The notes beneath the pieces are model-generated. The model was not told the origin of the DNA. It saw only the letters and a list, made by a program, of their open reading frames with translations, and made no database searches. 64,000 nt of DNA from Haloactinospora alba (lineage in GTDB: Bacteria; Actinomycetota; Actinomycetes; Streptosporangiales; Streptosporangiaceae), in contig NZ_VFQC01000001.1 in assembly GCF_006717075.1 (NCBI RefSeq), positions 3,457,501 to 3,521,500 on the forward strand, given 5' to 3'. A program made the position numbers and the translations under genes. Numbering within the stretch: the stretch's first letter is position 1; every line of letters begins with the position of its first letter. This document shows positions 1 to 64,000 of this stretch, piece by piece.

Positions 1-231
1 ATGCAACTGACGGAGATAGCCCAAGCCCAGTGTGAGTACGACAGGAACCAAGGATACGACCGCACCCCGGCCTACCTCTCCGCCGGGATGGCCGTCCTGG
101 CGCTACTGTGGCCGGCCGCTGCGTGGTGGTGGCGCCGTCGGCGCCTGATGCGCTGGTGCGCCCTGCCCGTCCTCCTGGTGATTCTGACACTGGGCGTCGT
201 GCTGCCCGACCTCATCTGGGAACCCGTGTGA
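1..231 (+). CDS. Small membrane protein, unknown function (possibly 5'-truncated)
   Basis: A 76-residue protein that opens with ATG at the first base of the window, so a longer N-terminus outside cannot be excluded. Residues 1-26 are polar. Two hydrophobic segments follow, at about 29-44 (ending AAAWWW) and 53-71, separated by a strongly basic RRRRLMR loop. I do not recognise a family. It faces the tRNA-Thr and lipoprotein genes, with the 291-321 hairpin between. Confidence 0.5.
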   Translation: MQLTEIAQAQCEYDRNQGYDRTPAYLSAGMAVLALLWPAAAWWWRRRRLMRWCALPVLLVILTLGVVLPDLIWEPV

Positions 232-290
232 GGCCGACACGACAAGACCGGGGCGGGCGTTGATCCCGCCACCCAACTGGCCACCAAAAC

Positions 291-321
291 AAAACGCCGC
301 CCCTCGAAGGGGCGGCGTTTT
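291..321. terminator. Rho-independent terminator, symmetric
   Basis: A 13-bp stem begins AAAACGCCGCCCC and ends GGGGCGGCGTTTT. The flanking A and T tracts make it functional in both directions. It ends the minus-strand tRNA-Thr transcript and the plus-strand gene at 1-231. Confidence 0.85.
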
Positions 322-326
322 CCCTG

Positions 327-399
327 AGCCGCCTGCCGGAATCGAACCGGCGACCTATTCATTACGAGTGAATCGCTCTACCGACTGAGCTAAGGCGGC
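327..399 (-). tRNA. tRNA-Thr (anticodon CGU)
   Basis: Read on the minus strand, a 7-bp acceptor stem (GCCGCCT/AGGCGGC), D arm, anticodon stem ATTCA/TGAAT with loop CTCGTAA, and T arm with GGTTCGATTCC are all present. The anticodon CGT decodes ACG threonine codons. CCA is not encoded. Confidence 0.95.
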
Positions 400-485
400 G
401 CCGGTCCCGCGCGCTGCGGAACCGGGATCAGTGTAGCGCGTTTCGCGACCCGAACGGTACTCGGAAACCCGGCGGGCGACACGTG

Positions 486-2048
486 TCACTCACACACGGT
501 CCCGTCCTCGGGAGCGGAACCCTCCAACAGGTAGGTGTCCACCGCATCGTCCACGCAGGAGTTACCCATCCGGTAGCCGGTGTGCCCGTCGCCCTCCCGG
601 GTCAGCAGCACCCCCGGTTCCAGCTGGTCGGCCAGGTTCTGCGACCACTCGTAGGGGGTGGCCGGGTCCCGGGTGGTGCCCACCACCAGCAGCTCCTCGG
701 CTCCGGCGGCGTCCAGCTGCTTCTCCCCGGCGACGGCCTCCTTGGGCCAGTAGGCGCACGGCAGCGCCCCCCACACCAGTGAGGCGCCGAACAGCGGGGC
801 GTCCTCGTCCGCCTCGGACGCGGCCTTCCGGTAGGCGGCCGGGTCGCGCGGGCTGGGCGAATCCGAGCAGTTCACCGCCATGAGCGCGGCGCTCTTGTTC
901 GCGTAGTTGCCACCGGGGTAGCGCCCGTACATGTTGTCGCCGAACCGCAGCAGCGCGGTGCCGTCGCCGTCGAACGCGGCCCCCAGCGCCGACCGCAGCT
1001 GTGGCCACCGCTTCGCGCTGTACATCCCGCCCAGCACGCCGGTCTCCGCCCAGGCCCGGGTGACCTCGCGCTCACCGTTCCGGTTCTCCAGCGGCTCCTC
1101 CCCCGCCTTATCCAGCAGCTCGCCGAGGCGGTCCACCCCCGCGTCCGTGCTGGTGTCCGACCCTCCGAGGGGGCACTCGGAGTGCTCCAGGCAGTCCGAC
1201 ACGAAGGCGCGCACCGACGTGTGGAACCCGTCCGCCTGCTGGCGCGCCACCTCGACCTGGTCGAGGGTGGGGTCGATCGCCCCGTCCAGCACCATCGCGC
1301 GCACCCGGTCCGGGAACCGGTCCGCGTAATGCGCGCCGATGCTGGTGCCGTAGGACTTGCCGAGGTAGGTGAGCCCCTCGTCCCCCAGGACACCGCGCAG
1401 CACGTCCAGGTCCGCGGCGACGTTCGTCGTGCCGAGGTGGTTGATCAGCTCACCGGAGTTCTCCTGGCACGCCTGCACGAACTCCTCGCTGCTGCTGGTG
1501 AGCTGCCGCACGCCCTCGTCGGTGACCTCGGCCATGTCGCCGTTGCCGTCGGCGGTGTCCACGTCGCTGCCGAGGAACGCGTCCAGCTTCTCGGGGGACA
1601 GGCACCGCACCGGGGAGCTCTCCCCCACCCCGCGGGGGTCGAACCCCACCAGGTCGAACCGCTCGCGCACGTCCCCGGTGACGATGTCGCTGGCCATGCT
1701 CACGTACTGGAGTCCGGAACCGCCGGGGCCGCCCGGGTTGACCACGAGCGAGCCCGTGCTGTCGCCGCTGGCGGGGAGGCGTTTCACCGCGATGTCGAGC
1801 GTCTCGCCGTCCGGGTCGTCGTAGTCCAGCGGGACCTCGTAGCTCCCGCACTCGAACCCGTCCTCCTCGCTCCCGCAGTCCTCCCAGTCCACCTGTTGCT
1901 CGTAGAACCCGGTGAGCGCCTCCGGCGTCCCCGCGGTGTCCCCGCCCGACTTCCCTTCCCCGTCCCGGCCGCCGTCGTCCGGATCGCCGCCGCACCCCGC
2001 CGCGAGCAGCAGCACAGCGGCGCAGCCTAGCCCTACTGTCGTCCTCAC
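486..2048 (-). CDS. Secreted alpha/beta-hydrolase lipoprotein, tripeptidyl aminopeptidase (TAP/Slp) family
   Basis: A 520-residue exported peptidase-type hydrolase. The GTG start at 2048 is chosen because it begins a lipoprotein signal (LLLAAGC, lipid Cys near residue 19) and sits behind a GAGGGAC ribosome site; the open frame runs further upstream only as a shadow of holB. After an Asp/Gly/Lys-rich linker comes the hydrolase core with oxyanion segment NPGGPGGSG, nucleophile elbow GKSYGTS and, near the end, TRDPATPYEW and GDGHTGY supplying the likely Asp and His. The C-terminal third matches the TAP-like domain. Family members release N-terminal peptides outside the cell; the exact substrate is unknown. 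It is the last gene of the topA-tmk-holB strand. Confidence 0.85.
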   Translation of the reverse strand: MRTTVGLGCAAVLLLAAGCGGDPDDGGRDGEGKSGGDTAGTPEALTGFYEQQVDWEDCGSEEDGFECGSYEVPLDYDDPDGETLDIAVKRLPASGDSTGSLVVNPGGPGGSGLQYVSMASDIVTGDVRERFDLVGFDPRGVGESSPVRCLSPEKLDAFLGSDVDTADGNGDMAEVTDEGVRQLTSSSEEFVQACQENSGELINHLGTTNVAADLDVLRGVLGDEGLTYLGKSYGTSIGAHYADRFPDRVRAMVLDGAIDPTLDQVEVARQQADGFHTSVRAFVSDCLEHSECPLGGSDTSTDAGVDRLGELLDKAGEEPLENRNGEREVTRAWAETGVLGGMYSAKRWPQLRSALGAAFDGDGTALLRFGDNMYGRYPGGNYANKSAALMAVNCSDSPSPRDPAAYRKAASEADEDAPLFGASLVWGALPCAYWPKEAVAGEKQLDAAGAEELLVVGTTRDPATPYEWSQNLADQLEPGVLLTREGDGHTGYRMGNSCVDDAVDTYLLEGSAPEDGTVCE

Positions 2049-2119
2049 CCGAGCCCGTCCCTCGTGTCGCTGACTGTCGTCCGGCCGGGGCGGCACCCGC
2101 CCACCCGCCACTCGCCGGC

Positions 2120-3292
2120 TCACCCCGTGTACAGGGCCGCCGTCATCGCCTCCAGGGCGATCTGCGGGTGCACGTTGGCGGAGATCCGCTCCCGGCAGTC
2201 CATGATCGCGTCGATCCGCCGCAGTGTCGCCTCCGGGGTTCCGGACCGAGCCACCCGCCGCAGGTCCTCCCCCTGGGCGGCGGTGGACAGCTCCACCCGC
2301 GCACCCACCTGCAGCGCCAGCACGTCGCGGTAGAACGCCACCAGGTCCATCAGGGCGGTGTCGTAGGTGTCGCGCTTGATGCGGGTCGCGCGGCGCTTCT
2401 GCTGCTCCTCGAGTTCCTTGACCGCGCCGGAGGCGCCCCGCACGGCCTTGGCGACCCCCTTTCCGGTGCCGCCCTCGCCGAACGCCGCCTTCAGCTCCGA
2501 CTTCTCCTGTTCGTCGAGGGCGCTGGTCGCCTCCTTGGCCTCCTCCTCGGCCAGCTCGTACAGCCGCGCCGCCGCGGAGACGCAGGAGCTGAGCCCGTCC
2601 AGCCGGGCCGGGATGGCCAGCACCTCGGCGCGGCGCTGCCGGGCCTTGGGGTCGGTGGCGAGCTGGCGGGCGCGGTCGATCTGCCCGCCGGCGGCCCGCG
2701 CCGCCTCGTTCGCGGTCTCGGCGTCGACGCCGTCGCGGAGTGTCAGCGCGTCGACCACGTCCGCCACGGGCGGGGTGCGCAGGGTCACCTGGCGGCAGCG
2801 GGAGCGGATCGTGACGAGGAGGTCCTCCGCGGTGGGGGTGCACAGCAGCCACACGGTGCGCGGCGACGGCTCCTCGATCGCCTTCAGCAGCGCGTTGGAG
2901 GCGGCTTCGGTCGCCCGGTCGGCGTCCTCGAACAACACCACCCGGAACCGTCCTCCGGTGGGGCGGGAGGCCGCCTGCAGCACCAGCTCACGGGTCTTGT
3001 CCACACCGAAGCTCAACCCGCTGGGGCGGACGTACAGCACGTCGGGGTGGCTGCCGGCGAGCACCTGGTGGCAGGCGTCGCAGTGGCCGCAGCCGCCGTC
3101 GGGGCACTGCAGCGCGGCGGCGAACGCCCGGGCCGCCTCCCCGCGCCCCGAACCGGGCGGGCCGGTGAACAGCCACGCGTGTGTCATTCCCGCCCCGGGG
3201 CCGCCCGCGAGCAGGTCCCGGGCGGCGTCCGTCGCCGAACGCAGCGTTCCCGCGGCCGTTTCCTGGCCTACAAGGTCATCGAAGACGCTCAC
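2120..3292 (-). CDS. holB: DNA polymerase III subunit delta'
   Basis: The 390-residue delta' subunit of the clamp loader, which helps place the sliding clamp at primed DNA. It starts MSVFDDLVGQETA. The P-loop region reads GPPGSGRGE, lacking the Walker lysine, as is usual for a non-hydrolysing delta' subunit. A zinc-knuckle follows with Cys at 63, 68, 71 and 74. The downstream AAA+ segments ALLKAIEEP and RCRQV are present, then a helical C-terminal domain rich in Lys/Glu. It lies 93 bp downstream of tmk, the order seen in many actinobacteria. Confidence 0.9.
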   Translation of the reverse strand: MSVFDDLVGQETAAGTLRSATDAARDLLAGGPGAGMTHAWLFTGPPGSGRGEAARAFAAALQCPDGGCGHCDACHQVLAGSHPDVLYVRPSGLSFGVDKTRELVLQAASRPTGGRFRVVLFEDADRATEAASNALLKAIEEPSPRTVWLLCTPTAEDLLVTIRSRCRQVTLRTPPVADVVDALTLRDGVDAETANEAARAAGGQIDRARQLATDPKARQRRAEVLAIPARLDGLSSCVSAAARLYELAEEEAKEATSALDEQEKSELKAAFGEGGTGKGVAKAVRGASGAVKELEEQQKRRATRIKRDTYDTALMDLVAFYRDVLALQVGARVELSTAAQGEDLRRVARSGTPEATLRRIDAIMDCRERISANVHPQIALEAMTAALYTG

Positions 3293-3385
3293 GGTCCAAG
3301 GATAGGAGCCAATCCCCGTCCGGTGCGCCCGCCAGGCCGGGGCCCGGGGTCCGCACCGCCGCGGACGGCCCGGACCCCGGTCCGG

Positions 3386-5464
3386 TCACTCGTCGATGAT
3401 GGGCATCATGCCGGTGACCGCCTCGGACTCGCGCGGCACCGGGTCGGGCAGGATGCGGCGGACACGGCGCCGGACCTCCCGGAAGATCTCCGCCTCCCCG
3501 TCCCGGGCGTCCAGCACCAGGTAGCGCCCCGGGTCGCGGGCGGCCAGGTCCCGGAAACCGGCCCGCACCTGGGTGTGGAACTCCTCCGATTCGGACTCGA
3601 TCCGGTCGTGTTCGCCGCTGTTGCGCGCCAGCCCCTCCTCCGGAGGGACGTCGAGCAGCACGGTGAGGTGCGGGACCAGCTCCTCGGTCGCCCAGTCGTT
3701 GATCCGCTCCATGCCGGCGCGGGACAGCTCCCGTCCCGCCCCCTGGTAGGCGAGGGTGGAGTCGACGTAGCGGTCGCTGATGACGATCGCGCCGCGCCGC
3801 AGCGCGGGCAGGATCACCGACTGGACGTGGTTGGCGCGGTCGGCGGCGTACAGCAGCGCCTCCGCCCGCGGCGACATGGGGGTGTCGCCGCGTTCCAGCA
3901 GCAGCGTCCGCAGCCGCATGCCGAGTTTGGTGGCACCCGGTTCGCGGGTGGACACCACCTCGAAGCCCTCGTCTCGCAGCCACACGGACAGCTGACGCGC
4001 CTGGGTGGACTTGCCGGCGCCCTCACCGCCCTCGAAGACGATGAACGTGCCCGGCAGCTGCTCGGTGGAGACCGGCGGGGCGGCGGGCGCGCCACGCAGC
4101 ACGGTGGCGACCTCCGCCCGCAGCGACCCCTGCAGGCCGCGGGTCATCCGGCGGTAGCACACCGCGGCGGCGACGTGGGCGACCAGTCCCGCGCCAGCCA
4201 GTACCACGCCGGTTCCCCACAGGCCGTAGCCGACGTCACCGCTTCGGACCTGGTGGTCGCCGACGGGCCAGGCGAGCAGCGGGGCCACGATGGCGGAGGC
4301 CACCAGCACGAACCGCAGGGCGGGGTGGAGGAAGTCCAGGACGCGCTCGTGGTCCTCCTCGTCCGACTGGCGGGCCAGCAGGACCGTCCCCGCCGACCAG
4401 GCGAGGCCGGCGCCGAGGCCGGTGAGCGCGGCGAACACCGCCGCCACCGCCATGTCGCCCACGAGGCCGACGACGATGAGGGACGCGCCCGCCAGGCCGG
4501 CGGCCAGGCCGAACAACCGTTCGCGGCTGACGTCGCGCAGCAGTCGCGACCCGCCGAACACGCCCAGCGCAGTCCCGGTGGTGACCGCGGCGACCAGTAC
4601 CCCGAACCCGGCGTCACCCGCGCCGAGGTGGGACACGTGGACGCGCCCCGCTCCCACGAGCAGGCCTCCGGGGACGAAGACCGCGAGCATGCCCCACGCC
4701 AGCCACCGGCGCGCCGCCGGAACGACCGCGGTGCGGGTCCGCTCGCGCAGCGTCGGTATCGGGCGGGTCCCCTCGGCCTGCTGCGTCGTCTCCTCGTCCT
4801 CCCGGGACTCCTGGGATTCCCGGGCCGCGGACGGAACCCACCAGAGGAGGACGCCGGCCGCAGCGAACGCGACGGTGTTCGCGTACAGGGCGACGTCGGC
4901 CATCGGGGAGAACAGGCCCTCCAGCAGCCACCCCGCCACCGCCAGCACGGCGAACACGGCGGCGGCGAGCGGCGCGGTGCCGTGCGGGGTGAGGTGGAGG
5001 AACCGCCGGGCCCGGTCCTGCCGGTTGTCGGCGACGAGTCCGGCGAGGGCACTGTTCGTGGCCTGCGCCCGCGCCACGGCCGCGCACTCGGAGAGGAACG
5101 CGACGGCCAGCACCCACTCGACCGTGGCCACCAGGGGTACCGACACGAACAGGGCCACCCGCACGGCGTCCGCGACGGCCATGACCAGCCGGGAGTCGAC
5201 CCGGTCGGTGGCCAGCCGCAGCAGCGCCGGAAGGAGGAGCCGCGCCGCGAGCTTCGCCCCGAGCACCCCGGCGACGGCGGCCTCCGGCGAGAACGGCTGG
5301 TGGCCCTGGGAGAGGGTGAACGCCAGGGACAGCAGGGCGAGCAGGGCGAGCCACCCGCCGAGACTGGAGAGGGAGTAGGAGAACCACAGCCGCCGGAACG
5401 GCCGGTCCTCGAGGGCGTCGCGCACCGCGCCGCCCGGTGCCGCGAGGGGGACGGATCCACTCAT
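3386..5464 (-). CDS. tmk: Thymidylate kinase fused to an N-terminal MFS-like membrane domain
   Basis: About 692 residues from ATG at 5464; an upstream GTG at 5533 would add 23 residues, and neither start has a strong ribosome site. The first ~440 residues are a multi-spanning major-facilitator-like domain (WLALLALLSLAF and about ten further hydrophobic segments). From about residue 470 comes the dTMP kinase: P-loop GGEGAGKST, then TREPGATKLG, the nucleotide-site motif ISDRYVDSTLAYQG and an acidic tail ending MMPIIDE. The kinase phosphorylates dTMP to dTDP. The membrane fusion is known in actinomycetes; what the MFS half moves, if anything, is unknown. It sits between topA and holB. Confidence 0.88.
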   Translation of the reverse strand: MSGSVPLAAPGGAVRDALEDRPFRRLWFSYSLSSLGGWLALLALLSLAFTLSQGHQPFSPEAAVAGVLGAKLAARLLLPALLRLATDRVDSRLVMAVADAVRVALFVSVPLVATVEWVLAVAFLSECAAVARAQATNSALAGLVADNRQDRARRFLHLTPHGTAPLAAAVFAVLAVAGWLLEGLFSPMADVALYANTVAFAAAGVLLWWVPSAARESQESREDEETTQQAEGTRPIPTLRERTRTAVVPAARRWLAWGMLAVFVPGGLLVGAGRVHVSHLGAGDAGFGVLVAAVTTGTALGVFGGSRLLRDVSRERLFGLAAGLAGASLIVVGLVGDMAVAAVFAALTGLGAGLAWSAGTVLLARQSDEEDHERVLDFLHPALRFVLVASAIVAPLLAWPVGDHQVRSGDVGYGLWGTGVVLAGAGLVAHVAAAVCYRRMTRGLQGSLRAEVATVLRGAPAAPPVSTEQLPGTFIVFEGGEGAGKSTQARQLSVWLRDEGFEVVSTREPGATKLGMRLRTLLLERGDTPMSPRAEALLYAADRANHVQSVILPALRRGAIVISDRYVDSTLAYQGAGRELSRAGMERINDWATEELVPHLTVLLDVPPEEGLARNSGEHDRIESESEEFHTQVRAGFRDLAARDPGRYLVLDARDGEAEIFREVRRRVRRILPDPVPRESEAVTGMMPIIDE

Positions 5465-5895
5465 CGGCGATCCGGGGCGCGGCCCCCACCCTTCCGCATG
5501 GGGAGGAATTCCCGCGAAACCGTCAACATGCACCCACTCTCTGGTTGGTCAGGGCATCGGTAACCAGCACCGGTCCGCGACGGCCGTTCCCGGTGGGTGG
5601 CGGTTCCGCACTGCCCGGCCGTGGGCCGCGAACCGTCCGGGCCACCTGGCCGTGCCTGTGGAACACGCGGGTGGAACGCCGTGCGGCGGCTGCCGCGGAG
5701 GACTGCCCGCGGCACTGTGTCCGGCCAGGCGGGAGCGCTACCGTGGGAGCCAGCCGCGGTCACCGGTGAACCGCAGCGGCGGACCTCCCGTCCACTCCAG
5801 CGGGGTGGCGACCGTGCCGACGCTGAAGGCCGTGTTGTCTCGCACCCTAACGCCGCCCGCCGGAACAGGCGAGATCAGAAGAATAACGACAGGCC
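5465..5895. other. Intergenic region between topA and tmk, no gene seen
   Basis: 431 bp between the end of topA and the tmk start. Open frames here lack ribosome sites and resemble no family I know. It should contain the topA 3' end and the tmk promoter. I cannot name a confident hairpin terminator in it. Confidence 0.5.
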
Positions 5896-8784
5896 TCAGC
5901 CGGACTCGTCACTGTCGCCGGAGCCGCCGCTCTTCTTCGTCGTGCCGGTGGAGGTGTTCGTGGAAGTGCTCTTCTTCCCGGTACCGCTCTTCCCGGTGCT
6001 CTTCTTCGTGCCCGTGCCGCTCTTCGACCCGCTGCTCTTCGTGCCGCTGCTCTTCGACCCAGTGCTCTTCGACCCGGTGTTGTTCGTGCCGGTGCTGTTC
6101 TTCTTCGCCGGTGCCTTGGCACGACGGTCCGCCAGCAGTTCGGCCGCCCGCTCGTCGGTGACCGAGGAGACCTCGTCCCCCTGGCGCAGGGAGGCGTTGA
6201 CGTCGCCGTCGGTGACGTAGGGGCCGAACCGGCCGTCCTTGATCACCATCTGCTTCCCGCTGTGCGGGTCCGTGCCCAGCTCGCGCAGCGGCGCGGCCGC
6301 CGCGCGCCGCCCCCGCTGCTTGGGTTTGGCGAACAGCTCCTTGGCCTCGTCGATCGTGATCGTGAAGATCTGCTCCTCGCTCTCCAGGGAGCGACTGTCC
6401 GAACCCTTCTTCAGGTAGGGGCCGAACCGGCCGTTCTGGGCGGTGACGTCCTCCCCGTCGAGCTCCCCGACGACGCGCGGCAGCGACAGCAGCCGCACCG
6501 CGTCCTCCAGCGTGACCGTGTCCAGCGACATGGACTTCAGCAGCGAGGCGGTGCGGGGTTTGGGCCCCGACTTGGCTTTGGACTTCGACTTCGGCTTGGT
6601 GTCGGTTTTGCCCTTCTCGCCGTTGTCGTTGTCCGGCTCCTCCAGGATCTCGGTGACGTAGGGGCCGAACCGGCCGTTCTTGGCGACGATGGTGCGCCCC
6701 GTCTCCGGGTCGGTGCCCAGCTCCCGGTCCTCACTGGGCTGGGCGAACAGCTCCTCGGCCTTCTCGCTGGTGAGCTCGTCCGGCGCGAGGTCCTCGGGGA
6801 TGTTGACCCGCTGGCCGTCCCGTTCCATGTAGGGGCCGAACCGGCCCACCCGCAGCACGATGTCGCTGCCCGGGATGGTGAAGGAGCTGATCTCCTTGGG
6901 GTCGATCTCGGCGAGCTGGTCGCCGACCAGGTCCTTCAGCCCGGTCTCCTCGTCGTCGCCGAAGTAGAACTGGCGCAGCCACGGCACGCTCTCCGTCTCG
7001 CCGCGCGCGATCCCGTCCAGCATGTCCTCCATGCGGGCGGTGAACTCGTAGTCGATCAGGTCGCCGAAGTGGCGCTCCAGCAGCTGCACCACGGCGAACG
7101 CCAGGAACGACGGAACCAGCGCGGTGCCCTTCTTGAACGCGTAACCGCGGTCGAGGATGGTGCCCAGGATGGAGGCGTACGTCGAGGGGCGGCCGATCTC
7201 GCGGTCCTCGAGCTCCTTGACCAGACTGGCCTCGGTGTAGCGCGCCGGCGGGCGGGTGCTGTGCCCCTCGGCGGTGACGCTCTCGGTGGCCAGGGAGTCG
7301 CCCTCCTCCATCGGGGGCAGCCGGCGCTCCCGGTCGTCGAGCTCGGCGTTGGGGTCATCGGATCCCTCCACGTACGCCTTGAGGAAACCGTGGAACGTGA
7401 TGACCTTGCCGGTGGCGGAGAACTCGGCCTGCTCCCCCGCGCTGGAGGACCCGGCGACGCGCACCGTCACCGACTCGCCGACGGCGTCCTTCATCTGGGA
7501 GGCGACGGTGCGTTTCCAGATGAGGTCGTACAGCCGGAACTCCATCCCGGTGAGTCCGGTCTCGGCCGGGGTGGCGAACGTGTCCCCGGAGGGGCGGATC
7601 GCCTCGTGCGCCTCCTGGGCGTTCTTCACGTTGCTGGTGTAGACGCGCGGTTTCGACGGGAGGTAGTCACTGCCGTACAACCGGCTGGCCTGGTCCCGCG
7701 CGGCGGCGAGCGCGTTGTCCGACAGGGTGATGCTGTCGGTACGCATGTAGGTGATGAACCCGTTCTCGTAGAGCCGCTGGGCCACCTGCATGGTCTGTTT
7801 GGAAGACAGGTTCAGTTTCCGGGAGGCCTCCTGCTGCAGGGTGGTGGTGCGGAACGGGGCGTACGGCGAGCGTTTGTAGGGTTTGCGTTCCACCGACCGC
7901 ACGGCGAAGTCCCCGCCGTCCAACCGCTGGGCGAGGGCGCGGGCGGACTCCTCGTCGAGGTGGAGCACACCCGAGGACGACCGCAGCGTCCCCTCGGAGG
8001 TGAAGTCGCGCCCGACGGCGACGCGGTTGCCGTCCACCGACACCAGCGCGGCGGTGAAGGAGGCGGTGTCCTCCCCGGCGTCGGCGCCGACGGTGTCGAG
8101 GACGGCCTTGAGCCCCCAGTACTCGGCCGGGACGAACGCGATCCGTTCGCGCTCCCGCTCCACCACCAGCCGGGTCGCCACCGACTGGACGCGGCCGGCC
8201 GACAGCTTCGGCATGACCTTCTTCCACAGCACCGGAGAGACCTCGTAGCCGTAGAGCCGGTCCAGGACGCGCCGCGTCTCCTGGGCGTTGACGAGTCGCA
8301 GGTTCAGGTCCCGGGTGTGCTCGGCGGCGTAGCTGATCGCCTCCTGGGTGATCTCGTTGAACACCATGCGTTTCACCGGCACGGTCGGGTTGAGTTCCTC
8401 CCGCAGGTGCCAGGCGATCGCCTCGCCCTCCCGGTCCTCATCCGTGGCGAGATACAGCTCGTCCGCCTCGGCCAACATCTCCTTGAGCTTCTTGACGTGA
8501 GCCTTCTTGTCCGTGTTGATGACGTAGAGAGGCTCGAAGTCATGTTCGACATTGACACCCAGCCGAGCCCACGGTTCGCTCTTGTACCGGGCCGGGATCT
8601 CGGCGGCTTTCGTAGGCAGGTCCCGGATGTGGCCGATGCTGGACTCCACGACGAACCCCTGGCCGAGGTAGCCGGCGATCGTCTTCGCCTTGGCGGGCGA
8701 CTCGACGATCACGAGCCGGTTCCCGCCGTGGTTTCCGGTGTCCGTTGGGCCGTCCTTGCCGGCACTGCCCTTCTTGGGTGGCAC
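5896..8784 (-). CDS. topA: DNA topoisomerase I (type IA)
   Basis: A 962-residue relaxing topoisomerase that removes negative supercoils by single-strand passage. The N-terminal TOPRIM domain carries VIVESPAKAKTI and the acidic ATDEDREGEAIAWHL motif. The catalytic tyrosine lies in GFITYMRTDSI near residue 345. The C-terminal region has four repeats of the GRFGPY type instead of zinc fingers, as in other actinobacterial enzymes. The last ~50 residues are a low-complexity Lys/Ser/Thr/Gly tail, which in actinobacteria supports DNA binding and processivity. ATG at 8784 begins MPPKKGSAGKDG. Confidence 0.97.
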   Translation of the reverse strand: MPPKKGSAGKDGPTDTGNHGGNRLVIVESPAKAKTIAGYLGQGFVVESSIGHIRDLPTKAAEIPARYKSEPWARLGVNVEHDFEPLYVINTDKKAHVKKLKEMLAEADELYLATDEDREGEAIAWHLREELNPTVPVKRMVFNEITQEAISYAAEHTRDLNLRLVNAQETRRVLDRLYGYEVSPVLWKKVMPKLSAGRVQSVATRLVVERERERIAFVPAEYWGLKAVLDTVGADAGEDTASFTAALVSVDGNRVAVGRDFTSEGTLRSSSGVLHLDEESARALAQRLDGGDFAVRSVERKPYKRSPYAPFRTTTLQQEASRKLNLSSKQTMQVAQRLYENGFITYMRTDSITLSDNALAAARDQASRLYGSDYLPSKPRVYTSNVKNAQEAHEAIRPSGDTFATPAETGLTGMEFRLYDLIWKRTVASQMKDAVGESVTVRVAGSSSAGEQAEFSATGKVITFHGFLKAYVEGSDDPNAELDDRERRLPPMEEGDSLATESVTAEGHSTRPPARYTEASLVKELEDREIGRPSTYASILGTILDRGYAFKKGTALVPSFLAFAVVQLLERHFGDLIDYEFTARMEDMLDGIARGETESVPWLRQFYFGDDEETGLKDLVGDQLAEIDPKEISSFTIPGSDIVLRVGRFGPYMERDGQRVNIPEDLAPDELTSEKAEELFAQPSEDRELGTDPETGRTIVAKNGRFGPYVTEILEEPDNDNGEKGKTDTKPKSKSKAKSGPKPRTASLLKSMSLDTVTLEDAVRLLSLPRVVGELDGEDVTAQNGRFGPYLKKGSDSRSLESEEQIFTITIDEAKELFAKPKQRGRRAAAAPLRELGTDPHSGKQMVIKDGRFGPYVTDGDVNASLRQGDEVSSVTDERAAELLADRRAKAPAKKNSTGTNNTGSKSTGSKSSGTKSSGSKSGTGTKKSTGKSGTGKKSTSTNTSTGTTKKSGGSGDSDESG

Positions 8785-9014
8785 GCTCTATCCCCTATAT
8801 CTCGCCTTGCGCTGTCTGTGCGACCGACCGACCGGACCGCGAGCCATCCGGTCCCCAGCAACCGACAGTAACCGACGGCTCCGCGATCCGCCTCTCGGGA
8901 CGACGGGCCGGTCCCGCTCCACGAATCCGCATCATTCCCCGAGATTCCGGTTCCCCGCACCCTGTATCCGAACGTTGTGGCGCGTACCTCGCCGGAAGCC
9001 GCAGAATAAAGGCG

Positions 9015-9200
9015 ATGCTTGAGTACGAGTACCGGGATCTGGAGATTCCCCGCGGTACGACACGTAACGCCACCCGACAGGCCCTGACCGAGCACGCGGA
9101 ATACGGGAGGTGGGAAATCGCCCGGGTGCGGGTTTACCGCGACGGGAGCCGCCGCGTCACCCTGTGCCGGAAGATCATCCGGCGGATGCGCACCATGTGA
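9015..9200 (+). CDS. DUF5703 family small protein
   Basis: A 61-residue basic protein (MLEYEYRDLEIPRGTTRN ... KIIRRMRTM) matching the actinobacterial DUF5703 family in length and motifs (EYEYR, LTEHAEYGRWE, RVY.DG.RR). Function is unknown. It is transcribed away from topA toward the chaplin locus. I recall DUF5703 genes lying near chaplin and M20 peptidase genes in Streptomyces, an association this window repeats; that is memory, not a search. Confidence 0.8.
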   Translation: MLEYEYRDLEIPRGTTRNATRQALTEHAEYGRWEIARVRVYRDGSRRVTLCRKIIRRMRTM

Positions 9201-9289
9201 TTTCCGGCACAGTGGTCCGGTCCCCGACAATCCGAGCCTATACCGCACCGCGGCGGGGCGCGTCCCGAAACGGTCCCACGACACACGAA

Positions 9290-9329
9290 CGGCGAGTCCC
9301 CTCGGATGTTCGTCCGACGGGACTCGCCG
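9290..9329. terminator. Two-part hairpin after the DUF5703 gene
   Basis: The outer stem CGGCGAGTCCC pairs with GGGACTCGCCG, and an inner stem TCGGA pairs with TCCGA. It lies about 90 bp past the DUF5703 stop, between convergent genes. It has no clear T tract, so termination is inferred from structure. Confidence 0.6.
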
Positions 9330-9354
9330 ACAGTGGTGCTTTGGCCCCTCCCCC

Positions 9355-9446
9355 GCCAGTCCACCGCGTTCCTTACGCGACGGGGAAAGCACCAGCACCG
9401 GCCGGGTGCCGCGGCCTCCGCGCCTCTCCCCTGCCAGTCCACCGCG
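9355..9446. repeat. Pair of imperfect direct repeats sharing GCCAGTCCACCGCG
   Basis: The 14-mer GCCAGTCCACCGCG occurs at 9355-9368 and 9433-9446, each followed by a (T)CCTTACG segment. The similarity extends about 35 bp. The two copies are 78 bp apart in the 3' region of the four-domain chaplin gene. Function unknown. Confidence 0.55.
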
Positions 9447-9492
9447 TCCTTACGGGACAGGAGACGAGACGGCGTCGGCCGGACCCCGGGCC

Positions 9493-9519
9493 GCTACCGG
9501 GAGCAACGCACCCGGTAGC
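9493..9519 (-). terminator. Terminator hairpin of the four-domain chaplin gene
   Basis: A 9-bp perfect stem GCTACCGGG/CCCGGTAGC with a 9-nt loop begins 7 bp past the minus-strand stop at 9526. Confidence 0.65.
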
Positions 9520-9525
9520 CAGTGG

Positions 9526-10797
9526 CTACAGGCCCAGCGTGTTCGTGACCTGACCCACGGGGTTGGTCGCCCCGGAAGGCATGTTCTCGGCGGCCTCCTG
9601 CGGCACGCCGGACAGCTCGCTCGGGGCGGCGGACTCGGCGGTGTCCTGCGCGGCACCACTCTCGGAAAGCCCCGTGTCCAGGTCCACCGTCTCGTCCACC
9701 GAGGGCGCGGGGAGCTCGTTGGTCAGCTCCAGGGTCTCCCCGGCCGGGGCCTCGGGCAGCTGCTCGCCCGTGTTCAGGGTGTCGTCCACGGGGGTGTCGG
9801 GGAGCTCGTTGGTCAGCTCCTGCGCCTCACCGGTGGGAGCCGTCTGGGACTCCCGCTCCACCCCGCTCGTGTCCTCGGCCGCCATGCCGGTGCTGTGGGA
9901 CTTCGCTCCCTCGCTCACGATGGCGCCGGTGTCCTCGGCGGCCGCGCCCGCGACACCGCCCACGGCGCCGATGGCGTTGCCCGAGGCGTTCACCGGAACG
10001 TCCAGGTCCACGACGGCCTGGTTGCCGCCGAGCAGCGACCCGTTGCCGGAGGTGGAGATGTCGTCGCCGTGGCCGTGGCCCGCGGTCTGGTGCAGCACCG
10101 GGCCGGCGTCCACACTGTCGGTCTGCGCGTGCAGCGGTTCCGCGACCTCGCTCGCGCGGTCCAGCAGCGAGCCGGTGGTCGGCGCCGCCTGCGCGTGGCG
10201 CGCGTGCCCGCCGGAGGTGCCGCCCTCCTTCACCAGCGCGCCGGTGTCCTCGGCGGCCGCGCCCGCGACACCGCCGACAGCGCCGATGGCGTTGCCCGAG
10301 GCGTTCACCGGAACGTCCAGGTCACCAACGAGCTGGTTGCCGCCCACGGCGGAACCGTTGCCGGAGGTGGAGATGTCGTCGCCGTGGCCGCCCTCGATGA
10401 CGGCGGCGCCGCTGTGCTCGGCGGCCGCGCCGGCGGTGCCCAGCACCGCGCCGACGGAGTTGCCGGTGACGTTCACCGGGACATCCCCGTCGAGGACGGC
10501 CTGGTTGCCGCCGACCAGCGAGCCGTTGCCGCTAGTGGAGATGTCGCCGTTCTTGTCGTGCACCACGGCACCGGTGTGGTCGGCCTTGGCTCCGGCGATG
10601 CCGCCGACGGCGCCGATGGCGTTACCGGAGAGGTTCACCGGAACGTCGGCGTTGGCGACGAGCTGGTTGCCGCCCAGCACCGACCCGTTGCCCGAGGTGC
10701 TCGGGTGGCTGTCGGCGAACGAGACGCCGGCGCCGAGCGCCACGAATCCGGCTGTCAGCAGCGCGGTATGTGCCGAAGTGCGCACCCACTTGCGCAT
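9526..10797 (-). CDS. Secreted multi-chaplin protein, four chaplin domains, no cysteine
   Basis: A 423-residue exported protein. ATG at 10797 follows a GAGGAC ribosome site and opens a signal peptide (residues 1-28, ending GVSFA). Four chaplin (DUF320-type) domains start at about residues 33, 87, 143 and 248, each with STSGNGS, GGNQ, DVPVN, SGNAIGAVGG-like and AGA segments. The two Cys positions of classical chaplins are replaced by Ser/Ala/Thr, and no Cys occurs anywhere in the protein. The last 125 residues are an acidic Pro/Thr-rich tail with imperfect ELTNELP repeats. There is no LPXTG or membrane anchor. Chaplins self-assemble into amyloid-like hydrophobic coats on aerial hyphae and spores. 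Secretion without wall anchoring is inferred. Confidence 0.85.
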   Translation of the reverse strand: MRKWVRTSAHTALLTAGFVALGAGVSFADSHPSTSGNGSVLGGNQLVANADVPVNLSGNAIGAVGGIAGAKADHTGAVVHDKNGDISTSGNGSLVGGNQAVLDGDVPVNVTGNSVGAVLGTAGAAAEHSGAAVIEGGHGDDISTSGNGSAVGGNQLVGDLDVPVNASGNAIGAVGGVAGAAAEDTGALVKEGGTSGGHARHAQAAPTTGSLLDRASEVAEPLHAQTDSVDAGPVLHQTAGHGHGDDISTSGNGSLLGGNQAVVDLDVPVNASGNAIGAVGGVAGAAAEDTGAIVSEGAKSHSTGMAAEDTSGVERESQTAPTGEAQELTNELPDTPVDDTLNTGEQLPEAPAGETLELTNELPAPSVDETVDLDTGLSESGAAQDTAESAAPSELSGVPQEAAENMPSGATNPVGQVTNTLGL

Positions 10798-11000
10798 GTG
10801 AAGGTCCTCTCGAACGAAATTCGCGGATGAGATGAAATGAACCAACCCCCGAGGGCTCCTGCGCTCCTGGAGGGAGCGCGGACCTCCGTGGCCTGGCTGC
10901 CATCCCGCCGCCCCGTATCTGGCCGAGTACGGGCCCGCCGGATGCGGTGGGGGGCACGCAGCGTGTCCCGCCGGATGCGGGAACGTGGCGCACGCCCGGT

Positions 11001-11028
11001 CAGCCCCGCTCTGGATGAGCGGGGGCTG
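11001..11028. terminator. Hairpin upstream of the four-domain chaplin
   Basis: CAGCCCCGCT pairs with AGCGGGGGCTG around a short loop. It is the second of two GC-rich hairpins in the 309-bp gap (10798-11106) between the chaplin genes. It may attenuate or end read-through from the LPXTG chaplin. No other gene is visible in this gap. Confidence 0.5.
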
Positions 11029-11072
11029 GCGTGAATCCCGCCGCACGGCTGCCGCGCCGCGGGACTCGCGCC

Positions 11073-11098
11073 AGCCCCCGACACGCGGGTCGGGGGCT
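11073..11098 (-). terminator. Terminator of the LPXTG chaplin gene
   Basis: A 10-bp stem AGCCCCCGAC/GTCGGGGGCT with loop acgcgg starts 9 bp past the minus-strand stop of the LPXTG chaplin gene. Confidence 0.7.
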
Positions 11099-11106
11099 GC
11101 GTGGGA

Positions 11107-11838
11107 TTACCCCTCGGCGCGGGCCTTGCGGAACCTGCTCAGCGCGATCGCGCCGGCTCCGGCGAGGACGGCCGCCAGGGCGGCGCCGACCATCGCCAGC
11201 GCGTTGGCGCCGGTGGTGGGCAGGCTGTCGTCGTCACTCTGGTTCACCGCGGGCTCGGTATCCGCGGAAGGGGACTCCTCGGGCTTTTCCTCGGACGGGG
11301 CTTCCGTGGTTGGGGAGGGGTCGGGTTCACTGTCGTCCTCCTCCGGCGGCGCGGTCGGGTCCTCGGGGGTGGGCTCCGGTGTGGGGTCGGGGTTCTCCTT
11401 GTCGCCGTCCTCGGGCGGGTTGTGGGGTTCGGTGCCGTCCGGGCCGTCCTCGTCGACCTCGGCGCCGCTGTCCTCGCAGTCGGCACCGGCGTTGCCGGCG
11501 ACGCCGACCGCGTTGCCGCAGCCGTTCACGGGGACGTCCGCGTCGGCGTCCGCCTGGTTGCCGCCGACGATCGAGCCGTCGCCGCTCGTGCTGGTGTCCC
11601 CCGAGTCGCCCTCCTCGACCTTGGCGCCGCTGTCCTCGCACTTGGCGCCGGCCACACCCAGCACCGCGACCGCGTTGCCGCAGAGGTTCACGGGGACGTC
11701 CGCGTCAGCGTCCACCTGGTTACCGCCGCCGATCGACCCGTTCCCGCTCGTGCTGGTGTCGGCGTGGGCGAGGGGGGCGGTGGAGAGGACCCCGGCTGCC
11801 GCGAGGGCCGCGAGTGTTCCTACGGACGTTTTCGACAT
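11107..11838 (-). CDS. Cell-wall-anchored long chaplin (LPXTG), two chaplin domains
   Basis: A 243-residue surface protein with signal peptide 1-26 (APLAHA). Two chaplin domains lie at about 28-73 and 81-126, each with a cysteine pair (Cys53/67 and Cys107/121) expected to form a disulfide. An acidic Pro/Glu/Asp-rich spacer spans about 128-204. It ends with a sortase signal, LPTTG at 206-210, a hydrophobic segment and a basic RFRKARAEG tail. This is the architecture of the long chaplins ChpA-C of Streptomyces. No sortase gene lies in the window. A GGAAGGAG ribosome site precedes ATG at 11838. Confidence 0.9.
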   Translation of the reverse strand: MSKTSVGTLAALAAAGVLSTAPLAHADTSTSGNGSIGGGNQVDADADVPVNLCGNAVAVLGVAGAKCEDSGAKVEEGDSGDTSTSGDGSIVGGNQADADADVPVNGCGNAVGVAGNAGADCEDSGAEVDEDGPDGTEPHNPPEDGDKENPDPTPEPTPEDPTAPPEEDDSEPDPSPTTEAPSEEKPEESPSADTEPAVNQSDDDSLPTTGANALAMVGAALAAVLAGAGAIALSRFRKARAEG

Positions 11839-11851
11839 GACGTCTCCTTCC

Positions 11852-11877
11852 GGATTTCAGAATTGGATTTCGGAATT
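11852..11877. repeat. 13-bp tandem repeat in the leader of the LPXTG chaplin
   Basis: GGATTTCAGAATT and GGATTTCGGAATT lie end to end directly upstream of the ribosome site on the minus strand. The AT-rich pair stands out against its surroundings and could be an operator or mRNA element. No binding protein can be named. Confidence 0.55.
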
Positions 11878-12024
11878 ACGTGGAGTGAGGTTCGACATTG
11901 CGACATGTCAGCAGGAAGAGTGACTGACTAGGTGCGCTGTGTGTCCAGACGGGGTGTCACTCGCGCGTCTCGGGCGCGGAAAGGCCCGCGTTCAGCCGCT
12001 TCGTCGCTGACAGTGCGGAAAGGG

Positions 12025-12975
12025 CTAGTCGGGCGAGAACGAGGGGTCGTCCGCCGCGTCGCGGACGGCCGGGTGCACCGCGCCGGGCAGCGCGACGCGC
12101 TGGGCGTTCAGGCGCGGGAACTCCTGCTGGCTGCGCAGGAAACCGGCCGGTGCCGGCGCCCCGGGCGCGGACACCGTGCCGGTGGTCTCGGACGTGTCGT
12201 GCCAGCCCTGGCGGTCCGGTTGTCCGGAGCCGTCGTCGTGGCCGGCGTCCTTCTGCTGTTGCGGGGCCGGGTCAGCGCCGGCGCCGCGGTCCGTACCGAA
12301 CGCCCCTCCCGCGTCCGGTGCGGACGGGGTCGGCTGCGCCTCCTCCGGTTCTTGCTGCTCGGAGTCCCGGTCGGAGTCCTGTTCCCGATCCCGCTGCGCG
12401 TCCGCCTCCTCGGCGGCCTCGGTGGCCCCCTCGGCACCATCGGTGCGGGGTTCCGGCTCGGCGGAGCGCTCGACGGTCCGTTCCAGGCCGTCGTTGATGT
12501 CGGAGACCGGCTCGGAGACCAGGGAGGAGTCGCCCAGCGACACGTCCCCGAGGGAATTCTCCTCCGCGGAGAGTTCCCCGTCGCCTCCCACGGTCCGCGA
12601 GACGGCCTCGTGCGCGCGCCGCCCGGTCTCCTCGAGCGCGTCGCGCGCCGACACGTCGGTTCCCTCGTCGATTCCGGACAGGAGGTTCTCGCCACCGTCC
12701 GCGGGAACGGGTGCGGCATCGTGCCCGCCGGGGCCCTCCGCCGTCGTGTCCGTGGCGGTGTCGGCACCAGCGGCGTCCCCCGCGGCGTCCACAGCAGTGG
12801 ACACCTCGGGAAGGTCCGGCTCGGCGGCGCCCTCGGCCGCTGCGAGCGCGGCCCCTCCCAGGAGCCAGCCGGTGACCGTCAGTCCCACCAGGAGGAGCGT
12901 GCGGCGGAGAGTGTCGTCCATGGCACGGCAGACCGCATGGCTGAGGGATTCCCCCCGCCGGTCTGCGAACGCCAT
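12025..12975 (-). CDS. Secreted acidic protein of unknown function in the chaplin locus
   Basis: 316 residues from ATG at 12975, preceded by GAGAGGGG; a later Met begins MDDTLRRT at 12921. The hydrophobic stretch LLLVGLTVTGWLLGGAALAAA is a signal peptide or anchor. The mature part is Asp/Glu/Ala-rich, low in hydrophobic residues and without Cys, with a charged tract (RDREQDSDRDSEQQEPEEA) in the middle and a short conserved-looking end, VRDAADDPSFSPD. I recognise no domain. Its place between the LPXTG chaplin and the M20 peptidase suggests a cell-surface role. Confidence 0.6.
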   Translation of the reverse strand: MAFADRRGESLSHAVCRAMDDTLRRTLLLVGLTVTGWLLGGAALAAAEGAAEPDLPEVSTAVDAAGDAAGADTATDTTAEGPGGHDAAPVPADGGENLLSGIDEGTDVSARDALEETGRRAHEAVSRTVGGDGELSAEENSLGDVSLGDSSLVSEPVSDINDGLERTVERSAEPEPRTDGAEGATEAAEEADAQRDREQDSDRDSEQQEPEEAQPTPSAPDAGGAFGTDRGAGADPAPQQQKDAGHDDGSGQPDRQGWHDTSETTGTVSAPGAPAPAGFLRSQQEFPRLNAQRVALPGAVHPAVRDAADDPSFSPD

Positions 12976-13140
12976 GATCGCCCCTCTCCGACACAGCCGC
13001 GTGGCACGGTCAGCCGCTTCGGTCGGCCGCTCACGCAGCACAACCTCTGCAAACTGAGAGTAACAGTAACACCACCCCACGCAACATGTACGGCAAAACG
13101 CGGGGAGCGTCGGTGTGTTTTTCGCTCCGGGGCCGGAGCT

Positions 13141-13172
13141 GCCGCCCGGGGAGCCCTCTCACACCGGGCGGC
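13141..13172 (-). terminator. Terminator of the M20 peptidase gene
   Basis: A 9-bp stem GCCGCCCGG/CCGGGCGGC with a 14-nt loop lies about 20 bp past the minus-strand stop at 13192. Confidence 0.6.
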
Positions 13173-13191
13173 GGCACCGGCCGGCCGCGGG

Positions 13192-14514
13192 TCAGCTCAT
13201 GCCGAGGAAACGGTCCAGCACCCGGGTGCCGAACCGCAGGCCGTCCACCGGAACCCGCTCGTCCACCCCGTGGAACATCCCGGCGAAGTTGAGCTCCGGC
13301 GGCAGCTGCAGCGGCGCGAAACCGTAGTTGCGGATGCCCAGCCTCTGGAAACTCTTCGCGTCGGTGCCGCCGGACATGCAGTAGGGCACCGCCCGCGCGC
13401 CCGGGTCCTCCGCCCGCAGGGCCCCACCCATGGCGTTGACGAGCCCGCCCTCGAAGTCGGTCTCCACCGAGGGGAGGTGGTGGATGAACTCCCGCGACAC
13501 GTTCGGCCCCAGCAGCCGGTCGATCTCGGCGAAGTACTCATCGCCCATACCCGGCAGGAACCGGCCGTCCACCTGGGCGCTGGCCGCGCCGGGGATGACG
13601 TTGGCCTTGTAGCCGCCGTCCAGGACGGAGGGGTTGGCGGTGTGGCGCAGCGTGGCGCCGATCATGCTGGCGATCGGTCCCAGCCGGGCGACGGTCGCCT
13701 CGGCGTCGTCCTCCCGGAACTCGATACCGAACGCGTCGCACACCTCCTCCAGGAACGTCCGCACCGTCTTGGTGAGGCGCACCGGGAACTCGTGGCGGCC
13801 CAGCCTGGATACCGCCTCCGCCAGCTCGGTGACGGCGTTGTCGTCGTTGACCATCGACCCGTGCCCCGCCGTGCCGCGTGCGGTCAGCCGCATCCAGGCG
13901 ATGCCCTTCTCCGCGGTCTCCACGAGGTACAGCCGCCGGTTCTCCGACACGGTGAAACTGAACCCGCCGACCTCGCTGATGGCCTCGCTGCAGTCGGCGA
14001 ACAGTTCGGGGTGCTGGTCCACCAGCCACTGGGCTCCCCAGGAGCCGCCCGCCTCCTCGTCCGCCAGGAACGCCACGACGATGTCCCGCGGCGGGAGACG
14101 GCCCTCCCGCATGCGCTGCCGCAGCACCGCGAGCGTCATGGCGTCCATGTCCTTCATGTCGATGGCGCCGCGCCCCCACAGGCAGCCGTCGGCGATCTCG
14201 CCCGCGAACGGCGCGTGGGTCCAGTCGGCGGCGTCGGCCGGAACCACGTCCAGGTGGCCGTGGACCAGCAGCGGCGCGCGGCTGGGGTCGGCGCCCGCCA
14301 CGCGGGCGACCACGCTGCTCCGGCCCGGGTGGGACTCGTAGATCGCCGGTTCGATCCCGACCTCGTCCAGCTTCTCGGCCACGTACTCGGCCGCCGGGCG
14401 TTCGCCGGGGCCGGAGTGGTCGCCGTAGTTGGACGTGTCGATGGTGATCAGGTCTCGGCACAGGTCGACGACCTCGGCTTCGGCCGGGCTCAACCGCTCG
14501 CTCCCGTCGGCCAT
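13192..14514 (-). CDS. M20/M25/M40-family zinc metallopeptidase
   Basis: A 440-residue cytosolic peptidase or amidohydrolase. The family's two-zinc site is visible: HGHLDVVP (His and catalytic Asp), bridging Asp in WGRGAIDMKDM, the general-base and ligand pair DEEAGG, and the C-terminal His in GMFHGVDERV. The lid/dimerisation domain carries RLTARGTAGHGS. Members include dipeptidases and acyl-amino-acid deacylases; the substrate cannot be read from sequence. The start MADGSERLSP fits the family length. Confidence 0.9.
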   Translation of the reverse strand: MADGSERLSPAEAEVVDLCRDLITIDTSNYGDHSGPGERPAAEYVAEKLDEVGIEPAIYESHPGRSSVVARVAGADPSRAPLLVHGHLDVVPADAADWTHAPFAGEIADGCLWGRGAIDMKDMDAMTLAVLRQRMREGRLPPRDIVVAFLADEEAGGSWGAQWLVDQHPELFADCSEAISEVGGFSFTVSENRRLYLVETAEKGIAWMRLTARGTAGHGSMVNDDNAVTELAEAVSRLGRHEFPVRLTKTVRTFLEEVCDAFGIEFREDDAEATVARLGPIASMIGATLRHTANPSVLDGGYKANVIPGAASAQVDGRFLPGMGDEYFAEIDRLLGPNVSREFIHHLPSVETDFEGGLVNAMGGALRAEDPGARAVPYCMSGGTDAKSFQRLGIRNYGFAPLQLPPELNFAGMFHGVDERVPVDGLRFGTRVLDRFLGMS

Positions 14515-14650
14515 GGAGCAGCTCCTCTCGGGGGTCGGCGCGTCGTTGGCGGGCCCCCATGATCCCGCCCGGAGGAAAACGATGCACGCTCACCCTCATA
14601 CTTTTGCTACAGTTAACCGTGTTCGGCGCGATGCGCCGAGCGGATACTAC

Positions 14651-14738
14651 GTCCGGATGGCGGAAACGGTAGACGCGCTAGCTTGAGGTGCTAGTGCCCG
14701 GATAGGGCATGGGGGTTCAAGTCCCCCTCCGGACACCA
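14651..14738 (+). tRNA. tRNA-Leu (anticodon GAG)
   Basis: Acceptor stem GTCCGGA/TCCGGAC, a long variable arm (tgcccggatagggca) typical of class II tRNAs, anticodon loop TTGAGGT giving GAG, T loop GGTTCAAGTCC, and an encoded CCA at 14736-14738. Confidence 0.95.
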
Positions 14739-14790
14739 GGCGACCGGCTTTGCCGTAGGTCAGAGACCTGAGGCGGGGCCGCGGGAACAG

Positions 14791-14840
14791 GGCCGCATTT
14801 GAGCCAGTACGCATTCAGTACACATGGCTCAGGTGCGGCC
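14791..14840 (+). terminator. Long hairpin terminating tRNA-Leu
   Basis: GGCCGCA and GAGCCA pair with TGGCTC and TGCGGCC, with an inner GTAC/GTAC stem. The T-rich run gttctttgttt follows immediately, giving a good intrinsic terminator. Confidence 0.75.
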
Positions 14841-14921
14841 GTTCTTTGTTTCGCCTCCCCGTTCCCGCGCGGTAAGGGCGGAAACGGCGCTCCCGCCCCG
14901 CTCTCTTCCGGCTCCGCCCGC

Positions 14922-15749
14922 TCAGTCGGCGGCGCCGGGTTTGCGGCCGACGCCGCAGCGGCTCGCCGAGGCTCCGGGAGTGAGTGTTCCGACGCCGGCG
15001 GGGTCGGGCCGCCACTGCGGACAGGGGACGACACCGGGAGCGACGGGCTCCACTCCGCGGAAGAACGCCGCGATCCGCTCGGGACTGCGCGCCCGGTACG
15101 GCAGCGGGACGGACTCGTTGTACGACTCCAGTGCCTCGTTCGCGGCGGGTTCGGTGTCGGTCCCGTCCCACACCGCCAGGTAGCTGCCGCCCGGAAGTTC
15201 TCCCAGCAGCCCGTCCACGACCGGGTGGACCTCCTCGTCGGGGACGTGGCCGAGGACGCCCATGAGCATCAGCGCGACCGGTCGGGTGAGGTCCAACCGC
15301 CGGCGGGCGGCCCCGATGATGGCCGCGGGGTCGCGCAGGTCGGCGTGGATGTAGTCGGTGCTGCCCTCCTCAGTGCCGACCAGCAGGGCGTTGGCGTGGG
15401 CCAGCACCAGCGGGTCGTTGTCCACGTAGACGACGCGGGACTCCGGCGCCACGGCCTGGGCGACCTCGTGGGTGTTGTTCACGGTGGGCATGCCCGATCC
15501 GATGTCCAGGAACTGGCGCACCCCGGCCTCACCGGCCAGGTAACGCACCGCGCGCCCCAGGAACGCCCGCCCCTGGCGGGCGTAGTCCCGGATGCCGGGG
15601 AAGCGCGCGCGGAACTCGTCGGCGACCTCGCGGTCGGCGGCGTAATTGTCCTTCCCGCCGAGCCAGTGGTTCCAGATCCGCGCCGAGTGCGGCACGGTCG
15701 CGTCAACCGGCGGTGGCACCGGAGGGCCGACGGGGGCGGCGTCGCTCAT
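14922..15749 (-). CDS. SAM-dependent methyltransferase, DUF574/Methyltransf_19 family
   Basis: 275 residues from ATG at 15749. The family signature runs HSARIWNHWLGGKDNYAADRE near the N-terminus, then a Rossmann fold with FLDIGSGMPT (SAM loop), VVYVDNDPLVLAHA and YIHADLRDP. Members are abundant in actinomycetes, often several per genome, and are mostly uncharacterised. The C-terminal ~25 residues after GTLTPG are low-complexity. No clear partner gene lies next to it. Confidence 0.85.
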   Translation of the reverse strand: MSDAAPVGPPVPPPVDATVPHSARIWNHWLGGKDNYAADREVADEFRARFPGIRDYARQGRAFLGRAVRYLAGEAGVRQFLDIGSGMPTVNNTHEVAQAVAPESRVVYVDNDPLVLAHANALLVGTEEGSTDYIHADLRDPAAIIGAARRRLDLTRPVALMLMGVLGHVPDEEVHPVVDGLLGELPGGSYLAVWDGTDTEPAANEALESYNESVPLPYRARSPERIAAFFRGVEPVAPGVVPCPQWRPDPAGVGTLTPGASASRCGVGRKPGAAD

Positions 15750-15904
15750 GGGTTCGGGGCCCTTCACCGAGGGGGTGACCGAACGTGGCACGTCCGGCAC
15801 GGTCGCGTGGCACAGCCTTCCGAACCGGCAGCGCGATGGTCAACCGGTCCCCGCCCCGGTGGCCGGTACCGGCCACATCCCCTGCGGCGCGGGACGTACG
15901 GGAA

Positions 15905-16522
15905 TCACGAGGTGAGGACGCGCACCCCGAAGAGGACGAGCACCCCTCCCGCGAGCTGCTCCATCCGCTGGGTGACGGCGGGGCGGCGCAACCACCGGGC
16001 GAGACCGCTCGCGGCGGTGATGACGAGGGCGAGCCACATCGCGGTCTCCACCACGTACACGGCACCCAGCGCCAGCGACGCTGCGCCTGCGGACATCCCG
16101 TCCGGCACGAACGCCGGCAGGAAGGTGACGAAGAAGACGCCGATCTTCGGGTTCAGCAGGTTGGTCGTCGCCCCGGTCGCGTAGGAGCGCAGCGCGGCAG
16201 CGGCAGCGCCGCCGCTGCCGGTGTCCTCGACGGCGGGTTCCCGCTTCGCGAGCAGGCCGCGGACACCGAGGTAGAGGAGGTAGCACGCTCCCGCGACGCG
16301 CAGCACGGTGTAGGCGGCCTCGCTCGCCTGGAGCACGGCGGCGATACCGAGGGCGGCGGCGCCCGCCCAGACGGAGAGGCCGGTGAGGATGCCGAGCGTC
16401 GTGGCGGTTCCGGCCCGCCAGCCGCTGTTCACGGTGCTGCGCAGCACGAGGGTGCTGTCCGGGCCCGGAGTGACGACGAGCAGCCCGGCAGCCGCGACGA
16501 ACGACAGCAGCAGGTACGCCAT
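15905..16522 (-). CDS. LysE/RhtB-family amino-acid exporter
   Basis: A 205-residue integral membrane protein with about six hydrophobic segments. Family marks are VVTPGPDSTLVL near residue 18, a run of small residues in helices 2-3, and the NPKIGVFFVTFLPAFV motif before helix 4. These exporters remove basic or neutral amino acids and derivatives. The substrate is not predictable here, and no LysG-like regulator is adjacent. Confidence 0.88.
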   Translation of the reverse strand: MAYLLLSFVAAAGLLVVTPGPDSTLVLRSTVNSGWRAGTATTLGILTGLSVWAGAAALGIAAVLQASEAAYTVLRVAGACYLLYLGVRGLLAKREPAVEDTGSGGAAAAALRSYATGATTNLLNPKIGVFFVTFLPAFVPDGMSAGAASLALGAVYVVETAMWLALVITAASGLARWLRRPAVTQRMEQLAGGVLVLFGVRVLTS

Positions 16523-16559
16523 CCGGGGAACGTAGCATCCGGGGCACCCGCGGCCTCCG

Positions 16560-17018
16560 CTACCGGAGGGGTAGCCGGGCCCCGCTCTCCTCCTCGGAGC
16601 GGGGGCCGAGGATGCGGCGCTCCGCCTCGGTTATGGGCACATCGTTGATGCTTGCCTCCCGGCGGGACATGAGCCCGTTGTCGGCGAACTCCCACATCTC
16701 GTTGCCGTAGCTGCGCCACCACTGGCCCGTGCTGTCGTGGCACTCGTACTGGAAGCGCACCGCGATCCGGTTGCCGTGCACCGCCCACAGCTCCTTGCGC
16801 AGGGTGTAGTCCAGCTCGCGCTGCCACTTCCGCCGCAGGAAGGCGACGATCTCCTCGCGTCCGGTGACGAACTGGTCCCGGTTACGCCACACCGAGTCCT
16901 CGGTGTAGGCCGAGGCGACCCGCTGCGGGTCGGTCGTGTTCCACGCGTCCTCGGCGGCCCGCACCTTCTGCTGGGCCGTGTCCCATGTGAAGGGGGGAAG
17001 CGGTGGTCGTGCGGTCAT
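16560..17018 (-). CDS. DUF1348 / nuclear-transport-factor-2-like protein
   Basis: 152 residues, start ATG at 17018 behind GGGAGGA. It has the small cone fold of SnoaL/NTF2-like proteins; DUF1348 marks are [41 protein letters not shown] and the [24 protein letters not shown] core. The biochemical role is unknown. It is divergent from the TetR gene, and the shared intergenic region holds two operator-like palindromes, so it is probably the repressor's target. Confidence 0.85.
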
Positions 17019-17036
17019 GACATCCTCCCACTGAAA

Positions 17037-17085
17037 GAGAACGGTCGTTCTCCAACTGGTGCTAGAATAGAGAACGGACGTTCTC
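17037..17085. promoter_or_regulatory. Twin TetR operators between DUF1348 and tetR genes
   Basis: Two near-identical 16-bp palindromes, GAGAACGGTCGTTCTC at 17037-17052 and GAGAACGGACGTTCTC at 17070-17085, have starts 33 bp apart, about three helical turns. TAGAAT at 17063-17068 is a possible -10 for tetR. Both divergent promoters would be covered by bound repressor. Confidence 0.75.
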
Positions 17086-17106
17086 GACAGCAAGCCGGGA
17101 GGTGCC

Positions 17107-17667
17107 GTGGACCGCGCCGAAGCCACAGAGCGGCTGCTCGACTCCGCGGAACGCCTGTTCTACACGCGTGGCGTGCGGGCGGTGGGTATGGACGAGATCC
17201 GCTCGGACTCCGGGGTCTCACTCAAACGCCTCTACCAGTGTTTCCCGTCCAAGGAGGAACTCGTACTCGCCTACCTGCGCCGCCGGGACGAGCGGTGGCG
17301 AGCGTCACTGGCCGCGGCGGTGACCGAACAGGCCTCCGGGGCTCGCGACCGGGTGCTCGCCGTCTTCGACTGGCTGCACGAGTGGTTCTCCCAGCCGGAC
17401 TTCCGCGGCTGCGCCTTCCTGAACTCCGCGGGAGAGCTCGGTCCGACCTCTCCCGCTGTGGTGCAGGCCGCCCGCCAGCACAAGGACGCTGTTCGGAGCT
17501 ACCTCGCCACCCTCGCCGCCGACGTTCCGGTACCCGACCCGCAGGAGACAGCGACCCAGCTGCACCTGCTGGTCGAGGGGGCCATCGCCTCAGCGGCGGT
17601 GACCGGGACCCCCGAACCGGCACGTCACGCCCGGCACGCGGCCGAGGCCGCACTCGCCCGTTCGTGA
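17107..17667 (+). CDS. TetR-family transcriptional regulator
   Basis: 186 residues from GTG at 17107, with a GGGAGG ribosome site just upstream. The N-terminal HTH reads [24 protein letters not shown] then [18 protein letters not shown]. The ligand domain has [14 protein letters not shown], as in repressors of NTF2-like and antibiotic-monooxygenase genes. It likely represses itself and the divergent DUF1348 gene through the two palindromes. The inducer is unknown. Confidence 0.9.
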
Positions 17668-17882
17668 CCCGGGACCGGACGGTCCCCGGAGGAGCAGCCG
17701 AACCGGCCGCGCCGTGCTCGGGAGCCCCGGGAGCCGTGGTTCCCCGGGCCGTGCGGCACGAGGACCTCCCACGGGGATCCGTGCTTTGTTATGGTCCCTC
17801 GCGTGGACCTGGTGACAACGCGCCGCGGCGGACGGCGCCCGGGCGGACCCCCACAGCACCCGACCCCTCCGGGACCGCGGAC

Positions 17883-18146
17883 GTGACGGGCAGGGAGACC
17901 GACCCCGCCGACCATCCGGACAAGGAGGTCCGTGAGGTTCTCCGGAAACTCGCGAAGGACGGGTGGCGGCTGACCAAGGAGGGGCACTGGGGAGCGCTGT
18001 ACTGCCCATGCGGCTGCCTGCGCATCCAGGTTCCCGGAACACCGGGAACCTCCTCCCGCGCCGCGCGGCGCATCGCGTGGAGCGCGCGGCGCTGCCCCCT
18101 ACCGCCGGACGACCCGCGGCGCCGGCCGAACGCTGCGGACGACTGA
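17883..18146 (+). CDS. Small HicA-like (dsRBD-fold) protein
   Basis: 87 residues from GTG at 17883; in-frame upstream GTGs exist, so the start is uncertain. The pattern EVREVLRKLAKDGW..TKEGHWGALYCPCGC..IQVPGTP resembles HicA toxins: an N-terminal helix, a strand with the conserved Gly-His, and a Val-Pro strand before a C-terminal helix (SSRAARRIAWSA). Two Cys pairs (CPCGC) are additional. HicA proteins are mRNA interferases. Whether this one is active is not shown. The HTH gene begins 152 bp downstream. Confidence 0.5.
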   Translation: MTGRETDPADHPDKEVREVLRKLAKDGWRLTKEGHWGALYCPCGCLRIQVPGTPGTSSRAARRIAWSARRCPLPPDDPRRRPNAADD

Positions 18147-18298
18147 GTGTCCCCCGTCTCCCGGCTCGCACGTGACCGGGGTCGTCCATCTCACCGACAC
18201 GTCCGTTGACCCTCGTCAACAACAGTAGGATACTTTCCGTGAGACGAGCTGACGGGAGGATCCCGGCCACGCCGCTCTCCCGGGAAAGGCAGCGACCG

Positions 18299-19210
18299 AT
18301 GTTCGAGTACGAGTTCACCTTCGTCCTGGACGGCATCACTCTCGACGACGAGGACACCGTTCGCGCCCTCACCGACGAGCTGGACCCTGTGCTCTTCTCC
18401 GTGCACGGCACCGTGCACATGACGGTCGCCGGGGAGGGTCCCGACGCGACGGCCGCCGCGCTGGCCACAGCGGAGCGCGCCCGCAGGCTCGCCCCCGGGC
18501 TGCGGCTGCTGCGCCTGGACCGCGACATCGTCGGGGTCGCCGACATCGCCGAGCGCACCGGCCGCAGTCGGCAGAACGTGAACCAGTGGGTGAACGGAAC
18601 GAGGCACGGCGAAACCCCGTTCCCCGCTCCCGAGGGCACGGCCGGACGCCATCCCGTGTGGCTGTGGTCGGAGGTCAACGACTGGCTCCGCCGGTACGGG
18701 ATCGACGACGGGGAGAACCGCCCCACACGCGCGGAGATGGCCGACATCGACTACCTCCTGCGGCACGGCTCCCGCACCGCGCGCCTGCACGTGGACCTCG
18801 GCGGTGTACACAACGGCGAGGACATCGCCCGCCAGCTGAAGCAGCACGCCAGCACCACACCGCAGTTCGTCGAGTTCCTGCTGCGCCACCCCGAGGTACG
18901 CGACGCCCAGGGCAAGCACATCCTGGTCGTCTCCCGTCCCGACGAGGCCGTCACCGACCTGTTCCAGCGGCTGGAACGCTACGACCGCCCCGTTGTTCTG
19001 GTCACCGTCCGCGACCGGATCCACGCCCGGGTCCTCGCACCGGGGGTGGGGGCCGACGCTGACCCCGTGCCGTTGGAGCCGGAGGCCACGGTGGGCGACT
19101 GGCTGGGGCTCATCCGGCTCTACCCCGGCCACGCGTTCGCCGTCGACTCCGGTGACGACGCGCTGGGGGCGGCGCCGGGGGACAGCTCGCTTCAGCTCAC
19201 GACGGCCTGA
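18299..19210 (+). CDS. Helix-turn-helix DNA-binding protein, possible partner of the HicA-like gene
   Basis: 303 residues, ATG at 18299. Residues 1-75 form a small alpha/beta domain (FEYEFTFVLDGITLDDEDTV). Residues 77-133 are a MerR/AlpA-like HTH: IVGVADIAERTGRSRQNVNQW, then PVWLWSEVNDWLRRYG. The C-terminal 165 residues are an uncharacterised domain (DVDLGGVHNGEDIARQ). The HTH suggests repression of its own region. The link to the HicA-like gene is by neighbourhood only. Confidence 0.6.
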   Translation: MFEYEFTFVLDGITLDDEDTVRALTDELDPVLFSVHGTVHMTVAGEGPDATAAALATAERARRLAPGLRLLRLDRDIVGVADIAERTGRSRQNVNQWVNGTRHGETPFPAPEGTAGRHPVWLWSEVNDWLRRYGIDDGENRPTRAEMADIDYLLRHGSRTARLHVDLGGVHNGEDIARQLKQHASTTPQFVEFLLRHPEVRDAQGKHILVVSRPDEAVTDLFQRLERYDRPVVLVTVRDRIHARVLAPGVGADADPVPLEPEATVGDWLGLIRLYPGHAFAVDSGDDALGAAPGDSSLQLTTA

Positions 19211-19237
19211 GGTGACGCGTCCCCCGCCGGGGAGAGG

Positions 19238-19384
19238 TCACTCCTGCTCCTCCCGTCCCGACGCGTCCGCGGCCGCGTTCGCCGACGGGGGTCGGCGGCG
19301 CGCCGCCGACCCGAGGTGGGTCGCGCGCAGCTCGTCCATGAGGCTCTCCCACAGCGGCGGGCCGCCGTGTTCGAGTTCCTCGGC
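19238..19384 (-). pseudogene. C-terminal scrap of a coding region beyond the eis break
   Basis: On the minus strand a frame reading LGRRAEELEHGGPPLWESL, followed by MDELRATHLGS and ending GREEQE before TGA at 19238-19240, has natural-looking composition but no start. A stop codon precedes it. It lies in a different frame from the eis remnant that abuts it and does not match the Eis C-terminus as I know it, so it is probably the tail of another deleted gene. Confidence 0.4.
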
Positions 19385-19389
19385 CCGGC

Positions 19390-20347
19390 GGCCCAGTCAC
19401 GAGCGCCGCGTAGCGGCGCGCCGCGAGGGCGCGGTCCACGTCCACCAGCCGCACCCACAGGTTGTCGACCGTGGCCGAACGCACCGCACGCGCGTCGTGG
19501 AGCAGGTGCGGCAACGGCTCGTCTACCGCCCCCGTGTACTCGATCCGGTCACACCCCTCCTCCACACGCGTGAGGAACTCCCACAACGCGGCGTACGCCC
19601 GCCGTGTCACCGCCGCCAGCTCGACGACCCGCACCGTTCCACCGGCACCGGCGCCGACTGGACCCGGTAGAACACGTAGCCGGTGGCCTCACCGTCCGGG
19701 CACTGGTGCACGGCGAAACGCAGCGACGACGCCCCGTCGCGCACGTGCTCCTCGTCGTACAGCCGGGCGTCCCAGAACCTGGCGGGTCGGGCGAGCCAGC
19801 CGACCGCCCCGCCGCGGGCCCGCTCATAGACCTCCTCGAGAAGAGGGCGGGCGCTGTCCCGGTCGAACAGCCGGACGGTCCCGTCGCCGAGGTCGGTGCC
19901 GGACCGCAGCCGCATCTCCCGCCGCTGCCCCTCGATCCGGGCCACGTGGGAGGCTGTGCCGTACCCGTAGCGGCCGTAGATCATGGCCTCGGCGGCATTC
20001 AGCGCGGCCACCGGTTCACCGCCGGACTCGTGCAGAGCGGTGAGCTGCCCGCGCATCATCGCGGTCATGATCCCCCGCCGCTGGTAGGTGGGGGTGACCG
20101 CTACCAGTGTGACCCCCGCGACCGGGAGCACGGCGCCGGGAACCGTCATGGTCCGGGTGAGGATGGCACCGCCGCCGACCACCTCCCCGCCGTCGAACGC
20201 GGCGGTCGTGCGGTCCAGCTCGATGGTGCTCGCCGCGTTGCGCAGGGCGCCCTCGCGCCACTCGCTGCCGTAGGTGTCGCAGGTCATGCGCGCCCACGCG
20301 TCGAACTCACCGGGTTCGAGGGGGCGCAGGGGGTAGGGGTCACGCAT
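19390..20347 (-). pseudogene. Eis-family GNAT N-acetyltransferase, frameshifted and truncated
   Basis: From ATG at 20347, about 235 residues of an Eis-like enzyme are intact: GNAT domain with VAVTPTYQRRGIMTAMM (acetyl-CoA loop) and EAMIYGRYGYG. Near 19630 the frame runs into CGSSSWRR and stops, while the adjacent frame continues the family sequence as GTVRVVELAAVTRRAYAALW, then DEPLPHLLHDARAVRS and LWVRLVDVDRALAARRYA. Similarity ends near 19390, so about the last 100 residues of the usual ~400 are missing. Eis enzymes acetylate amines, including aminoglycosides. The IS element sits 13 bp upstream of the start codon. This copy should be inactive unless the frameshift is a sequencing error. Confidence 0.75.
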
Positions 20348-20351
20348 CCCG

Positions 20352-20360
20352 CCTATATAC
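20352..20360. repeat. Target-site duplication, left copy
   Basis: The 9-mer CCTATATAC is repeated at 21660-21668, directly flanking the IS element. Confidence 0.8.
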
Positions 20361-21659
20361 CAGGGCTATTTCATTCTCGGGTGTGGCGGGTGTAGCTGCT
20401 GGTCAGGGGAGCCTGAGAAGGTCAAGGGGACGGGTGAAGCACTCGTAGCTCACCCATCGGTAGGCCGCGGGGATACTCGCGAACCCCAGCCCTGCCAGCA
20501 CCCCGATCGCCACATCGCGCAGCAGCGCCATGTTCTGCGGAGCGTTGCCTGTGCGCACCCGTGAGGCGTCCTCGCCCAAGCTCACATCGCGGATGTGGTG
20601 GCGGGCCTCGATGCCCCAGTGCCCGCGCACCAGGCTCGCCAGTTCTGCGGCCGTGACGCTTTCGGCCGGCAGGCTCGTGACCAGGTAGGCGTAGCTGCGC
20701 CGGACTCTGCCCGTACAGGACTCGCGCACCCATCGATGAATACGCATCACCTGACGGGCGTGGGGAAATGCGATGCGCGGTGCGGTCAGCACCTTGGCGG
20801 TGCGCACCTCGACCCGCCCGTGGGCGTGCTCACGGGCGGCCTCCAGCACCGGCGCCTGCGCCCAGGGCAGCGCTTTGGCCTGGGAAAGCAATGTGGGCTG
20901 GTTCGCCTTGACTGTCAGCAGGTACTCAGCCCCGCGTGCGACGAGCCAGCGGGCAGTGCCGAGTTGGGTGTGCAGCGCATCGGCGCTGATCACACACCCC
21001 GTGATGTCGACGTCGGCCAGCAGGTCGGCCACGGCGGCCATCTCACTGGCCTTGTCGTCCACGCGGACCTGGGCGACGGTGCGTCCGGCCGGGGTCATCG
21101 CCTGGAGCAGATGGGCGGCCGCAGCGGTGCGGGTGGCCGAGCCGCGCAGGCTCTTGCCGTCCATGACCAGCACCGCGATCTCCTCGGCGGTGTGGAGCCG
21201 GGTGAGCGTCTGCGGGTCCAGGGCGGTGAGGACGCGGCGGATCGTGGCGGGGCTGGGCGCCTGGCGGGTGCCCAGGGCGGGGTCGGTGATGCGGGCGCCG
21301 AGCCGGGCGAGGGTGTGCTGGGGCGCGTTGGCGGCCCACTGGCCGATCGCGGCCAGGCAGCGGGCGCCGGCCAGCACCGCGCACAAACCGGTGAGGATCA
21401 CGCAGCTCAGCGGGTGGCGGCGTCCCCGCCGGTCGCGGGGATCACTGTCCTCGGCGGGCAGGATCGGCGTCGCGGACGCGGCCAGGGCGGACGAGGGCAT
21501 GGCAGACTGAAGGCGCAACGGAGTCCCTTGGAAGTCAGAGATGTGAGAGTCCCTGCTCTTCTAGCGGGCTCCGTTGTCGTGTGTGCGGGCTTCTTCTGGA
21601 TCGCTACAGGGCTGTGACCGGCTCCGCCATCATCCGCACCCGACTTTGAAACCGCCCTG
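20361..21659 (-). mobile_element. ISAs1-family insertion sequence, 1299 bp
   Basis: The ends are imperfect 26-bp inverted repeats beginning CAGGGC: the left end at 20361-20386 and the reverse complement at 21634-21659 agree at about 21 of 26 positions. Identical 9-bp duplications flank the element. It carries one transposase gene. Length, ends and duplication size all fit ISAs1. Intact ends and an uninterrupted transposase suggest a recent insertion. Confidence 0.88.
20403..21518 (-). CDS. ISAs1-family DDE transposase
   Basis: 371 residues from TTG at 21518 (AAGGGA upstream); ATG at 21500 is an alternative. The N-terminal domain has DPRDRRGRRHPL and LAAIGQW. The catalytic core includes VMDGKSLRGS (first Asp), CVISADALHTQ (second Asp) and HWGIEARHHIRDVSLGEDAS (Glu helix), then RTGNAPQNMALLRDVAIG. 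It cuts and moves its own element. No frameshift is seen. Confidence 0.93.
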   Translation of the reverse strand: MRLQSAMPSSALAASATPILPAEDSDPRDRRGRRHPLSCVILTGLCAVLAGARCLAAIGQWAANAPQHTLARLGARITDPALGTRQAPSPATIRRVLTALDPQTLTRLHTAEEIAVLVMDGKSLRGSATRTAAAAHLLQAMTPAGRTVAQVRVDDKASEMAAVADLLADVDITGCVISADALHTQLGTARWLVARGAEYLLTVKANQPTLLSQAKALPWAQAPVLEAAREHAHGRVEVRTAKVLTAPRIAFPHARQVMRIHRWVRESCTGRVRRSYAYLVTSLPAESVTAAELASLVRGHWGIEARHHIRDVSLGEDASRVRTGNAPQNMALLRDVAIGVLAGLGFASIPAAYRWVSYECFTRPLDLLRLP

Positions 21660-21668
21660 CCTATATAC
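21660..21668. repeat. Target-site duplication, right copy
   Basis: CCTATATAC, identical to 20352-20360. Before insertion the sequence was probably part of the eis promoter region; the TATATA core could have been its -10. Confidence 0.8.
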
Positions 21669-21710
21669 CGGATTCCGGGAACACGAAGCGAGGGAAATAA
21701 CGCCCCGGGT

Positions 21711-21736
21711 GGGGTGCCCTGTCCGCAGGGCACCCC
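21711..21736 (-). terminator. Strong hairpin beyond the CRISPR array, candidate pre-crRNA terminator
   Basis: An 11-bp perfect stem GGGGTGCCCTG/CAGGGCACCCC with loop tccg. On the minus strand it lies just past the last (altered) repeat and is followed by GTTATTTCCC, so it could end minus-strand array transcription. Confidence 0.6.
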
Positions 21737-21766
21737 AGGACTTGATGCCGGGAATCGCAGCACCCT

Positions 21767-22739
21767 GATGGTCTGCCTCATCCGCTCCGAAGAGCGGATG
21801 AGGCAGTTCGCGTTCGTGTAGTCGTCGCGGCCGCGCAGGTTGCGATCCTCATCCGCTCCGAAGAGCGGATGCAACATCCGACAGCGCGGACTCAGAGCAC
21901 TCCCCCTGGTTGCGATCCTCATCCGCTCCGAAGAGCGGATGCAACGGGGCGTTTCCGAGACGCTTGGAACGCGATTCGACAGGTTGCGATCCTCATCCGC
22001 TCCGAAGAGCGGATGCAACGGGCTACTTAGGAGGACCTAACGATGAGCGAACGTTGCGATCCTCATCCGCTCCGAAGAGCGGATGCAACGCCGCGCCGCC
22101 GCCAGGTTGGTCCGCGTCGCGGAAGTTGCGATCCTCATCCGCTCCGAAGAGCGGATGCAACAACTGCGCATACGGACGTGTGACCATGGCAGGCAGTTGC
22201 GATCCTCATCCGCTCCGAAGAGCGGATGCAACGCGGGGAACTGCAAACCGGCACGCAGCGGAGAGGCTAGTTGCGATCCTCATCCGCTCCGAAGAGCGGA
22301 TGCAACTCATGCTTGACGCTTCCCACCTGGTCAGCAGCGAGGGTTGCGATCCTCATCCGCTCCGAAGAGCGGATGCAACCCCATGACCAGGTAGGACCCA
22401 TGACCTTCCCTCCAGAGTTGCGATCCTCATCCGCTCCGAAGAGCGGATGCAACGTTGGTTCCCAGCAGCTCGGCGTGGTCGGGGCCGTTGCGATCCTCAT
22501 CCGCTCCGAAGAGCGGATGCAACCCCACCGGAAGGAACCGGCAAGATGCTTGCGGCGGTGGTTGCGATCCTCATCCGCTCCGAAGAGCGGATGCAACGTG
22601 GGAATCACACCAGCGGCCGCAGCATTCGGAGTTGCGATCCTCATCCGCTCCGAAGAGCGGATGCAACGCATGCGACTGAGCAGCTCGTCCCGAGGGATTC
22701 CGGTTGCGATCCTCATCCGCTCCGAAGAGCGGATGCAAC
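21767..22739 (-). CRISPR. CRISPR array, 13 full 37-bp repeats plus one altered terminal repeat
   Basis: Full identical repeats start at 21839, 21909, 21983, 22053, 22125, 22196, 22270, 22343, 22417, 22487, 22561, 22631 and 22703. The 12 spacers between them are 33-37 nt. A diverged repeat at about 21767-21803 closes a thirteenth spacer (21804-21838). Read on the minus strand, each repeat begins GTTGCATCCGCTC, forms a 9-bp stem with a cTTCGg tetraloop and ends GGATCGCAAC, the position of an 8-nt crRNA handle (ATCGCAAC). That form, plus the diverged repeat at the low-coordinate end, suggests minus-strand transcription. No cas gene lies in the window. I cannot assign a subtype with confidence. 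Confidence 0.97.
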
Positions 22740-22880
22740 GGCAGGTGACCAGGGAAAACGCCATCGCTTCCCTTAACAAAGTTCACCATGCCCATGAGAT
22801 TGCTACCTTACTGTCCGATTCTTGCTTGAGAACCACCCCGGAACCACATGACCACTCCCGGTTCCTAAGCTGGTCCCACC
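22740..22880 (-). promoter_or_regulatory. Probable CRISPR leader
   Basis: The 140 bp beyond the last full repeat are less GC-rich than the surroundings (gggaaaacgcc, cttaacaaagttc, gagattgctaccttactg). They lie at the end opposite the altered repeat, where a leader is expected for minus-strand transcription. I see no gene in 22740-23013. Confidence 0.55.
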
Positions 22881-23013
22881 AGACCTTTGGAGACAGCCAT
22901 TATCGTACAGATGCCTCGACCCTCGTGGACATCTTCCGTTGGTTCCGGGAAAGTACGAAGGATCGACTCGGTGAACGTCGCCTAGCTGGGCCGTCCCCGG
23001 GGCACCGCAGACA

Positions 23014-23361
23014 TTGGCGCTGCGTGGACCCACACCTACCCGCGTCGGGAGTTCGCTCACCCGGGAAGGGCTGGCGGAGTTCCACTCCGGTCACACCGCT
23101 TGGGTCCTCACCCCGCGCGGCGCCGAGGTGTACCTGAACGCCGCCCGCGCCGACGCCGGAACGCCCGCACAGGGGAAGCGGCAACGGCTGACCGTCCGTC
23201 CCGACCTCAGCGACGCGGACCGGGAACGCCTCCATCATGCTCAGTTCGGACAGAGGCACACGGCGGGAGAACCCTCGCATCAGGCCGGCCGGTTCAGGCT
23301 CGAACAGTTCCTCGGGCTGGTCTTCGTCGGAGGGGTTTCTCCCTGCTCCCCGTCCTCATGA
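23014..23361 (+). pseudogene. Unrecognised gene or gene remnant next to the CRISPR leader
   Basis: An open frame of 115 codons with ATG at 23014. The middle (SLTREGLAEFHSGHTAWVL, RGAEVYLNAARAD, LTVRPDLSDADRERLHHAQF) looks like real protein. The two ends do not, and no ribosome site supports the start. Its stop overlaps the ATG of the next broken gene (ATGA at 23358-23361), as in a coupled pair. I do not recognise the family. Confidence 0.35.
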
Positions 23362-23774
23362 TCGATCTGACACTGCTCGCCTTCGTCGCGGTCGCCATGG
23401 TGGTGGCTCTGCTCGTGGCGACCTCCAGCTTGGCGCAACTCAAAAAAACGCGACGAGCGGGATTCCCCGGATGCGGTCCTCCACGAGTTCCGGGACAGCT
23501 ACGTCAGCGCCGACATGCTCGACGGACAGGCCGAGGCGCTGTTGGGGCTCGTGCGGGATGCGGTGGACACCGTGCTCGGGTCGTCCTGCACCGGGAAGGG
23601 ATGCTGCTGGACCCGGTGCGCGGTCGGGTCGTACTCGCCGAGCTCGATGTGCTCGCCGCGTCGACCGTCTAGGAGCGGGCGGGGGACCACCAGCAGGACG
23701 AGGTCCTGGGATCCCTGGACCGGGTCCGGGAGTTCGCCCGCCGGATCGTCGAGCTGACCGCCCCGCAGGAGTGA
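23358..23774 (+). pseudogene. Membrane-anchored protein gene broken by two frameshifts and a stop
   Basis: The start MIDLTLLAFVAVAMVVALLVA is one transmembrane helix followed by SLAQLKK. At the A7 run (23441-23447) the frame must shift to continue as RDERDSPDAVLHEFRDSYVS then MLDGQAEALLGLVRDAVDTVLG. A second shift near 23580 gives VVLHREGMLLDPVRGRVVLA, then an in-frame TAG at about 23670, followed by DEVLGSLDRVREFARRIVEL and the TGA at 23772-23774. Rejoined, this would be a ~135-residue single-pass protein with a helical cytoplasmic part. Family unknown. Confidence 0.6.
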
Positions 23775-23912
23775 GGCACGCCGCACCGCGCCGCGCCCCG
23801 CGCGATCCGGCGCTTGGGCCTACCGGCCGGTTTCGATCCCCGCACTACCCGCCAATGCCCTGCGTTTGTGCACATATAGTTTCTGGCTGACTACAATACG
23901 CACTAACCTCCT

Positions 23913-23933
23913 GCGTTTCGGTCTCCGAAACGC
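23913..23933 (+). other. Perfect hairpin in the leader of the MetE-like gene
   Basis: GCGTTTCGG/CCGAAACGC with a TCT loop, lying about 16 bp after a possible -10 (TACAAT, 23892-23897) and 54 bp before the start codon. It would be at the 5' end of the mRNA. It is not a riboswitch class I know. Confidence 0.5.
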
Positions 23934-23987
23934 GCGCAGGTCATTGTCCGTACTGGTGATCGAACCACACCCCGTCTGGAGACCCCG

Positions 23988-25058
23988 TTGTCGCGTTACT
24001 CCCCTCCCCGGTCGGTGCACCTGGTGGGTAGCTACCCCGCCGCCACCGTGTCCGAGGCGCTGGCGGTGCCGATGGAACAGGTCGATTCCCGGCTGCGCAG
24101 CCTGGCGGACGGTGAGGTGGCGGAACGCAGCAGTTGGATCGCGCACATCGTGGAGCGGCTACGTGAGCACCCCGATGTCACGCTGGTGACCGACGGGGAC
24201 TGGTCGAGCTACACGGACCGCCCCGTGTTCCGCGTGCGCAGGGGCCACGAGTTCCGGCCGGAGAGCCTGCGGCTGGGCTACGCCGCGCAGGCCCGGGAGA
24301 GCTACGAGACGTTCAGGGAGCTGCGCTCGGACCGCGGGCTGCACGACCTCGACTTCCAGGTCGGGATCCCCAGCGACCTGGACCTGGCGTTCTTCCTCTT
24401 CGAACCCGTCAACGCGTTCAGACACCGGCCGGTGGTCCGCGCGGCACTGGCCGAAGAACTACGCGAGATCCACTCCTGGAACCGTGACGACGTCATCTTC
24501 CAGATCGAGTGCCCGATGGAACTGGTGCTGGCGGCGGGCACCCCCTCGCCGCTGCGGCCCGCGCTAGCGGCGCTCCTGGTCAACGGGATCCTGGGGCAGG
24601 TCGCGGCCGCTCCCCAGGGCAGCCGGTTCGGGATCCACCTGTGCTTCGGCGACCTCAACCGCGAGGGCCTGTGGCGCGCCCGGGACACTCGCCCCGCCGT
24701 GGCCCTGCTGCGACGGCTGCTGCGGGCCTGGCCGCAGGGACGCACCCTGGAGTACGTGCACGCCCCGCTCGGCAGCGGGGACTTCCCGGCGCTGCCGGAG
24801 GCGAGGGCCTACCTGCCGTTGCGGGAACTACGGGAGCTGCCCCGCGACGTCCGCTTCGTCGCCGGGTTCGCCCACGAGCGGCAGACCCTGGAGAGCCAGC
24901 AGGTGACGCTGCGGCTGGTCGAAGCGGCGCTGGGGCGCCGGGTGGACGTGGCCGCCTCGTGCGGCCTGGGCCGCTGCACCCCCGAGCAGGCCGCCGCGAA
25001 CCTGCGGCGCGCACGGGAACTCGCCGACCTCCCGCCCCAGCCCGGAGGCGGTACCTGA
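23988..25058 (+). CDS. MetE C-terminal-like (cobalamin-independent methionine synthase family) protein
   Basis: 356 residues from TTG at 23988, with GGAG at 23978-23981; a later GTG at 24015 is possible. The TIM-barrel signature is clear: LVGSYPAA at the start, zinc ligands in the His-x-Cys motif GIHLCFGDLN near residue 216, and the final cysteine in AASCGLGRC near residue 325. It lacks the N-terminal barrel of true MetE. Stand-alone members transfer methyl or similar groups to thiols from varied donors; the substrate here is unknown. Neighbours are remnants, so context does not help. Confidence 0.8.
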   Translation: MSRYSPPRSVHLVGSYPAATVSEALAVPMEQVDSRLRSLADGEVAERSSWIAHIVERLREHPDVTLVTDGDWSSYTDRPVFRVRRGHEFRPESLRLGYAAQARESYETFRELRSDRGLHDLDFQVGIPSDLDLAFFLFEPVNAFRHRPVVRAALAEELREIHSWNRDDVIFQIECPMELVLAAGTPSPLRPALAALLVNGILGQVAAAPQGSRFGIHLCFGDLNREGLWRARDTRPAVALLRRLLRAWPQGRTLEYVHAPLGSGDFPALPEARAYLPLRELRELPRDVRFVAGFAHERQTLESQQVTLRLVEAALGRRVDVAASCGLGRCTPEQAAANLRRARELADLPPQPGGGT

Positions 25059-25116
25059 GGCCCGCCTCCGGGAGAGGAGTACCGGCCGGCGCGGGTGCGT
25101 ACGGAGGAGGTAGCCC

Positions 25117-25392
25117 CTACACCGCCGGGGACTCCCACGGCCAGTGGCCCCGCTCCCCCGCCTCGAGCAGCGGGATCATGCGGAACGCGGCGTCGGACAA
25201 CCCGCCGAAGAGGTGCCGGTTGCCGCCGGTGGGCCCGTGCCCGCGGCGGTAGCCCGCCAGGTTCCAGGTGTAGACCGGAACGTGGTCCGGAACGGCGCGG
25301 GTGGGTTCCTCGCCGTTCCGGCCCGCCCAGGCCTGCTCGTCGGTCACGAGCACCACCCGGTCGTGGCCACGGTAGTGTTCGCGGACCATCAC
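25117..25392 (-). pseudogene. C-terminal fragment of a TROVE/Ro60-type RNA-binding protein
   Basis: About 91 codons matching the end of the vWA-like domain of bacterial Ro60 (Rsr) proteins: DRVVLVTDEQAW, GRNGEEPTRAVPDHVPVYTW, NLAGYRRGHGPTGGNRH, FGGLSDAAFRMIPLLEAG and WPWE at the end. Full proteins are about 500 residues, so the TROVE domain and first part of the vWA domain are missing. Upstream the frame passes into unrelated sequence up to the stop of the next gene. No ribosome site precedes the first Met. Ro60 proteins bind Y RNAs and act in RNA quality control. Confidence 0.7.
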
Positions 25393-25467
25393 GGCTGCGA
25401 TCCTAGCGCTGGTTAGAGCAACCTGTTCCTGTACTTGCCCTACTGGCTGTCCGCCAACGACATGGAG

Positions 25468-26337
25468 TCACTCCGCCATCGGAGTACGGGTGTAGCCCTG
25501 CAGGGAACCGACCGTGGCCGCGGGAACACGCATCCCCCCGTCCTCACCGGCCAGGATGCGCCAGTCCCCATCCTGCCAACGCATATCGACCATGTAGGAC
25601 AGGATCTTGTCGTTGTCGGGATCCTGGTCCAGCAACGCGAGGTCCACCCGGGTGTAGCCCTCGCCGTAGGCGAGCAGGGTGGCCCCTCCGATCGAGATCC
25701 GGGTGGAAGAGGGACCTGTGCTGTCTTCCTCCTCGAGCCTTTCCAAGGCGGTCTGCTTGTTCTCGCCCGGCAGAAACGTCTGCTCTACCAGGTCGGTTTT
25801 CAGCGGCGGATCGGTGGTCATCGCCACAAAGTTGCTCGCAGCCAGCACCGCGCCGGTGGGCGAGTAGGAGTAGCAGTGGCGTACCCCCGCATCCGAGGTC
25901 TCGCCCGGCCCGTAGTCAGGGTGGCTGGGCGCCTGGGTGGCCCCCACCGCCTCCCACTCGGTGCCCTCGGGGAACTGTGCGAAGTTGTCCTTGTCGTTGC
26001 CCTCCAGACCGCAGGCGCTGTCCCCCTCGGCCGAGGGGGTCGGTGACGTGCTGTGCCGCTCCTGCTCAGGGACCTCATCAGAGGAGATCTCTCCTTCCAT
26101 ACCGGGATCCGGAGAGGTTTCCCCGTCCGTATCGGGGTCCGAGGCAGAATCTGCCGTACCGTCACCATCGCCGCCGATGAGTGTTCCCACCGCAAAGGCG
26201 GTTCCCCCCACCAGGATGAGCGCCACGAAAGCGGCCGAAATGACAAAAACTGGCGTCGTCAGTCTACGACGGATCGGAGACGCGTAGTCGTGGTTGTGGG
26301 AGGAGCCCTCTGTCACTACGACTTGTCCTTTCTTCAT
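25468..26337 (-). CDS. Single-pass membrane protein with extracellular domain, unknown function
   Basis: 289 residues from ATG at 26337. The basic cytoplasmic N-terminus ends RRRLT, a transmembrane helix spans about residues 28-52 (VFVISAAFVALILVGGTAFAV), then an acidic Ser/Asp/Pro linker to about residue 105. A globular outer domain follows (ACGLEGNDKDNFAQFP ... CYSYSPTGAVLAASNFVAM ... MVDMRWQDGDWRIL). The layout recalls accessory proteins of actinobacterial conjugative elements, but I see no transfer genes, so this is only a hint. Composition is less GC-rich than the core genes, consistent with acquired DNA. Confidence 0.65.
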   Translation of the reverse strand: MKKGQVVVTEGSSHNHDYASPIRRRLTTPVFVISAAFVALILVGGTAFAVGTLIGGDGDGTADSASDPDTDGETSPDPGMEGEISSDEVPEQERHSTSPTPSAEGDSACGLEGNDKDNFAQFPEGTEWEAVGATQAPSHPDYGPGETSDAGVRHCYSYSPTGAVLAASNFVAMTTDPPLKTDLVEQTFLPGENKQTALERLEEEDSTGPSSTRISIGGATLLAYGEGYTRVDLALLDQDPDNDKILSYMVDMRWQDGDWRILAGEDGGMRVPAATVGSLQGYTRTPMAE

Positions 26338-26636
26338 CGGGAGTCAGGAAGGCGATTAGGTGAAAGACCGGTCCACGATCACGCTCCAGAACCATTCCTA
26401 TATTCCCATATGCCATCTCCCTGGTAGGTATTGGCCACCCCTCGGTTCTGACGACCATGGGGCCAACCCACATACCCAATCAGCGGGAGCTGGTTAACCC
26501 AGCTGAGCAGAGGAAACCGCTCATACAACAATCGCAGTGATTCCTGGGATTCTGACCGGAACTGTTCTTGCCGACTGCTCGGCGGGGCCCGTCGCTCCGC
26601 CGTACCAGGGGTCCGGCACGCGGTTCCGGGTCCCCG
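26338..26636. other. Gap with no confident gene
   Basis: 299 bp of lower GC. A minus-strand frame giving MVLERDRGPVFHLIAFLTPD overlaps the next gene and has no partner; it may be a remnant. A dyad AGCTGG-ttaac-CCAGCT sits at 26488-26504. No ribosome site marks a start. Confidence 0.4.
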
Positions 26637-27578
26637 CTATGTGGGAGGTCCCGAAAGCAGTGCGCTGGCCAGGATTCCCGCGGACACTATCCCGCCGATG
26701 AGCAGCATCATGAGCCCCACCACTGCCGGGACGACGAACTCCGCTGCGCGTTTGGTGTCCAGTTCGGCGAGCTGGAACCGCGGCGGGAAGTCGGGAGAGT
26801 AGTTGACCCGCACCGGTTGTCCGACGCTGAGTTGGCCCCAGTGCGGACTCCGCGGGCTTCGGGTGTGCACCTCGCGGCCGTCGGGCAGGGCGAAGCGCAC
26901 CGTGCACACGATGACGACGCGCGTGTTTCCCCTGCCTCCGGTGGAGACACGCTGCTCCCACTGGTCGGTGACCGTCCCGGTGGTTTCCACGGAGCGGCGG
27001 CGCCGGCGCCGCTCCCCCGCCCCGCGCACCAGGGACACGGTGAGGAGCACCGCCCCGACGACCGGTATCGCCAGCGGGACGACGAGGAAAACGGTGGGGT
27101 TGGCGTTGCCGGCGAGGATGACCAGCGGGATCATCACCATCACCGCGATGACGCAGACGGGGAGCACGAACGGCGCCACCGCGTTCCACCGGCCCCGCTC
27201 CGGGCAGACCGGGAAAGGGCCGTGCGGGCCGTTGACCTCCTCGACCCGCAGGAGTTCCGGGTCCTCGGGAGAGTGGCGCACGCTCAGCCAGGCGCCCTCC
27301 GCGACGACGAACCCGCCCAGACCGTCGGTGACCCGGTGCTGCCACCGGTGCCCCTCACAGCCGTGGATCTCGACGAGCACCGGGTGGCCCGCTCCCCCGT
27401 TGAGGGACCGGTCCATGGGTTCGACCCGCACCACACGGGCCCGGGCGGGCACCCCGTGCCGGTCCAGGTGGCGCCGTCTCCGCCGGTCGCTCAGCGCCCG
27501 CCGCAGCGTGGTGACGGCTACCGCCGCGAACACGAGGTAGAGGACGGCAACGACGAAGGGGAAAAGTTCGGATTCCAC
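26637..27578 (-). CDS. DUF3592-type membrane protein, duplicated domain
   Basis: 313 residues. Hydrophobic segments lie near the N-terminus (FPFVVAVLYLVFAAVAV), at about residues 135-185 (two) and at the C-terminus (FVVPAVVGLMMLLIGGIVSA). Between them are two soluble beta domains of DUF3592 kind, each ending in a short basic-to-acidic motif (LVEIHGCEGHRWQHRV; VRFALPDGREVHTRS then VNYSPDFP). The role is unknown. Divergent from a second DUF3592-like gene 152 bp away, suggesting shared control. Confidence 0.65.
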   Translation of the reverse strand: MESELFPFVVAVLYLVFAAVAVTTLRRALSDRRRRRHLDRHGVPARARVVRVEPMDRSLNGGAGHPVLVEIHGCEGHRWQHRVTDGLGGFVVAEGAWLSVRHSPEDPELLRVEEVNGPHGPFPVCPERGRWNAVAPFVLPVCVIAVMVMIPLVILAGNANPTVFLVVPLAIPVVGAVLLTVSLVRGAGERRRRRRSVETTGTVTDQWEQRVSTGGRGNTRVVIVCTVRFALPDGREVHTRSPRSPHWGQLSVGQPVRVNYSPDFPPRFQLAELDTKRAAEFVVPAVVGLMMLLIGGIVSAGILASALLSGPPT

Positions 27579-27730
27579 ACGGTTCCTTTACCAGGATTGC
27601 GAGGTTCGGACAATACTGGCGTCGTTGCTTACCCCCTCCCCGACCGGGAACCGCGATCGTCCCGCCGGCATCGGATCCGGGTGCGCACGTCGTTGTGTGA
27701 CCGGACGCCGGAGAGGAGGATTCCACAACC

Positions 27731-28204
27731 ATGAGCGGAACGGCCCGGAGGAACCCTTCCTGGAACCCTCCGGGGGCCAGGAAGGGGCTGTGGTGGTTCG
27801 GGGATGGGGGAGTCATGCTGCTCCTCGGTGCTGGATTCATCGGGTCCAGCTTCATCGACTACAGCGACCGCACCGAACGCGCCGATGCCGTGGTCAGCGA
27901 CCGCAGCCGCCAATACGACCAGAAGTGCGACTGCCGCGAGACGGTTCTCTACGTGGACTACACCGCAGACGGGCACGGGTACGAGGGAGTGAAGCTGGAG
28001 GACGGCGGTGCGGGAAACCGCGAGGGTGACACCGTGACAGTGGCCTACCCTCCCGGGGAACCCATGAAGGTGGTCACCGCCGACATGACCGAGGAGGGGC
28101 CATACGACTTCATGCTGTATCCGGGGGCTGCCACGCTCGCGGCCAGCGGAGCGTTTTTCACTACCGCCGTGGTGAAGGCGCGGCGCAAGCACCGGGGCGG
28201 ATAA
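27731..28204 (+). CDS. DUF3592-like membrane protein
   Basis: 157 residues, ATG at 27731 behind GGAGAGGAGGA. A transmembrane helix lies at about 26-42 (GGVMLLLGAGFIGSSF), then an outer beta domain with a short Cys pair (KCDCRETVLYVDYTADGHGY, GDTVTVAYPPGEP) and a second helix near 130-145. It resembles half of the neighbouring 313-residue protein. Function unknown. Confidence 0.65.
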   Translation: MSGTARRNPSWNPPGARKGLWWFGDGGVMLLLGAGFIGSSFIDYSDRTERADAVVSDRSRQYDQKCDCRETVLYVDYTADGHGYEGVKLEDGGAGNREGDTVTVAYPPGEPMKVVTADMTEEGPYDFMLYPGAATLAASGAFFTTAVVKARRKHRGG

Positions 28205-28377
28205 CGCGCTGGCCGGTTCGGGAGAGAGGGCGCTCTCCCCGGTGGGCGCGGAAGTGCCCCTGTTGCGACTGTTGCGCGACACTCGGGGATGGAACGCCCG
28301 CCCCCGTGGCGCGCGCGGCCCGTGCCGCACGGGCGCGGGCGGTGCGCACAGCGCCTCGTGCCGTGAGGACGGTCCTG

Positions 28378-28723
28378 ATGTCCGAGGAGGAGAGCGACGC
28401 CTCCGCGTCCAGTGGGGAACCCGCGCCGCCGCGTGCGCTGTTCGACGGGCGCCTGCTCGACCTCGTCACGGCCGCGGTGGGCTTCCTCCTCGCCGGTGCG
28501 GTGGTCGCCTTCCTGGGAGTGGCGGGAAACGCGGCCAGCGGCGGAGGCGGCATATTCCTCCCCTACGTCGGCCTGGCCGCGGGTTTCCTCATCACCGCGG
28601 GCGGGGGCGGTCGGACGCGGACGCCGCAACCGGCCGGCCGCCGTACGTCCCGGTGCTCCGCGCCCCGGAGCGTCCGGGGAGGAGGAACCCACCGCCCTCC
28701 CCGGACGGTCTGTCCGCCGCTAG
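28378..28723 (+). pseudogene. Small two-helix membrane protein, apparently frameshifted
   Basis: ATG at 28378 follows GAGGAC. The first ~80 codons give MSEEESDASASSGEP then two helices (LVTAAVGFLLAGAVVAFLGV and IFLPYVGLAAGFLITAGG). From about 28605 good codon use moves to another frame (DADAATGRPPYVPVLRAPE) and then to a third (GEEEPTALPGRSVRR) ending at TAG 28721-28723, while the original frame runs on without sense across the next gene. Two single-base errors or mutations would explain this. Confidence 0.4.
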
Positions 28724-30267
28724 GCGCTGTCCTTCGGGAGTTCGACGGACAGCTCGTGGTGGAAGACGTTCTTGGGGTCCCACCGCTTCTTGGCGCGCTG
28801 CAGGCGCGGGTAGTTGTGCTTGTAGTACAGCTCCGACCAGCGGGTCTTGGACGGGTTCCACTTGTCGTCGTTGACGTCGACGTCGGGGTAGTTGATGTAG
28901 CACCCGTCGGTGACCTCGTTGGGGACCGGCACCCCGGTGTCCCACCCGTACATGGTCCGGTACAGGTTGCGGATCCACTCCAGGGGCTTGGTGCCGTCCA
29001 CACCGTCCTTCCAGTACACCTGGTGCTGCATCTTCATGACGGAGTCGCGTTGCGCCATGGCCGTCTCGGTGTTGGAGACGGTGTTGACCTTCGAGCCGTA
29101 GGCGTCGATCTGCATCACCGCGTGGGAGATCCCGTCGGGCGGGTGGGTAAGGGCGTTCCACATCGCCTGGATCTGGCTGTCGGGCAGCGGCTTACGCAGG
29201 TAGGCCGACTTGTACTTGCCGGATTCGTCGTTGACGAGCGGCCCCACCTGCTGGAGCTTGTCCCACTCCACGTGGACGGGTTCCTTGGAGCCGGTCAGCA
29301 CGGGGTGCTCGCCGTGGGCCTCGGGGCGGTCGGTGAGCGTGGTAGCCACGGTCTCGTCGATCATGTCGACGAACTCCCGCAGCCGCTCTTTGGCCTCCGG
29401 GATGCTGGCGTCGATCTGGGCGAGCAGGCCGACCTTGTCGTGCGTGCTGGGGGTGAGCTGCAGGATCCCGAACAGGTCGGCGTAGCGGTCGCCCTCCTTG
29501 CCCTGGTGGTTGTGGAAGAAGTCGCCGAAGTTGGTGACGATCCGGTGGAAGTCCGTGTACCCGTTGTCCAGGAGGTCCTTCCACTTCCATCCCGCCTCGA
29601 CGCGGTAGGCCCCGGGTGGGGCGTGCGGCAGGCCGCGGAACCAGAACCGGGTGGCCACCCCGAAGTTGCCACCCCCACCGCCGGTGTGGGCCCACCAGAG
29701 GTCCTTCAGGTCCTCGTCCTCACTGTCGTGTTTCGCGGTGACCAGCTCGACCTCTCCCTGCTCGGTTACCACGGCGACCTCGACCGCGTGCAGGTAGTCC
29801 ACGGTCAGCCCGTGCTGGCGGGAGAACAGTCCGAAACCGCCACCGATGATGTGCCCGCCGGCTCCGACGGTGTTGCAGGAGCCGCCGGGCAGCACCTTCC
29901 CGAGTTTCTTCCCGATCTTCTCGCCGATGTCCCAGTTGCTGGCGCCGGCCTCGACGCAGACCGCGTCCATACCGGAGTCGTAGTAGACGCCGTTCATCAG
30001 CCCGACGTCGATGATCACGCGGACGTCGTCGGAGCACACGAAGTTCTCGTAGCAGTGCCCGCCGGAGCGGACGGTGATGCGTTTCTTGTCGGAGGTGGCG
30101 GGTTCCTCGGCGAGGGCGGTTCTCAGCGCCTCCACGACCTCGTCGGGGGTGTGGACGAGCTGGACGTAGTGGGGCTCGGCGGTCCAACGGGGATTGAAGC
30201 CGCGTTTCAGGGTGGGGTAACGGTAGTCGTCGGGGGTGATCCGGAGTCCGGCCGAACCGTGTTCCAT
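28720..30267 (-). CDS. Berberine-bridge-type FAD-linked oxidase, likely bicovalent flavin
   Basis: 515 residues from ATG at 30267. The PCMH FAD domain has the histidine-attachment motif RSGGHCYENF and a second attachment site, GGSCNTVGAGGH, where Cys would bind the flavin 6-carbon. The loop YLHAVEVAVVT and HTGGGGGNFGV follow. A BBE domain closes the protein (CYINYPDVDVND, WSELYYKHNYPRLQRAKKRWD). No secretion signal is seen. Bicovalent members oxidise sugars, alkaloids or glycopeptide intermediates using O2. No biosynthetic cluster surrounds it, so the substrate is open. Confidence 0.88.
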   Translation of the reverse strand: MEHGSAGLRITPDDYRYPTLKRGFNPRWTAEPHYVQLVHTPDEVVEALRTALAEEPATSDKKRITVRSGGHCYENFVCSDDVRVIIDVGLMNGVYYDSGMDAVCVEAGASNWDIGEKIGKKLGKVLPGGSCNTVGAGGHIIGGGFGLFSRQHGLTVDYLHAVEVAVVTEQGEVELVTAKHDSEDEDLKDLWWAHTGGGGGNFGVATRFWFRGLPHAPPGAYRVEAGWKWKDLLDNGYTDFHRIVTNFGDFFHNHQGKEGDRYADLFGILQLTPSTHDKVGLLAQIDASIPEAKERLREFVDMIDETVATTLTDRPEAHGEHPVLTGSKEPVHVEWDKLQQVGPLVNDESGKYKSAYLRKPLPDSQIQAMWNALTHPPDGISHAVMQIDAYGSKVNTVSNTETAMAQRDSVMKMQHQVYWKDGVDGTKPLEWIRNLYRTMYGWDTGVPVPNEVTDGCYINYPDVDVNDDKWNPSKTRWSELYYKHNYPRLQRAKKRWDPKNVFHHELSVELPKDSA

Positions 30268-30795
30268 GGCTGTGGTGCCTTCCGTTTCCGGGGGAGGACG
30301 GCCCATCACGCACCGGGGCCGCCCGGCACGAGAGTCGCCCGCCCCGGGTGGACACGTAAGGCGTTTGTGGAACTCCATGTGGTTATGGACGGCCGAAACG
30401 GGATCCGTTTTCAGCCATCCGGCCAGTGACGGCGCCGGTCCGGTACCGCCCCGCGGCGGCAAGACGCCCACGGTTCCGGTGCCGCAGGGAGTGGCGGCCA
30501 CCCGGACAGGATGGTGTGGTCACCCGCACGGGGTGGCCGCCGCGGCGGTGGTCTGCACCGTGCGGTGGGTATCAGCAGCGCCGAATCTCCCCGGGCGCGC
30601 GCCTCACGGGGCGCGCCCGCACCGGTCGCACCCAGCGCCCACCGCGCGCTGCCACCCGGTGGGCACGGTTCCCCTCTCCCCTCTGCCGGTGGGCGGCCGG
30701 GAGCTGTCACAATCGTGGCCCGTACGCCGAGCTCCGCCGAGCACACGCCCCGCCCGGGGCGGGGCAGAGCCCCAGGAGCACGGGAGGTGCCCCTG
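30268..30795. other. Intergenic region, 528 bp, no gene seen
   Basis: Very GC-rich. It separates the oxidase promoter from a plus-strand membrane protein gene. A hairpin GGGCGCGC/GCGCGCCC lies near 30594-30619. Open frames on both strands lack ribosome sites and plausible composition. Confidence 0.5.
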
Positions 30796-31173
30796 ATGAC
30801 GGAGGAGAACACCATCCCCGCAAACCGCGAGGGGCGCTACGCTCCGCGCTGGAGGCGGGTACTCACGCTCGCGGGAGCCACGGTGGCGTTCCTCGTGGTC
30901 GGCGTGGTGACGGCGTTCTACGGCAGCCTGGCGGCGTTCATGAGTGACACCTGCGGACCGGACGACACCGCCCCCATCTGCACCGGGATCGGCCAGAACC
31001 TGACGGTCGTCTCCCCGTGGATGGCTCTGACCATCGGGATCCTGCTCACTACGGTCGGGGGCGGAGTCGCCGTGTGGCGCCGGCGCTCGCTCACCCTGTG
31101 GCTGCTGAGCGCGTGGGCACTGCTCTTCCTGGGCCTCCTGGTCTCCTGGAGCATCGCCTACTGGGACGTCTAG
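30796..31173 (+). CDS. Small integral membrane protein, unknown function
   Basis: 125 residues, ATG at 30796 behind GGGAGG. Three predicted helices: about 23-48 (LTLAGATVAFLVVGVVTAFYG), 74-92 (MALTIGILLTTVGGGVAVW) and 98-120. The outer loop between the first two carries a Cys pair (CGPDDTAPIC) that could form a disulfide. No family recognised. Confidence 0.65.
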   Translation: MTEENTIPANREGRYAPRWRRVLTLAGATVAFLVVGVVTAFYGSLAAFMSDTCGPDDTAPICTGIGQNLTVVSPWMALTIGILLTTVGGGVAVWRRRSLTLWLLSAWALLFLGLLVSWSIAYWDV

Positions 31174-31187
31174 GGCGCCGCCGCGCC

Positions 31188-31216
31188 CGTTCCCCGCGGT
31201 CTCCTCGCGGGGAACG
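31188..31216. terminator. Bidirectional terminator between convergent genes
   Basis: A perfect 11-bp stem CGTTCCCCGCG/CGCGGGGAACG with a 7-nt loop, lying between the stops at 31173 and 31265. Confidence 0.75.
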
Positions 31217-31264
31217 CTCCCCGGGAGCGGCGAAGCGGCCCCGCGTGCCGGCGCGCCGCCCGGT

Positions 31265-32041
31265 TCACGGACCGAAGGGGTCCTCGTGCGCCGCTGCCCG
31301 CCGTGCCAGGCCCGCCAGCGCCTCCATCGCCGTGCGCTGCGGTCCCGGACCGAACGATACCCGGGCGACGCCCAGTCCGGCCAGTCTGTCCAGTCCCGGC
31401 CCGTCCGGGTGGCAGAGCACGTTGACCGGTCCGGGGACCCGTTCGGTCAGGGAGGCGATCGCCCCCGCGGACGGGGCGAGGATGGGGTAGACGCAGTCCG
31501 CCCCGGCGTCCAGGTAGCGCTTCGCCCGGTCGACCGCCGCGGTGACGGCCGCCTCCCCGGTGTCCGTACCGGTGAGGAACACGTCCACACGCGCGTTGAG
31601 CACCAGGTCCACACCGGCCTCCCGGGCGGCGGCGCGCACACCGGTGAGGTAACGCGCCTGGGTGTCCGCGTCGGTGAGGCCGCCGGTGCGGTGGTCGGTG
31701 TCCTCGAGGTTGCACCCGGCTGCGCCGATGGCGTCCAACCGTGCCACAAGCTCGTGCGGGGCCAGCCCGTAACCGGCCTCCGCGTCCACGGTGACGGGCA
31801 CCTCCACCGCGGCGGTGACGCGTCCGGCGGCGGCGAGCATCTCCTCCGGCGGGGCGCCCTCGTGGTCGGTGCGGCCCAGCATCGCCGAGATGGCCGCGCT
31901 CGCCGTGGCGAGAGCGGGGACCCCCTCCGCCGCCACGGTGGTGGCGCTGACGGCGTCCCACACGTTGGGCAGCACCAGCGGGTCGCCGGGCTGGTGCAGG
32001 CTGCGGAGCCGGGCAGCGTGGTCGTCGCGTCGGTTGGTCAC
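31265..32041 (-). CDS. Isocitrate lyase/PEP-mutase superfamily enzyme
   Basis: 258 residues. The family barrel shows LVLPNVWDAVSA, the metal-binding VDAEAGYG, the segment GCNLEDTD and the NARVDVFL motif, with a C-terminal VARVSFGPGPQRTAM. Relatives are phosphonopyruvate hydrolases, 2-methylisocitrate lyases and oxaloacetate decarboxylases. The KKCGH motif of isocitrate lyase is absent. The substrate cannot be assigned. Confidence 0.85.
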   Translation of the reverse strand: MTNRRDDHAARLRSLHQPGDPLVLPNVWDAVSATTVAAEGVPALATASAAISAMLGRTDHEGAPPEEMLAAAGRVTAAVEVPVTVDAEAGYGLAPHELVARLDAIGAAGCNLEDTDHRTGGLTDADTQARYLTGVRAAAREAGVDLVLNARVDVFLTGTDTGEAAVTAAVDRAKRYLDAGADCVYPILAPSAGAIASLTERVPGPVNVLCHPDGPGLDRLAGLGVARVSFGPGPQRTAMEALAGLARRAAAHEDPFGP

Positions 32042-32134
32042 GGTTTCCTCTTCCTCCGAGGGTCCGGTGGTGTCTCCCCTTCCGACCCACCGGACCCTGG
32101 ATCCGTGACACCGCTCCCCCGGCCGTGACCGGGA

Positions 32135-32590
32135 TCACTGCCCGTCCGCCACGCGGGCCCGGCCGCGCTTGCGGCGGATGGTGCCGACGAGTACCGCCAC
32201 CATCAGCGCGAACACGATCGCTCCGTCGACGGCGTGGGCGGCACCGAACCACGTGCTTCCCTTCTCACCCAGTTCGGCGAGGCCGATCTGGCCGACCACG
32301 GCCAGCGCGGCCAGCAGCAGCGCCAGCAGCGCGACGATCGTTCCCGGCCAGGCGAGCAGGGCGACGAGGAGAATCACCACCGCCAGGCCGGCGATCCCGT
32401 ACCCCAGGGAAGCGTGGAACTCGAATCCTCCGCCGTACGCCCCGTAGCCGGCGAGTCCGACCTGGACGACGAGCGCCACCGCGCCCAGAGCCGCCAGTAT
32501 GAGCAGGAGTGTCTCCATTCCGCGGCGGAACGCCGACGGCTGTTTCCGGCGCCGTCCCGGGTCCGTGGAGTGCGCAGGTTGCTCAGCCAT
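32135..32590 (-). CDS. DUF6220-like four-helix membrane protein
   Basis: 151 residues from ATG at 32590; a GTG directly before it is possible. Four helices: ETLLLILAALGAVALVVQVGL, GIAGLAVVILLVALLAW, IVALLALLLAALAVVGQIGL and VDGAIVFALMVAVLVG. The pattern AAHAVDGAIVF near the last helix is typical of this actinobacterial family. Function unknown. Confidence 0.65.
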   Translation of the reverse strand: MAEQPAHSTDPGRRRKQPSAFRRGMETLLLILAALGAVALVVQVGLAGYGAYGGGFEFHASLGYGIAGLAVVILLVALLAWPGTIVALLALLLAALAVVGQIGLAELGEKGSTWFGAAHAVDGAIVFALMVAVLVGTIRRKRGRARVADGQ

Positions 32591-32713
32591 CACTCAGCCC
32601 CCCTTGTGCGCTGCGATGTTACGGCAGCGTTCCCCAGCCTCCTCCCCCGGACACGGTTCGCGTAATCCCGGACACGCGGAGTGGAGAAACGAGTGGGCGT
32701 GCAGGTGCGACGT

Positions 32714-33436
32714 TCAGTCGGCGGCTGTCGTGGCCAGGTAGACCGTGTTGGCGGCGTCCCGTTCCTGCAGCGGGTTGTGGAACGTGACCCGCTCGGCGCG
32801 CGCCCGGTCGAAGACACCGGCGAGGATGGCGGTGAAGTCGTCGTCCGGCGGGTCGTTCGACCACAGGGCGAACGTACCGCCGGGGTGGAGGTGGTCCGCG
32901 AGGCGCCGGAGTCCGGCGGGTTCGTAGAACGCGGCGTGGGCGGGGTCGAGCAGATGGCGGGGTGAGTGGTCGATGTCGACGACGACGGCGTGGAACCGCC
33001 GCCCCGGGGTGTGCGGGTCGAGACCCGCCGGGTCGGCGGCCAGGGTGAAGAAGTCGCCGTGCACCATGCGGCACCGGGTGTCGGCGGCCAGGGCCGCTCC
33101 GGCGGGGACGAGGCCGCGCTGGTTCCAGTCGATGACGGCACCGAGGGCTTCCACCACGGTGACGGAGGCCACCCGCGAGTACTCCAGCGCCGCCCGGGCG
33201 GTGTAACCCAGGCCGAGCCCGCCGACGGCCACGTCCAGGGGACCCTCGGGCTGCTCCGCCAGGGCGAGCCGCGCCGCCTCCTCCTCGGCGACGGTGAACA
33301 TGCTCGACATGAGGAACTCGTCGCCGAGTTTGACCTCGTACACGTCCTCGCCGGTGCGCGGGTCCCGGCGGCGGCGCAGGCTGAGCTCCCCCATCGGGGT
33401 GTCCTGCCAGTCGAGCTCCTGCAGACGCGCGCTCAC
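32714..33436 (-). CDS. Spermidine-synthase-like methyltransferase-fold protein
   Basis: 240 residues from GTG at 33436. Opening strands (ELDWQDTPMGELSLRRRRD) and MSSMFTVAEEEAARLAL precede a Rossmann domain: VAVGGLGLGYTARAAL, VTVVEALGAVIDW, MVHGDFFTL and FHAVVVDIDHSPRHLL. This is the PABS arrangement, but without the flanking membrane domain seen in some relatives. Aminopropyl transfer is possible but not shown; many actinobacterial copies are of unknown function. Confidence 0.75.
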   Translation of the reverse strand: MSARLQELDWQDTPMGELSLRRRRDPRTGEDVYEVKLGDEFLMSSMFTVAEEEAARLALAEQPEGPLDVAVGGLGLGYTARAALEYSRVASVTVVEALGAVIDWNQRGLVPAGAALAADTRCRMVHGDFFTLAADPAGLDPHTPGRRFHAVVVDIDHSPRHLLDPAHAAFYEPAGLRRLADHLHPGGTFALWSNDPPDDDFTAILAGVFDRARAERVTFHNPLQERDAANTVYLATTAAD

Positions 33437-33707
33437 TCGGTTCCCACTCTCCGCTACGGGGTGCCAGCTGTGTCCACACGGTCGGGAGCGCGGCCGGCCT
33501 CCCGACAGTCGCCTTCCATCGTATGTGCCCGGGGACCGGAACCTCGGGCAGCGGTCCACCGCACCCGCCGCAGTGGTCGCGAGAGTTCGCGCCGTGCTCC
33601 CGTTGCGAGTGGATCGGGGAAAGGAACGGAGAGGCCCGTGGTGAACGGCCGGGAGGGGCGGTTCACGGTCACCTCCTCCTCGTGACGCCACGCTCCGGGG
33701 CGGTCTG

Positions 33708-34256
33708 TCACTCGTAGTCGCGCTGCCACTGGGTGTCGTCGCGTTCCTCCCGGCGTTCCCGCAGCAGGGGGCGCCGACGGGGCCCGCGGCGCTGCAGCCG
33801 GGACAGCTCCCCGTTGGAGTCGCGCTGCCAGTGGGCGCCGTGGGAGTCGGTGAACCGCAGTTCCGGCACCGCCGTGGCCGAGTACATGTCCTCGGAGCCG
33901 GTGTTGTCGAAGCTGTAGGGAAGGGACCGGGTGGCCGTGGCGTGCGGCGGGACGATGGCCAGGTCGACGCTGTGCCGCTGTTCGCTGTTGGGCAGGCTGA
34001 ACAGCAGCCGGCAGTTGAACACCGGGGACACTCCCCCGTTGTGCACGCACAGGACGTACTGTTCGTCGCGGCCGTGCCGGGCTCCCTCGTCCAGCCAGGC
34101 GGCGACGCTCTGCGCGTGCTCCTCCTGGCGGACCTCCCCCTCGTCCTGCCGGTTCAGCAGCATGATCCACACGTAGGAGGCGAACCCCAGCAGGGACCCC
34201 GCGCTGCCGATCGCCGACACCCACGACGCGGCGGTCTGTGTTGCCAGTTCGGTCAC
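33708..34256 (-). CDS. Single-pass membrane protein, unknown function
   Basis: 182 residues from GTG at 34256 (a second GTG lies one codon upstream), with GAGGAC before it. A helix at about 11-30 (AIGSAGSLLGFASYVWIML) is followed by a charged stretch (RQDEGEVRQEEHAQSVAAW) and a beta-rich domain (YVLCVHNGGVSPVFNCRLLF, ELRFTDSHGAHWQRD). The tail is Arg-rich. No family recognised. Confidence 0.6.
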   Translation of the reverse strand: MTELATQTAASWVSAIGSAGSLLGFASYVWIMLLNRQDEGEVRQEEHAQSVAAWLDEGARHGRDEQYVLCVHNGGVSPVFNCRLLFSLPNSEQRHSVDLAIVPPHATATRSLPYSFDNTGSEDMYSATAVPELRFTDSHGAHWQRDSNGELSRLQRRGPRRRPLLRERREERDDTQWQRDYE

Positions 34257-34295
34257 CACACCGTCCTCGTTATGGCGCTGGGACACCTCGGAAGG

Positions 34296-34352
34296 CCCCG
34301 CCCAGCCGTGTGCCCGCGCGATCGGGGTGCGCGGGCACACGGCTGGGCGGGG
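34296..34352 (-). terminator. 24-bp perfect-stem hairpin terminating the csbD transcript
   Basis: CCCCGCCCAGCCGTGTGCCC and its continuation pair base for base with 34329-34352, leaving a 9-nt loop. It starts 20 bp past the CsbD stop and also lies in front of the gene ending at 33708. The stem is unusually long for an actinobacterial terminator. Confidence 0.75.
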
Positions 34353-34371
34353 TCGGGCGCGGCAGCGGCCG

Positions 34372-34566
34372 TCACCCGTTCCCGCTCGACGAGCTCTCGC
34401 CGGTCAAGGCGTCCCTGACCCTCCTCCCGGCGCGTTTCAGGGCGGAGCTTGCCTGCTCGTACTTGCCCTCGGCTTGCCACTGGGTGCTCCCGGTGGCCTC
34501 GCCGGCTTCCTCCTTGGCCTTTCCCTTGAGCTCCTCGGCCTTGCGGCGTGCCTCCTCGCTGTCCAT
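34372..34566 (-). CDS. CsbD-family general stress protein
   Basis: 64 residues with the CsbD pattern (KAEELKGKAKEEAGEATGS, QAEGKYEQASS). GGAGG precedes ATG at 34566. These small, highly charged helical proteins are induced by envelope or osmotic stress in many bacteria; molecular role unknown. Adjacent to the DUF2795 gene. Confidence 0.88.
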   Translation of the reverse strand: MDSEEARRKAEELKGKAKEEAGEATGSTQWQAEGKYEQASSALKRAGRRVRDALTGESSSSGNG

Positions 34567-34577
34567 GGCGGCGCCTC

Positions 34578-34907
34578 CTAACTTCCGCGGTTCTCCCCGA
34601 GCTCTTCCTCGATCGGGTTGTCGGGGGTTTCCTTCTCGGTTTCGGCGACCCCGGGTGTGGTGTGGTGGCGGCGCGCTCTGGCCTTCTCCGCGTCGGAAAG
34701 CGGACCGGCGTCGTCGGTCATCTGCACCGAGGCGGTGACCTCGTCGAAATCGCCGTAGTCGGTCGGCGGCATGGCCTCCAGGGCACGGACCGTATCCTCG
34801 TCCGCGCCGTTGTCCCGGGCGGTGCGTACCAGCTGGTCCTTGTCGGCGGGGTAGTCCACGTCGTCCAGTGCCGCTTTCAGGCGCCGGGTCGTGGTCGTCG
34901 CGGTCAT
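34578..34907 (-). CDS. DUF2795 domain protein
   Basis: 109 residues from ATG at 34907 (GAGGGG at the right distance; ATG at 34913 is too close to it). The DUF2795 core is RLKAALDDVDYPADKDQLVRTA followed by GADEDTVRALEAMP; the rest is an acidic tail. Transcribed 11 bp ahead of csbD, so the two probably form a stress operon. Confidence 0.8.
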   Translation of the reverse strand: MTATTTTRRLKAALDDVDYPADKDQLVRTARDNGADEDTVRALEAMPPTDYGDFDEVTASVQMTDDAGPLSDAEKARARRHHTTPGVAETEKETPDNPIEEELGENRGS

Positions 34908-35039
34908 AACCATCCCCTCACACGTGCGTACGGGTCCCGCTACCGCGGGCGGGGACGCGCATGCGTGAGAGGTGGGTGATCTTCACCACACGGGGTGGGC
35001 CCCGGTTCCCGGTGCCCTCCGGTTCCGGCACCGGAGGGA

Positions 35040-36278
35040 TCACAGGAAGGGGCGCAGCGGGGACAGGATGAGTTCGCTGCACTTGGCCACGAAGGGGCGG
35101 CTGTCCCACTCCTCCTTGGTCAGCTGGCGGGCGTTGGTGATGTCGTTGGCGAAGACGCGCTCGAAGTGTTCGGCCACCCCGTCGTCGTAGATCTCCACGT
35201 TGACCTCGTAGTTGCCGGTGAGGCTCAGCCGGTCGACGTTGGCGGTTCCGACGGTGGTCCAGCGGCCGTCGATGGTGGCGGTCTTGGCGTGCACCATGGC
35301 GTTCTGGTACACCCACAGCGACACCCCGCCGCGCAGCAGCGCGGAGTAGAAGCCGCGGGACAGCCAGTCGGCCACCACGTGGTTGGAGTTCTCCGGCACC
35401 AGCAGGCGCACGTCGACCCCGCGCCCGGCGGCGTCGATGAGCGCGTCCAGGATCTGGCGGTCGGGGATGAAGTAGGCCTGCGTGATGTACACGTGGTCCT
35501 TGGCCCGGTCGATCGCCTCCAGGTACATGGCCCGGATGGGGTAGATGAGCTGCTCCGGCACGTTGCGGTGCAGTCGGATGCGGGAGTCCCACTGGGCGGT
35601 GCCGATGTCGTCGATCCGGGGCTGGTCGGGCTTGCGCAGCATGTTCCAGAAGTCCCGGAACGCGTTCTCCAGGTCCCACACCGACGGCCCCGCCATCCGC
35701 AGGTGGGTGTCGCGCCACTCCGTGGCGTACAGCGCACCGACGTTGTAGCCGCCGATGAACCCCACCTCACCGTCCACGGTGAGGAGTTTGCGGTGGTCGC
35801 GGCCGAACTTGCGGACGTTCAGCAGCAGCGCGCCCGGCCGGAACAGGGGGTAGCGGATCACGTGCACCTGCGGGGGGAAGCGGAGGAACGGCTGGGGCAC
35901 GACCAGGTTGGCGAACTCGTCGTAGATCACGAACACCTCGACGCCGCGGTTCGCCGCGTCGATCAGGGCGCGTTTGAACTCGCGGCCGACCGCGTCGCTC
36001 TTGAAGATGAACGTCTCGAACAGGATGCGGTGCCGCGCCCCGTTGATGGCCGCCAGCATCTCGCTGTAGAGGTCCTCACCGTAGGTGTAGACCGTGGCCG
36101 TGGTCTCGGCCACCGGAAGCTGGGTCGGGGGTGTGCGGGGGAAGGTGGTCCGGCGCGGGCGCACGCGCCGGCGCCACAGGTCGATGCCGACAAGGCTGGC
36201 GATCACCGCGGCCTGCGCCGCGAACAAGCAGAGCAGCGCACGCTTGATCGCGGTCATGACGATGGTTCGCCGCCGCAT
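35040..36278 (-). CDS. Cardiolipin-synthase-like phospholipase D family protein
   Basis: 412 residues from ATG at 36278, behind GGAGGA. One N-terminal helix (LLCLFAAQAAVIASLVGIDLW) anchors it. Two HKD motifs are intact: HRKLLTVDG in the first half and HAKTATIDGRW in the second, each followed by the usual Gly/Asn motifs (GGYNVG; GTANVDRLS). It would condense phosphatidylglycerol or transfer phosphatidyl groups at the membrane. It stands alone. Confidence 0.9.
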   Translation of the reverse strand: MRRRTIVMTAIKRALLCLFAAQAAVIASLVGIDLWRRRVRPRRTTFPRTPPTQLPVAETTATVYTYGEDLYSEMLAAINGARHRILFETFIFKSDAVGREFKRALIDAANRGVEVFVIYDEFANLVVPQPFLRFPPQVHVIRYPLFRPGALLLNVRKFGRDHRKLLTVDGEVGFIGGYNVGALYATEWRDTHLRMAGPSVWDLENAFRDFWNMLRKPDQPRIDDIGTAQWDSRIRLHRNVPEQLIYPIRAMYLEAIDRAKDHVYITQAYFIPDRQILDALIDAAGRGVDVRLLVPENSNHVVADWLSRGFYSALLRGGVSLWVYQNAMVHAKTATIDGRWTTVGTANVDRLSLTGNYEVNVEIYDDGVAEHFERVFANDITNARQLTKEEWDSRPFVAKCSELILSPLRPFL

Positions 36279-36602
36279 TCGCGTTTCCTCCAGTCCAGCG
36301 GTGTGGCGGAACGGGCTGCCCGGGGCCTGTTCGACGGACGCCCGCCCTTCCGCGCGACGCCCGGCGCCGCAGCGGTCGCGTCCGGCGGAGGATCCGGTCC
36401 GCCCCCGTTTGCGACCGCGCCAGCGCGGCACCGGCCGCGCCGCTCGTAGCGGCAGCGCCCGCCGGACAGGCCCCAGCCCCGCCCGGCGCGTGCCGGGGGG
36501 ACTTTAACGGTACCGTTCCACGTCCCGCTGGGGCGGGGCCACACGCTGCGATCCGCGAACACGTCCGGCAGCGGGCCGACGCCGGACGGCACCCGGTCCC
36601 GG
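36279..36602. other. Intergenic region with a 12-bp palindrome, no gene seen
   Basis: 324 bp of extreme GC upstream of the PLD gene. The only clear motif is the perfect palindrome AACGGTACCGTT at 36506-36517, a possible operator. Confidence 0.5.
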
Positions 36603-38525
36603 TCAGGTGGTGTACAGCCGTTCGATCTCGGCGGCGTAGGTCTTGGCGACGATGGCGCGTTTCACCTTCAGGGACGGTGTGAGCATCCCGTTCTCCTCGG
36701 TGAACTCCCCGTCGACGATGCAGAACTCCCGGACCGCCTCGGCGCGGGAGACCGCCTCGTTCGCGTAGTCCACCGCGCGTTGCACGTCGGCGCGCAGGTC
36801 GGGGTCGTCGCGCAGGTCCGACATCGGGGTGTCCAGGGGACGGTTGCGCACGGACAGCCAGTGTTCCATCGCCTCGGTCTCCAGGGTGACCAGGGCGGCG
36901 ATGTAGGGACGGTTGTCGCCGACCACCATGCACTGGCCGACCGGGGGCCGGCTGCGCATCCGGTCCTCCAGCACGCTCGGCGAGACGTTCTTCCCGCCGG
37001 TGGTGATCAGGATGTCCTTCTTCCGCCCGGTGATGGTGAGGTAGCCGTCCTCGTCCAGCCGGCCGAGGTCGCCGGTGGCGAACCACCCGCCGTCGAGGAC
37101 GTTCGCGGTGTCCACCGGACGGTTCCAGTAGGAGCCGAACACGATCCCGCCGTTGACGAGCACCTCCCCGTCGTCGGCGATCCGCACCGCGGTTCCCGGG
37201 ATCGGCTGGCCCACCGTGCCGGGGCGGGGCGCCAACGGCGGGGTGACGGTGGCGGCGGCGGTGGTCTCGGTGAGGCCGTAGCCCTCGTAGATGATGATGC
37301 CGCAGCCCAGGAAGAACCGGCTGAGCCGGGTGTCCAGTGGGGAACCGCCGCTGAGCGCGTAGCGGAGTCTCCCGCCGAGAGCCCTGCGCACCCGGCGGTA
37401 CACCAGCAGGTCGTACAGCCCGCGGGCGAGCCGCAGTTTCGCACCGGGGCCGGGCCCGGTCCCGAGGTAGGACTCCAGCATCCGCTCGCCGTAGGACACG
37501 GCGATACGGTCGGCCCGTTCGAACGAGGCGCCGCGGCCCATGCGCTCGGCGGTCGCCCGGGCCGTGTCGTGGACCTTCTCGAAGAGGTAGGGGACGCCGA
37601 GGATGAAGGTGGGTTGGAACGACTCCAGTTCGGGCCGCAGTTCCTCGGGCTGGATACTGGGGCAGTGCCCCACCACGATGCGCGCGTGCAGGCACGCCAC
37701 CTGCAGGACCCGCCCCAGGATGTGGGCCAGGGGCAGGAACAGCAGGGTCGTTGGGGTCTGGCCGGTGAGTTCCTCGAACACGGGTTTCAGCAGTTCCACG
37801 AGGTTGACCGCCTCGGTGCGGAAGTTGCCGTGGGTGATCACGCACCCCTTGGGTCTGCCGGTGGTTCCGGAGGTGTAGACGAGGGTGGCGACCGTTTCCG
37901 GTCCGAGGGAGTCGCGGCGCCGGGCCACGTCCGCGTGGGCGACGTGGCGTCCCATGCTGGTGAGTTCGGCGACCGCGCCGGGGTCGCCGTCGATACGCCA
38001 CAGTCGCGGCGGGTGTTCCGCCCCGGCCAGGGCGGTTTCCGCGGTACGGGCGTTCTCGGCGGTTTCCACGACGCACAGTTCCGCGCCGGAGTCCTGCAGG
38101 ATCCAGCCGACCTGGTCGCTGGAGGAGGTGGCGTAGATCGGCACGGTCTGCCCGCCCGCCGTCCACACGGCGAAGTCGAACAGGGTCCACTCGTAGCGGG
38201 TACGGGACATGAGGGCGACCCGCCCTCCGGGGCGGAGCCCGGCCGCGATCAGCCCGGCGGCCAGCTCGGTGACCTCCCGGGCGAACTCGGCCGCTGTGAC
38301 GGGCCGCCACCGCTTGCCGGCCCTGCGGCGGAGCACCACCGTGTCAGGGGCTTCGGCGGCGTTGGTGACGGGGATGTCCGCCAGACTTCCCGTGGGGTTG
38401 TCGGCGGCGAGTCCGGCGACGCGGGCCTCGCGGACGATTCCGCCCTCCCGGGTCACCCGTACAGGGGCGCGCCCGTTGAAGTCGGGGCGGCGTTTCGCTC
38501 GGCGCAGGTCCTTGAACACTCCCAT
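36603..38525 (-). CDS. Long-chain acyl-CoA synthetase (AMP-forming)
   Basis: 640 residues from ATG at 38525. The adenylate-forming signatures are complete: YTSGTTGRPKG (P-loop), YGLTETTAAAT, the GDLGRLDEDGYLTITGRKKD hinge, and a C-terminal LTPSLKVKR with the catalytic lysine. FadD15-like layout with an N-terminal WTLFDFAVWTAGGQTVPIY. It activates fatty acids to CoA esters at the membrane. The divergent Mut7-C gene starts 266 bp away. Confidence 0.92.
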   Translation of the reverse strand: MGVFKDLRRAKRRPDFNGRAPVRVTREGGIVREARVAGLAADNPTGSLADIPVTNAAEAPDTVVLRRRAGKRWRPVTAAEFAREVTELAAGLIAAGLRPGGRVALMSRTRYEWTLFDFAVWTAGGQTVPIYATSSSDQVGWILQDSGAELCVVETAENARTAETALAGAEHPPRLWRIDGDPGAVAELTSMGRHVAHADVARRRDSLGPETVATLVYTSGTTGRPKGCVITHGNFRTEAVNLVELLKPVFEELTGQTPTTLLFLPLAHILGRVLQVACLHARIVVGHCPSIQPEELRPELESFQPTFILGVPYLFEKVHDTARATAERMGRGASFERADRIAVSYGERMLESYLGTGPGPGAKLRLARGLYDLLVYRRVRRALGGRLRYALSGGSPLDTRLSRFFLGCGIIIYEGYGLTETTAAATVTPPLAPRPGTVGQPIPGTAVRIADDGEVLVNGGIVFGSYWNRPVDTANVLDGGWFATGDLGRLDEDGYLTITGRKKDILITTGGKNVSPSVLEDRMRSRPPVGQCMVVGDNRPYIAALVTLETEAMEHWLSVRNRPLDTPMSDLRDDPDLRADVQRAVDYANEAVSRAEAVREFCIVDGEFTEENGMLTPSLKVKRAIVAKTYAAEIERLYTT

Positions 38526-38703
38526 GGTCGGCTCCCGTTCGCGTGGTCGCAGGGGGTGGGATCGGGGCCCGCGGGCGCCAGCGCCCCCGCGCCGAAGCGC
38601 TCGGAAGCGCGTGGGCGCGGGGACACTGGCGCGGTGCTGTGACACGGGACACACACCGCCCTTTATTTAACACAGGAGTAGAGTTACCTAGAGGGCGGAG
38701 TGC

Positions 38704-38726
38704 TTCGGTACTCAATCGTTACCGAA
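38704..38726. promoter_or_regulatory. Dyad between the acyl-CoA synthetase and Mut7-C genes
   Basis: TTCGGTA and TACCGAA are separated by 9 bp in a low-GC stretch (38660-38750) that must hold both divergent promoters. It would fit a TetR-type fatty-acid regulator, which is inference. Confidence 0.4.
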
Positions 38727-38791
38727 AACGTGTACGTATCCTGTCAACCCGTGGTGAAGACGCGGGGACGCGACGGTGGCATGCTGGAGGC

Positions 38792-39529
38792 ATGGGACGA
38801 CTGGAACTGCGCCTGCGAGTCGCCGAGGAACTACGGTTCTTCCTGCCCCAGCGCCACCGCGACGGGGAGTTCCACACCGTCAGCGACGCCGCCTCCCCGT
38901 TGGGACACGTGGTGCGCTCCGCCGGCGTTCCCCGCACCGAGGTCGGCTCCCTCCTCGCCAACGGAACCCCGGTACCGTCGTCCCACCGGCCCGACGACGG
39001 CGACGTCGTGGAGGTCCACCCGGTCGGCCGACCGCAGCGGCCCCCGACCCTGCCTCCCCGCTTCCTGCTGGACGTGCACCTGGGTGCCCTGGCGCGGCGA
39101 CTGCGGCTGGTCGGGTTGGACACCGCCTACGACAACGACCGCGACGACCCCTCCCTCGTCGACCAGGCAAACGCCGAGGACCGGGTGCTGCTGAGCCAGG
39201 ACCGCGGCCTGCTCCACCGCACCAACCTGCGCTCCGGGGCCTACGTGCGCGGGACCCAGCCCGACGAGCAGCTCGACGACATCCTGGACCGGTTCCTCCC
39301 GCCGCTGGCCCCCTGGACCCGCTGCACCAGCTGCAACGGCGAACTCTCCCCGGTGTCGAAAACCGACATCGACGACCTGCTGGAGTCCGGAACCCGGGCC
39401 AGTTACGACACGTTCGCCCAGTGCCGCGCCTGCGGCCGACTCTACTGGCCCGGCGCCCACCACGAGCGGCTCACCGCCATCGTCACCGCAGCGCAGCGCA
39501 CCGTCGCCGCTGCCGCCGCGGAGGGGTGA
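38792..39529 (+). CDS. Mut7-C RNase-domain protein with N-terminal ubiquitin-like domain
   Basis: 245 residues. Residues 1-85 match the Ub-Mut7C module (LELRLRVAEELRFFL ... GDVVEVHPV). The Mut7-C domain follows with FLLDVHLGALARRLRLVGLD, DRVLLSQDRGLLHR and a zinc knuckle of two Cys pairs (CTSC, CRAC). PIN-like RNase activity is predicted for the domain. GGAGG lies very close to the ATG at 38792, so the start is slightly uncertain. Confidence 0.85.
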   Translation: MGRLELRLRVAEELRFFLPQRHRDGEFHTVSDAASPLGHVVRSAGVPRTEVGSLLANGTPVPSSHRPDDGDVVEVHPVGRPQRPPTLPPRFLLDVHLGALARRLRLVGLDTAYDNDRDDPSLVDQANAEDRVLLSQDRGLLHRTNLRSGAYVRGTQPDEQLDDILDRFLPPLAPWTRCTSCNGELSPVSKTDIDDLLESGTRASYDTFAQCRACGRLYWPGAHHERLTAIVTAAQRTVAAAAAEG

Positions 39530-39541
39530 GACCCCGCCACC

Positions 39542-39979
39542 TCACTGCGGCGGGGTGAGCATCCCGTAGGCGCGGGTGACCCACAGCCGCAGCACGAGCC
39601 GCTCCTGGTCGACCATCGCGGCACGGAACTCCTCCCAGTCCGGGTGCTCCCCGGACAGGGTGCGGTACAGGTCGACCAGTTCCTCGGCGGCCCCGTCGTG
39701 CGGGTCGGTGGTCACCGGAGTGAGTTCGGCCTCCCCCTCGGCGACCGCGTACTTCCACCCGCCGTCGCTGGTCACGTACAGGCTGGCCCGCGGGTCCCGG
39801 CGCAGGTTGCGCGTCTTGGCGCGGCTGTCGGTCACCGACACGCGCACCAGCCACCGCCCCGGATCGTAGGCGTAGACCACGTTGGACAGCTGCGGACGCC
39901 CGTCGCGTTTCAGCGTGACCAGCGCCCCCATCGTGTCGCGGGCGATCAGGTCGAGGTAGGGACCGGACGTCTCGGCCAT
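39542..39979 (-). CDS. PPOX-class F420-dependent oxidoreductase
   Basis: 145 residues from ATG at 39979 (TGGAG upstream). Split-barrel fold with MGALVTLKRDGRPQLSNVVY, VRVSVTDSRAKTRNLRRDP and ASLYVTSDGGWKY. Such small enzymes in actinomycetes use F420 or flavin to reduce varied substrates. Convergent with the Mut7-C gene, whose stop is 13 bp away. Confidence 0.85.
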   Translation of the reverse strand: MAETSGPYLDLIARDTMGALVTLKRDGRPQLSNVVYAYDPGRWLVRVSVTDSRAKTRNLRRDPRASLYVTSDGGWKYAVAEGEAELTPVTTDPHDGAAEELVDLYRTLSGEHPDWEEFRAAMVDQERLVLRLWVTRAYGMLTPPQ

Positions 39980-40076
39980 GGGCACGCTCCAGAGACACAC
40001 GGGAGGAACAGCGTCCCCATCCCACCACGGCGGCCGCCCTCCGGGAAGAGGGCGCGGCCGGGCGCCGCGGGGCCGG

Positions 40077-41930
40077 TCACACCGACGCCCCCTCCTCCTG
40101 GCGCACCATCGCCCGCACGGCCTCCGCGATCGACTCCGCGTCGATGCGCGCCTCGGCGAGCTGCTCGTCCGGCGTCGCCGAGGCCGGCATGGAGCTGACC
40201 GCGAGCTTCATCAGCCGCGGCGACGGGCGGGTGTCGGCGAACACGTCGAGGACGGCGTCGCCCAGCCCGCCCTCGGGCCAGTGGTCCTCCGCGACCACGA
40301 TGCGGCCGGTGTCGGCGGCGGCCCGCCGCAGGGTGGCGGCGTCCACGGGTTTGATCGAGTACGCGTCCACCACACGCAGCGGGATGCCCTCCCGCTCCAG
40401 GATGTCGGCGGCGCGCAGCGCCTCGTGCACCGTGGTCCCGGCTGAGACCACCGTCGCCTGGTCCGCGTCCGAGGAACGCGGGAGTTTGCTCCCCCCGATC
40501 TCGAAGGTCTCGTCGGGGCCGTAGAGCACCGGCGTGTCCGCGCGCATCGTGCGCAGGTAGGTGATCCCGTGGTGGTCGGCCATGGCCGCGGTGAGGCGGG
40601 CGGTGGAGTTCCCGTCGCAGGGGTGCAGGACCACGCTGCCGTGCACGGCCCGCAGCGCGGCGATGTCCTCCAGCCCCATCTGGGAGGGCCCGTCCTGGCC
40701 GATCGCCACCCCGGCGTGCGAACCGACGAGCTTGATGTTGGCGCGGCTGATAGCCGCCATCCGGATGAAGTCGTAGGCGCGGCTGAAGAACGCCGCGAAC
40801 GTGGCGGCGTAGGGCACCCAGCCGCGCACCTGCATCCCCACCGCGGCGGCCACCATCTGCTGCTCGGCGATGTAGCACTCGAAGAACCGCTCCGGGTGGG
40901 CCTTGGCGAAGTACTGGGCGCGGGTGGAGTCGGCGACCTCGCCGTCCAGCACGACGACGTCACCGCGGGCGTGGCCGAGCGCGGTGACGGCCTCCCCGAA
41001 CGCGCTCCGGGTGGCGGTCTGGGAACCGGTGTCGTAGGACGGGAGTTCCAGCCGCCCCTCGGGGAAGCTGTGCGGCTGGTGCCCGGCCTCGGGCCGGGTC
41101 ACGGTGACGCGGTTGTCCCGCACCCCGCCCAGCTCGGCGATGGCGGCCTCGGCGTCCGACAGGGGCTTGCCGTGCGCACCCTCCTGGTTGGCCACAGCGG
41201 AGGCGCCGGCGCCCTTGACGGTGCGGGCGATGATCGCGGTCGGCCGTTCCGGGCTCGCCTCCGCCTGGGCGTAGGCGTCGTCGATGGCGGCGGTGTCGTG
41301 GCCGTCGATCTCGATCGTGTTCCAACCGAACGCGGCCGCGCGGCGCTGGTAGGCGTCCAGGTCCCACCCGTGCCGGGTCGGGCCACGCTGGCCGAGCCGG
41401 TTGATGTCGAGGATCGCCGTGAGGTTGCCCAGGCCGGAGTCGCCGGCGTACTCCATCGCCTCCCACACCGATCCCTCGGTGAGTTCGCTGTCGCCGCACA
41501 GCACCCACACCCGGTACGGAAGCCGGTCGAGGTGCATGCCGGCCAGCGCCATCCCGACCCCGACCGGAAGCCCCTGGCCCAGCGAACCGGTGGCGACCTC
41601 CACCCAGGGCAGCCGCGGCGTGGGGTGCCCCTCCAGGCGGCTGCCGCGCCGCCGGTAGGACAGGAGCTCCGTGTCGGAGACCGCCCCGCACGCCTTGTAC
41701 AGCGCGTAGAGCAGCGGCGAGGCGTGGCCCTTGGAGAACACCAGGTGGTCGTTCTCGGGGCTGTGGGGGTCGTCGAAGTCGTAACGCAGGTGGCGGGCAG
41801 CGAGCACCGCCATCAGGTCCGCGGCGGACATCGACGAGGTCGGATGCCCCGAGCCCGCGGCGTCGGCGGCGCGCACCGCGTCCACACGCAACTGCTGTCC
41901 CAGCTCGTACAGCCATGCTCCCTGCGACAT
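40077..41930 (-). CDS. Transketolase (short, 617-residue type)
   Basis: ATG at 41930 follows GGGGAGGT; the longer open frame upstream is not coding. Thiamine-diphosphate enzyme of the pentose phosphate pathway. N-terminal: SGHPTSSM, SKGHASPLLY, TGSLGQGLPVG and the cofactor motif GDSELTEGSVWEA ending in DINRLGQ. Middle: YIAEQQMVAAAVGM (catalytic Glu) and GVAIGQDGPSQMGLEDIAALR. The C-terminal domain ends VRQEEGASV. The usual GDGE reads GDSE here. The enzyme stands outside any tal/zwf cluster. Confidence 0.93.
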   Translation of the reverse strand: MSQGAWLYELGQQLRVDAVRAADAAGSGHPTSSMSAADLMAVLAARHLRYDFDDPHSPENDHLVFSKGHASPLLYALYKACGAVSDTELLSYRRRGSRLEGHPTPRLPWVEVATGSLGQGLPVGVGMALAGMHLDRLPYRVWVLCGDSELTEGSVWEAMEYAGDSGLGNLTAILDINRLGQRGPTRHGWDLDAYQRRAAAFGWNTIEIDGHDTAAIDDAYAQAEASPERPTAIIARTVKGAGASAVANQEGAHGKPLSDAEAAIAELGGVRDNRVTVTRPEAGHQPHSFPEGRLELPSYDTGSQTATRSAFGEAVTALGHARGDVVVLDGEVADSTRAQYFAKAHPERFFECYIAEQQMVAAAVGMQVRGWVPYAATFAAFFSRAYDFIRMAAISRANIKLVGSHAGVAIGQDGPSQMGLEDIAALRAVHGSVVLHPCDGNSTARLTAAMADHHGITYLRTMRADTPVLYGPDETFEIGGSKLPRSSDADQATVVSAGTTVHEALRAADILEREGIPLRVVDAYSIKPVDAATLRRAAADTGRIVVAEDHWPEGGLGDAVLDVFADTRPSPRLMKLAVSSMPASATPDEQLAEARIDAESIAEAVRAMVRQEEGASV

Positions 41931-42082
41931 GGCACCTCCCCTCGCGAGTCCACTCGGGACGCCTCTGACACGTCTACCCTGCGGCGACGCCTTCATGCCA
42001 GGATCCCGCCGCACCCCGTGTCGCGGCCGCCGGGCGGTGAGCGCGCCGAAAACGGCTGGAGGGAGCGGCGGCGCCGCCGCTA

Positions 42083-42242
42083 GGTTCTGTTTTCGGACGC
42101 TGTTCGTCGCGAGCGGCGTCTCCGGTGCCGCCCGGCACGGCCGGTCGGGGATGCGGAGCGGATCCTCCGCCGACCGACGGGAACGCCGCCGGGCGGTGTC
42201 CCGGGACGACGCGCAGCAGGACAAGCGTCCGAAAACAGAACC
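42083..42242. repeat. 160-bp MITE-like element with 19-bp perfect terminal inverted repeats
   Basis: GGTTCTGTTTTCGGACGCT at 42083-42101 is exactly complementary to 42224-42242. The inner sequences continue to match imperfectly (both arms carry CCGCCCGGC), so the whole can fold into one long hairpin. It has no coding capacity and sits in the divergent promoter region of transketolase and phzF. No clear target duplication flanks it. Confidence 0.7.
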
Positions 42243-42297
42243 CAGGGTCCGGGGGCAAGCATGCCCGAACGGGCCCCACCGAACACAGGACTCGCCG

Positions 42298-43125
42298 ATG
42301 ACACCCGACAGCACCGGTTCCCTCCCCCTCCACCTCGTGGACGCGTTCACCGCCGCCCCGCACGCCGGCAACCCGGCGGCGGTGGTGCTCCTCGACGGGC
42401 CGCCGCCCCACGCGTGGCTGCGCGCCGTGGCCGCCGAGCTGAACCAACCCGCCACGTCCTTCGTCACACCCCGCGCGGACGGCGCGTTCGACCTGCGCTG
42501 GATGAGCGCGACCAGCGAGCTGGAACTGTGCGGGCACGGCACCCTGGCGGCGGCGCACACGCTGGCGCAGCGCGGCCTCGCCACCGACGGACCCATCACC
42601 TTCCACACCAAGTCGGGGCCGCTGCGCGCCCACCCGCACAGCGGCGGGGCCGAGCTGGAGCTGCCCGAGTTCGTCCCCGCACCGGTGGAACAGCCCGACT
42701 GGGTGCCGCGGGTGCTGGGGGACAGCGCTGCGGTGGCCACCAGCTGGACGGGGTTGGACTACCTAGTGGAGCTGGCCACCAGCGCCGAGGTGCGCCGGGC
42801 CGAACCCGACCTGTCCGCCCTGCGCGGCGTGCGGACGCGGGGGCTCGTCCTCACCGCGGCGGGCGGAGCCGGGGAGGACGACATCGTCTCCCGCGTCTTC
42901 GCCCCCGGAGCCGGTCTCCCGGAGGACCCGGTCACCGGGTCGGCGCACTGCGCTCTCGCGCCGTACTGGGCCGCGCGGCTGGGTTCGGACGGCGTCACCG
43001 GCTACCAGGCATCCGCCCGCGGCGGCCGGGTGGGGATGCGCCGCACCGGCGACGGCACCGTCCACCTGTCCGGGGACGCCGTCACCGTCCTCAGCGGAGT
43101 GTTGTCTCGCGACTCCGGAGTGTGA
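42298..43125 (+). CDS. PhzF-family isomerase-like protein
   Basis: 275 residues, ATG at 42298 behind AGGA. Diaminopimelate-epimerase-like fold with PHAGNPAAVVLLD, SELELCGHGTLAAAH, FHTKSGPL and EDPVTGSAHCAL. The catalytic Glu of PhzF (in NLSET-type motifs) is replaced: the loop reads NQPATSFV. It may be a different isomerase or a non-catalytic paralogue. No phenazine genes are present. Confidence 0.85.
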   Translation: MTPDSTGSLPLHLVDAFTAAPHAGNPAAVVLLDGPPPHAWLRAVAAELNQPATSFVTPRADGAFDLRWMSATSELELCGHGTLAAAHTLAQRGLATDGPITFHTKSGPLRAHPHSGGAELELPEFVPAPVEQPDWVPRVLGDSAAVATSWTGLDYLVELATSAEVRRAEPDLSALRGVRTRGLVLTAAGGAGEDDIVSRVFAPGAGLPEDPVTGSAHCALAPYWAARLGSDGVTGYQASARGGRVGMRRTGDGTVHLSGDAVTVLSGVLSRDSGV

Positions 43126-43294
43126 CCCACGTCTCCGGTGGGGAGAATCCGCCCTGGTGAGAATGCCGGGCCGTGCTGCGGGGCCGGCCAGCGACACAGC
43201 GCTGGACCCGAGCCGCCGCCGGGCCGGCCTCGCCACGGCGACAGCGCAGCCGAACGTTGCACACTCTCCACAACGGAAACGCGAGGGCCCGCCC

Positions 43295-44359
43295 ATGGAT
43301 CTGTCTTTTCTCCGCACTGTGTACACGCCGGCCGCTCCGGTGGCGTCGCTCTACATGGACGTCTCCCGCGACCGGGAGGGTGCCGAGCAGGACATACAGG
43401 CGCGTTGGGACAAGGCCCGCGAGGATCTGGCGAGCCAGGGGGCCGACGCGGAGACACTGGGCGCCATGGACCAGGTCGTCGGGCGCGGCGACGGGACCGC
43501 CGAGCCGTGCGGCCAGCTCACGTTCGCCGCCGACGGGCGGGTGCTGTTCGACCGCCTGGTGGCCGACCCGTCGCAGGACTACACCGCGTTGTGGGGGCCG
43601 CTGCCCGACCCGGCGCCGTACCTGAAACGCCGCGGCCAGCACGTGCCCTACGTGCTGGTCATCGTGCACAGCGGCGGAGCCGCGCTGCGCGCGGTGGACG
43701 CCAGTGGGCAGCGCCACACGGAACGGGTGGGGCCGGGGCCCGGCAGCAACGGGGCCCAGCCCGAGGCGGACGCCGGGCAGATCGTGGCGGCGATCGACCG
43801 GCTCGCCGTGGGCGGCGGGGCGGAGACGATCGTGCTCGCCGGGGAGCCCGAGGGCCGGGAACGGGTCCGGAACCGGCTCTCCGAGGGGTTGCGGCTGCTG
43901 GCGGGCGACGTCGAGACGGAGACGGGGCCGAGCGGCCCGGAGGGGTTGCCGCTCGACGACGAGCTGCAGCGGCGGCTGGACGAGCGCGCCGAGGAGGAGC
44001 AGCGCACCGTCGCCAACGCGTTCGAGGAGGGGCGCGGGAACCCCGACCGGGTCACCGAGGGGTTCGCCCCGGTAGTGTACGCGTTGCGCCAGGGGCGGGT
44101 GGAGACGCTGGTGTGGTCCTCCGGTCTGGCGGGTGGGAACGCCGAGCTGTGGATCGGACCCTACGGGGAACACCTGGGGCTCACCGAAGCCGAACTGCAC
44201 GACATGGGGGTGGCGGAGCCCGTGCGGGCCAACGCCGAGGCGGCGCTGATCCGCGCGGCGGCGCTCACCTCGGCGAAGCTGGCGTTCCTGCCGCAGCACG
44301 ACGTGGAACCGGACGAAGGCCTCGGCGCGGTGCTGCGCAACGCGGAGGCGCACCGGTGA
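43295..44359 (+). CDS. Rv2629/baeRF2-like protein (eRF1-related fold)
   Basis: 354 residues, ATG at 43295. Opening MDLSFLRTVYTPAAPVASLYMDVSRD matches the Rv2629 family; the middle domain has GQHVPYVLVIVHSGGAAL, and the C-terminal part has AGEPEGRERV, RTVANAFEEG and an L7Ae-like end (AALIRAAALTSAKLAFLP). Family members are tied to dormancy or ribosome-related stress; the role is not proven. Downstream and convergent lies the MOSC gene. Confidence 0.8.
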   Translation: MDLSFLRTVYTPAAPVASLYMDVSRDREGAEQDIQARWDKAREDLASQGADAETLGAMDQVVGRGDGTAEPCGQLTFAADGRVLFDRLVADPSQDYTALWGPLPDPAPYLKRRGQHVPYVLVIVHSGGAALRAVDASGQRHTERVGPGPGSNGAQPEADAGQIVAAIDRLAVGGGAETIVLAGEPEGRERVRNRLSEGLRLLAGDVETETGPSGPEGLPLDDELQRRLDERAEEEQRTVANAFEEGRGNPDRVTEGFAPVVYALRQGRVETLVWSSGLAGGNAELWIGPYGEHLGLTEAELHDMGVAEPVRANAEAALIRAAALTSAKLAFLPQHDVEPDEGLGAVLRNAEAHR

Positions 44360-44383
44360 GTGCCGGGGTGGCCGGAGGCGTGC

Positions 44384-45211
44384 TCACAGCTGGGGGGCAG
44401 CCCAGGTGTCGACGCGCACCTCGTCCCCGACGGTGACCCTGCCGGTGCCCACCACGGCGGCTTTCATGCCGAAGGCGACCCCTCCCTGGCTGCTGCGCCG
44501 GTAGCGGGCCAGGGTCCGCAGCGGCTCCGGGCCCGCCTTGACTCCGGTCCGCTGGTCGACGGTGGTCACCACGCAGCGGATGTCGAGTTTGGCGTAGCCG
44601 AGGCGGGCGCGGCCGAGGGTCATGGACCTCACCCGGTCCTCGGTGTGCGGCCGCGGCCACCCCTCCACCACGATGTTGGGACGGAAGCGTTCCATGGGGA
44701 CCGGTTCGCCCCCGGCGGCGGTGATGCGCCCGTTGAGGTCCTCCAGGGAGGCGCGCGAGGTCACCAGGACGGCGTGGCCGTCGGCGAACGCCGCGCTTCC
44801 CGGGGTCTCTCCCGAGGTGGTGCGCTGGTGGTCGTCGGGGACGCGTACGAGCCTGCTGGGTTTCCGGAGGGCGGCGGTCATCCACTCCGCCGCCTCCTCC
44901 CCCTGGTCGACGGCGGGGTAGGTCCTTCCGAAGAGCAGTACCTGCCGGCGTTCGCCGTCCGTGCGGGGCGTGAGGTCGAGGGGCTGTATCCCGGGTGCCC
45001 GCAGGGTGAGGCTCCGCCCGTCGGCGCTGATGTCGGGGCGGATCGTGGCCAGGTGGGGTGAGCCGCGCTGGGTGCGGTGGTCGCCGTCCGGGTCGACGAC
45101 CATGAACGCCCGGTCGTGGCGGGGCCCGAGACCGGTCAGTTCCATCTCCGCCGGTGAGGTGCCCGCGCACCCCTTGATGGGGTAGTAGGTCAGCTCGGCG
45201 ATCGTGGCCAT
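44384..45211 (-). CDS. MOSC-domain sulfurase-related protein
   Basis: 275 residues, ATG at 45211 (GGAGGAGAGGAGGGG upstream). The MOSC N-terminal barrel begins IAELTYYPIKGCAGTS; the MOSC domain proper has FRPNIVVEGWPRPHTED and LDIRCVVTTVDQRTG with the conserved Cys. Such proteins handle Moco-bound sulfur or reduce N-hydroxylated compounds (YcbX/mARC-like). Confidence 0.85.
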   Translation of the reverse strand: MATIAELTYYPIKGCAGTSPAEMELTGLGPRHDRAFMVVDPDGDHRTQRGSPHLATIRPDISADGRSLTLRAPGIQPLDLTPRTDGERRQVLLFGRTYPAVDQGEEAAEWMTAALRKPSRLVRVPDDHQRTTSGETPGSAAFADGHAVLVTSRASLEDLNGRITAAGGEPVPMERFRPNIVVEGWPRPHTEDRVRSMTLGRARLGYAKLDIRCVVTTVDQRTGVKAGPEPLRTLARYRRSSQGGVAFGMKAAVVGTGRVTVGDEVRVDTWAAPQL

Positions 45212-45461
45212 GGGTGAGGGCCCCTCCTCTCCTCCCGGTTCCCACCGGTACAGGGCGGTTCCGGCGGGAAGCCTACGCCGCCGGGACGGCACACGGCACG
45301 TTGTTTCCGCGCCGCCCCGTTTCCGCGCCGCCCCGGTGGCGGGACGCTCCGTACCGGCCCGGGCCCCAGCCAGCACCCCGGCGTCCGATTCCCGCCAGCG
45401 TCCCGGCCGCCGGCGGCCCTAGCGTCGTTTCCGGCCCGAACACAGTACGGAGTGGGGGACG

Positions 45462-46142
45462 ATGCACCGGAGAAGCGAGCCGGCGATCCTGTACGCGGGA
45501 ACACCCGTGGTGCTGATCAGCACCACGAACACCGACCGTTCGGCCAACCTCGCGCCGGTCTCCTCGGCGTGGTGGCTCGGCTGGCGGTGCGTGCTCGGGT
45601 TGGGCACCTCGGGGCGTACGGCGGCGAACCTGGAACGCGGCGGCGAGTGCGTGCTCAACCTGCCCTCCAGCGACCTGGCCCCGCGGGTGGACGCGCTGGC
45701 CCGCACCACCAGCGCCGAGGAGGTCCCGGAGCGCAAACGCCGGCGGGGCTACCGCTTCGACCCCGACAAGTTCGCTACCGCCGGTCTGACGCCCCAGCCG
45801 TCCGAGCTGGTGGCGGCACCGCGGGTGCGGGAGTGCCCGATCCAGATGGAGGCCGCCGTGGAGGCGGTGCACGGGGTCGCTGAGGACGCTCCCGAGCTGC
45901 GCGGGCGGACCGTCGCCGTCGAGACGCGCGTGCGCCGGGTGCACGCGGCGGAGGAGATCCTCGCCGACGGCGACCCCGACCGCATCGACCCCGACCGGTG
46001 GCGCCCCCTGATCATGAGCTTCCAGCACTACTACGGCCTGGAGCCGCACCCGTGCTGGACCTCCGAGCTGGCGCGGGTTCCCAAGCGGATGTACCGCACC
46101 GCCGACAGCCGCGCCGCCCGGCCGGAGTGGGACCGCCGGTAA
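45462..46142 (+). CDS. Flavin reductase family protein
   Basis: 226 residues. FMN-binding split barrel: PVVLISTTNTDRSANLAPVSSAWWL, LGLGTSGRTAANLERGGECVLNLPS, then IQMEAAVEAVH and HAAEEIL. It provides reduced flavin or acts directly on a small molecule. It is convergent with the BASS transporter gene; no monooxygenase partner is next to it on the same strand. Confidence 0.82.
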   Translation: MHRRSEPAILYAGTPVVLISTTNTDRSANLAPVSSAWWLGWRCVLGLGTSGRTAANLERGGECVLNLPSSDLAPRVDALARTTSAEEVPERKRRRGYRFDPDKFATAGLTPQPSELVAAPRVRECPIQMEAAVEAVHGVAEDAPELRGRTVAVETRVRRVHAAEEILADGDPDRIDPDRWRPLIMSFQHYYGLEPHPCWTSELARVPKRMYRTADSRAARPEWDRR

Positions 46143-46156
46143 CCGGCACCCCGCCC

Positions 46157-47008
46157 CTACCCCGCGCGGGTGCGGTGCCGCTGGGCGGCGCGCATCGGGA
46201 TCAGGGCGAGGCCGGACAGGAGGTACATGAGGACGCTGTAGGCGATGACGGCACCGGCTGCCTGCTGCGCCTCGGCCGCCGCACCTGCGGCGAGTAGCGC
46301 GAGGGACAGGTTACGCACCGTCGTGACCATGGCCAGCGCCCGCCGCTCCGGCGGCCCGCCGGAGCGGGGCAGCGCGACGGTGGCGAGCGAGGCACCCACC
46401 AGCAGCGTGATGGCGAGGTAGGCCTCGGCGGGGAGCCGGGCGAGGTGCGGCGCCGACACCACGAGCACGTAGCCCGTCATGGTCACGAGCAGGACGTCGG
46501 CGACGCGCCGGCTGACCGTTCTCAGCCGGTCGGCTGCCTCCGGGCGGCGGGCACGCAGGAACATGCCGCCCACCAGGGGGACCGCCTGCACCGCCAGCAG
46601 CGCGGTGAGCTGGCTCCCGCCGTCGAGGCCGGCCGTGGGGGCCTGGGATGTGGCACGTGCCCACAGCGGCACCGCGACCAGACCCAACGGGGCGAGTATC
46701 CCCTGGATGCCCAGGGCCAGCACGGGGTCCGCCCGGGCGTGGTGGGCGAGCAGGACACCGGTGCCGCCGCCCGGGGCGGCCGCGGCGAGGACGATCCCGA
46801 CAGCGACACCGCCGTCCAGGTCCAGGACCGCCACGAGCGCCACGGCCGACGCGGGGAGCAGGAGGAGGTTGGCCGCGAGCGCGACGGCGAGGGTGGCCGG
46901 GCGGTGCAGGAGGCGGACGAATCCGGACGGGGACAGCTCGGTTCCCACCGTGGTCATCGTGGCCACGAGCAGTAGCACCAGTCCGAGGGTGACGGGCGGG
47001 GCGTCCAC
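46157..47008 (-). CDS. Bile acid:sodium symporter (BASS) superfamily transporter
   Basis: 283 residues, mostly hydrophobic, with about nine helices. Signature points are VATMTTVGTELS in helix 1-2, LAAAAPGGGTGVLLAHHA (the crossover sequence) and a basic C-terminus. Shorter than typical ACR3 arsenite pumps. The single intervening base and same strand as the FAD monooxygenase gene indicate one transcript, likely under the ArsR protein. Confidence 0.8.
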   Translation of the reverse strand: MDAPPVTLGLVLLLVATMTTVGTELSPSGFVRLLHRPATLAVALAANLLLLPASAVALVAVLDLDGGVAVGIVLAAAAPGGGTGVLLAHHARADPVLALGIQGILAPLGLVAVPLWARATSQAPTAGLDGGSQLTALLAVQAVPLVGGMFLRARRPEAADRLRTVSRRVADVLLVTMTGYVLVVSAPHLARLPAEAYLAITLLVGASLATVALPRSGGPPERRALAMVTTVRNLSLALLAAGAAAEAQQAAGAVIAYSVLMYLLSGLALIPMRAAQRHRTRAG

Positions 47009-47009
47009 C

Positions 47010-48092
47010 TCACAGACCGACCGTCGCGGGCGCGCCGTGTACGTGGGCCGCGAGCGGGGCCATGACGTGCTGCGCGTCGCGGTGTACGCCCCGCAGCGTG
47101 TTGGAGGAGAACGAGCGTTGGAACTCCAGGCCGACGTAGACCAGCCCCGGGTGGGTGGTGGAGACCCCGCCGGTGTTGCGGGGCGCTCCGTCGCTGTCGA
47201 GCGCGCCGAGTCTCTCCAGGTACCCCAGACTGGGGCGGTAGCCGGTGGCGAACAGCACCGTGTCGGCGGGCTCGCGCGTCCCGTCGGACCACACGAGCGA
47301 GTCGCCGTCGAAGGCGTCGAACACGGGGACGCGGCGCATCCGTCCGGTCTCCAGCGCGCTGCGGTAGTCGCCGGTCTCCATGACGAGGGTTCCGCCGACG
47401 GCGCGGGCGAGCCATTCCGGCGGCAGGTGGTCGAAGCCGCTCTGCGTGATCCAGTCGTGCAGGTCGCGGCCGTTGTGGCGCTGGTGGAGGAACCGCACCG
47501 GCTGGCGGGTGGCGAGGGTGACCGAGGCCGCCTTCCCCGACAGCTCGTAGCCGATCTGTACGGCGGAGTTGCCGCCGCCGACGATGACGACGCGCTTCCC
47601 AGAGTACGGGGCGGGTTCGCGGTAGTCGGCGGCGTGCAGTAGCTCGCCGGTGAAGCCGTCCTGTCCGGGAAGGGCGGGCAGGTGGGGGTTGGTGAAGGAG
47701 CCGCTGGCGGCGACGACGCCCTCCGCGGGGATCTCCTCGCCGCGGGTGGTGCGCACGGTGAAGCCGTGGCTGCCGGCCTCGACCGTCTCCACGGTGGTGT
47801 TGGTGCGGATGTCGGTGCCGAGGCCGTGGGCGTAGCGTTCCAGGTAGTCGGCCACCTCGTCGCGGCCGGGATAGCGGTCCGGGTCCCCGGGGAAGGGCAG
47901 GCCGGGCATCGCGCTGTGCCGGGCCGGGGAGAAGAGGGTGAGGCTGTCGTAGTGGTGGGGCCACGCGCCGGTGGGGCGGGGTCCCGCTTCCAGGACGACG
48001 GGGTGGAGTCCGGTGTCGCGGGCCGCGCGGGCGGCGGCGAGACCGGACTGCCCTCCGCCGACGATGACGACGCGGTTGTGGGGTGTGTCCAT
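47010..48092 (-). CDS. ArsO-like FAD/NAD(P)-dependent monooxygenase
   Basis: 360 residues from ATG at 48092; an in-frame ATG at 48104 would add four. FAD-binding VVIVGGGQSGLAAARAA, the flavin-monooxygenase region SLTLFSPARHSAMPGLPFPG, a second GGGNSAVQIG nucleotide motif and FATGYRPSLGYL. The closest remembered relatives are ArsO-like enzymes found beside arsR. It overlaps the operator zone and precedes the BASS gene by one base. Confidence 0.85.
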   Translation of the reverse strand: MDTPHNRVVIVGGGQSGLAAARAARDTGLHPVVLEAGPRPTGAWPHHYDSLTLFSPARHSAMPGLPFPGDPDRYPGRDEVADYLERYAHGLGTDIRTNTTVETVEAGSHGFTVRTTRGEEIPAEGVVAASGSFTNPHLPALPGQDGFTGELLHAADYREPAPYSGKRVVIVGGGNSAVQIGYELSGKAASVTLATRQPVRFLHQRHNGRDLHDWITQSGFDHLPPEWLARAVGGTLVMETGDYRSALETGRMRRVPVFDAFDGDSLVWSDGTREPADTVLFATGYRPSLGYLERLGALDSDGAPRNTGGVSTTHPGLVYVGLEFQRSFSSNTLRGVHRDAQHVMAPLAAHVHGAPATVGL

Positions 48093-48101
48093 GCGCCCGA
48101 T

Positions 48102-48131
48102 CATATCGTCATTTCGCGAATTGTCGATATG
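48102..48131. promoter_or_regulatory. ArsR operator dyad
   Basis: CATATCG and CGATATG flank a central TTCGCGAA, giving a 30-bp imperfect palindrome in the 61-bp space between the divergent monooxygenase and arsR starts. It is the natural site for the adjacent ArsR protein. Confidence 0.65.
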
Positions 48132-48153
48132 TAAGACGTGCGAGCATGGAACC

Positions 48154-48507
48154 ATGAGCGAGCCCGGTGAGGCCCACGACCCCACGGCGCATCCCGCCGG
48201 CGTCTGCGGTGGGCAAACGCCCGTGGAGCTGGACGAGACGACACACGAGTTCCTCCGGGCGCTGGCCAGCCCCACCCGGCAGCGCATCATGCTGCTGTTC
48301 GCCCAGGGGGCGGAGCTGTCGGTGGGGGAGGTGGCCGAACGCACCGGCCTGGGCCAGTCCACCGTCTCGGAACAGCTCGCCCTGCTCCGCCGGGGCGGCA
48401 TCCTCGCCTCCCGGCGGGAGGGCAAGACCGTGCTCTACCACTCCGACCGGGAGCGCGTCTCCCACGCCCTCGCCGACCTGCAGAACTACCTGCGGTTCTG
48501 CTGCTGA
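48154..48507 (+). CDS. ArsR/SmtB-family transcriptional repressor
   Basis: 117 residues, ATG at 48154. Winged helix: FLRALASPTRQRIMLLF, SVGEVAERTGLGQSTVSEQL and LLRRGGILASRREGKTVLYH. Cys residues sit at the ends (GVCGG near the N-terminus, FCC at the C-terminus) and could bind a thiophilic ligand such as As(III). Divergent from the monooxygenase-transporter operon it probably controls. Confidence 0.9.
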   Translation: MSEPGEAHDPTAHPAGVCGGQTPVELDETTHEFLRALASPTRQRIMLLFAQGAELSVGEVAERTGLGQSTVSEQLALLRRGGILASRREGKTVLYHSDRERVSHALADLQNYLRFCC

Positions 48508-48669
48508 CACGCCCGCCCCGCCTCGGGGTCGCTCCCACCGCCGCCACGGCACTCGCGGTGGAACCGTACGCCGCCGCCGGCGGTCCTACCCACGCCAGGG
48601 AGGCCGCGACCGTGCCCAGCGGCAGTGGGGCACGGCGGCCGGTGAAACGCGAAGCGGAACGGATGTGTC

Positions 48670-49404
48670 ATGACGGCACCACGACGTGTGCTGGCCGCGG
48701 CAGCGGCCGGTTCCCTCCTGCTGCTGTCCGGGTGCGGGATGATGCCCGGCGACGACGGGAACGGTTCGGACGGCGGGAACGGTTCGGACGGCGACTCGGC
48801 GGACTCCGGGAAGGACGGTGGGCAGGGGAACTCCGACTCCTCCGACGGCGGGGGCGAGAACACGTGGGAGGGCCAGTTCCCGGAGGGGGTCTCCCCGGTC
48901 ATCGAGATGGACGAGCCCGGTGGCCAGGCCCAGCAGGAGGCGTTGGACGCCTACTTCTCCTTCTACGGCGACCTGTTCCAGGCCATCTACGACAAGGACG
49001 GCGAACAGGCGTTCCTGGACGAACGGCTCACCGCTGACGCGCCCTCCTCCGAGACCCTCAGCAAGGGCATGAACGCCTACATCGACGCCAACGCCGTACC
49101 GGCGGGCGACATGCGCTTCTACAACGGCGAGCTCGGCGCGTGGTCGCAGGACAGCGTCCAGGTCGACTTCTGTGTCGACCAGCGGAGCTTCACCGTGCAG
49201 GACGCCGACAGCGGCGAGGGGACCGAGCTCAGCAGCGACTCGTTCGAGTCCGAGATGTTCCAGCCGGGCATCCTCGTCGCCAGCGGGGCGTTCGAGAAGG
49301 GTGAGGACGGCACCTGGCGCAGCGGTTCGTTCTCCCTGGACCCCGTGGAGGAGGACGGGGCCGACACCTACGGCTGCCTCGCCGACAAGGAGGATAGCCA
49401 GTAG
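48670..49404 (+). CDS. Lipoprotein of unknown function
   Basis: 244 residues. Signal MTAPRRVLAAAAAGSLLLLSGC with lipidated Cys near residue 22, then a Gly/Asp/Ser-rich linker to about residue 60. The outer domain (YFSFYGDLFQAIYDKDGEQAF, DMRFYNGELGAWSQDSVQVDFCVDQ) resembles NTF2-like secreted domains of actinobacteria. Two Cys remain in the mature domain. No partner gene evident. Confidence 0.75.
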   Translation: MTAPRRVLAAAAAGSLLLLSGCGMMPGDDGNGSDGGNGSDGDSADSGKDGGQGNSDSSDGGGENTWEGQFPEGVSPVIEMDEPGGQAQQEALDAYFSFYGDLFQAIYDKDGEQAFLDERLTADAPSSETLSKGMNAYIDANAVPAGDMRFYNGELGAWSQDSVQVDFCVDQRSFTVQDADSGEGTELSSDSFESEMFQPGILVASGAFEKGEDGTWRSGSFSLDPVEEDGADTYGCLADKEDSQ

Positions 49405-49424
49405 CCTCCTTCGGCGGCCCGCCT

Positions 49425-49442
49425 CGCCCCGCTGCCGGGGCG
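49425..49442 (+). terminator. Hairpin after the lipoprotein gene
   Basis: CGCCCCG/CGGGGCG with loop ctgc, about 20 bp past the stop. No T tract follows. Confidence 0.4.
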
Positions 49443-49510
49443 GGGCCGAGACCCGTACTCTCCGGACGGACTGATGGCATGACTCACGCAACCGAGCGAG
49501 GGGAAACAGG

Positions 49511-50368
49511 TTGAACGCGGACACGCCACCGGACATCCCCCGCCCCTACTCCGAGGTCCGGCGGCGGTTGCCGGGCACCGCCCTGATCAACGTCAGGCCG
49601 GGGCTGAGCCTGGAGACCATGCACGTACCCGGCCCCTCCCCGGCGCTGGTACTGGTCCACGGCGGCCTGGGGAACCTGTGGAACTTCTATCCCCAGCTCG
49701 ACAGGTTCGCGGGCCACCGTGAGCTGGTCGCCTACTCACTGGCTGGCAACGGCCGTTCCGAGGACCGCGCCCAGCACAGCCTCTCGGGGCATGTGCGGGA
49801 CCTGGCCGAGCTACTGGCCGCCCTCGACGTGGCACGGCCGGTCGTCGTCGGCTGGAGTTACGGCACCGCCGTCGCGCTGGAGTACGCCAAGAACCATCCC
49901 GTCTCGGGACTGGTTCTCACGGCGGGCGGGGCGTTCGGGCTGACCCCGGTATGGGAGCTGCCACTGCTGAAACTGGTCACCGCCCTGCGTCTCTACCGGG
50001 TGCTCCCGGGTGGTGCCGCGCTTCGGTCCCTCGCCAAGCGCACCATGCTGCATCCCGACAGCCCGGACTCGCTGGCCGCCGACATGGTGCGGTCCAACCC
50101 GCTGCCTCGCCGGGCGTCCGCGTGGCGGACGGTGACCGACGCGTTCTGGGGCTACGACGGCCGGGACGGCCTGGACGCGATCACGTGCCCGACGTTGGTC
50201 GCGCACGGTTCCGCGGACCGGGTGGTCCCTCGGGAAGCCGCGCGGCGTACCGCGGAGCTGCTTCCCCGCGGGGAGTTCCACGAGCTGGACCGCTCGGGCC
50301 ACGTCACGGTGGCGGAGCAGCCCGAGGCGTTCGGCGCGCTGGTCGACTCGGTGGTAAACCGGGTGTGA
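49511..50368 (+). CDS. Alpha/beta-fold hydrolase
   Basis: 285 residues from TTG at 49511 with GAGGGG upstream. Core motifs: LVLVHGGLGNLW (oxyanion), VVVGWSYGTAVALEYA (nucleophile Ser), VAHGSADRVVP (Asp) and DRSGHVTVAEQP (His). No signal peptide. Substrate unknown. Confidence 0.85.
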   Translation: MNADTPPDIPRPYSEVRRRLPGTALINVRPGLSLETMHVPGPSPALVLVHGGLGNLWNFYPQLDRFAGHRELVAYSLAGNGRSEDRAQHSLSGHVRDLAELLAALDVARPVVVGWSYGTAVALEYAKNHPVSGLVLTAGGAFGLTPVWELPLLKLVTALRLYRVLPGGAALRSLAKRTMLHPDSPDSLAADMVRSNPLPRRASAWRTVTDAFWGYDGRDGLDAITCPTLVAHGSADRVVPREAARRTAELLPRGEFHELDRSGHVTVAEQPEAFGALVDSVVNRV

Positions 50369-50619
50369 GCGCTCCCCGCTGCTGGCACGTCAGGAACCGC
50401 CCTCAAGGCAGTACGTGTCCCCAGTATCCAGAGGGCCGAGCACGCCGAATACCACCTCCCGTGTGACCTGCCCCCACCGGCGAAGTGCGGAAAGCCACTC
50501 CCGCTGTATTGTCCGTGTCCGGACATCACGGCCCGAAGCCCTTCCCTCTCCTGACTGGCGGGGAGGACGCTGCGCGTGACGTCGCCTCCCGCCGACCGCA
50601 ACACACGCTTGGAGAGGCT

Positions 50620-51912
50620 ATGCCTCCTGAAACTGCTACCACCTCTGAACAGGAGCGCCAGCGCATGGTCGACGCCCTGGTGCGTGAGAGGGCGAACCTG
50701 GGCATGGATGTGCTGCTCCCCGAGGTCGAGGACGCGCTCCGAACCGTACCGCGCGAGTGCTTCGTACCCGGCCTCCCCTTGGCCGACTCCTACGACCAGC
50801 ATCAGGCAGTAGTGACCAAACGCGCCCCGGACACGGACATGGCACTCAGTTCCGTCTCGGCGCCCAGCATCATCGCGACCATGCTGAACCGCGCCGACCT
50901 GCGCCCCGGCCAACGCGTGCTGGAGATCGGTTCGGGAGGCTACAACGCCGCGCTGATCCGCCACATGATCGGCGATGAGGGGAAGGTGACCTCCATCGAT
51001 ATCGATCCCGAGGTCATCGCCCGCGCCGAAGGATGTCTGAGAGAAGCCGGAACCGACCACGTCCACCTGGCGGTTGCCGACGGTGAACACGGTTTCCCCG
51101 CTCACGCGCCCTACGAGCGCATCATCGTCACCGCCGGAGCCTGGGACGTTCCGCCGACCTGGGATGACCAGCTCGCTGCTGGCGGCCGGTTGGTGGTTCC
51201 CATGCGGGTGCGCGGCCTGACCCGCTGCTTGACCCTGGAGCGTGGCAGCCTTCCTGGCTGGTGGCGCTGCCTGGAGGTGGACATGTGCGGATTCGTGCGT
51301 ATGCGGGGTTCCGGCGAGCATTGGGAACGCATGCCGCTGCTGCACGAACGGGAGGGGGAACGGGTCGGACTGCGTCTGGAGGACGGCCCGCGGGTGGATA
51401 CCGAGTCCCTGCGCGCGTCCCTGGAACAGGAGGCGGTGACCCTCTGGGCGGATGCGAGCGTGCGCGCTGACGAGCCCACTGACGGCCAGGACTTGTATCT
51501 GGCCTGCCAGGCCGACGGGTGGGCGCTGCTGACGGCCCAGCGCGGCGCGATCGCATCCGGACTTCTCCGTCCCGTGGTGCTGTCCGGAACTCCGGCGCTG
51601 GTCGACGAGGACGGCACCGGCTTCGCCTACCGGACTCTGCGCCGCAGTCCCCACGACCAGGACCGTTGGGAGTTCGGCGCGACCGGTCACGGGCCCCACG
51701 CCCACCAGAACGCCCAGGCCATGGTCGACCTGATCGAGGCCTGGGACCGCGATCGCCAGGAGCACCCCAGCCCCCGCATCGACCTCGTACCGGCTTCCAC
51801 TCCGCTCGAAGACGTGCCGACAGGCCGTGTCGTGACCAAGCGACACACCCGCATGGTCCTGAACTGGACCAGCCGCACCCCGCAGCCGAGCTGCGCTGCG
51901 GACGGCAGCTGA
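50620..51912 (+). CDS. FxLD-type/PCMT-like methyltransferase
   Basis: 430 residues from ATG at 50620 (GGAGAGG upstream). The N-terminal half is a protein-L-isoaspartate-methyltransferase fold: VLEIGSGGYNAALI (SAM loop), VTSIDIDPEVIARAE, ERIIVTAGAWDVP and GGRLVVPMRV. The C-terminal half (WLxLAC-like LYLACQADGWALLTAQ, AYRTLRRSPHDQDRWEFGATGHGP) matches methyltransferases of the actinobacterial FxLD lanthipeptide systems. No FxLD precursor or lanthionine synthetase is visible nearby. The DUF397/DUF5753 pair follows. Confidence 0.75.
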   Translation: MPPETATTSEQERQRMVDALVRERANLGMDVLLPEVEDALRTVPRECFVPGLPLADSYDQHQAVVTKRAPDTDMALSSVSAPSIIATMLNRADLRPGQRVLEIGSGGYNAALIRHMIGDEGKVTSIDIDPEVIARAEGCLREAGTDHVHLAVADGEHGFPAHAPYERIIVTAGAWDVPPTWDDQLAAGGRLVVPMRVRGLTRCLTLERGSLPGWWRCLEVDMCGFVRMRGSGEHWERMPLLHEREGERVGLRLEDGPRVDTESLRASLEQEAVTLWADASVRADEPTDGQDLYLACQADGWALLTAQRGAIASGLLRPVVLSGTPALVDEDGTGFAYRTLRRSPHDQDRWEFGATGHGPHAHQNAQAMVDLIEAWDRDRQEHPSPRIDLVPASTPLEDVPTGRVVTKRHTRMVLNWTSRTPQPSCAADGS

Positions 51913-52069
51913 GGTGTCCTGGCCTGGTGGGAGGTCGTGGAAGGAACCGGACCGGAACCTGATGTCCCTGTAGGGAGCAAACCCAGGTGTTCGAAGACCT
52001 CTGATGGGTGCGACTTCGGGAAGCTGGCGGGGCACCTCGGGCTGGGTAGAGTAGGAGCGAGAATAGGTA

Positions 52070-52102
52070 GAGGGGTCTCCCCGTACTCGGGAGAGGCCCC
52101 TC
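52070..52102. terminator. Terminator between convergent genes
   Basis: GAGGGG and CTCCC pair with GGGAG and CCCCTC around a short loop, between the methyltransferase stop and the DUF397 stop at 52114. Confidence 0.7.
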
Positions 52103-52113
52103 GTTCTGGTGAG

Positions 52114-52296
52114 TCAAAGGTCGCTCAGGAACGCCGTCCACGCAGCCGCTGGGAACGTAAGGTATCCAGCGTCCGGGTTCTGAGAGTCGCGTACAGCCGC
52201 TCCTGCGGGAAGTTCGGCGACCTCAACACAGTTGTTACGGTCGCTGTAGCTGCTCTTGCGAAACTCCAGGTCATCAATGCTGGGGAATAGGTTCAT
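52114..52296 (-). CDS. DUF397 domain protein
   Basis: 60 residues with the family pattern (FRKSSYSDRNNCVEVAELPAG, VRDSQNP, LTFPAAAWTAFLSDL). Such proteins are nearly always encoded beside DUF5753 HTH regulators and are thought to act with them. Only 9 bp separate it from that gene. Confidence 0.92.
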   Translation of the reverse strand: MNLFPSIDDLEFRKSSYSDRNNCVEVAELPAGAAVRDSQNPDAGYLTFPAAAWTAFLSDL

Positions 52297-52305
52297 GTCG
52301 ACTTC

Positions 52306-53142
52306 CTAGAGGAGATCCTTCAGGATCTGAATCGATGCCTCAGGATACCTGCCCGAGGTTCGTACGTGATCAAACAACTTACGGTACCGGTCTACCTCAT
52401 CAGGTTCTTCGAGGTACAACCCGTCAGTGTCAGTCTCCAAGTAGACGACGGGGTTCACACCCTCGGCGAAGTCCATCAGGACGAAGGGGCCCTTGAGTCC
52501 GGCATGCATCCCGGATGCGAACGGTAGTACTTGGATCGTGACCGTGTTGTCGGCTTCGGCCATGTCGATCAGATGCTGAATTTGCTCTGTAAAGACTTCG
52601 CCTGCGCCTTGGAAACGGCGCAGTGCCGCTTCGTCGATGACCGCCCAGAGTTCTGGAGCATCCGGCTCCTGAAGGATCGCCTGTCGCCGCTGCCTGGTCT
52701 CGATAGCGCGCTCAATGTCCAGCGGGTTCCGGCGCAGACCAGCCCGCAGGAGGATGTCCACGTATCCCGGTGTCTGCAGCAATCCTGGGACCATGGCGAG
52801 TTCGTATGTGTGGATGCGGGAGGCTTCGGCTTCGAAACTGGGGAACTCGTCGGTGAACACGTCACTGTACTTTGACCACCATCCCCGGTCCCGCGCCTGT
52901 CGAGTGAGGTTCAGGATCTCCTCGCGGCGCCGTTCGTCATCGACACCGTAGGTGTCCAGCAGGCCACGAACTTCCATGATGGCTGGGTAGAGCCGTACAC
53001 CTGTCTCAAGGTTGCTGATTTTTCCCATCGACCACTCAGTGGCCTCGGCAACCTCCTCGATGCTCATGCTCGCCTCTTGGCGCGCCTTCTTCAGCTCTGC
53101 GGACAGACGCCGACGGCGGATGGACTGCCGCTGTTCAGCCAT
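52306..53142 (-). CDS. HTH regulator with DUF5753 (Scr1-type) domain
   Basis: 278 residues from ATG at 53142 with AGGAGAAA upstream. XRE-type HTH: LSAELKKARQEASMSIEEVAE then EWSMGKISNLETG. The DUF5753 domain carries FEAEASRIHTYELAMVPGLLQ, YVDILLRAGL and VTIQVLPFASGMHAGL. Paired with DUF397 and divergent from the three-gene operon at 53370, which it probably regulates. Confidence 0.92.
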   Translation of the reverse strand: MAEQRQSIRRRRLSAELKKARQEASMSIEEVAEATEWSMGKISNLETGVRLYPAIMEVRGLLDTYGVDDERRREEILNLTRQARDRGWWSKYSDVFTDEFPSFEAEASRIHTYELAMVPGLLQTPGYVDILLRAGLRRNPLDIERAIETRQRRQAILQEPDAPELWAVIDEAALRRFQGAGEVFTEQIQHLIDMAEADNTVTIQVLPFASGMHAGLKGPFVLMDFAEGVNPVVYLETDTDGLYLEEPDEVDRYRKLFDHVRTSGRYPEASIQILKDLL

Positions 53143-53369
53143 GGTTTCTCCTGCGCTTCGCTCGTCCCCCTGGATGCTACGGGCGGTCTGTGAACTACGC
53201 GAACGCGGCATAGTGAAACTTTCTTCTCTGAAGATTAGCTCTCTGAATGGATAATAAGTAAAGCATCTCTGTGTGAAGGATTGAAAACCTGAAGATTCAG
53301 GTGCACGATAAGAGGTGACCTATTCTCGCCGCCCCATCTGGTGGGCGGTCCGATCACACGAGGTGAGCT
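53143..53369. promoter_or_regulatory. Low-GC divergent promoter region with operator-like palindrome
   Basis: A visibly AT-rich island. ACCTGAA-ga-TTCAGGT at 53287-53302 is a palindrome; its CTGAAGATT core also occurs at about 53229. Both strands' promoters must be here, and the HTH/DUF5753 protein is the likely binder. Confidence 0.6.
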
Positions 53370-53828
53370 ATGCGTAACCTCGCGTCCCTATGGGCGCTGT
53401 TCGTCCTGCTGATCATTGCCGTTGTGGCGCCAGCCCGTAGCCGCAACCACGTCCGTCCCCCGGTAGAGGAGCCCACCCCCTCGGGGGTTCCGCACCGAAC
53501 CGTGAGCCACGATCACGTTCGGCCGTCCACCCCGGAACCAGCTCCACTCGTGGCGACGTGGGACCCACCTCCCGAACCCGAGTGGTTGGATCCCACCGAG
53601 ACCGATCCCGTACGTCCCTACGTGACCCAGCACGAACGACACCGCCAAGTCCAGGAACGGGAGGAAGCAGCGCAGCACTGCCCGGCCTGCGGCGCTGCCA
53701 CCACACCCGATCCCACCCCGCCGGCGCATGGCGACGGGCTGGACGATGTCCGCGCGGAACTCTCCCCGCTGGTGCGCCAGTGGCTGGCCCAGCGCGAGGA
53801 GAAGAGCACTGTGGGAGTGGTTCGGTGA
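53370..53828 (+). CDS. Single-pass protein with zinc-ribbon-like CPAC, unknown function
   Basis: 152 residues. An N-terminal helix (LASLWALFVLLIIAVVAP) then a Pro/Glu/His-rich linker (VRPPVEEPTPSG, HVRPSTPEPAP) and one Cys pair (HCPACGAA). First of three genes joined by GTGA overlaps; its TGA shares bases with the next GTG at 53825. Confidence 0.65.
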   Translation: MRNLASLWALFVLLIIAVVAPARSRNHVRPPVEEPTPSGVPHRTVSHDHVRPSTPEPAPLVATWDPPPEPEWLDPTETDPVRPYVTQHERHRQVQEREEAAQHCPACGAATTPDPTPPAHGDGLDDVRAELSPLVRQWLAQREEKSTVGVVR

Positions 53829-54037
53829 GCATCCCCGAGAGCTGGCCCGCCCCGCTGTTGCGGCCCGGTGATGTCGCCGAGGCCTTCGGCGTGACCACCT
53901 CCACCATCAACACCTGGGTACGCTACGGCCACCTGACCCCGGCACTGGTCACCCCGGGCGGGCACCGCCGCTTCCTCCCCGAACAGGTTCAAGACCTCAT
54001 AGCCGCCACCAACCATGCAGGGGGTGACCAGGCGTGA
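53825..54037 (+). CDS. BldC/MerR-like small HTH protein
   Basis: 70 residues from GTG at 53825. Single winged-helix motif: LLRPGDVAEAFGVTTSTINTW then VRYGHLTPALVTPGGHRRFL, as in BldC-type developmental regulators and excisionase-like proteins. Overlaps its neighbours on both sides, so the three are translated together. Confidence 0.8.
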   Translation: MSIPESWPAPLLRPGDVAEAFGVTTSTINTWVRYGHLTPALVTPGGHRRFLPEQVQDLIAATNHAGGDQA

Positions 54038-54213
54038 ACCTCACCCCGCAGGAACGCCGCGAACTACTCGACCTGCTGGACCAGCTCACCCAGGCCATGG
54101 ACGACAACACCCTCTGGCCCGGCCAGCTCCGCGACACCCTGCTGGAACTCCGCACCCGCGTACGCACCTGGCTCGGCGACCAAACCGAAGAACCGAGGGC
54201 ACCCGGACTCTGA
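54034..54213 (+). CDS. Small acidic-helical protein, third gene of the operon
   Basis: 59 residues from GTG at 54034, overlapping the previous stop (GTGA). Leu-rich helices LTPQERRELLDLLDQLTQAM and LRDTLLELRTRVRTWLG suggest a coiled coil. No family recognised. Two strong hairpins end the transcript after it. Confidence 0.65.
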   Translation: MNLTPQERRELLDLLDQLTQAMDDNTLWPGQLRDTLLELRTRVRTWLGDQTEEPRAPGL

Positions 54214-54247
54214 TCCCACCCCACCACGACCACTAACTGTTCGCTCA

Positions 54248-54316
54248 GGTCCCGCATCCGGCACCCTCCCCCGGATGCGGGACCCGCCCGCGCGAGCGGC
54301 GACACGCGCGGGCGGG
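54248..54316 (+). terminator. Tandem terminator hairpins
   Basis: A 14-bp stem GGTCCCGCATCCGG/CCGGATGCGGGACC (54248-54284) and a 12-bp stem CCCGCCCGCGCG/CGCGCGGGCGGG (54283-54316), one after the other, separate the small operon from the MMPL gene. Confidence 0.75.
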
Positions 54317-54460
54317 AAACAGGACCGCCACCACCACACCGCATATTCTCTTCGTGACCGATTCGCCACAATAAGCAACTTCCTGTCCACGGCGTGCCAC
54401 GTCCGCGCGGCACCGCCCCGGACCACCTGACCCCGTGGCCACACCCGAAGAGATGACACA

Positions 54461-56875
54461 ATGGCGGCCTTTCTCTACCACCTCGGCAGGTTCTGCAGTC
54501 GGCACTACTGGCTCGTCGCCGCTGTATGGCTCGTGCTGCTCGCGTGCCTGGCCGTGGCGGCCTGGGCGTTCCGCGTCCCCACCAACGACTCGTTCACCAT
54601 CCCCGGCACCGAGTCCCAGCAGACCGTGGACATGCTTCAGGAGCGGTTCCCCGACCGCAGCGGCGGCAACGCCATCGCCGTGTTCCACGCGCCCGACGGT
54701 GAGGACATCACCACCGGCGACCGCCCGGACGCCGTCCAGGACACCGTCGCCGACATCCGCGACATCGACGGCGTCTCCTCGGTCACCGACCCGTTCGAGC
54801 TGTACGAGCAGGGCTACCAGCAGGCCCTGAGCAGTGACGAGCTGCGTCAGAGCATGATCGAACAGGGTGTGGCCCAGGCCCAGCGGGACAACCCCGGCCT
54901 GGACGAGGAGACCGCGCGCTCCCAGGTCGAACCCCGGGTGGACCAGCAGCTGGAACAGGGCGAGTTGCCCGAGGAGGTCCGTGACGAGGTCCGCGCGGAC
55001 GTCCTGGAGGAGATCGACCTGTTCTCCGGGGACCGCACCACCGCGATGGCCCAGGTGCAGTTCGCCGAGCCCGACGCCGAGGTGGCCCCCCGCACCGTGG
55101 ACGACCTCCTCGACTCGGGCGACCCCGCCGAGGACGCCGGGCTGCGCGTGGAGTACAGCGGGCAGGCGATCACGGTCACCGACGTGGCCGGCATCCACGG
55201 CGGGGAGAGCGTCGGCCTGGCGGTCGCCCTGGTGATCCTGGTCCTGAACTTCGGCGGGCTGGTCGCCGCCGCCATCCCGATCGTCAACGCCCTCGCGGGA
55301 ACCGGTGCGGGGATCGCGCTCGTGTACGCGCTCTCGCACGTACTGGACCTCACCAGCACCGCCCCGCTGCTGGCGGTGATGCTCGGCATCGCGGTCGGGA
55401 TCGACTACAGCCTGTTCGTGCTGTCGCGGCACCGGCAGCAGCTCGTGGAGGGCATCCCGCCGGGCGAGTCCACCAGGCGCGCCATCGGCACCGCCGGCAG
55501 CGCCGTGGTGTTCGCCGGTGTCACCGTGGTGATCGCGCTGCTGGGCCTGTCCATCGTCCGCATCCCGTTTCTGACCGTGATGGGGGTGGCCGCCGCCATC
55601 ACGGTGGCCGGGTCGGTCCTCGTGGCGATCACCCTGCTGCCGGCCCTGTTGGGACTGCTGGGCCACCACGTCCGGTCGCTGCGGGTACCCGGCCTGGGGA
55701 GGCGCGCGGAGAGGGCGCTGACCTCGGAGAACACCCTGGGTGCGCGCTGGGCCCGCACCGTCACCCGACACCCGGTGGTGCCGATCGCGGCGGTACTGGT
55801 GATCGTGGTGCTGTGCTTCCTGCCGGTGCGGGACATGCGCCTGGGCCTGCCGACCGACGAGTCCAGCTCCCCGGACAGCACCCAGCACCAGGCCTACGAC
55901 ATCATCACCGAGGAGTACGGGGAGGGCTACAACGCCTTCCTGCTGGTCACGGTGAGCAACACCGGCGGTGGGGACGTGACCGGGGCGGCGGAGGACGTCG
56001 CCGACCGGCTGGGGGACCTGGACCGGGTCACCACCGTGCAGACCCCGGTGTACAACGACGGCGCCGACACCGCCATCGTCACCGTGATCCCCGACGACGG
56101 CCCCTCCGCCGAGAGCACGCAGGAGCTGCTGCACGACGTGCGTGACCTGCGCCCGGACCTGCAGGACAGCACCGGCGCCCGGATCGCCGTCACCGGCGCC
56201 ACGGCGACCAGTATCGACACCTCCCAGCGGATCGCCGAGGCCATGCCGCTGTTCCTCGCGGTCGTGGTCGGGTTGGCGTTCCTGCTGCTGATGGCGGTGT
56301 TCCGGTCCCTGCTCGTGCCGCTCAAGGCCGCGCTGGGCTTCGTGTTCAGCATGGGCGCGGCGCTGGGTGCCACCGTGGCGGTGTTCCAGTGGGGCCACGG
56401 GAGCTCGCTACTGGGTGTGACCTCCACCGAGACCCTGCTGTCGTTCCTGCCGATCCTGCTCATCGGCACCCTGTTCGGTCTCGCCATGGACTACGAGGTG
56501 TTCCTGGTCAGCCGCATGCGCGAGGACTACGTGCACGGCAGCGAGCCGCGCCGGGCCGTGGTGGACGGGTTCCGGTCCGGGGCGCGGGTGGTGGTCTCGG
56601 CCGCCGTCATCATGGCGGCGGTGTTCGCGTCGTTCGTGTTCAGCGACAACACCACCATCCAGCCGGTCGCGTTCGCGCTGGCCGTCGGCGTCCTCATCGA
56701 CGCGTTCCTGATCCGGATGACGCTGGTCCCGGCGGTGATGGCGCTGTTCGGCAGGGCCTCGTGGTGGCTCCCGCGCTGGTTGGACCGTGCCCTACCCAAC
56801 ATCGACATCGAGGGCGAGTCGCTGCGCGGCGGCGGTGGCGACGAACGCTCCGACGCCCCCACCGGACGGGGCTGA
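54461..56875 (+). CDS. MMPL/RND-family transporter
   Basis: 804 residues, ATG at 54461. Two repeats, each with one helix, a large outer domain and five helices. The first helix is WLVAAVWLVLLACLAVAAWAF; the core has GIDYSLFVLSRHRQQL, and the second half has GLAMDYEVFLVSRMRE, both with the Asp-Tyr pair of proton-driven members. The cytoplasmic end is basic. Relatives export lipids, siderophores or drugs. No substrate genes are adjacent. Confidence 0.9.
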   Translation: MAAFLYHLGRFCSRHYWLVAAVWLVLLACLAVAAWAFRVPTNDSFTIPGTESQQTVDMLQERFPDRSGGNAIAVFHAPDGEDITTGDRPDAVQDTVADIRDIDGVSSVTDPFELYEQGYQQALSSDELRQSMIEQGVAQAQRDNPGLDEETARSQVEPRVDQQLEQGELPEEVRDEVRADVLEEIDLFSGDRTTAMAQVQFAEPDAEVAPRTVDDLLDSGDPAEDAGLRVEYSGQAITVTDVAGIHGGESVGLAVALVILVLNFGGLVAAAIPIVNALAGTGAGIALVYALSHVLDLTSTAPLLAVMLGIAVGIDYSLFVLSRHRQQLVEGIPPGESTRRAIGTAGSAVVFAGVTVVIALLGLSIVRIPFLTVMGVAAAITVAGSVLVAITLLPALLGLLGHHVRSLRVPGLGRRAERALTSENTLGARWARTVTRHPVVPIAAVLVIVVLCFLPVRDMRLGLPTDESSSPDSTQHQAYDIITEEYGEGYNAFLLVTVSNTGGGDVTGAAEDVADRLGDLDRVTTVQTPVYNDGADTAIVTVIPDDGPSAESTQELLHDVRDLRPDLQDSTGARIAVTGATATSIDTSQRIAEAMPLFLAVVVGLAFLLLMAVFRSLLVPLKAALGFVFSMGAALGATVAVFQWGHGSSLLGVTSTETLLSFLPILLIGTLFGLAMDYEVFLVSRMREDYVHGSEPRRAVVDGFRSGARVVVSAAVIMAAVFASFVFSDNTTIQPVAFALAVGVLIDAFLIRMTLVPAVMALFGRASWWLPRWLDRALPNIDIEGESLRGGGGDERSDAPTGRG

Positions 56876-56950
56876 GCGCCGGTTTCCCGGGGCCGGTGAG
56901 ATAACGCACCGGCCCTCCCCACCCTGGGTTCGCCCCGCCTGTGATAAAAA

Positions 56951-56966
56951 GTTTGGTAAGCCAAAC
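56951..56966. promoter_or_regulatory. Metalloregulator-like dyad upstream of the Nramp gene
   Basis: GTTTGGTAAGCCAAAC, with 6-bp perfect arms and a TAAG centre, 96 bp before the start codon and next to gataaa, a possible -10. The spacing and symmetry fit a DtxR/MntR-class box; the protein is not in the window. Confidence 0.6.
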
Positions 56967-57061
56967 ATAGAAGGTCGCTGAGCTTAACCCAGCGGTGTGT
57001 GCCCGCCCCCGCACCACGCGTGCCGGGCACGTCCCCCACACGACGCCCTCGGAGGTCACCG

Positions 57062-58336
57062 GTGGTACGCACCACCCCGCCAGACAACACCACGCCCCCG
57101 GACGGGAAGCCGCGGTCGAGTCCGACCCGCGCCCGCACCGGGGCCGCGCTGCTCGGTCCCGCCTTCGTCGCCGCCATCGCCTACGTCGACCCGGGCAACG
57201 TCGCCACCAACGTCGCCGCCGGCGCCCAGTACGGCTACCTGCTGGTGTGGGTGATCCTCGCCGCGAACCTCATGGCGTTCCTGGTGCAGTACCTCTCCGC
57301 GAAGTTCAGCCTGGTCACCGGGCAGTCCCTGCCGGAGGCGCTGCGCACCCGCCTGCCGCGCGGCTCCCGCATCGCCTACTGGGCCCAGGCCGAGCTCGTG
57401 GCCATGGCCACCGACCTCGCCGAGGTACTGGGCGGGGCCATCGCCCTGAACCTCCTGTTCGACCTCCCCCTGATCCTCGGCGGGACCATCACCGGCGTCG
57501 TCTCGCTCGGGCTGCTGGCCGTGCAGAACCGGTTCGGCCAGCGCCCCTTCGAACGCGCCATCGCCGGGATGCTCCTGGTGATCGCCATCGGGTTCGTCGC
57601 CGGGCTGTTCGTGGAGCCGCCGTCCCTGGCCGGGACCCTCGGCGGTACGGTCCCGCGCTTCTCCGGTACCCAGAGCGTGCTGCTCGCGGCCGGGATGCTC
57701 GGGGCGACCGTGATGCCCCACGCCGTGTACCTGCACTCCTCCCTCGCGCGCGACCGGCACGGTGTACAGGGAGGAAGCCGGCTCACCCGGCTGCTGAGAG
57801 CCAACAAGTACGACGTCGGGCTGGCGATGCTCATCGCCGGGACGGTCAACCTCGCCATGGTGCTGCTCGCCGCGAGCGCGCTGCGCGGCATCGACACCGG
57901 GGAGTCGCTCTCCGGCGCGCACGCCGCCGTGTCCGGCAACCTCGGCGCCGTCGTCGGCCTGCTGTTCGCGGTCGGACTGCTCGTCTCCGGCCTCTCCTCC
58001 ACCGCCGTGGGGTGCTACGCCGGCGCCGTGGTGATGGACGGCCTGCTGCGGCGGCGGATACCGCTGCTGGCGCGGCGGGTCATCACCCTGGCACCCGGCC
58101 TTCTGGTGCTGGCGGCGGGGCTCGACCCCACCCGCGCCCTCGTGATCTCCCAGGTCGTCCTGTCGTTCGGCATCCCGTTCGCGCTGGTCCCGCTGGTGGT
58201 GCTCACCGCCAGACGCGACGTGATGGGAAGCCACGTCAGCCGCCCCGCGGTCACCGTGCTGGCCACGGCCACCGCCGCGGCGGTCGTGGCGCTCAACGCC
58301 GCCCTGATCGTCCTCACCCTCACCGACGCGGCGTGA
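57062..58336 (+). CDS. Nramp-family divalent metal (Mn/Fe) transporter
   Basis: 424 residues from GTG at 57062 (GGAGG 7 bp upstream); an upstream frame is not needed. Eleven helices. The metal-site motifs are YVDPGNVATN in helix 1 and GATVMPHAVYLHS in helix 6. Proton-coupled Mn(II)/Fe(II) uptake is the family role. The dyad at 56951 suggests metal-dependent repression. Confidence 0.92.
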   Translation: MVRTTPPDNTTPPDGKPRSSPTRARTGAALLGPAFVAAIAYVDPGNVATNVAAGAQYGYLLVWVILAANLMAFLVQYLSAKFSLVTGQSLPEALRTRLPRGSRIAYWAQAELVAMATDLAEVLGGAIALNLLFDLPLILGGTITGVVSLGLLAVQNRFGQRPFERAIAGMLLVIAIGFVAGLFVEPPSLAGTLGGTVPRFSGTQSVLLAAGMLGATVMPHAVYLHSSLARDRHGVQGGSRLTRLLRANKYDVGLAMLIAGTVNLAMVLLAASALRGIDTGESLSGAHAAVSGNLGAVVGLLFAVGLLVSGLSSTAVGCYAGAVVMDGLLRRRIPLLARRVITLAPGLLVLAAGLDPTRALVISQVVLSFGIPFALVPLVVLTARRDVMGSHVSRPAVTVLATATAAAVVALNAALIVLTLTDAA

Positions 58337-58366
58337 GAACGTCCCTGGCGGCGGCGGTGGCCCCGT

Positions 58367-58627
58367 TCAACAGGCGCTGCGGGCCGCCGCCACCACCGCG
58401 CCGGGTCTCGGGTTGACCATAGTGGTGGAACCGACCACCACGGTGGGCACCGTCTCGTCCCCGCCGGTGATCTCGCGGACCCGGCCCGCGGCGGAGGCGT
58501 CCTCCCAGATGTTGGTCTCGCGCAGCGGAAGCGGCAGCCGGCGCAACCGCAGCCCCAGCCGCAGCGCGTAGCAGAACGGGCAGCCGGGGCGCCAGTAGAC
58601 GCGCACCTCGTCGGCCTCACCAGCCAC
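58367..58627 (-). CDS. Mycoredoxin/glutaredoxin-like protein
   Basis: 86 residues from GTG at 58627 with GGGAGGAGG at good distance. Thioredoxin fold with the active site RPGCPFCYAL, the conserved TVPTVVVG cis-Pro strand and ETNIWED. Mycoredoxins reduce mycothiol mixed disulfides. Convergent with the Nramp gene. Confidence 0.8.
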   Translation of the reverse strand: MAGEADEVRVYWRPGCPFCYALRLGLRLRRLPLPLRETNIWEDASAAGRVREITGGDETVPTVVVGSTTMVNPRPGAVVAAARSAC

Positions 58628-58737
58628 GGCCCACACCTCCTCCCAGTCCTCGGGTGGAGCCTCCCATACTCGCCGCCGCCGCACCGCAGCACAACCGTCC
58701 CGGCGACGCGGCGGACCCGCGCCACCGCCCGGCGGTG

Positions 58738-60099
58738 TCACAGGTCGTCCAGGGCCGCGGTGACGGCGCGGTGGAACGTGGGGAACGCGCACATCATCGA
58801 CCGCAGCCGCCCGGTCGGCACCCGGGCGTGCACCGCCACCGACAGCGCTCCCAGGACCTCTCCCCCGCTCGGCCCGGCCGAGGTCGCGCCGAGGAGCACC
58901 CCCTCCTCGGCGTCGGCCACCAGCTTCACGAACCCGTCGTTTCCCGCCTTGTGGATGAAACCGCGCGCGGTGTCGGGAAGGCGCACCGTCGCGGTGCGCA
59001 CGGAGCGCGCCTCCTCCCGCGCCCGCGCCTCGGTCATCCCGACCGCGCCGACCTCGGGGTCGGTGAAGGTGACGCGCGGCACGGCGTGGTACTCCGCCTC
59101 CGACGGGGACTGCCCCAGGATGTCGGCCGCCGCGATCCCCGCCTGGTACACGGCCACGTGGGTGAACGCCCCCTTGCCGGTGACGTCGCCCACCGCCCAC
59201 ACACCCGGCGCGGCGCGCATGCGGCCGTCGACCGGCACGGCGCGGGCGTCCGGGTCGATACCGACCCGTTCCACACCCAGCGGGCCGAGGTCCGCCCGCC
59301 GCCCGGTGGACACCAGCAGCTCCGCGGCACGCAGCCGCTCCCCGCCGGTAGTGACGGCGAACACGCGGCCGTCGTGGGACACCCGCTCCGCACGGGTCCC
59401 GGTACGCACCGCCACCCCCTCGCGCCGCAGCACCCCCGCCAGGAGTTCGCTGGACTCCGGTTCCTCCCTGCTGAGCGGCCGGTCGGAGCCCTCCAGGACG
59501 GTGACCTCGGAACCGAACCGCGCGAACACCTGGGCCAGCTCCATCCCGATCGCGCCGCCCCCGATGACGCACAGCGAGTCCGGGACCGTCGTGGCCTCGA
59601 TCGCCTCGTGGTTGGTCCAGTAGGGGGTGTCGTCCAGGCCGGGGATCGGCGGGATGTCGGGAACACCACCGGTGGCGATCACGACGCCGATCCGCGCCTC
59701 GAACTCCCGCTTGTCCTCGCCGTCCACCACCACCCGGTTCGGGCCGCCGAACCTGCCGCGGCCGCGCACGAACCACCCTCCGGTGTCGCGGAACCGCCGC
59801 ACCGCGCCGCTGTCGTCCCAGTCGTCGGTGGCCTCCTTGCGTACCCGGCGTGCGACCGGCGACCAGTCCGGGGCCAGGGTGCTCGCCCCGGCGAGTTCCG
59901 GAACCCGCCGCCCCTCCGCCAACGCGTCGGCGGCCCGCACCATCATCTTGCTGGGGATGCAGCCCCAGTACGGGCACTCCCCGCCCAGCAGCGCGGACTC
60001 CACCCCGACCACGGTCAAGCCGGAGGTCGCCAGCTCGTTGGCGAGGAACTCGCCGCCCGGCCCCATGCCGAGCACCACGACGTCCACGGATTCGGCCAC
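58738..60099 (-). CDS. FAD-dependent pyridine nucleotide-disulfide oxidoreductase
   Basis: 453 residues from GTG at 60099 (GAGGGGG upstream). FAD motif VVVLGMGPGGEFLANEL, redox pair in GGECPYWGCIPSK (CxxxxC), NAD(P) motif VIGGGAIGMELAQV and GVWAVGDVTGKGAFTH. The C-terminal dimer domain lacks the His-Glu end of lipoamide dehydrogenase and instead reads AFPTFHRAV. Possibly a reductase for a low-molecular thiol or metal. The mycoredoxin-like gene is 110 bp downstream. Confidence 0.85.
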   Translation of the reverse strand: MAESVDVVVLGMGPGGEFLANELATSGLTVVGVESALLGGECPYWGCIPSKMMVRAADALAEGRRVPELAGASTLAPDWSPVARRVRKEATDDWDDSGAVRRFRDTGGWFVRGRGRFGGPNRVVVDGEDKREFEARIGVVIATGGVPDIPPIPGLDDTPYWTNHEAIEATTVPDSLCVIGGGAIGMELAQVFARFGSEVTVLEGSDRPLSREEPESSELLAGVLRREGVAVRTGTRAERVSHDGRVFAVTTGGERLRAAELLVSTGRRADLGPLGVERVGIDPDARAVPVDGRMRAAPGVWAVGDVTGKGAFTHVAVYQAGIAAADILGQSPSEAEYHAVPRVTFTDPEVGAVGMTEARAREEARSVRTATVRLPDTARGFIHKAGNDGFVKLVADAEEGVLLGATSAGPSGGEVLGALSVAVHARVPTGRLRSMMCAFPTFHRAVTAALDDL

Positions 60100-60372
60100 C
60101 GTTCCCCCTCGCGTCGGCTGCCGGCCGCCCAGCGGCCCCGGACACTCTCCCCCATCATCGGCGCTGGGAGCGCCGAGAGCACGAGGAGACACGGCGCGGC
60201 GGCCAAGCGGGTGGCCGCGCGGGAACGAACGCGCCCCGCGCCCGTCGCGGAGCGGCGCGGGAACGGCTACCATCGCGCCGAACAGTGGGATTCCGGCCGT
60301 AACGCCCGCCACACGCGCAGAGAATGAACCACCGTCCCCCTCGGAAAACCGAACAAGGAGAACGGTCGTGCC

Positions 60373-61233
60373 ATGGGTCAGGTAGCAACAGTCCAATCCC
60401 GGCGCCCCCACCTGGTGTGGCGCCTCTCGGCCGTCACCGCCCTGGCTCTGCTGGTCTGGCTCGGGCGGGGGTGGATGTCCGACCACCTCTACGACGGCCT
60501 CTCCCCGTTGGGCCGGCACACCGTGAACGCCGTCGTCACCTGCCTCCTCACCGTCGTCCTGGTTCTCGCCGCACGGCGCTACCTGGACCGGCGCCCCTGG
60601 TCGGGCCTGCGGCTCACCGGACCGCGCGCAGCGTGGTGGCCGTTCACCGTCGGGGCCCTCTCCTGGCTGGTGCCCGCCGCGGCCGGCACGGCGCTGTGCC
60701 TCGCCCTCGGCTGGTCCGGTATCGACGTGCGCTCCTCCCCGGGCGAGGCCGTCGGGGCGGTGGCGCTGCTCCTCGTGCTGGTGCTGGTCTTCGAGGCGTT
60801 CCCGGAAGAACTGCTCTTCCGGGGCTACCTCCACCGCAACCTGAGCGCGTCCGTGGCGCCGTGGCTGGCGGTGCTCGGCCAGGCGCTGCTGTTCACCCTG
60901 TTCGGCACCACCCTGTGGGTGGTCTCCTCCGGGTGGGACGTGCTGGTGGAACGCTCCGTGATCTTCTTCGGGATGGCGGTCTCCATCGGGTGCCTGCGGG
61001 TGATCACCGGCAACGTGTGGGCGTGTGTCGGCTACCACCTGGCGTTCCAGGTGGTAGCGCAGTTCCTGCTCGGCGGGAGGTACGCCGAGGTCGACATCAC
61101 CGGGGAGGGGGCGCTCACCCTGGCCACGTTCGCCGCCGCCCTCACCGCCGCACCGGCGGTGGCGGCGCTGCTCACGCGGTCCTCCGAGAACTGGCGAACC
61201 CCGGAACCCGACGAGTCCCCGTCCTCCGTCTGA
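60373..61233 (+). CDS. CPBP-family intramembrane protease
   Basis: 286 residues, ATG at 60373 behind AAGGAG. Eight or so helices. The catalytic motifs are FEAFPEELLFRGYLHR (EExxxR) and WACVGYHLAFQ (His motif). Family members process prenylated or signal proteins, or act as immunity proteins. Role here unknown. Confidence 0.85.
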   Translation: MGQVATVQSRRPHLVWRLSAVTALALLVWLGRGWMSDHLYDGLSPLGRHTVNAVVTCLLTVVLVLAARRYLDRRPWSGLRLTGPRAAWWPFTVGALSWLVPAAAGTALCLALGWSGIDVRSSPGEAVGAVALLLVLVLVFEAFPEELLFRGYLHRNLSASVAPWLAVLGQALLFTLFGTTLWVVSSGWDVLVERSVIFFGMAVSIGCLRVITGNVWACVGYHLAFQVVAQFLLGGRYAEVDITGEGALTLATFAAALTAAPAVAALLTRSSENWRTPEPDESPSSV

Positions 61234-61330
61234 CGGCCGCGGGCGAAGCGGTGCTCGCGCCCCGCCCGCGCACGAACGGCGGGCCGCCGGATCCGCTCCG
61301 ACGACCCGCCGCGTTGCGCGGAGTCCCACC

Positions 61331-62809
61331 TCAGCGGGGCAGTGTTCCGCTGAGTTCCCGGTGCAGGGCGGCACTGGACGCGTTCAGGCCGGTGATCTCC
61401 ACCTCGATGTCGTTGCGGCTGAACTTCTCCGTCGCGTGGTCCAGCGCGGCCACCGCGGAGGAGTCCCACACGTGCGCCCCGGACAGGTCGATCGTGACGT
61501 GGTCGATGTTCTCCTCGTTGTAGTCGAACTGCCACACGATCTCGTTGCTGGACGCGAAGAACAGCTCACCGTGCACGAAGTACACCCGTGCTCCCCCCTC
61601 CGGGTCGAGGACGCTGGTGACCTCCGTCAGGTGCGCCGCGCGGCGGGCGAAGACCACCATCGAGGTGATCACCCCGACGAACACCCCGAGGGCGAGGTTG
61701 TGCGTGGCCACGACCACCCCGAAGGTCACCACCATCACGAAGGTCTCGCTCCACGGCATGCGGCGCAGCGTTCCCGGGTGGACGCTGTGCCAGTCCATCG
61801 TCGTGATGGACACGTAGATCATCACCGCCACCAGCGCGGCCACCGGGATCGCGGCGACCGGCTCGCTGAGCACCACGACCAGCAGCAGCAGGAACACACC
61901 GGCCAGGAACGTGGAGGCCCTGGTGCGCGCCTTGGACTTGACGTTGATCACGGTCGGGCCCACCGTGGCGCAGCCCGCCATGCCGCCGAAGAAACCGGTG
62001 ATGATGTTGGCGATCCCCTGGCCGCGGGCCTCCTTGCCCTTGTCGGAGCGGGTGTCGGTCATCTCGTCCACCAGCTTGGCGGTCATCAGGGACTCCATCA
62101 GCCCCGCCAGGGCGAGCGTGAACGCCACCGGCGCGATGGTCTGCAGTGTCTCCAGCGTCAGCGGGACGTCCGGCACGATCGGCACGGGGAACGCCTCCGG
62201 CAGGTGGCCCATCTCGCCGACCGTGGGCATGCTGAGGCCGCCGCCCCAGGCGGCCGCCGTGATGACGACGATGGACACCAGCGGGGCGGGGATCGCCCTG
62301 GTGAGTTTCGGCAGGACGGCGATGACCGCCAGCCCCACACCGATCAGGCTGTAGACCACCCAGCCGTCGCCCGCGAAGTGCGGAACCTGGGCGGTGAAGA
62401 TCAGCACGGCCAGCGCGTTGACGAACCCGGTCATGACGCTGGGCGGCACGAACCGCATCAGTTTGGCGACACCGACCATTCCCAGCACCGCCTGGAACAC
62501 GCCGGCCAGGATGGTGGCGGCCAGGATGTAGTCCAGGCCGTGTTCCTGCCCCAACGGGGCGACGATCAGCGTCATGGCGGCGGTCGCAGACGAGATCATC
62601 GCGGGCCGCCCGCCCAGTAAGGCGGTCGTGACCGCCATGGTGAATGTCGCGTAGAGCCCCACGCGGGGGTCGACACCGGCGATGATTGAGAACGATATAG
62701 CGTTCGGTATCAACGCCAGGGCCACGACCAGGCCGGACAGCGCTTCGGTGCGCAGCACCGACAGAGTGGAGAGGGTGGCCTGCGGCCACGTCAACTTCTG
62801 CGTGGTCAT
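61331..62809 (-). CDS. SulP-family anion transporter with STAS domain
   Basis: 492 residues, ATG at 62809. The membrane domain begins LSGLVVALALIPNAISFSII and contains PPSVMTGFVNALAVL and GIANIITGFFGGMAGCATVG. The STAS domain occupies the last ~90 residues (HVTIDLSGAHVWDSSAVAAL). Likely carries sulfate, bicarbonate or a dicarboxylate; unknown. Convergent with the CPBP gene. Confidence 0.92.
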   Translation of the reverse strand: MTTQKLTWPQATLSTLSVLRTEALSGLVVALALIPNAISFSIIAGVDPRVGLYATFTMAVTTALLGGRPAMISSATAAMTLIVAPLGQEHGLDYILAATILAGVFQAVLGMVGVAKLMRFVPPSVMTGFVNALAVLIFTAQVPHFAGDGWVVYSLIGVGLAVIAVLPKLTRAIPAPLVSIVVITAAAWGGGLSMPTVGEMGHLPEAFPVPIVPDVPLTLETLQTIAPVAFTLALAGLMESLMTAKLVDEMTDTRSDKGKEARGQGIANIITGFFGGMAGCATVGPTVINVKSKARTRASTFLAGVFLLLLVVVLSEPVAAIPVAALVAVMIYVSITTMDWHSVHPGTLRRMPWSETFVMVVTFGVVVATHNLALGVFVGVITSMVVFARRAAHLTEVTSVLDPEGGARVYFVHGELFFASSNEIVWQFDYNEENIDHVTIDLSGAHVWDSSAVAALDHATEKFSRNDIEVEITGLNASSAALHRELSGTLPR

Positions 62810-63307
62810 GACGCCGCTCGCTTTCGGACAGCTCGGGTGGGACCGCGGAGCGGTGCGTACACCCTGGGGTCAGGCTGAAGGGACTCCGGGACACAGGCGG
62901 GGCGCGAGCTGAACGTACGGGTGCGGGAAAGGGATCAGCCCCGCGGTAAAAGGTGACCTGACGAGTCCACGTGTTGTCCGCGCCCCGGCGACGCCGCCAC
63001 AGCCCCTGGGGGGCAGAACGGCGACCCAGTGGTCACGGATGGAAAAAGCGAAGGCGAACTTCGCACATCATCGCGAAGTTCTCAACATACCGACACTACC
63101 CACAGGCTGGCGAACCGGTCACGTATTCCCGGCTGAGAGGGTACTCACAGCCGGTGGTGGACCGGGGACTCCCCGACCTGGGGTACTACACATCTGACGG
63201 ACACGCTGCGCCGTCGCAACGGAACGTTCCGGGGCACTTTCCCACGGGTGCCAGCCACCCCACAAGAGTCTGCGCCACACCGAAACGAGCGCTCCGGGGA
63301 ACGGGCC
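62810..63307. other. Long leader/intergenic region with hairpin, no gene seen
   Basis: 498 bp between the SulP start and the DUF6221 stop. A perfect 9-bp stem GAACTTCGC/GCGAAGTTC lies at 63056-63081, 250 bp upstream of the SulP start; it may end the DUF6221 transcript or be an operator. No known riboswitch pattern is recognised. Confidence 0.5.
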
Positions 63308-63604
63308 TCACGACTGCCAGGACGGGTCGTAGTCCGGGTGCGTGTCGTAGATCGCCGCCAGGTGCTCCAGCGCCTGGCGCCACGCGTGCAGCGCCGCCCA
63401 CGTGTCGCTCCCGTCCGCCTGGCCGCTCCCGTCGCCCATGGCCGCCACACACGCGCGGTAGGTCTCGGTGTAGCTCTGGAGGATCCTCCGCTTCGCCGCG
63501 ACGTCCGCCCGCGCCCGCTGCGGACCCCCGGTCGCCCGGGAAGCCGCGTGCGCCGCGCGTTCGTCCTCGTACAGCCGGGCGTCCAGAAACTCCACGATGG
63601 TCAC
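63308..63604 (-). CDS. DUF6221-family protein
   Basis: 98 residues from GTG at 63604, with AAGGAG upstream. The family pattern VEFLDARLYEDERAAHAAS, AAKRRILQSY, ALEHLAAIYDTHPDYDPSW is clear. Actinomycete-specific, function unknown, often found in phage- or plasmid-linked and regulatory neighbourhoods. Confidence 0.85.
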   Translation of the reverse strand: MTIVEFLDARLYEDERAAHAASRATGGPQRARADVAAKRRILQSYTETYRACVAAMGDGSGQADGSDTWAALHAWRQALEHLAAIYDTHPDYDPSWQS

Positions 63605-63702
63605 GAACACACTCCTTCCGAGGCCGCGCGCCCTTGGCGAACCCCATTGCACCATCCCCGCGGGAAGTGAAGCACAGCCGCGCGCAGCCGACCGGACGGG
63701 AT

Positions 63703-64000
63703 CTACCGGTACTCGGCGAGACGGGGGTAGACACCCGCCACGATCAGAACGCCGACCGCGACGGCCATCGCGGGGACCTGCCAGTACCGGCCGGCGAGTT
63801 CGCGCTCCCCGGCGGTGACAGCGTCCCCGAACGTCTCCCGGTGGGAGGCGATCAACGACTCCACGGACGCGTCGTAGGAGCGGAACGTCTCCGACACGGA
63901 GTCCTTGCCGTCCAGGTGCGCCTCCACCGCCGACCGGAACCGCCCGTCCTCCACCAGACCGCGCAGGTGCTGGTCGGACCGCTGGAACGCGGCGTAGCCC
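63703..64000 (-). CDS. C-terminal part of a tail-anchored protein (cut by window edge)
   Basis: At least 98 codons, open to the window end. The visible part is helical and charged (RSDQHLRGLVEDGRFRSAVEAH, SYDASVESLIASHRETFGDA) and closes with one C-terminal helix (VPAMAVAVGVLIVAGVY). No domain can be assigned. Confidence 0.6.
   Translation of the reverse strand, partial: GYAAFQRSDQHLRGLVEDGRFRSAVEAHLDGKDSVSETFRSYDASVESLIASHRETFGDAVTAGERELAGRYWQVPAMAVAVGVLIVAGVYPRLAEYR

Follow-up and report, generated by a model that had tools for sequence, protein, structure and literature searches.

Among described CRISPR systems, the closest to the array reported here are of type I-C, whose Cas5c (Cas5d) yields a crRNA handle of 11 nt (PMC5965380). 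Isolated arrays have been described as remnants or as remote partners (PMC5294841), and cas genes are present in just over half of the array-bearing genomes of Streptomyces (PMC12231136). The window, i.e. the whole 64-kb stretch of DNA analysed, contains such an isolated array (Table 1), and blastn of this array against plasmids returned arrays in Streptomyces linear plasmids that adjoin annotated type I-C cas5c, cas8c, cas7c, cas4, cas1c and cas2 genes. The Streptomyces I-C repeats (e.g. GTGGCGGTCGCCCTCCGGGGCGACCGAGGATCGCAAC) are 37 nt long and end in the 3′ dodecamer GAGGATCGCAAC, which is the same in the minus-strand repeat of the window. Closer to the host, Cas8c was found in 35 of the 343 genomes of its family, and the arrays at these loci mostly follow the 4-9-4-9-11 layout that is also read in the window. 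The Streptomyces I-C arrays at L037 and L038 are heavily degraded, with repeats that are mostly divergent and a GAGGATCGCAAC end that is often retained.

The earlier note on this DNA had described a CRISPR array with thirteen identical repeats, and the window indeed holds 13 exact copies of GTTGCGATCCTCATCCGCTCCGAAGAGCGGATGCAAC (minus-strand form, GTTGCATCCGCTCTTCGGAGCGGATGAGGATCGCAAC), which start 70–74 nt apart and enclose 12 distinct, non-repeating spacers. The minus-strand repeat consists of 4 nt, a 9-bp stem with all nine pairs intact and a 4-nt loop (cTTCGg), the 9-nt return strand and an 11-nt 3′ end, AGGATCGCAAC. The family and Streptomyces I-C arrays have in common with it the 37-nt repeat, the 9-bp stem, the 4-nt loop and the 3′ GAGGATCGCAAC, as well as spacers of ∼33–37 nt and the leader motifs. 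The stem sequence and the GTTG 5′ end of the window repeat, however, are absent from the cas-linked I-C arrays of the family, and the window differs from these loci in having no cas operon, a single array and a terminal repeat that forms a 15-bp hairpin. The window and Streptomyces repeats are unlike at four of the nine pairs of the stem, each time through a compensatory change. Across 26 distinct repeats, two-sided change occurs in eight of the nine pairs and 94.4% of cells are paired, compared with at most 47% in slid-partner controls. Length, stem position and 3′ sequence thus agree with those of cas-linked I-C arrays, the stem is kept by compensatory change, and a I-C leader lies at the upstream end defined by the handle (see below); on these grounds the repeat-type classification proposed in the earlier note returns type I-C. 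Repeat covariation and leader homology are therefore sufficient to assign a type and an orientation to an array without cas genes, and the present one is a new but fairly ordinary example of a well-known kind. The assignment also bears on the handle, for which an 8-nt form had been put forward together with the minus-strand cTTCGg stem: the stem stands, whereas ATCGCAAC makes up only the last 8 of the 11 nt that follow it. As the repeat is of type I-C, the 11-nt Cas5c handle AGGATCGCAAC, starting right after the stem, is predicted rather than an 8-nt handle of the Cas6 style.

Table 1. Features of the array and its flanks, in window coordinates.
Feature	Position	Strand	Remarks
ISAs1-like transposase	20403..21518	-	PF13808 and PF01609; adjoins the leader-distal end
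12-bp G+C-rich hairpin	21711..21736	.	Possible terminator, no T tract; beyond the array
Degenerate terminal (14th) repeat	21773..21806	-	25-nt core kept, both ends lost
13th (leader-distal) spacer	21807..21839	-	33 nt; separates the degenerate repeat from the first intact one
CRISPR array	21840..22739	-	13 identical 37-nt repeats and 12 spacers of 33–37 nt
Leader of type I-C kind	22740..22889	-	Position weight matrix (PWM) from 42 I-C leaders and pairwise alignment

The direction of the array is set by its leader. The right flank has a GC content of 54%, compared with 71% for the window and 63–64% for the left flank, and carries a distal motif (GCTT.GGAACCGGGAGTGG) ∼130 nt ahead of the first repeat and a junction motif, GTTTTCCCTGGTCACCTGCC. 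We scored 150-mers on both strands of the window with a PWM built from 42 type I-C leaders, and the minus strand of the 150 nt to the right of the array gave 18.6 bits, the highest value in the window (next, 8.6), a score that was reached by none of 5000 shuffles and that falls within the range of true leaders in leave-one-out scoring (quartiles 6.8 to 44.7). The match to I-C leaders is in register, and pairwise alignment gave z values of 10–13 with five leaders, one of which belongs to an orphan I-C array (L077), whereas alignments of the left flank with leaders had a median near 0. The suggestion of a leader at the high-coordinate end and of minus-strand reading is thus borne out, and the latter may be regarded as well supported by sequence comparison. 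It remains to weigh the readings in which the array is some other interspersed hairpin repeat, not CRISPR, or is transcribed from the plus strand with a leader at its left end. The repeat is nearly palindromic and its ends are alike on both strands, as these readings would allow, but its homology to cas-linked I-C arrays and to their leader, together with the poor values of the left flank as a plus-strand leader (−12.7 bits over 150 nt, compared with 18.6 for the right flank; junction z 1.0–1.4), makes them extremely improbable.

Absence of local cas genes, noted earlier, was confirmed. No match to the Cas1, Cas6, RAMP, Cas10, Cas8c or Cas5c families was obtained within the 64-kb window, and tblastn of the open reading frames (ORFs) of I-C cas regions against the window likewise returned nothing, cas fragments beside the array included. 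The ORFs flanking the array have no neighbourhood in common with I-C loci; their matches to such loci are confined to the transposase (L060) and to a spurious ORF within the array that matches other arrays only. The search of the genome for cas operons and identical repeats, which the earlier note had also proposed, was run on an assembly of 4.94 Mb in four contigs (98.65% complete). It yielded a type I-B locus, a III-B operon and two loci of I-E-like appearance, but no match to Cas8c or Cas5c at E values up to 1, and Cas1 was found only in the I-B locus and at the two loci with I-E-looking arrays, none being I-C-like. Further copies of the repeat were sought with up to three mismatches, and none was found in the genome outside the array or in 299 genomes of the family; a scan for the exact repeat in a contig set of 85 000 species also gave no copy, and a relaxed pattern retrieved two hits, both of them single repeats within degraded arrays of Streptomyces. 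No convincing protospacer was identified for any spacer by blastn against phages and plasmids or by exact scans of IMG/VR; in Streptomyces, 99.5% of spacers match nothing known (PMC12231136).

The array is thus very probably an orphaned type I-C array, read from the minus strand, that was most likely stranded recently and is now an unprocessed, non-growing remnant. Of the two options previously offered, a distant system or a relic, we lean to the second, as the genome contains neither Cas8c nor Cas5c, nor a I-C-like Cas1, and the repeats of the resident systems differ. The 13 repeats show no differences among them (zero divergence; 95% upper bound 0.6% per site), which suggests that the operon was lost recently or that the array is still maintained; instead of decay, identical repeats could reflect selection or use in the recent past. 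Hence, of the description 'active or recently active', the second part is favoured by the repeats and the first is unsupported. While the cognate I-C system was present, the leader would have driven a transcript toward lower coordinates, with Cas1-Cas2-Cas4 inserting new spacers next to the leader. Cleavage by Cas5c on the 3′ side of every 9-bp stem would have yielded crRNAs with the 11-nt handle, and these presumably served a Cas5c-Cas8c-Cas7c complex with Cas3. The I-C cas operon would since have been lost from the genome, leaving the array stranded, and any transcript still made would probably stop at strong hairpins at the array's end.

Could the array be the distant working member of a complete I-C system that the strain possesses and the assembly lacks, through a gap or a lost plasmid? 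The 13 identical repeats, the intact leader and the four-contig assembly would fit such a view, as would the occurrence of Streptomyces I-C systems on plasmids, and a cas operon might have been missed in an assembly of this completeness. Against this, neither Cas8c nor Cas5c left a trace in sequence that is 98.65% complete, and the repeat does not recur in a second array at up to three mismatches, whereas two arrays are usual at the I-C loci of the family; we consider this explanation highly improbable.

Use of the array by resident systems requires closer inspection of these. The type I-B locus on contig C1 encodes Cas6b, Cas8b, Cas7, a Cas5-Cas3 fusion, Cas4, Cas1 (recognised as Cas1b) and Cas2, and is flanked by two arrays with 31-nt repeats, GTTCACTCATCATCCCTGGAGGGATCGCAAC in the left-hand array and GTTCACTCATCACCCCTGGAGGGATCGCAAG in the right-hand one. 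The repeats of these arrays (L018:1347-2168 and 10742-11961) differ from each other in the last base (CAAC versus CAAG) and in one inner base. A second, stand-alone Cas6b (L028:14364-15053; G000:C1, ∼2.386 Mb), 97% identical to that of the operon, sits 2.2 Mb from the I-B locus, and the surrounding ∼40 kb that were read showed no array. A III-B operon on contig C2 (L024:12280-19761 and further upstream to G000:C2:405473) comprises Cmr1, Cmr3-6, a CARF protein and a membrane protein of Mem_01 type, preceded by a Cas10 palm domain; no array was present in the ∼20 kb read on each side (40 kb). The repeats at the remaining two Cas1 loci resemble those of type I-E. The last 10 nt of the left I-B repeat, GGATCGCAAC, are common to the window repeat, and this first suggested use in trans. 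Cas6b would then cleave the minus-strand transcript ahead of ATCGCAAC, so that the crRNAs would carry the same 8-nt handle as those of the resident I-B array and enter the I-B or the III-B Cmr complex. The near-identical duplication of Cas6b, the III-B operon with Cas10 and no array nearby, and the strong overlap published for I-B and III-B repeats (PMC12814883) are in line with such a scheme. However, the resemblance to the resident arrays is limited to these 3′ 10 nt: their repeats are of 31 nt with a different 5′ half and a short stem placed right at the cut, they are linked to Cas6b, and the window has neither their repeat nor their leader. The 9-bp stem of the window repeat ends 3 nt before the putative Cas6b cut, which is the Cas5c position, and its leader is of I-C type and aligns with the I-B leader no better than do shuffles. 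Given where the stem lies and that the leader is of I-C type, use in trans by Cas6b with I-B or III-B effectors is unlikely, and the fuller version, in which the duplicated Cas6b trims the I-C transcript via ATCGCAAC to feed III-B Cmr or I-B while a rebuilt hairpin caps the transcript, is very unlikely. Membership of the array in the resident I-B or III-B system was the initial idea and was abandoned as the leading explanation when the I-C repeats came to light. The two modes of cutting would be told apart by the 5′ start of the crRNAs, AUCGCAAC for Cas6b and AGGAUCGCAAC for Cas5c.

Orphan I-C arrays recur in the family and are not rare. At least one adjacent pair of I-C repeats is held by 21 Cas8c-negative family genomes, and at least five adjacent pairs by nine of 308, the window genome included. 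The orphan I-C arrays at L074-L077 resemble that of the window in combining I-C repeats and leader with a genome that lacks Cas8c, and the leader of L077 is among the two most similar to the window leader, whereas spacers and stem are different. Three Cas8c-negative sister genomes (L074-L076, arrays near 9.0–10.1 kb) have an orphan I-C array in common, with the same leader-end spacers; there is a difference of nine inner spacers and no new spacer has been gained at the leader end, as in a frozen array. Within this set of orphans, spacers are common to the sister genomes G007, G286 and G299. With orphans that recur and spacers that are kept in sisters, it becomes testable whether stranded arrays decay or are borrowed by resident systems.

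At the leader-distal end, an altered repeat had been placed at low coordinates, where a degenerate copy was found. It has lost the ATCGCAAC portion of the handle and folds as a perfect 15-bp hairpin, CTGCCTCATCCGCTC-TTCG-GAGCGGATGAGGCAG. This stem is the longest in a comparison of the downstream ends of ∼50 arrays or array segments, in which the second longest measures 9 bp. A scan for promoter and terminator consensus sequences was negative, with no T-tract terminator, and the 15-bp and 12-bp hairpins may together end the transcript. The succession of a 15-bp terminal hairpin and a 12-bp hairpin was not seen at the other I-C array ends examined. The adjoining ISAs1-like transposase is a possible agent of rearrangement. 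A close relative of this transposase (80% amino acid identity over 197 residues) is found near the I-C locus of L060.
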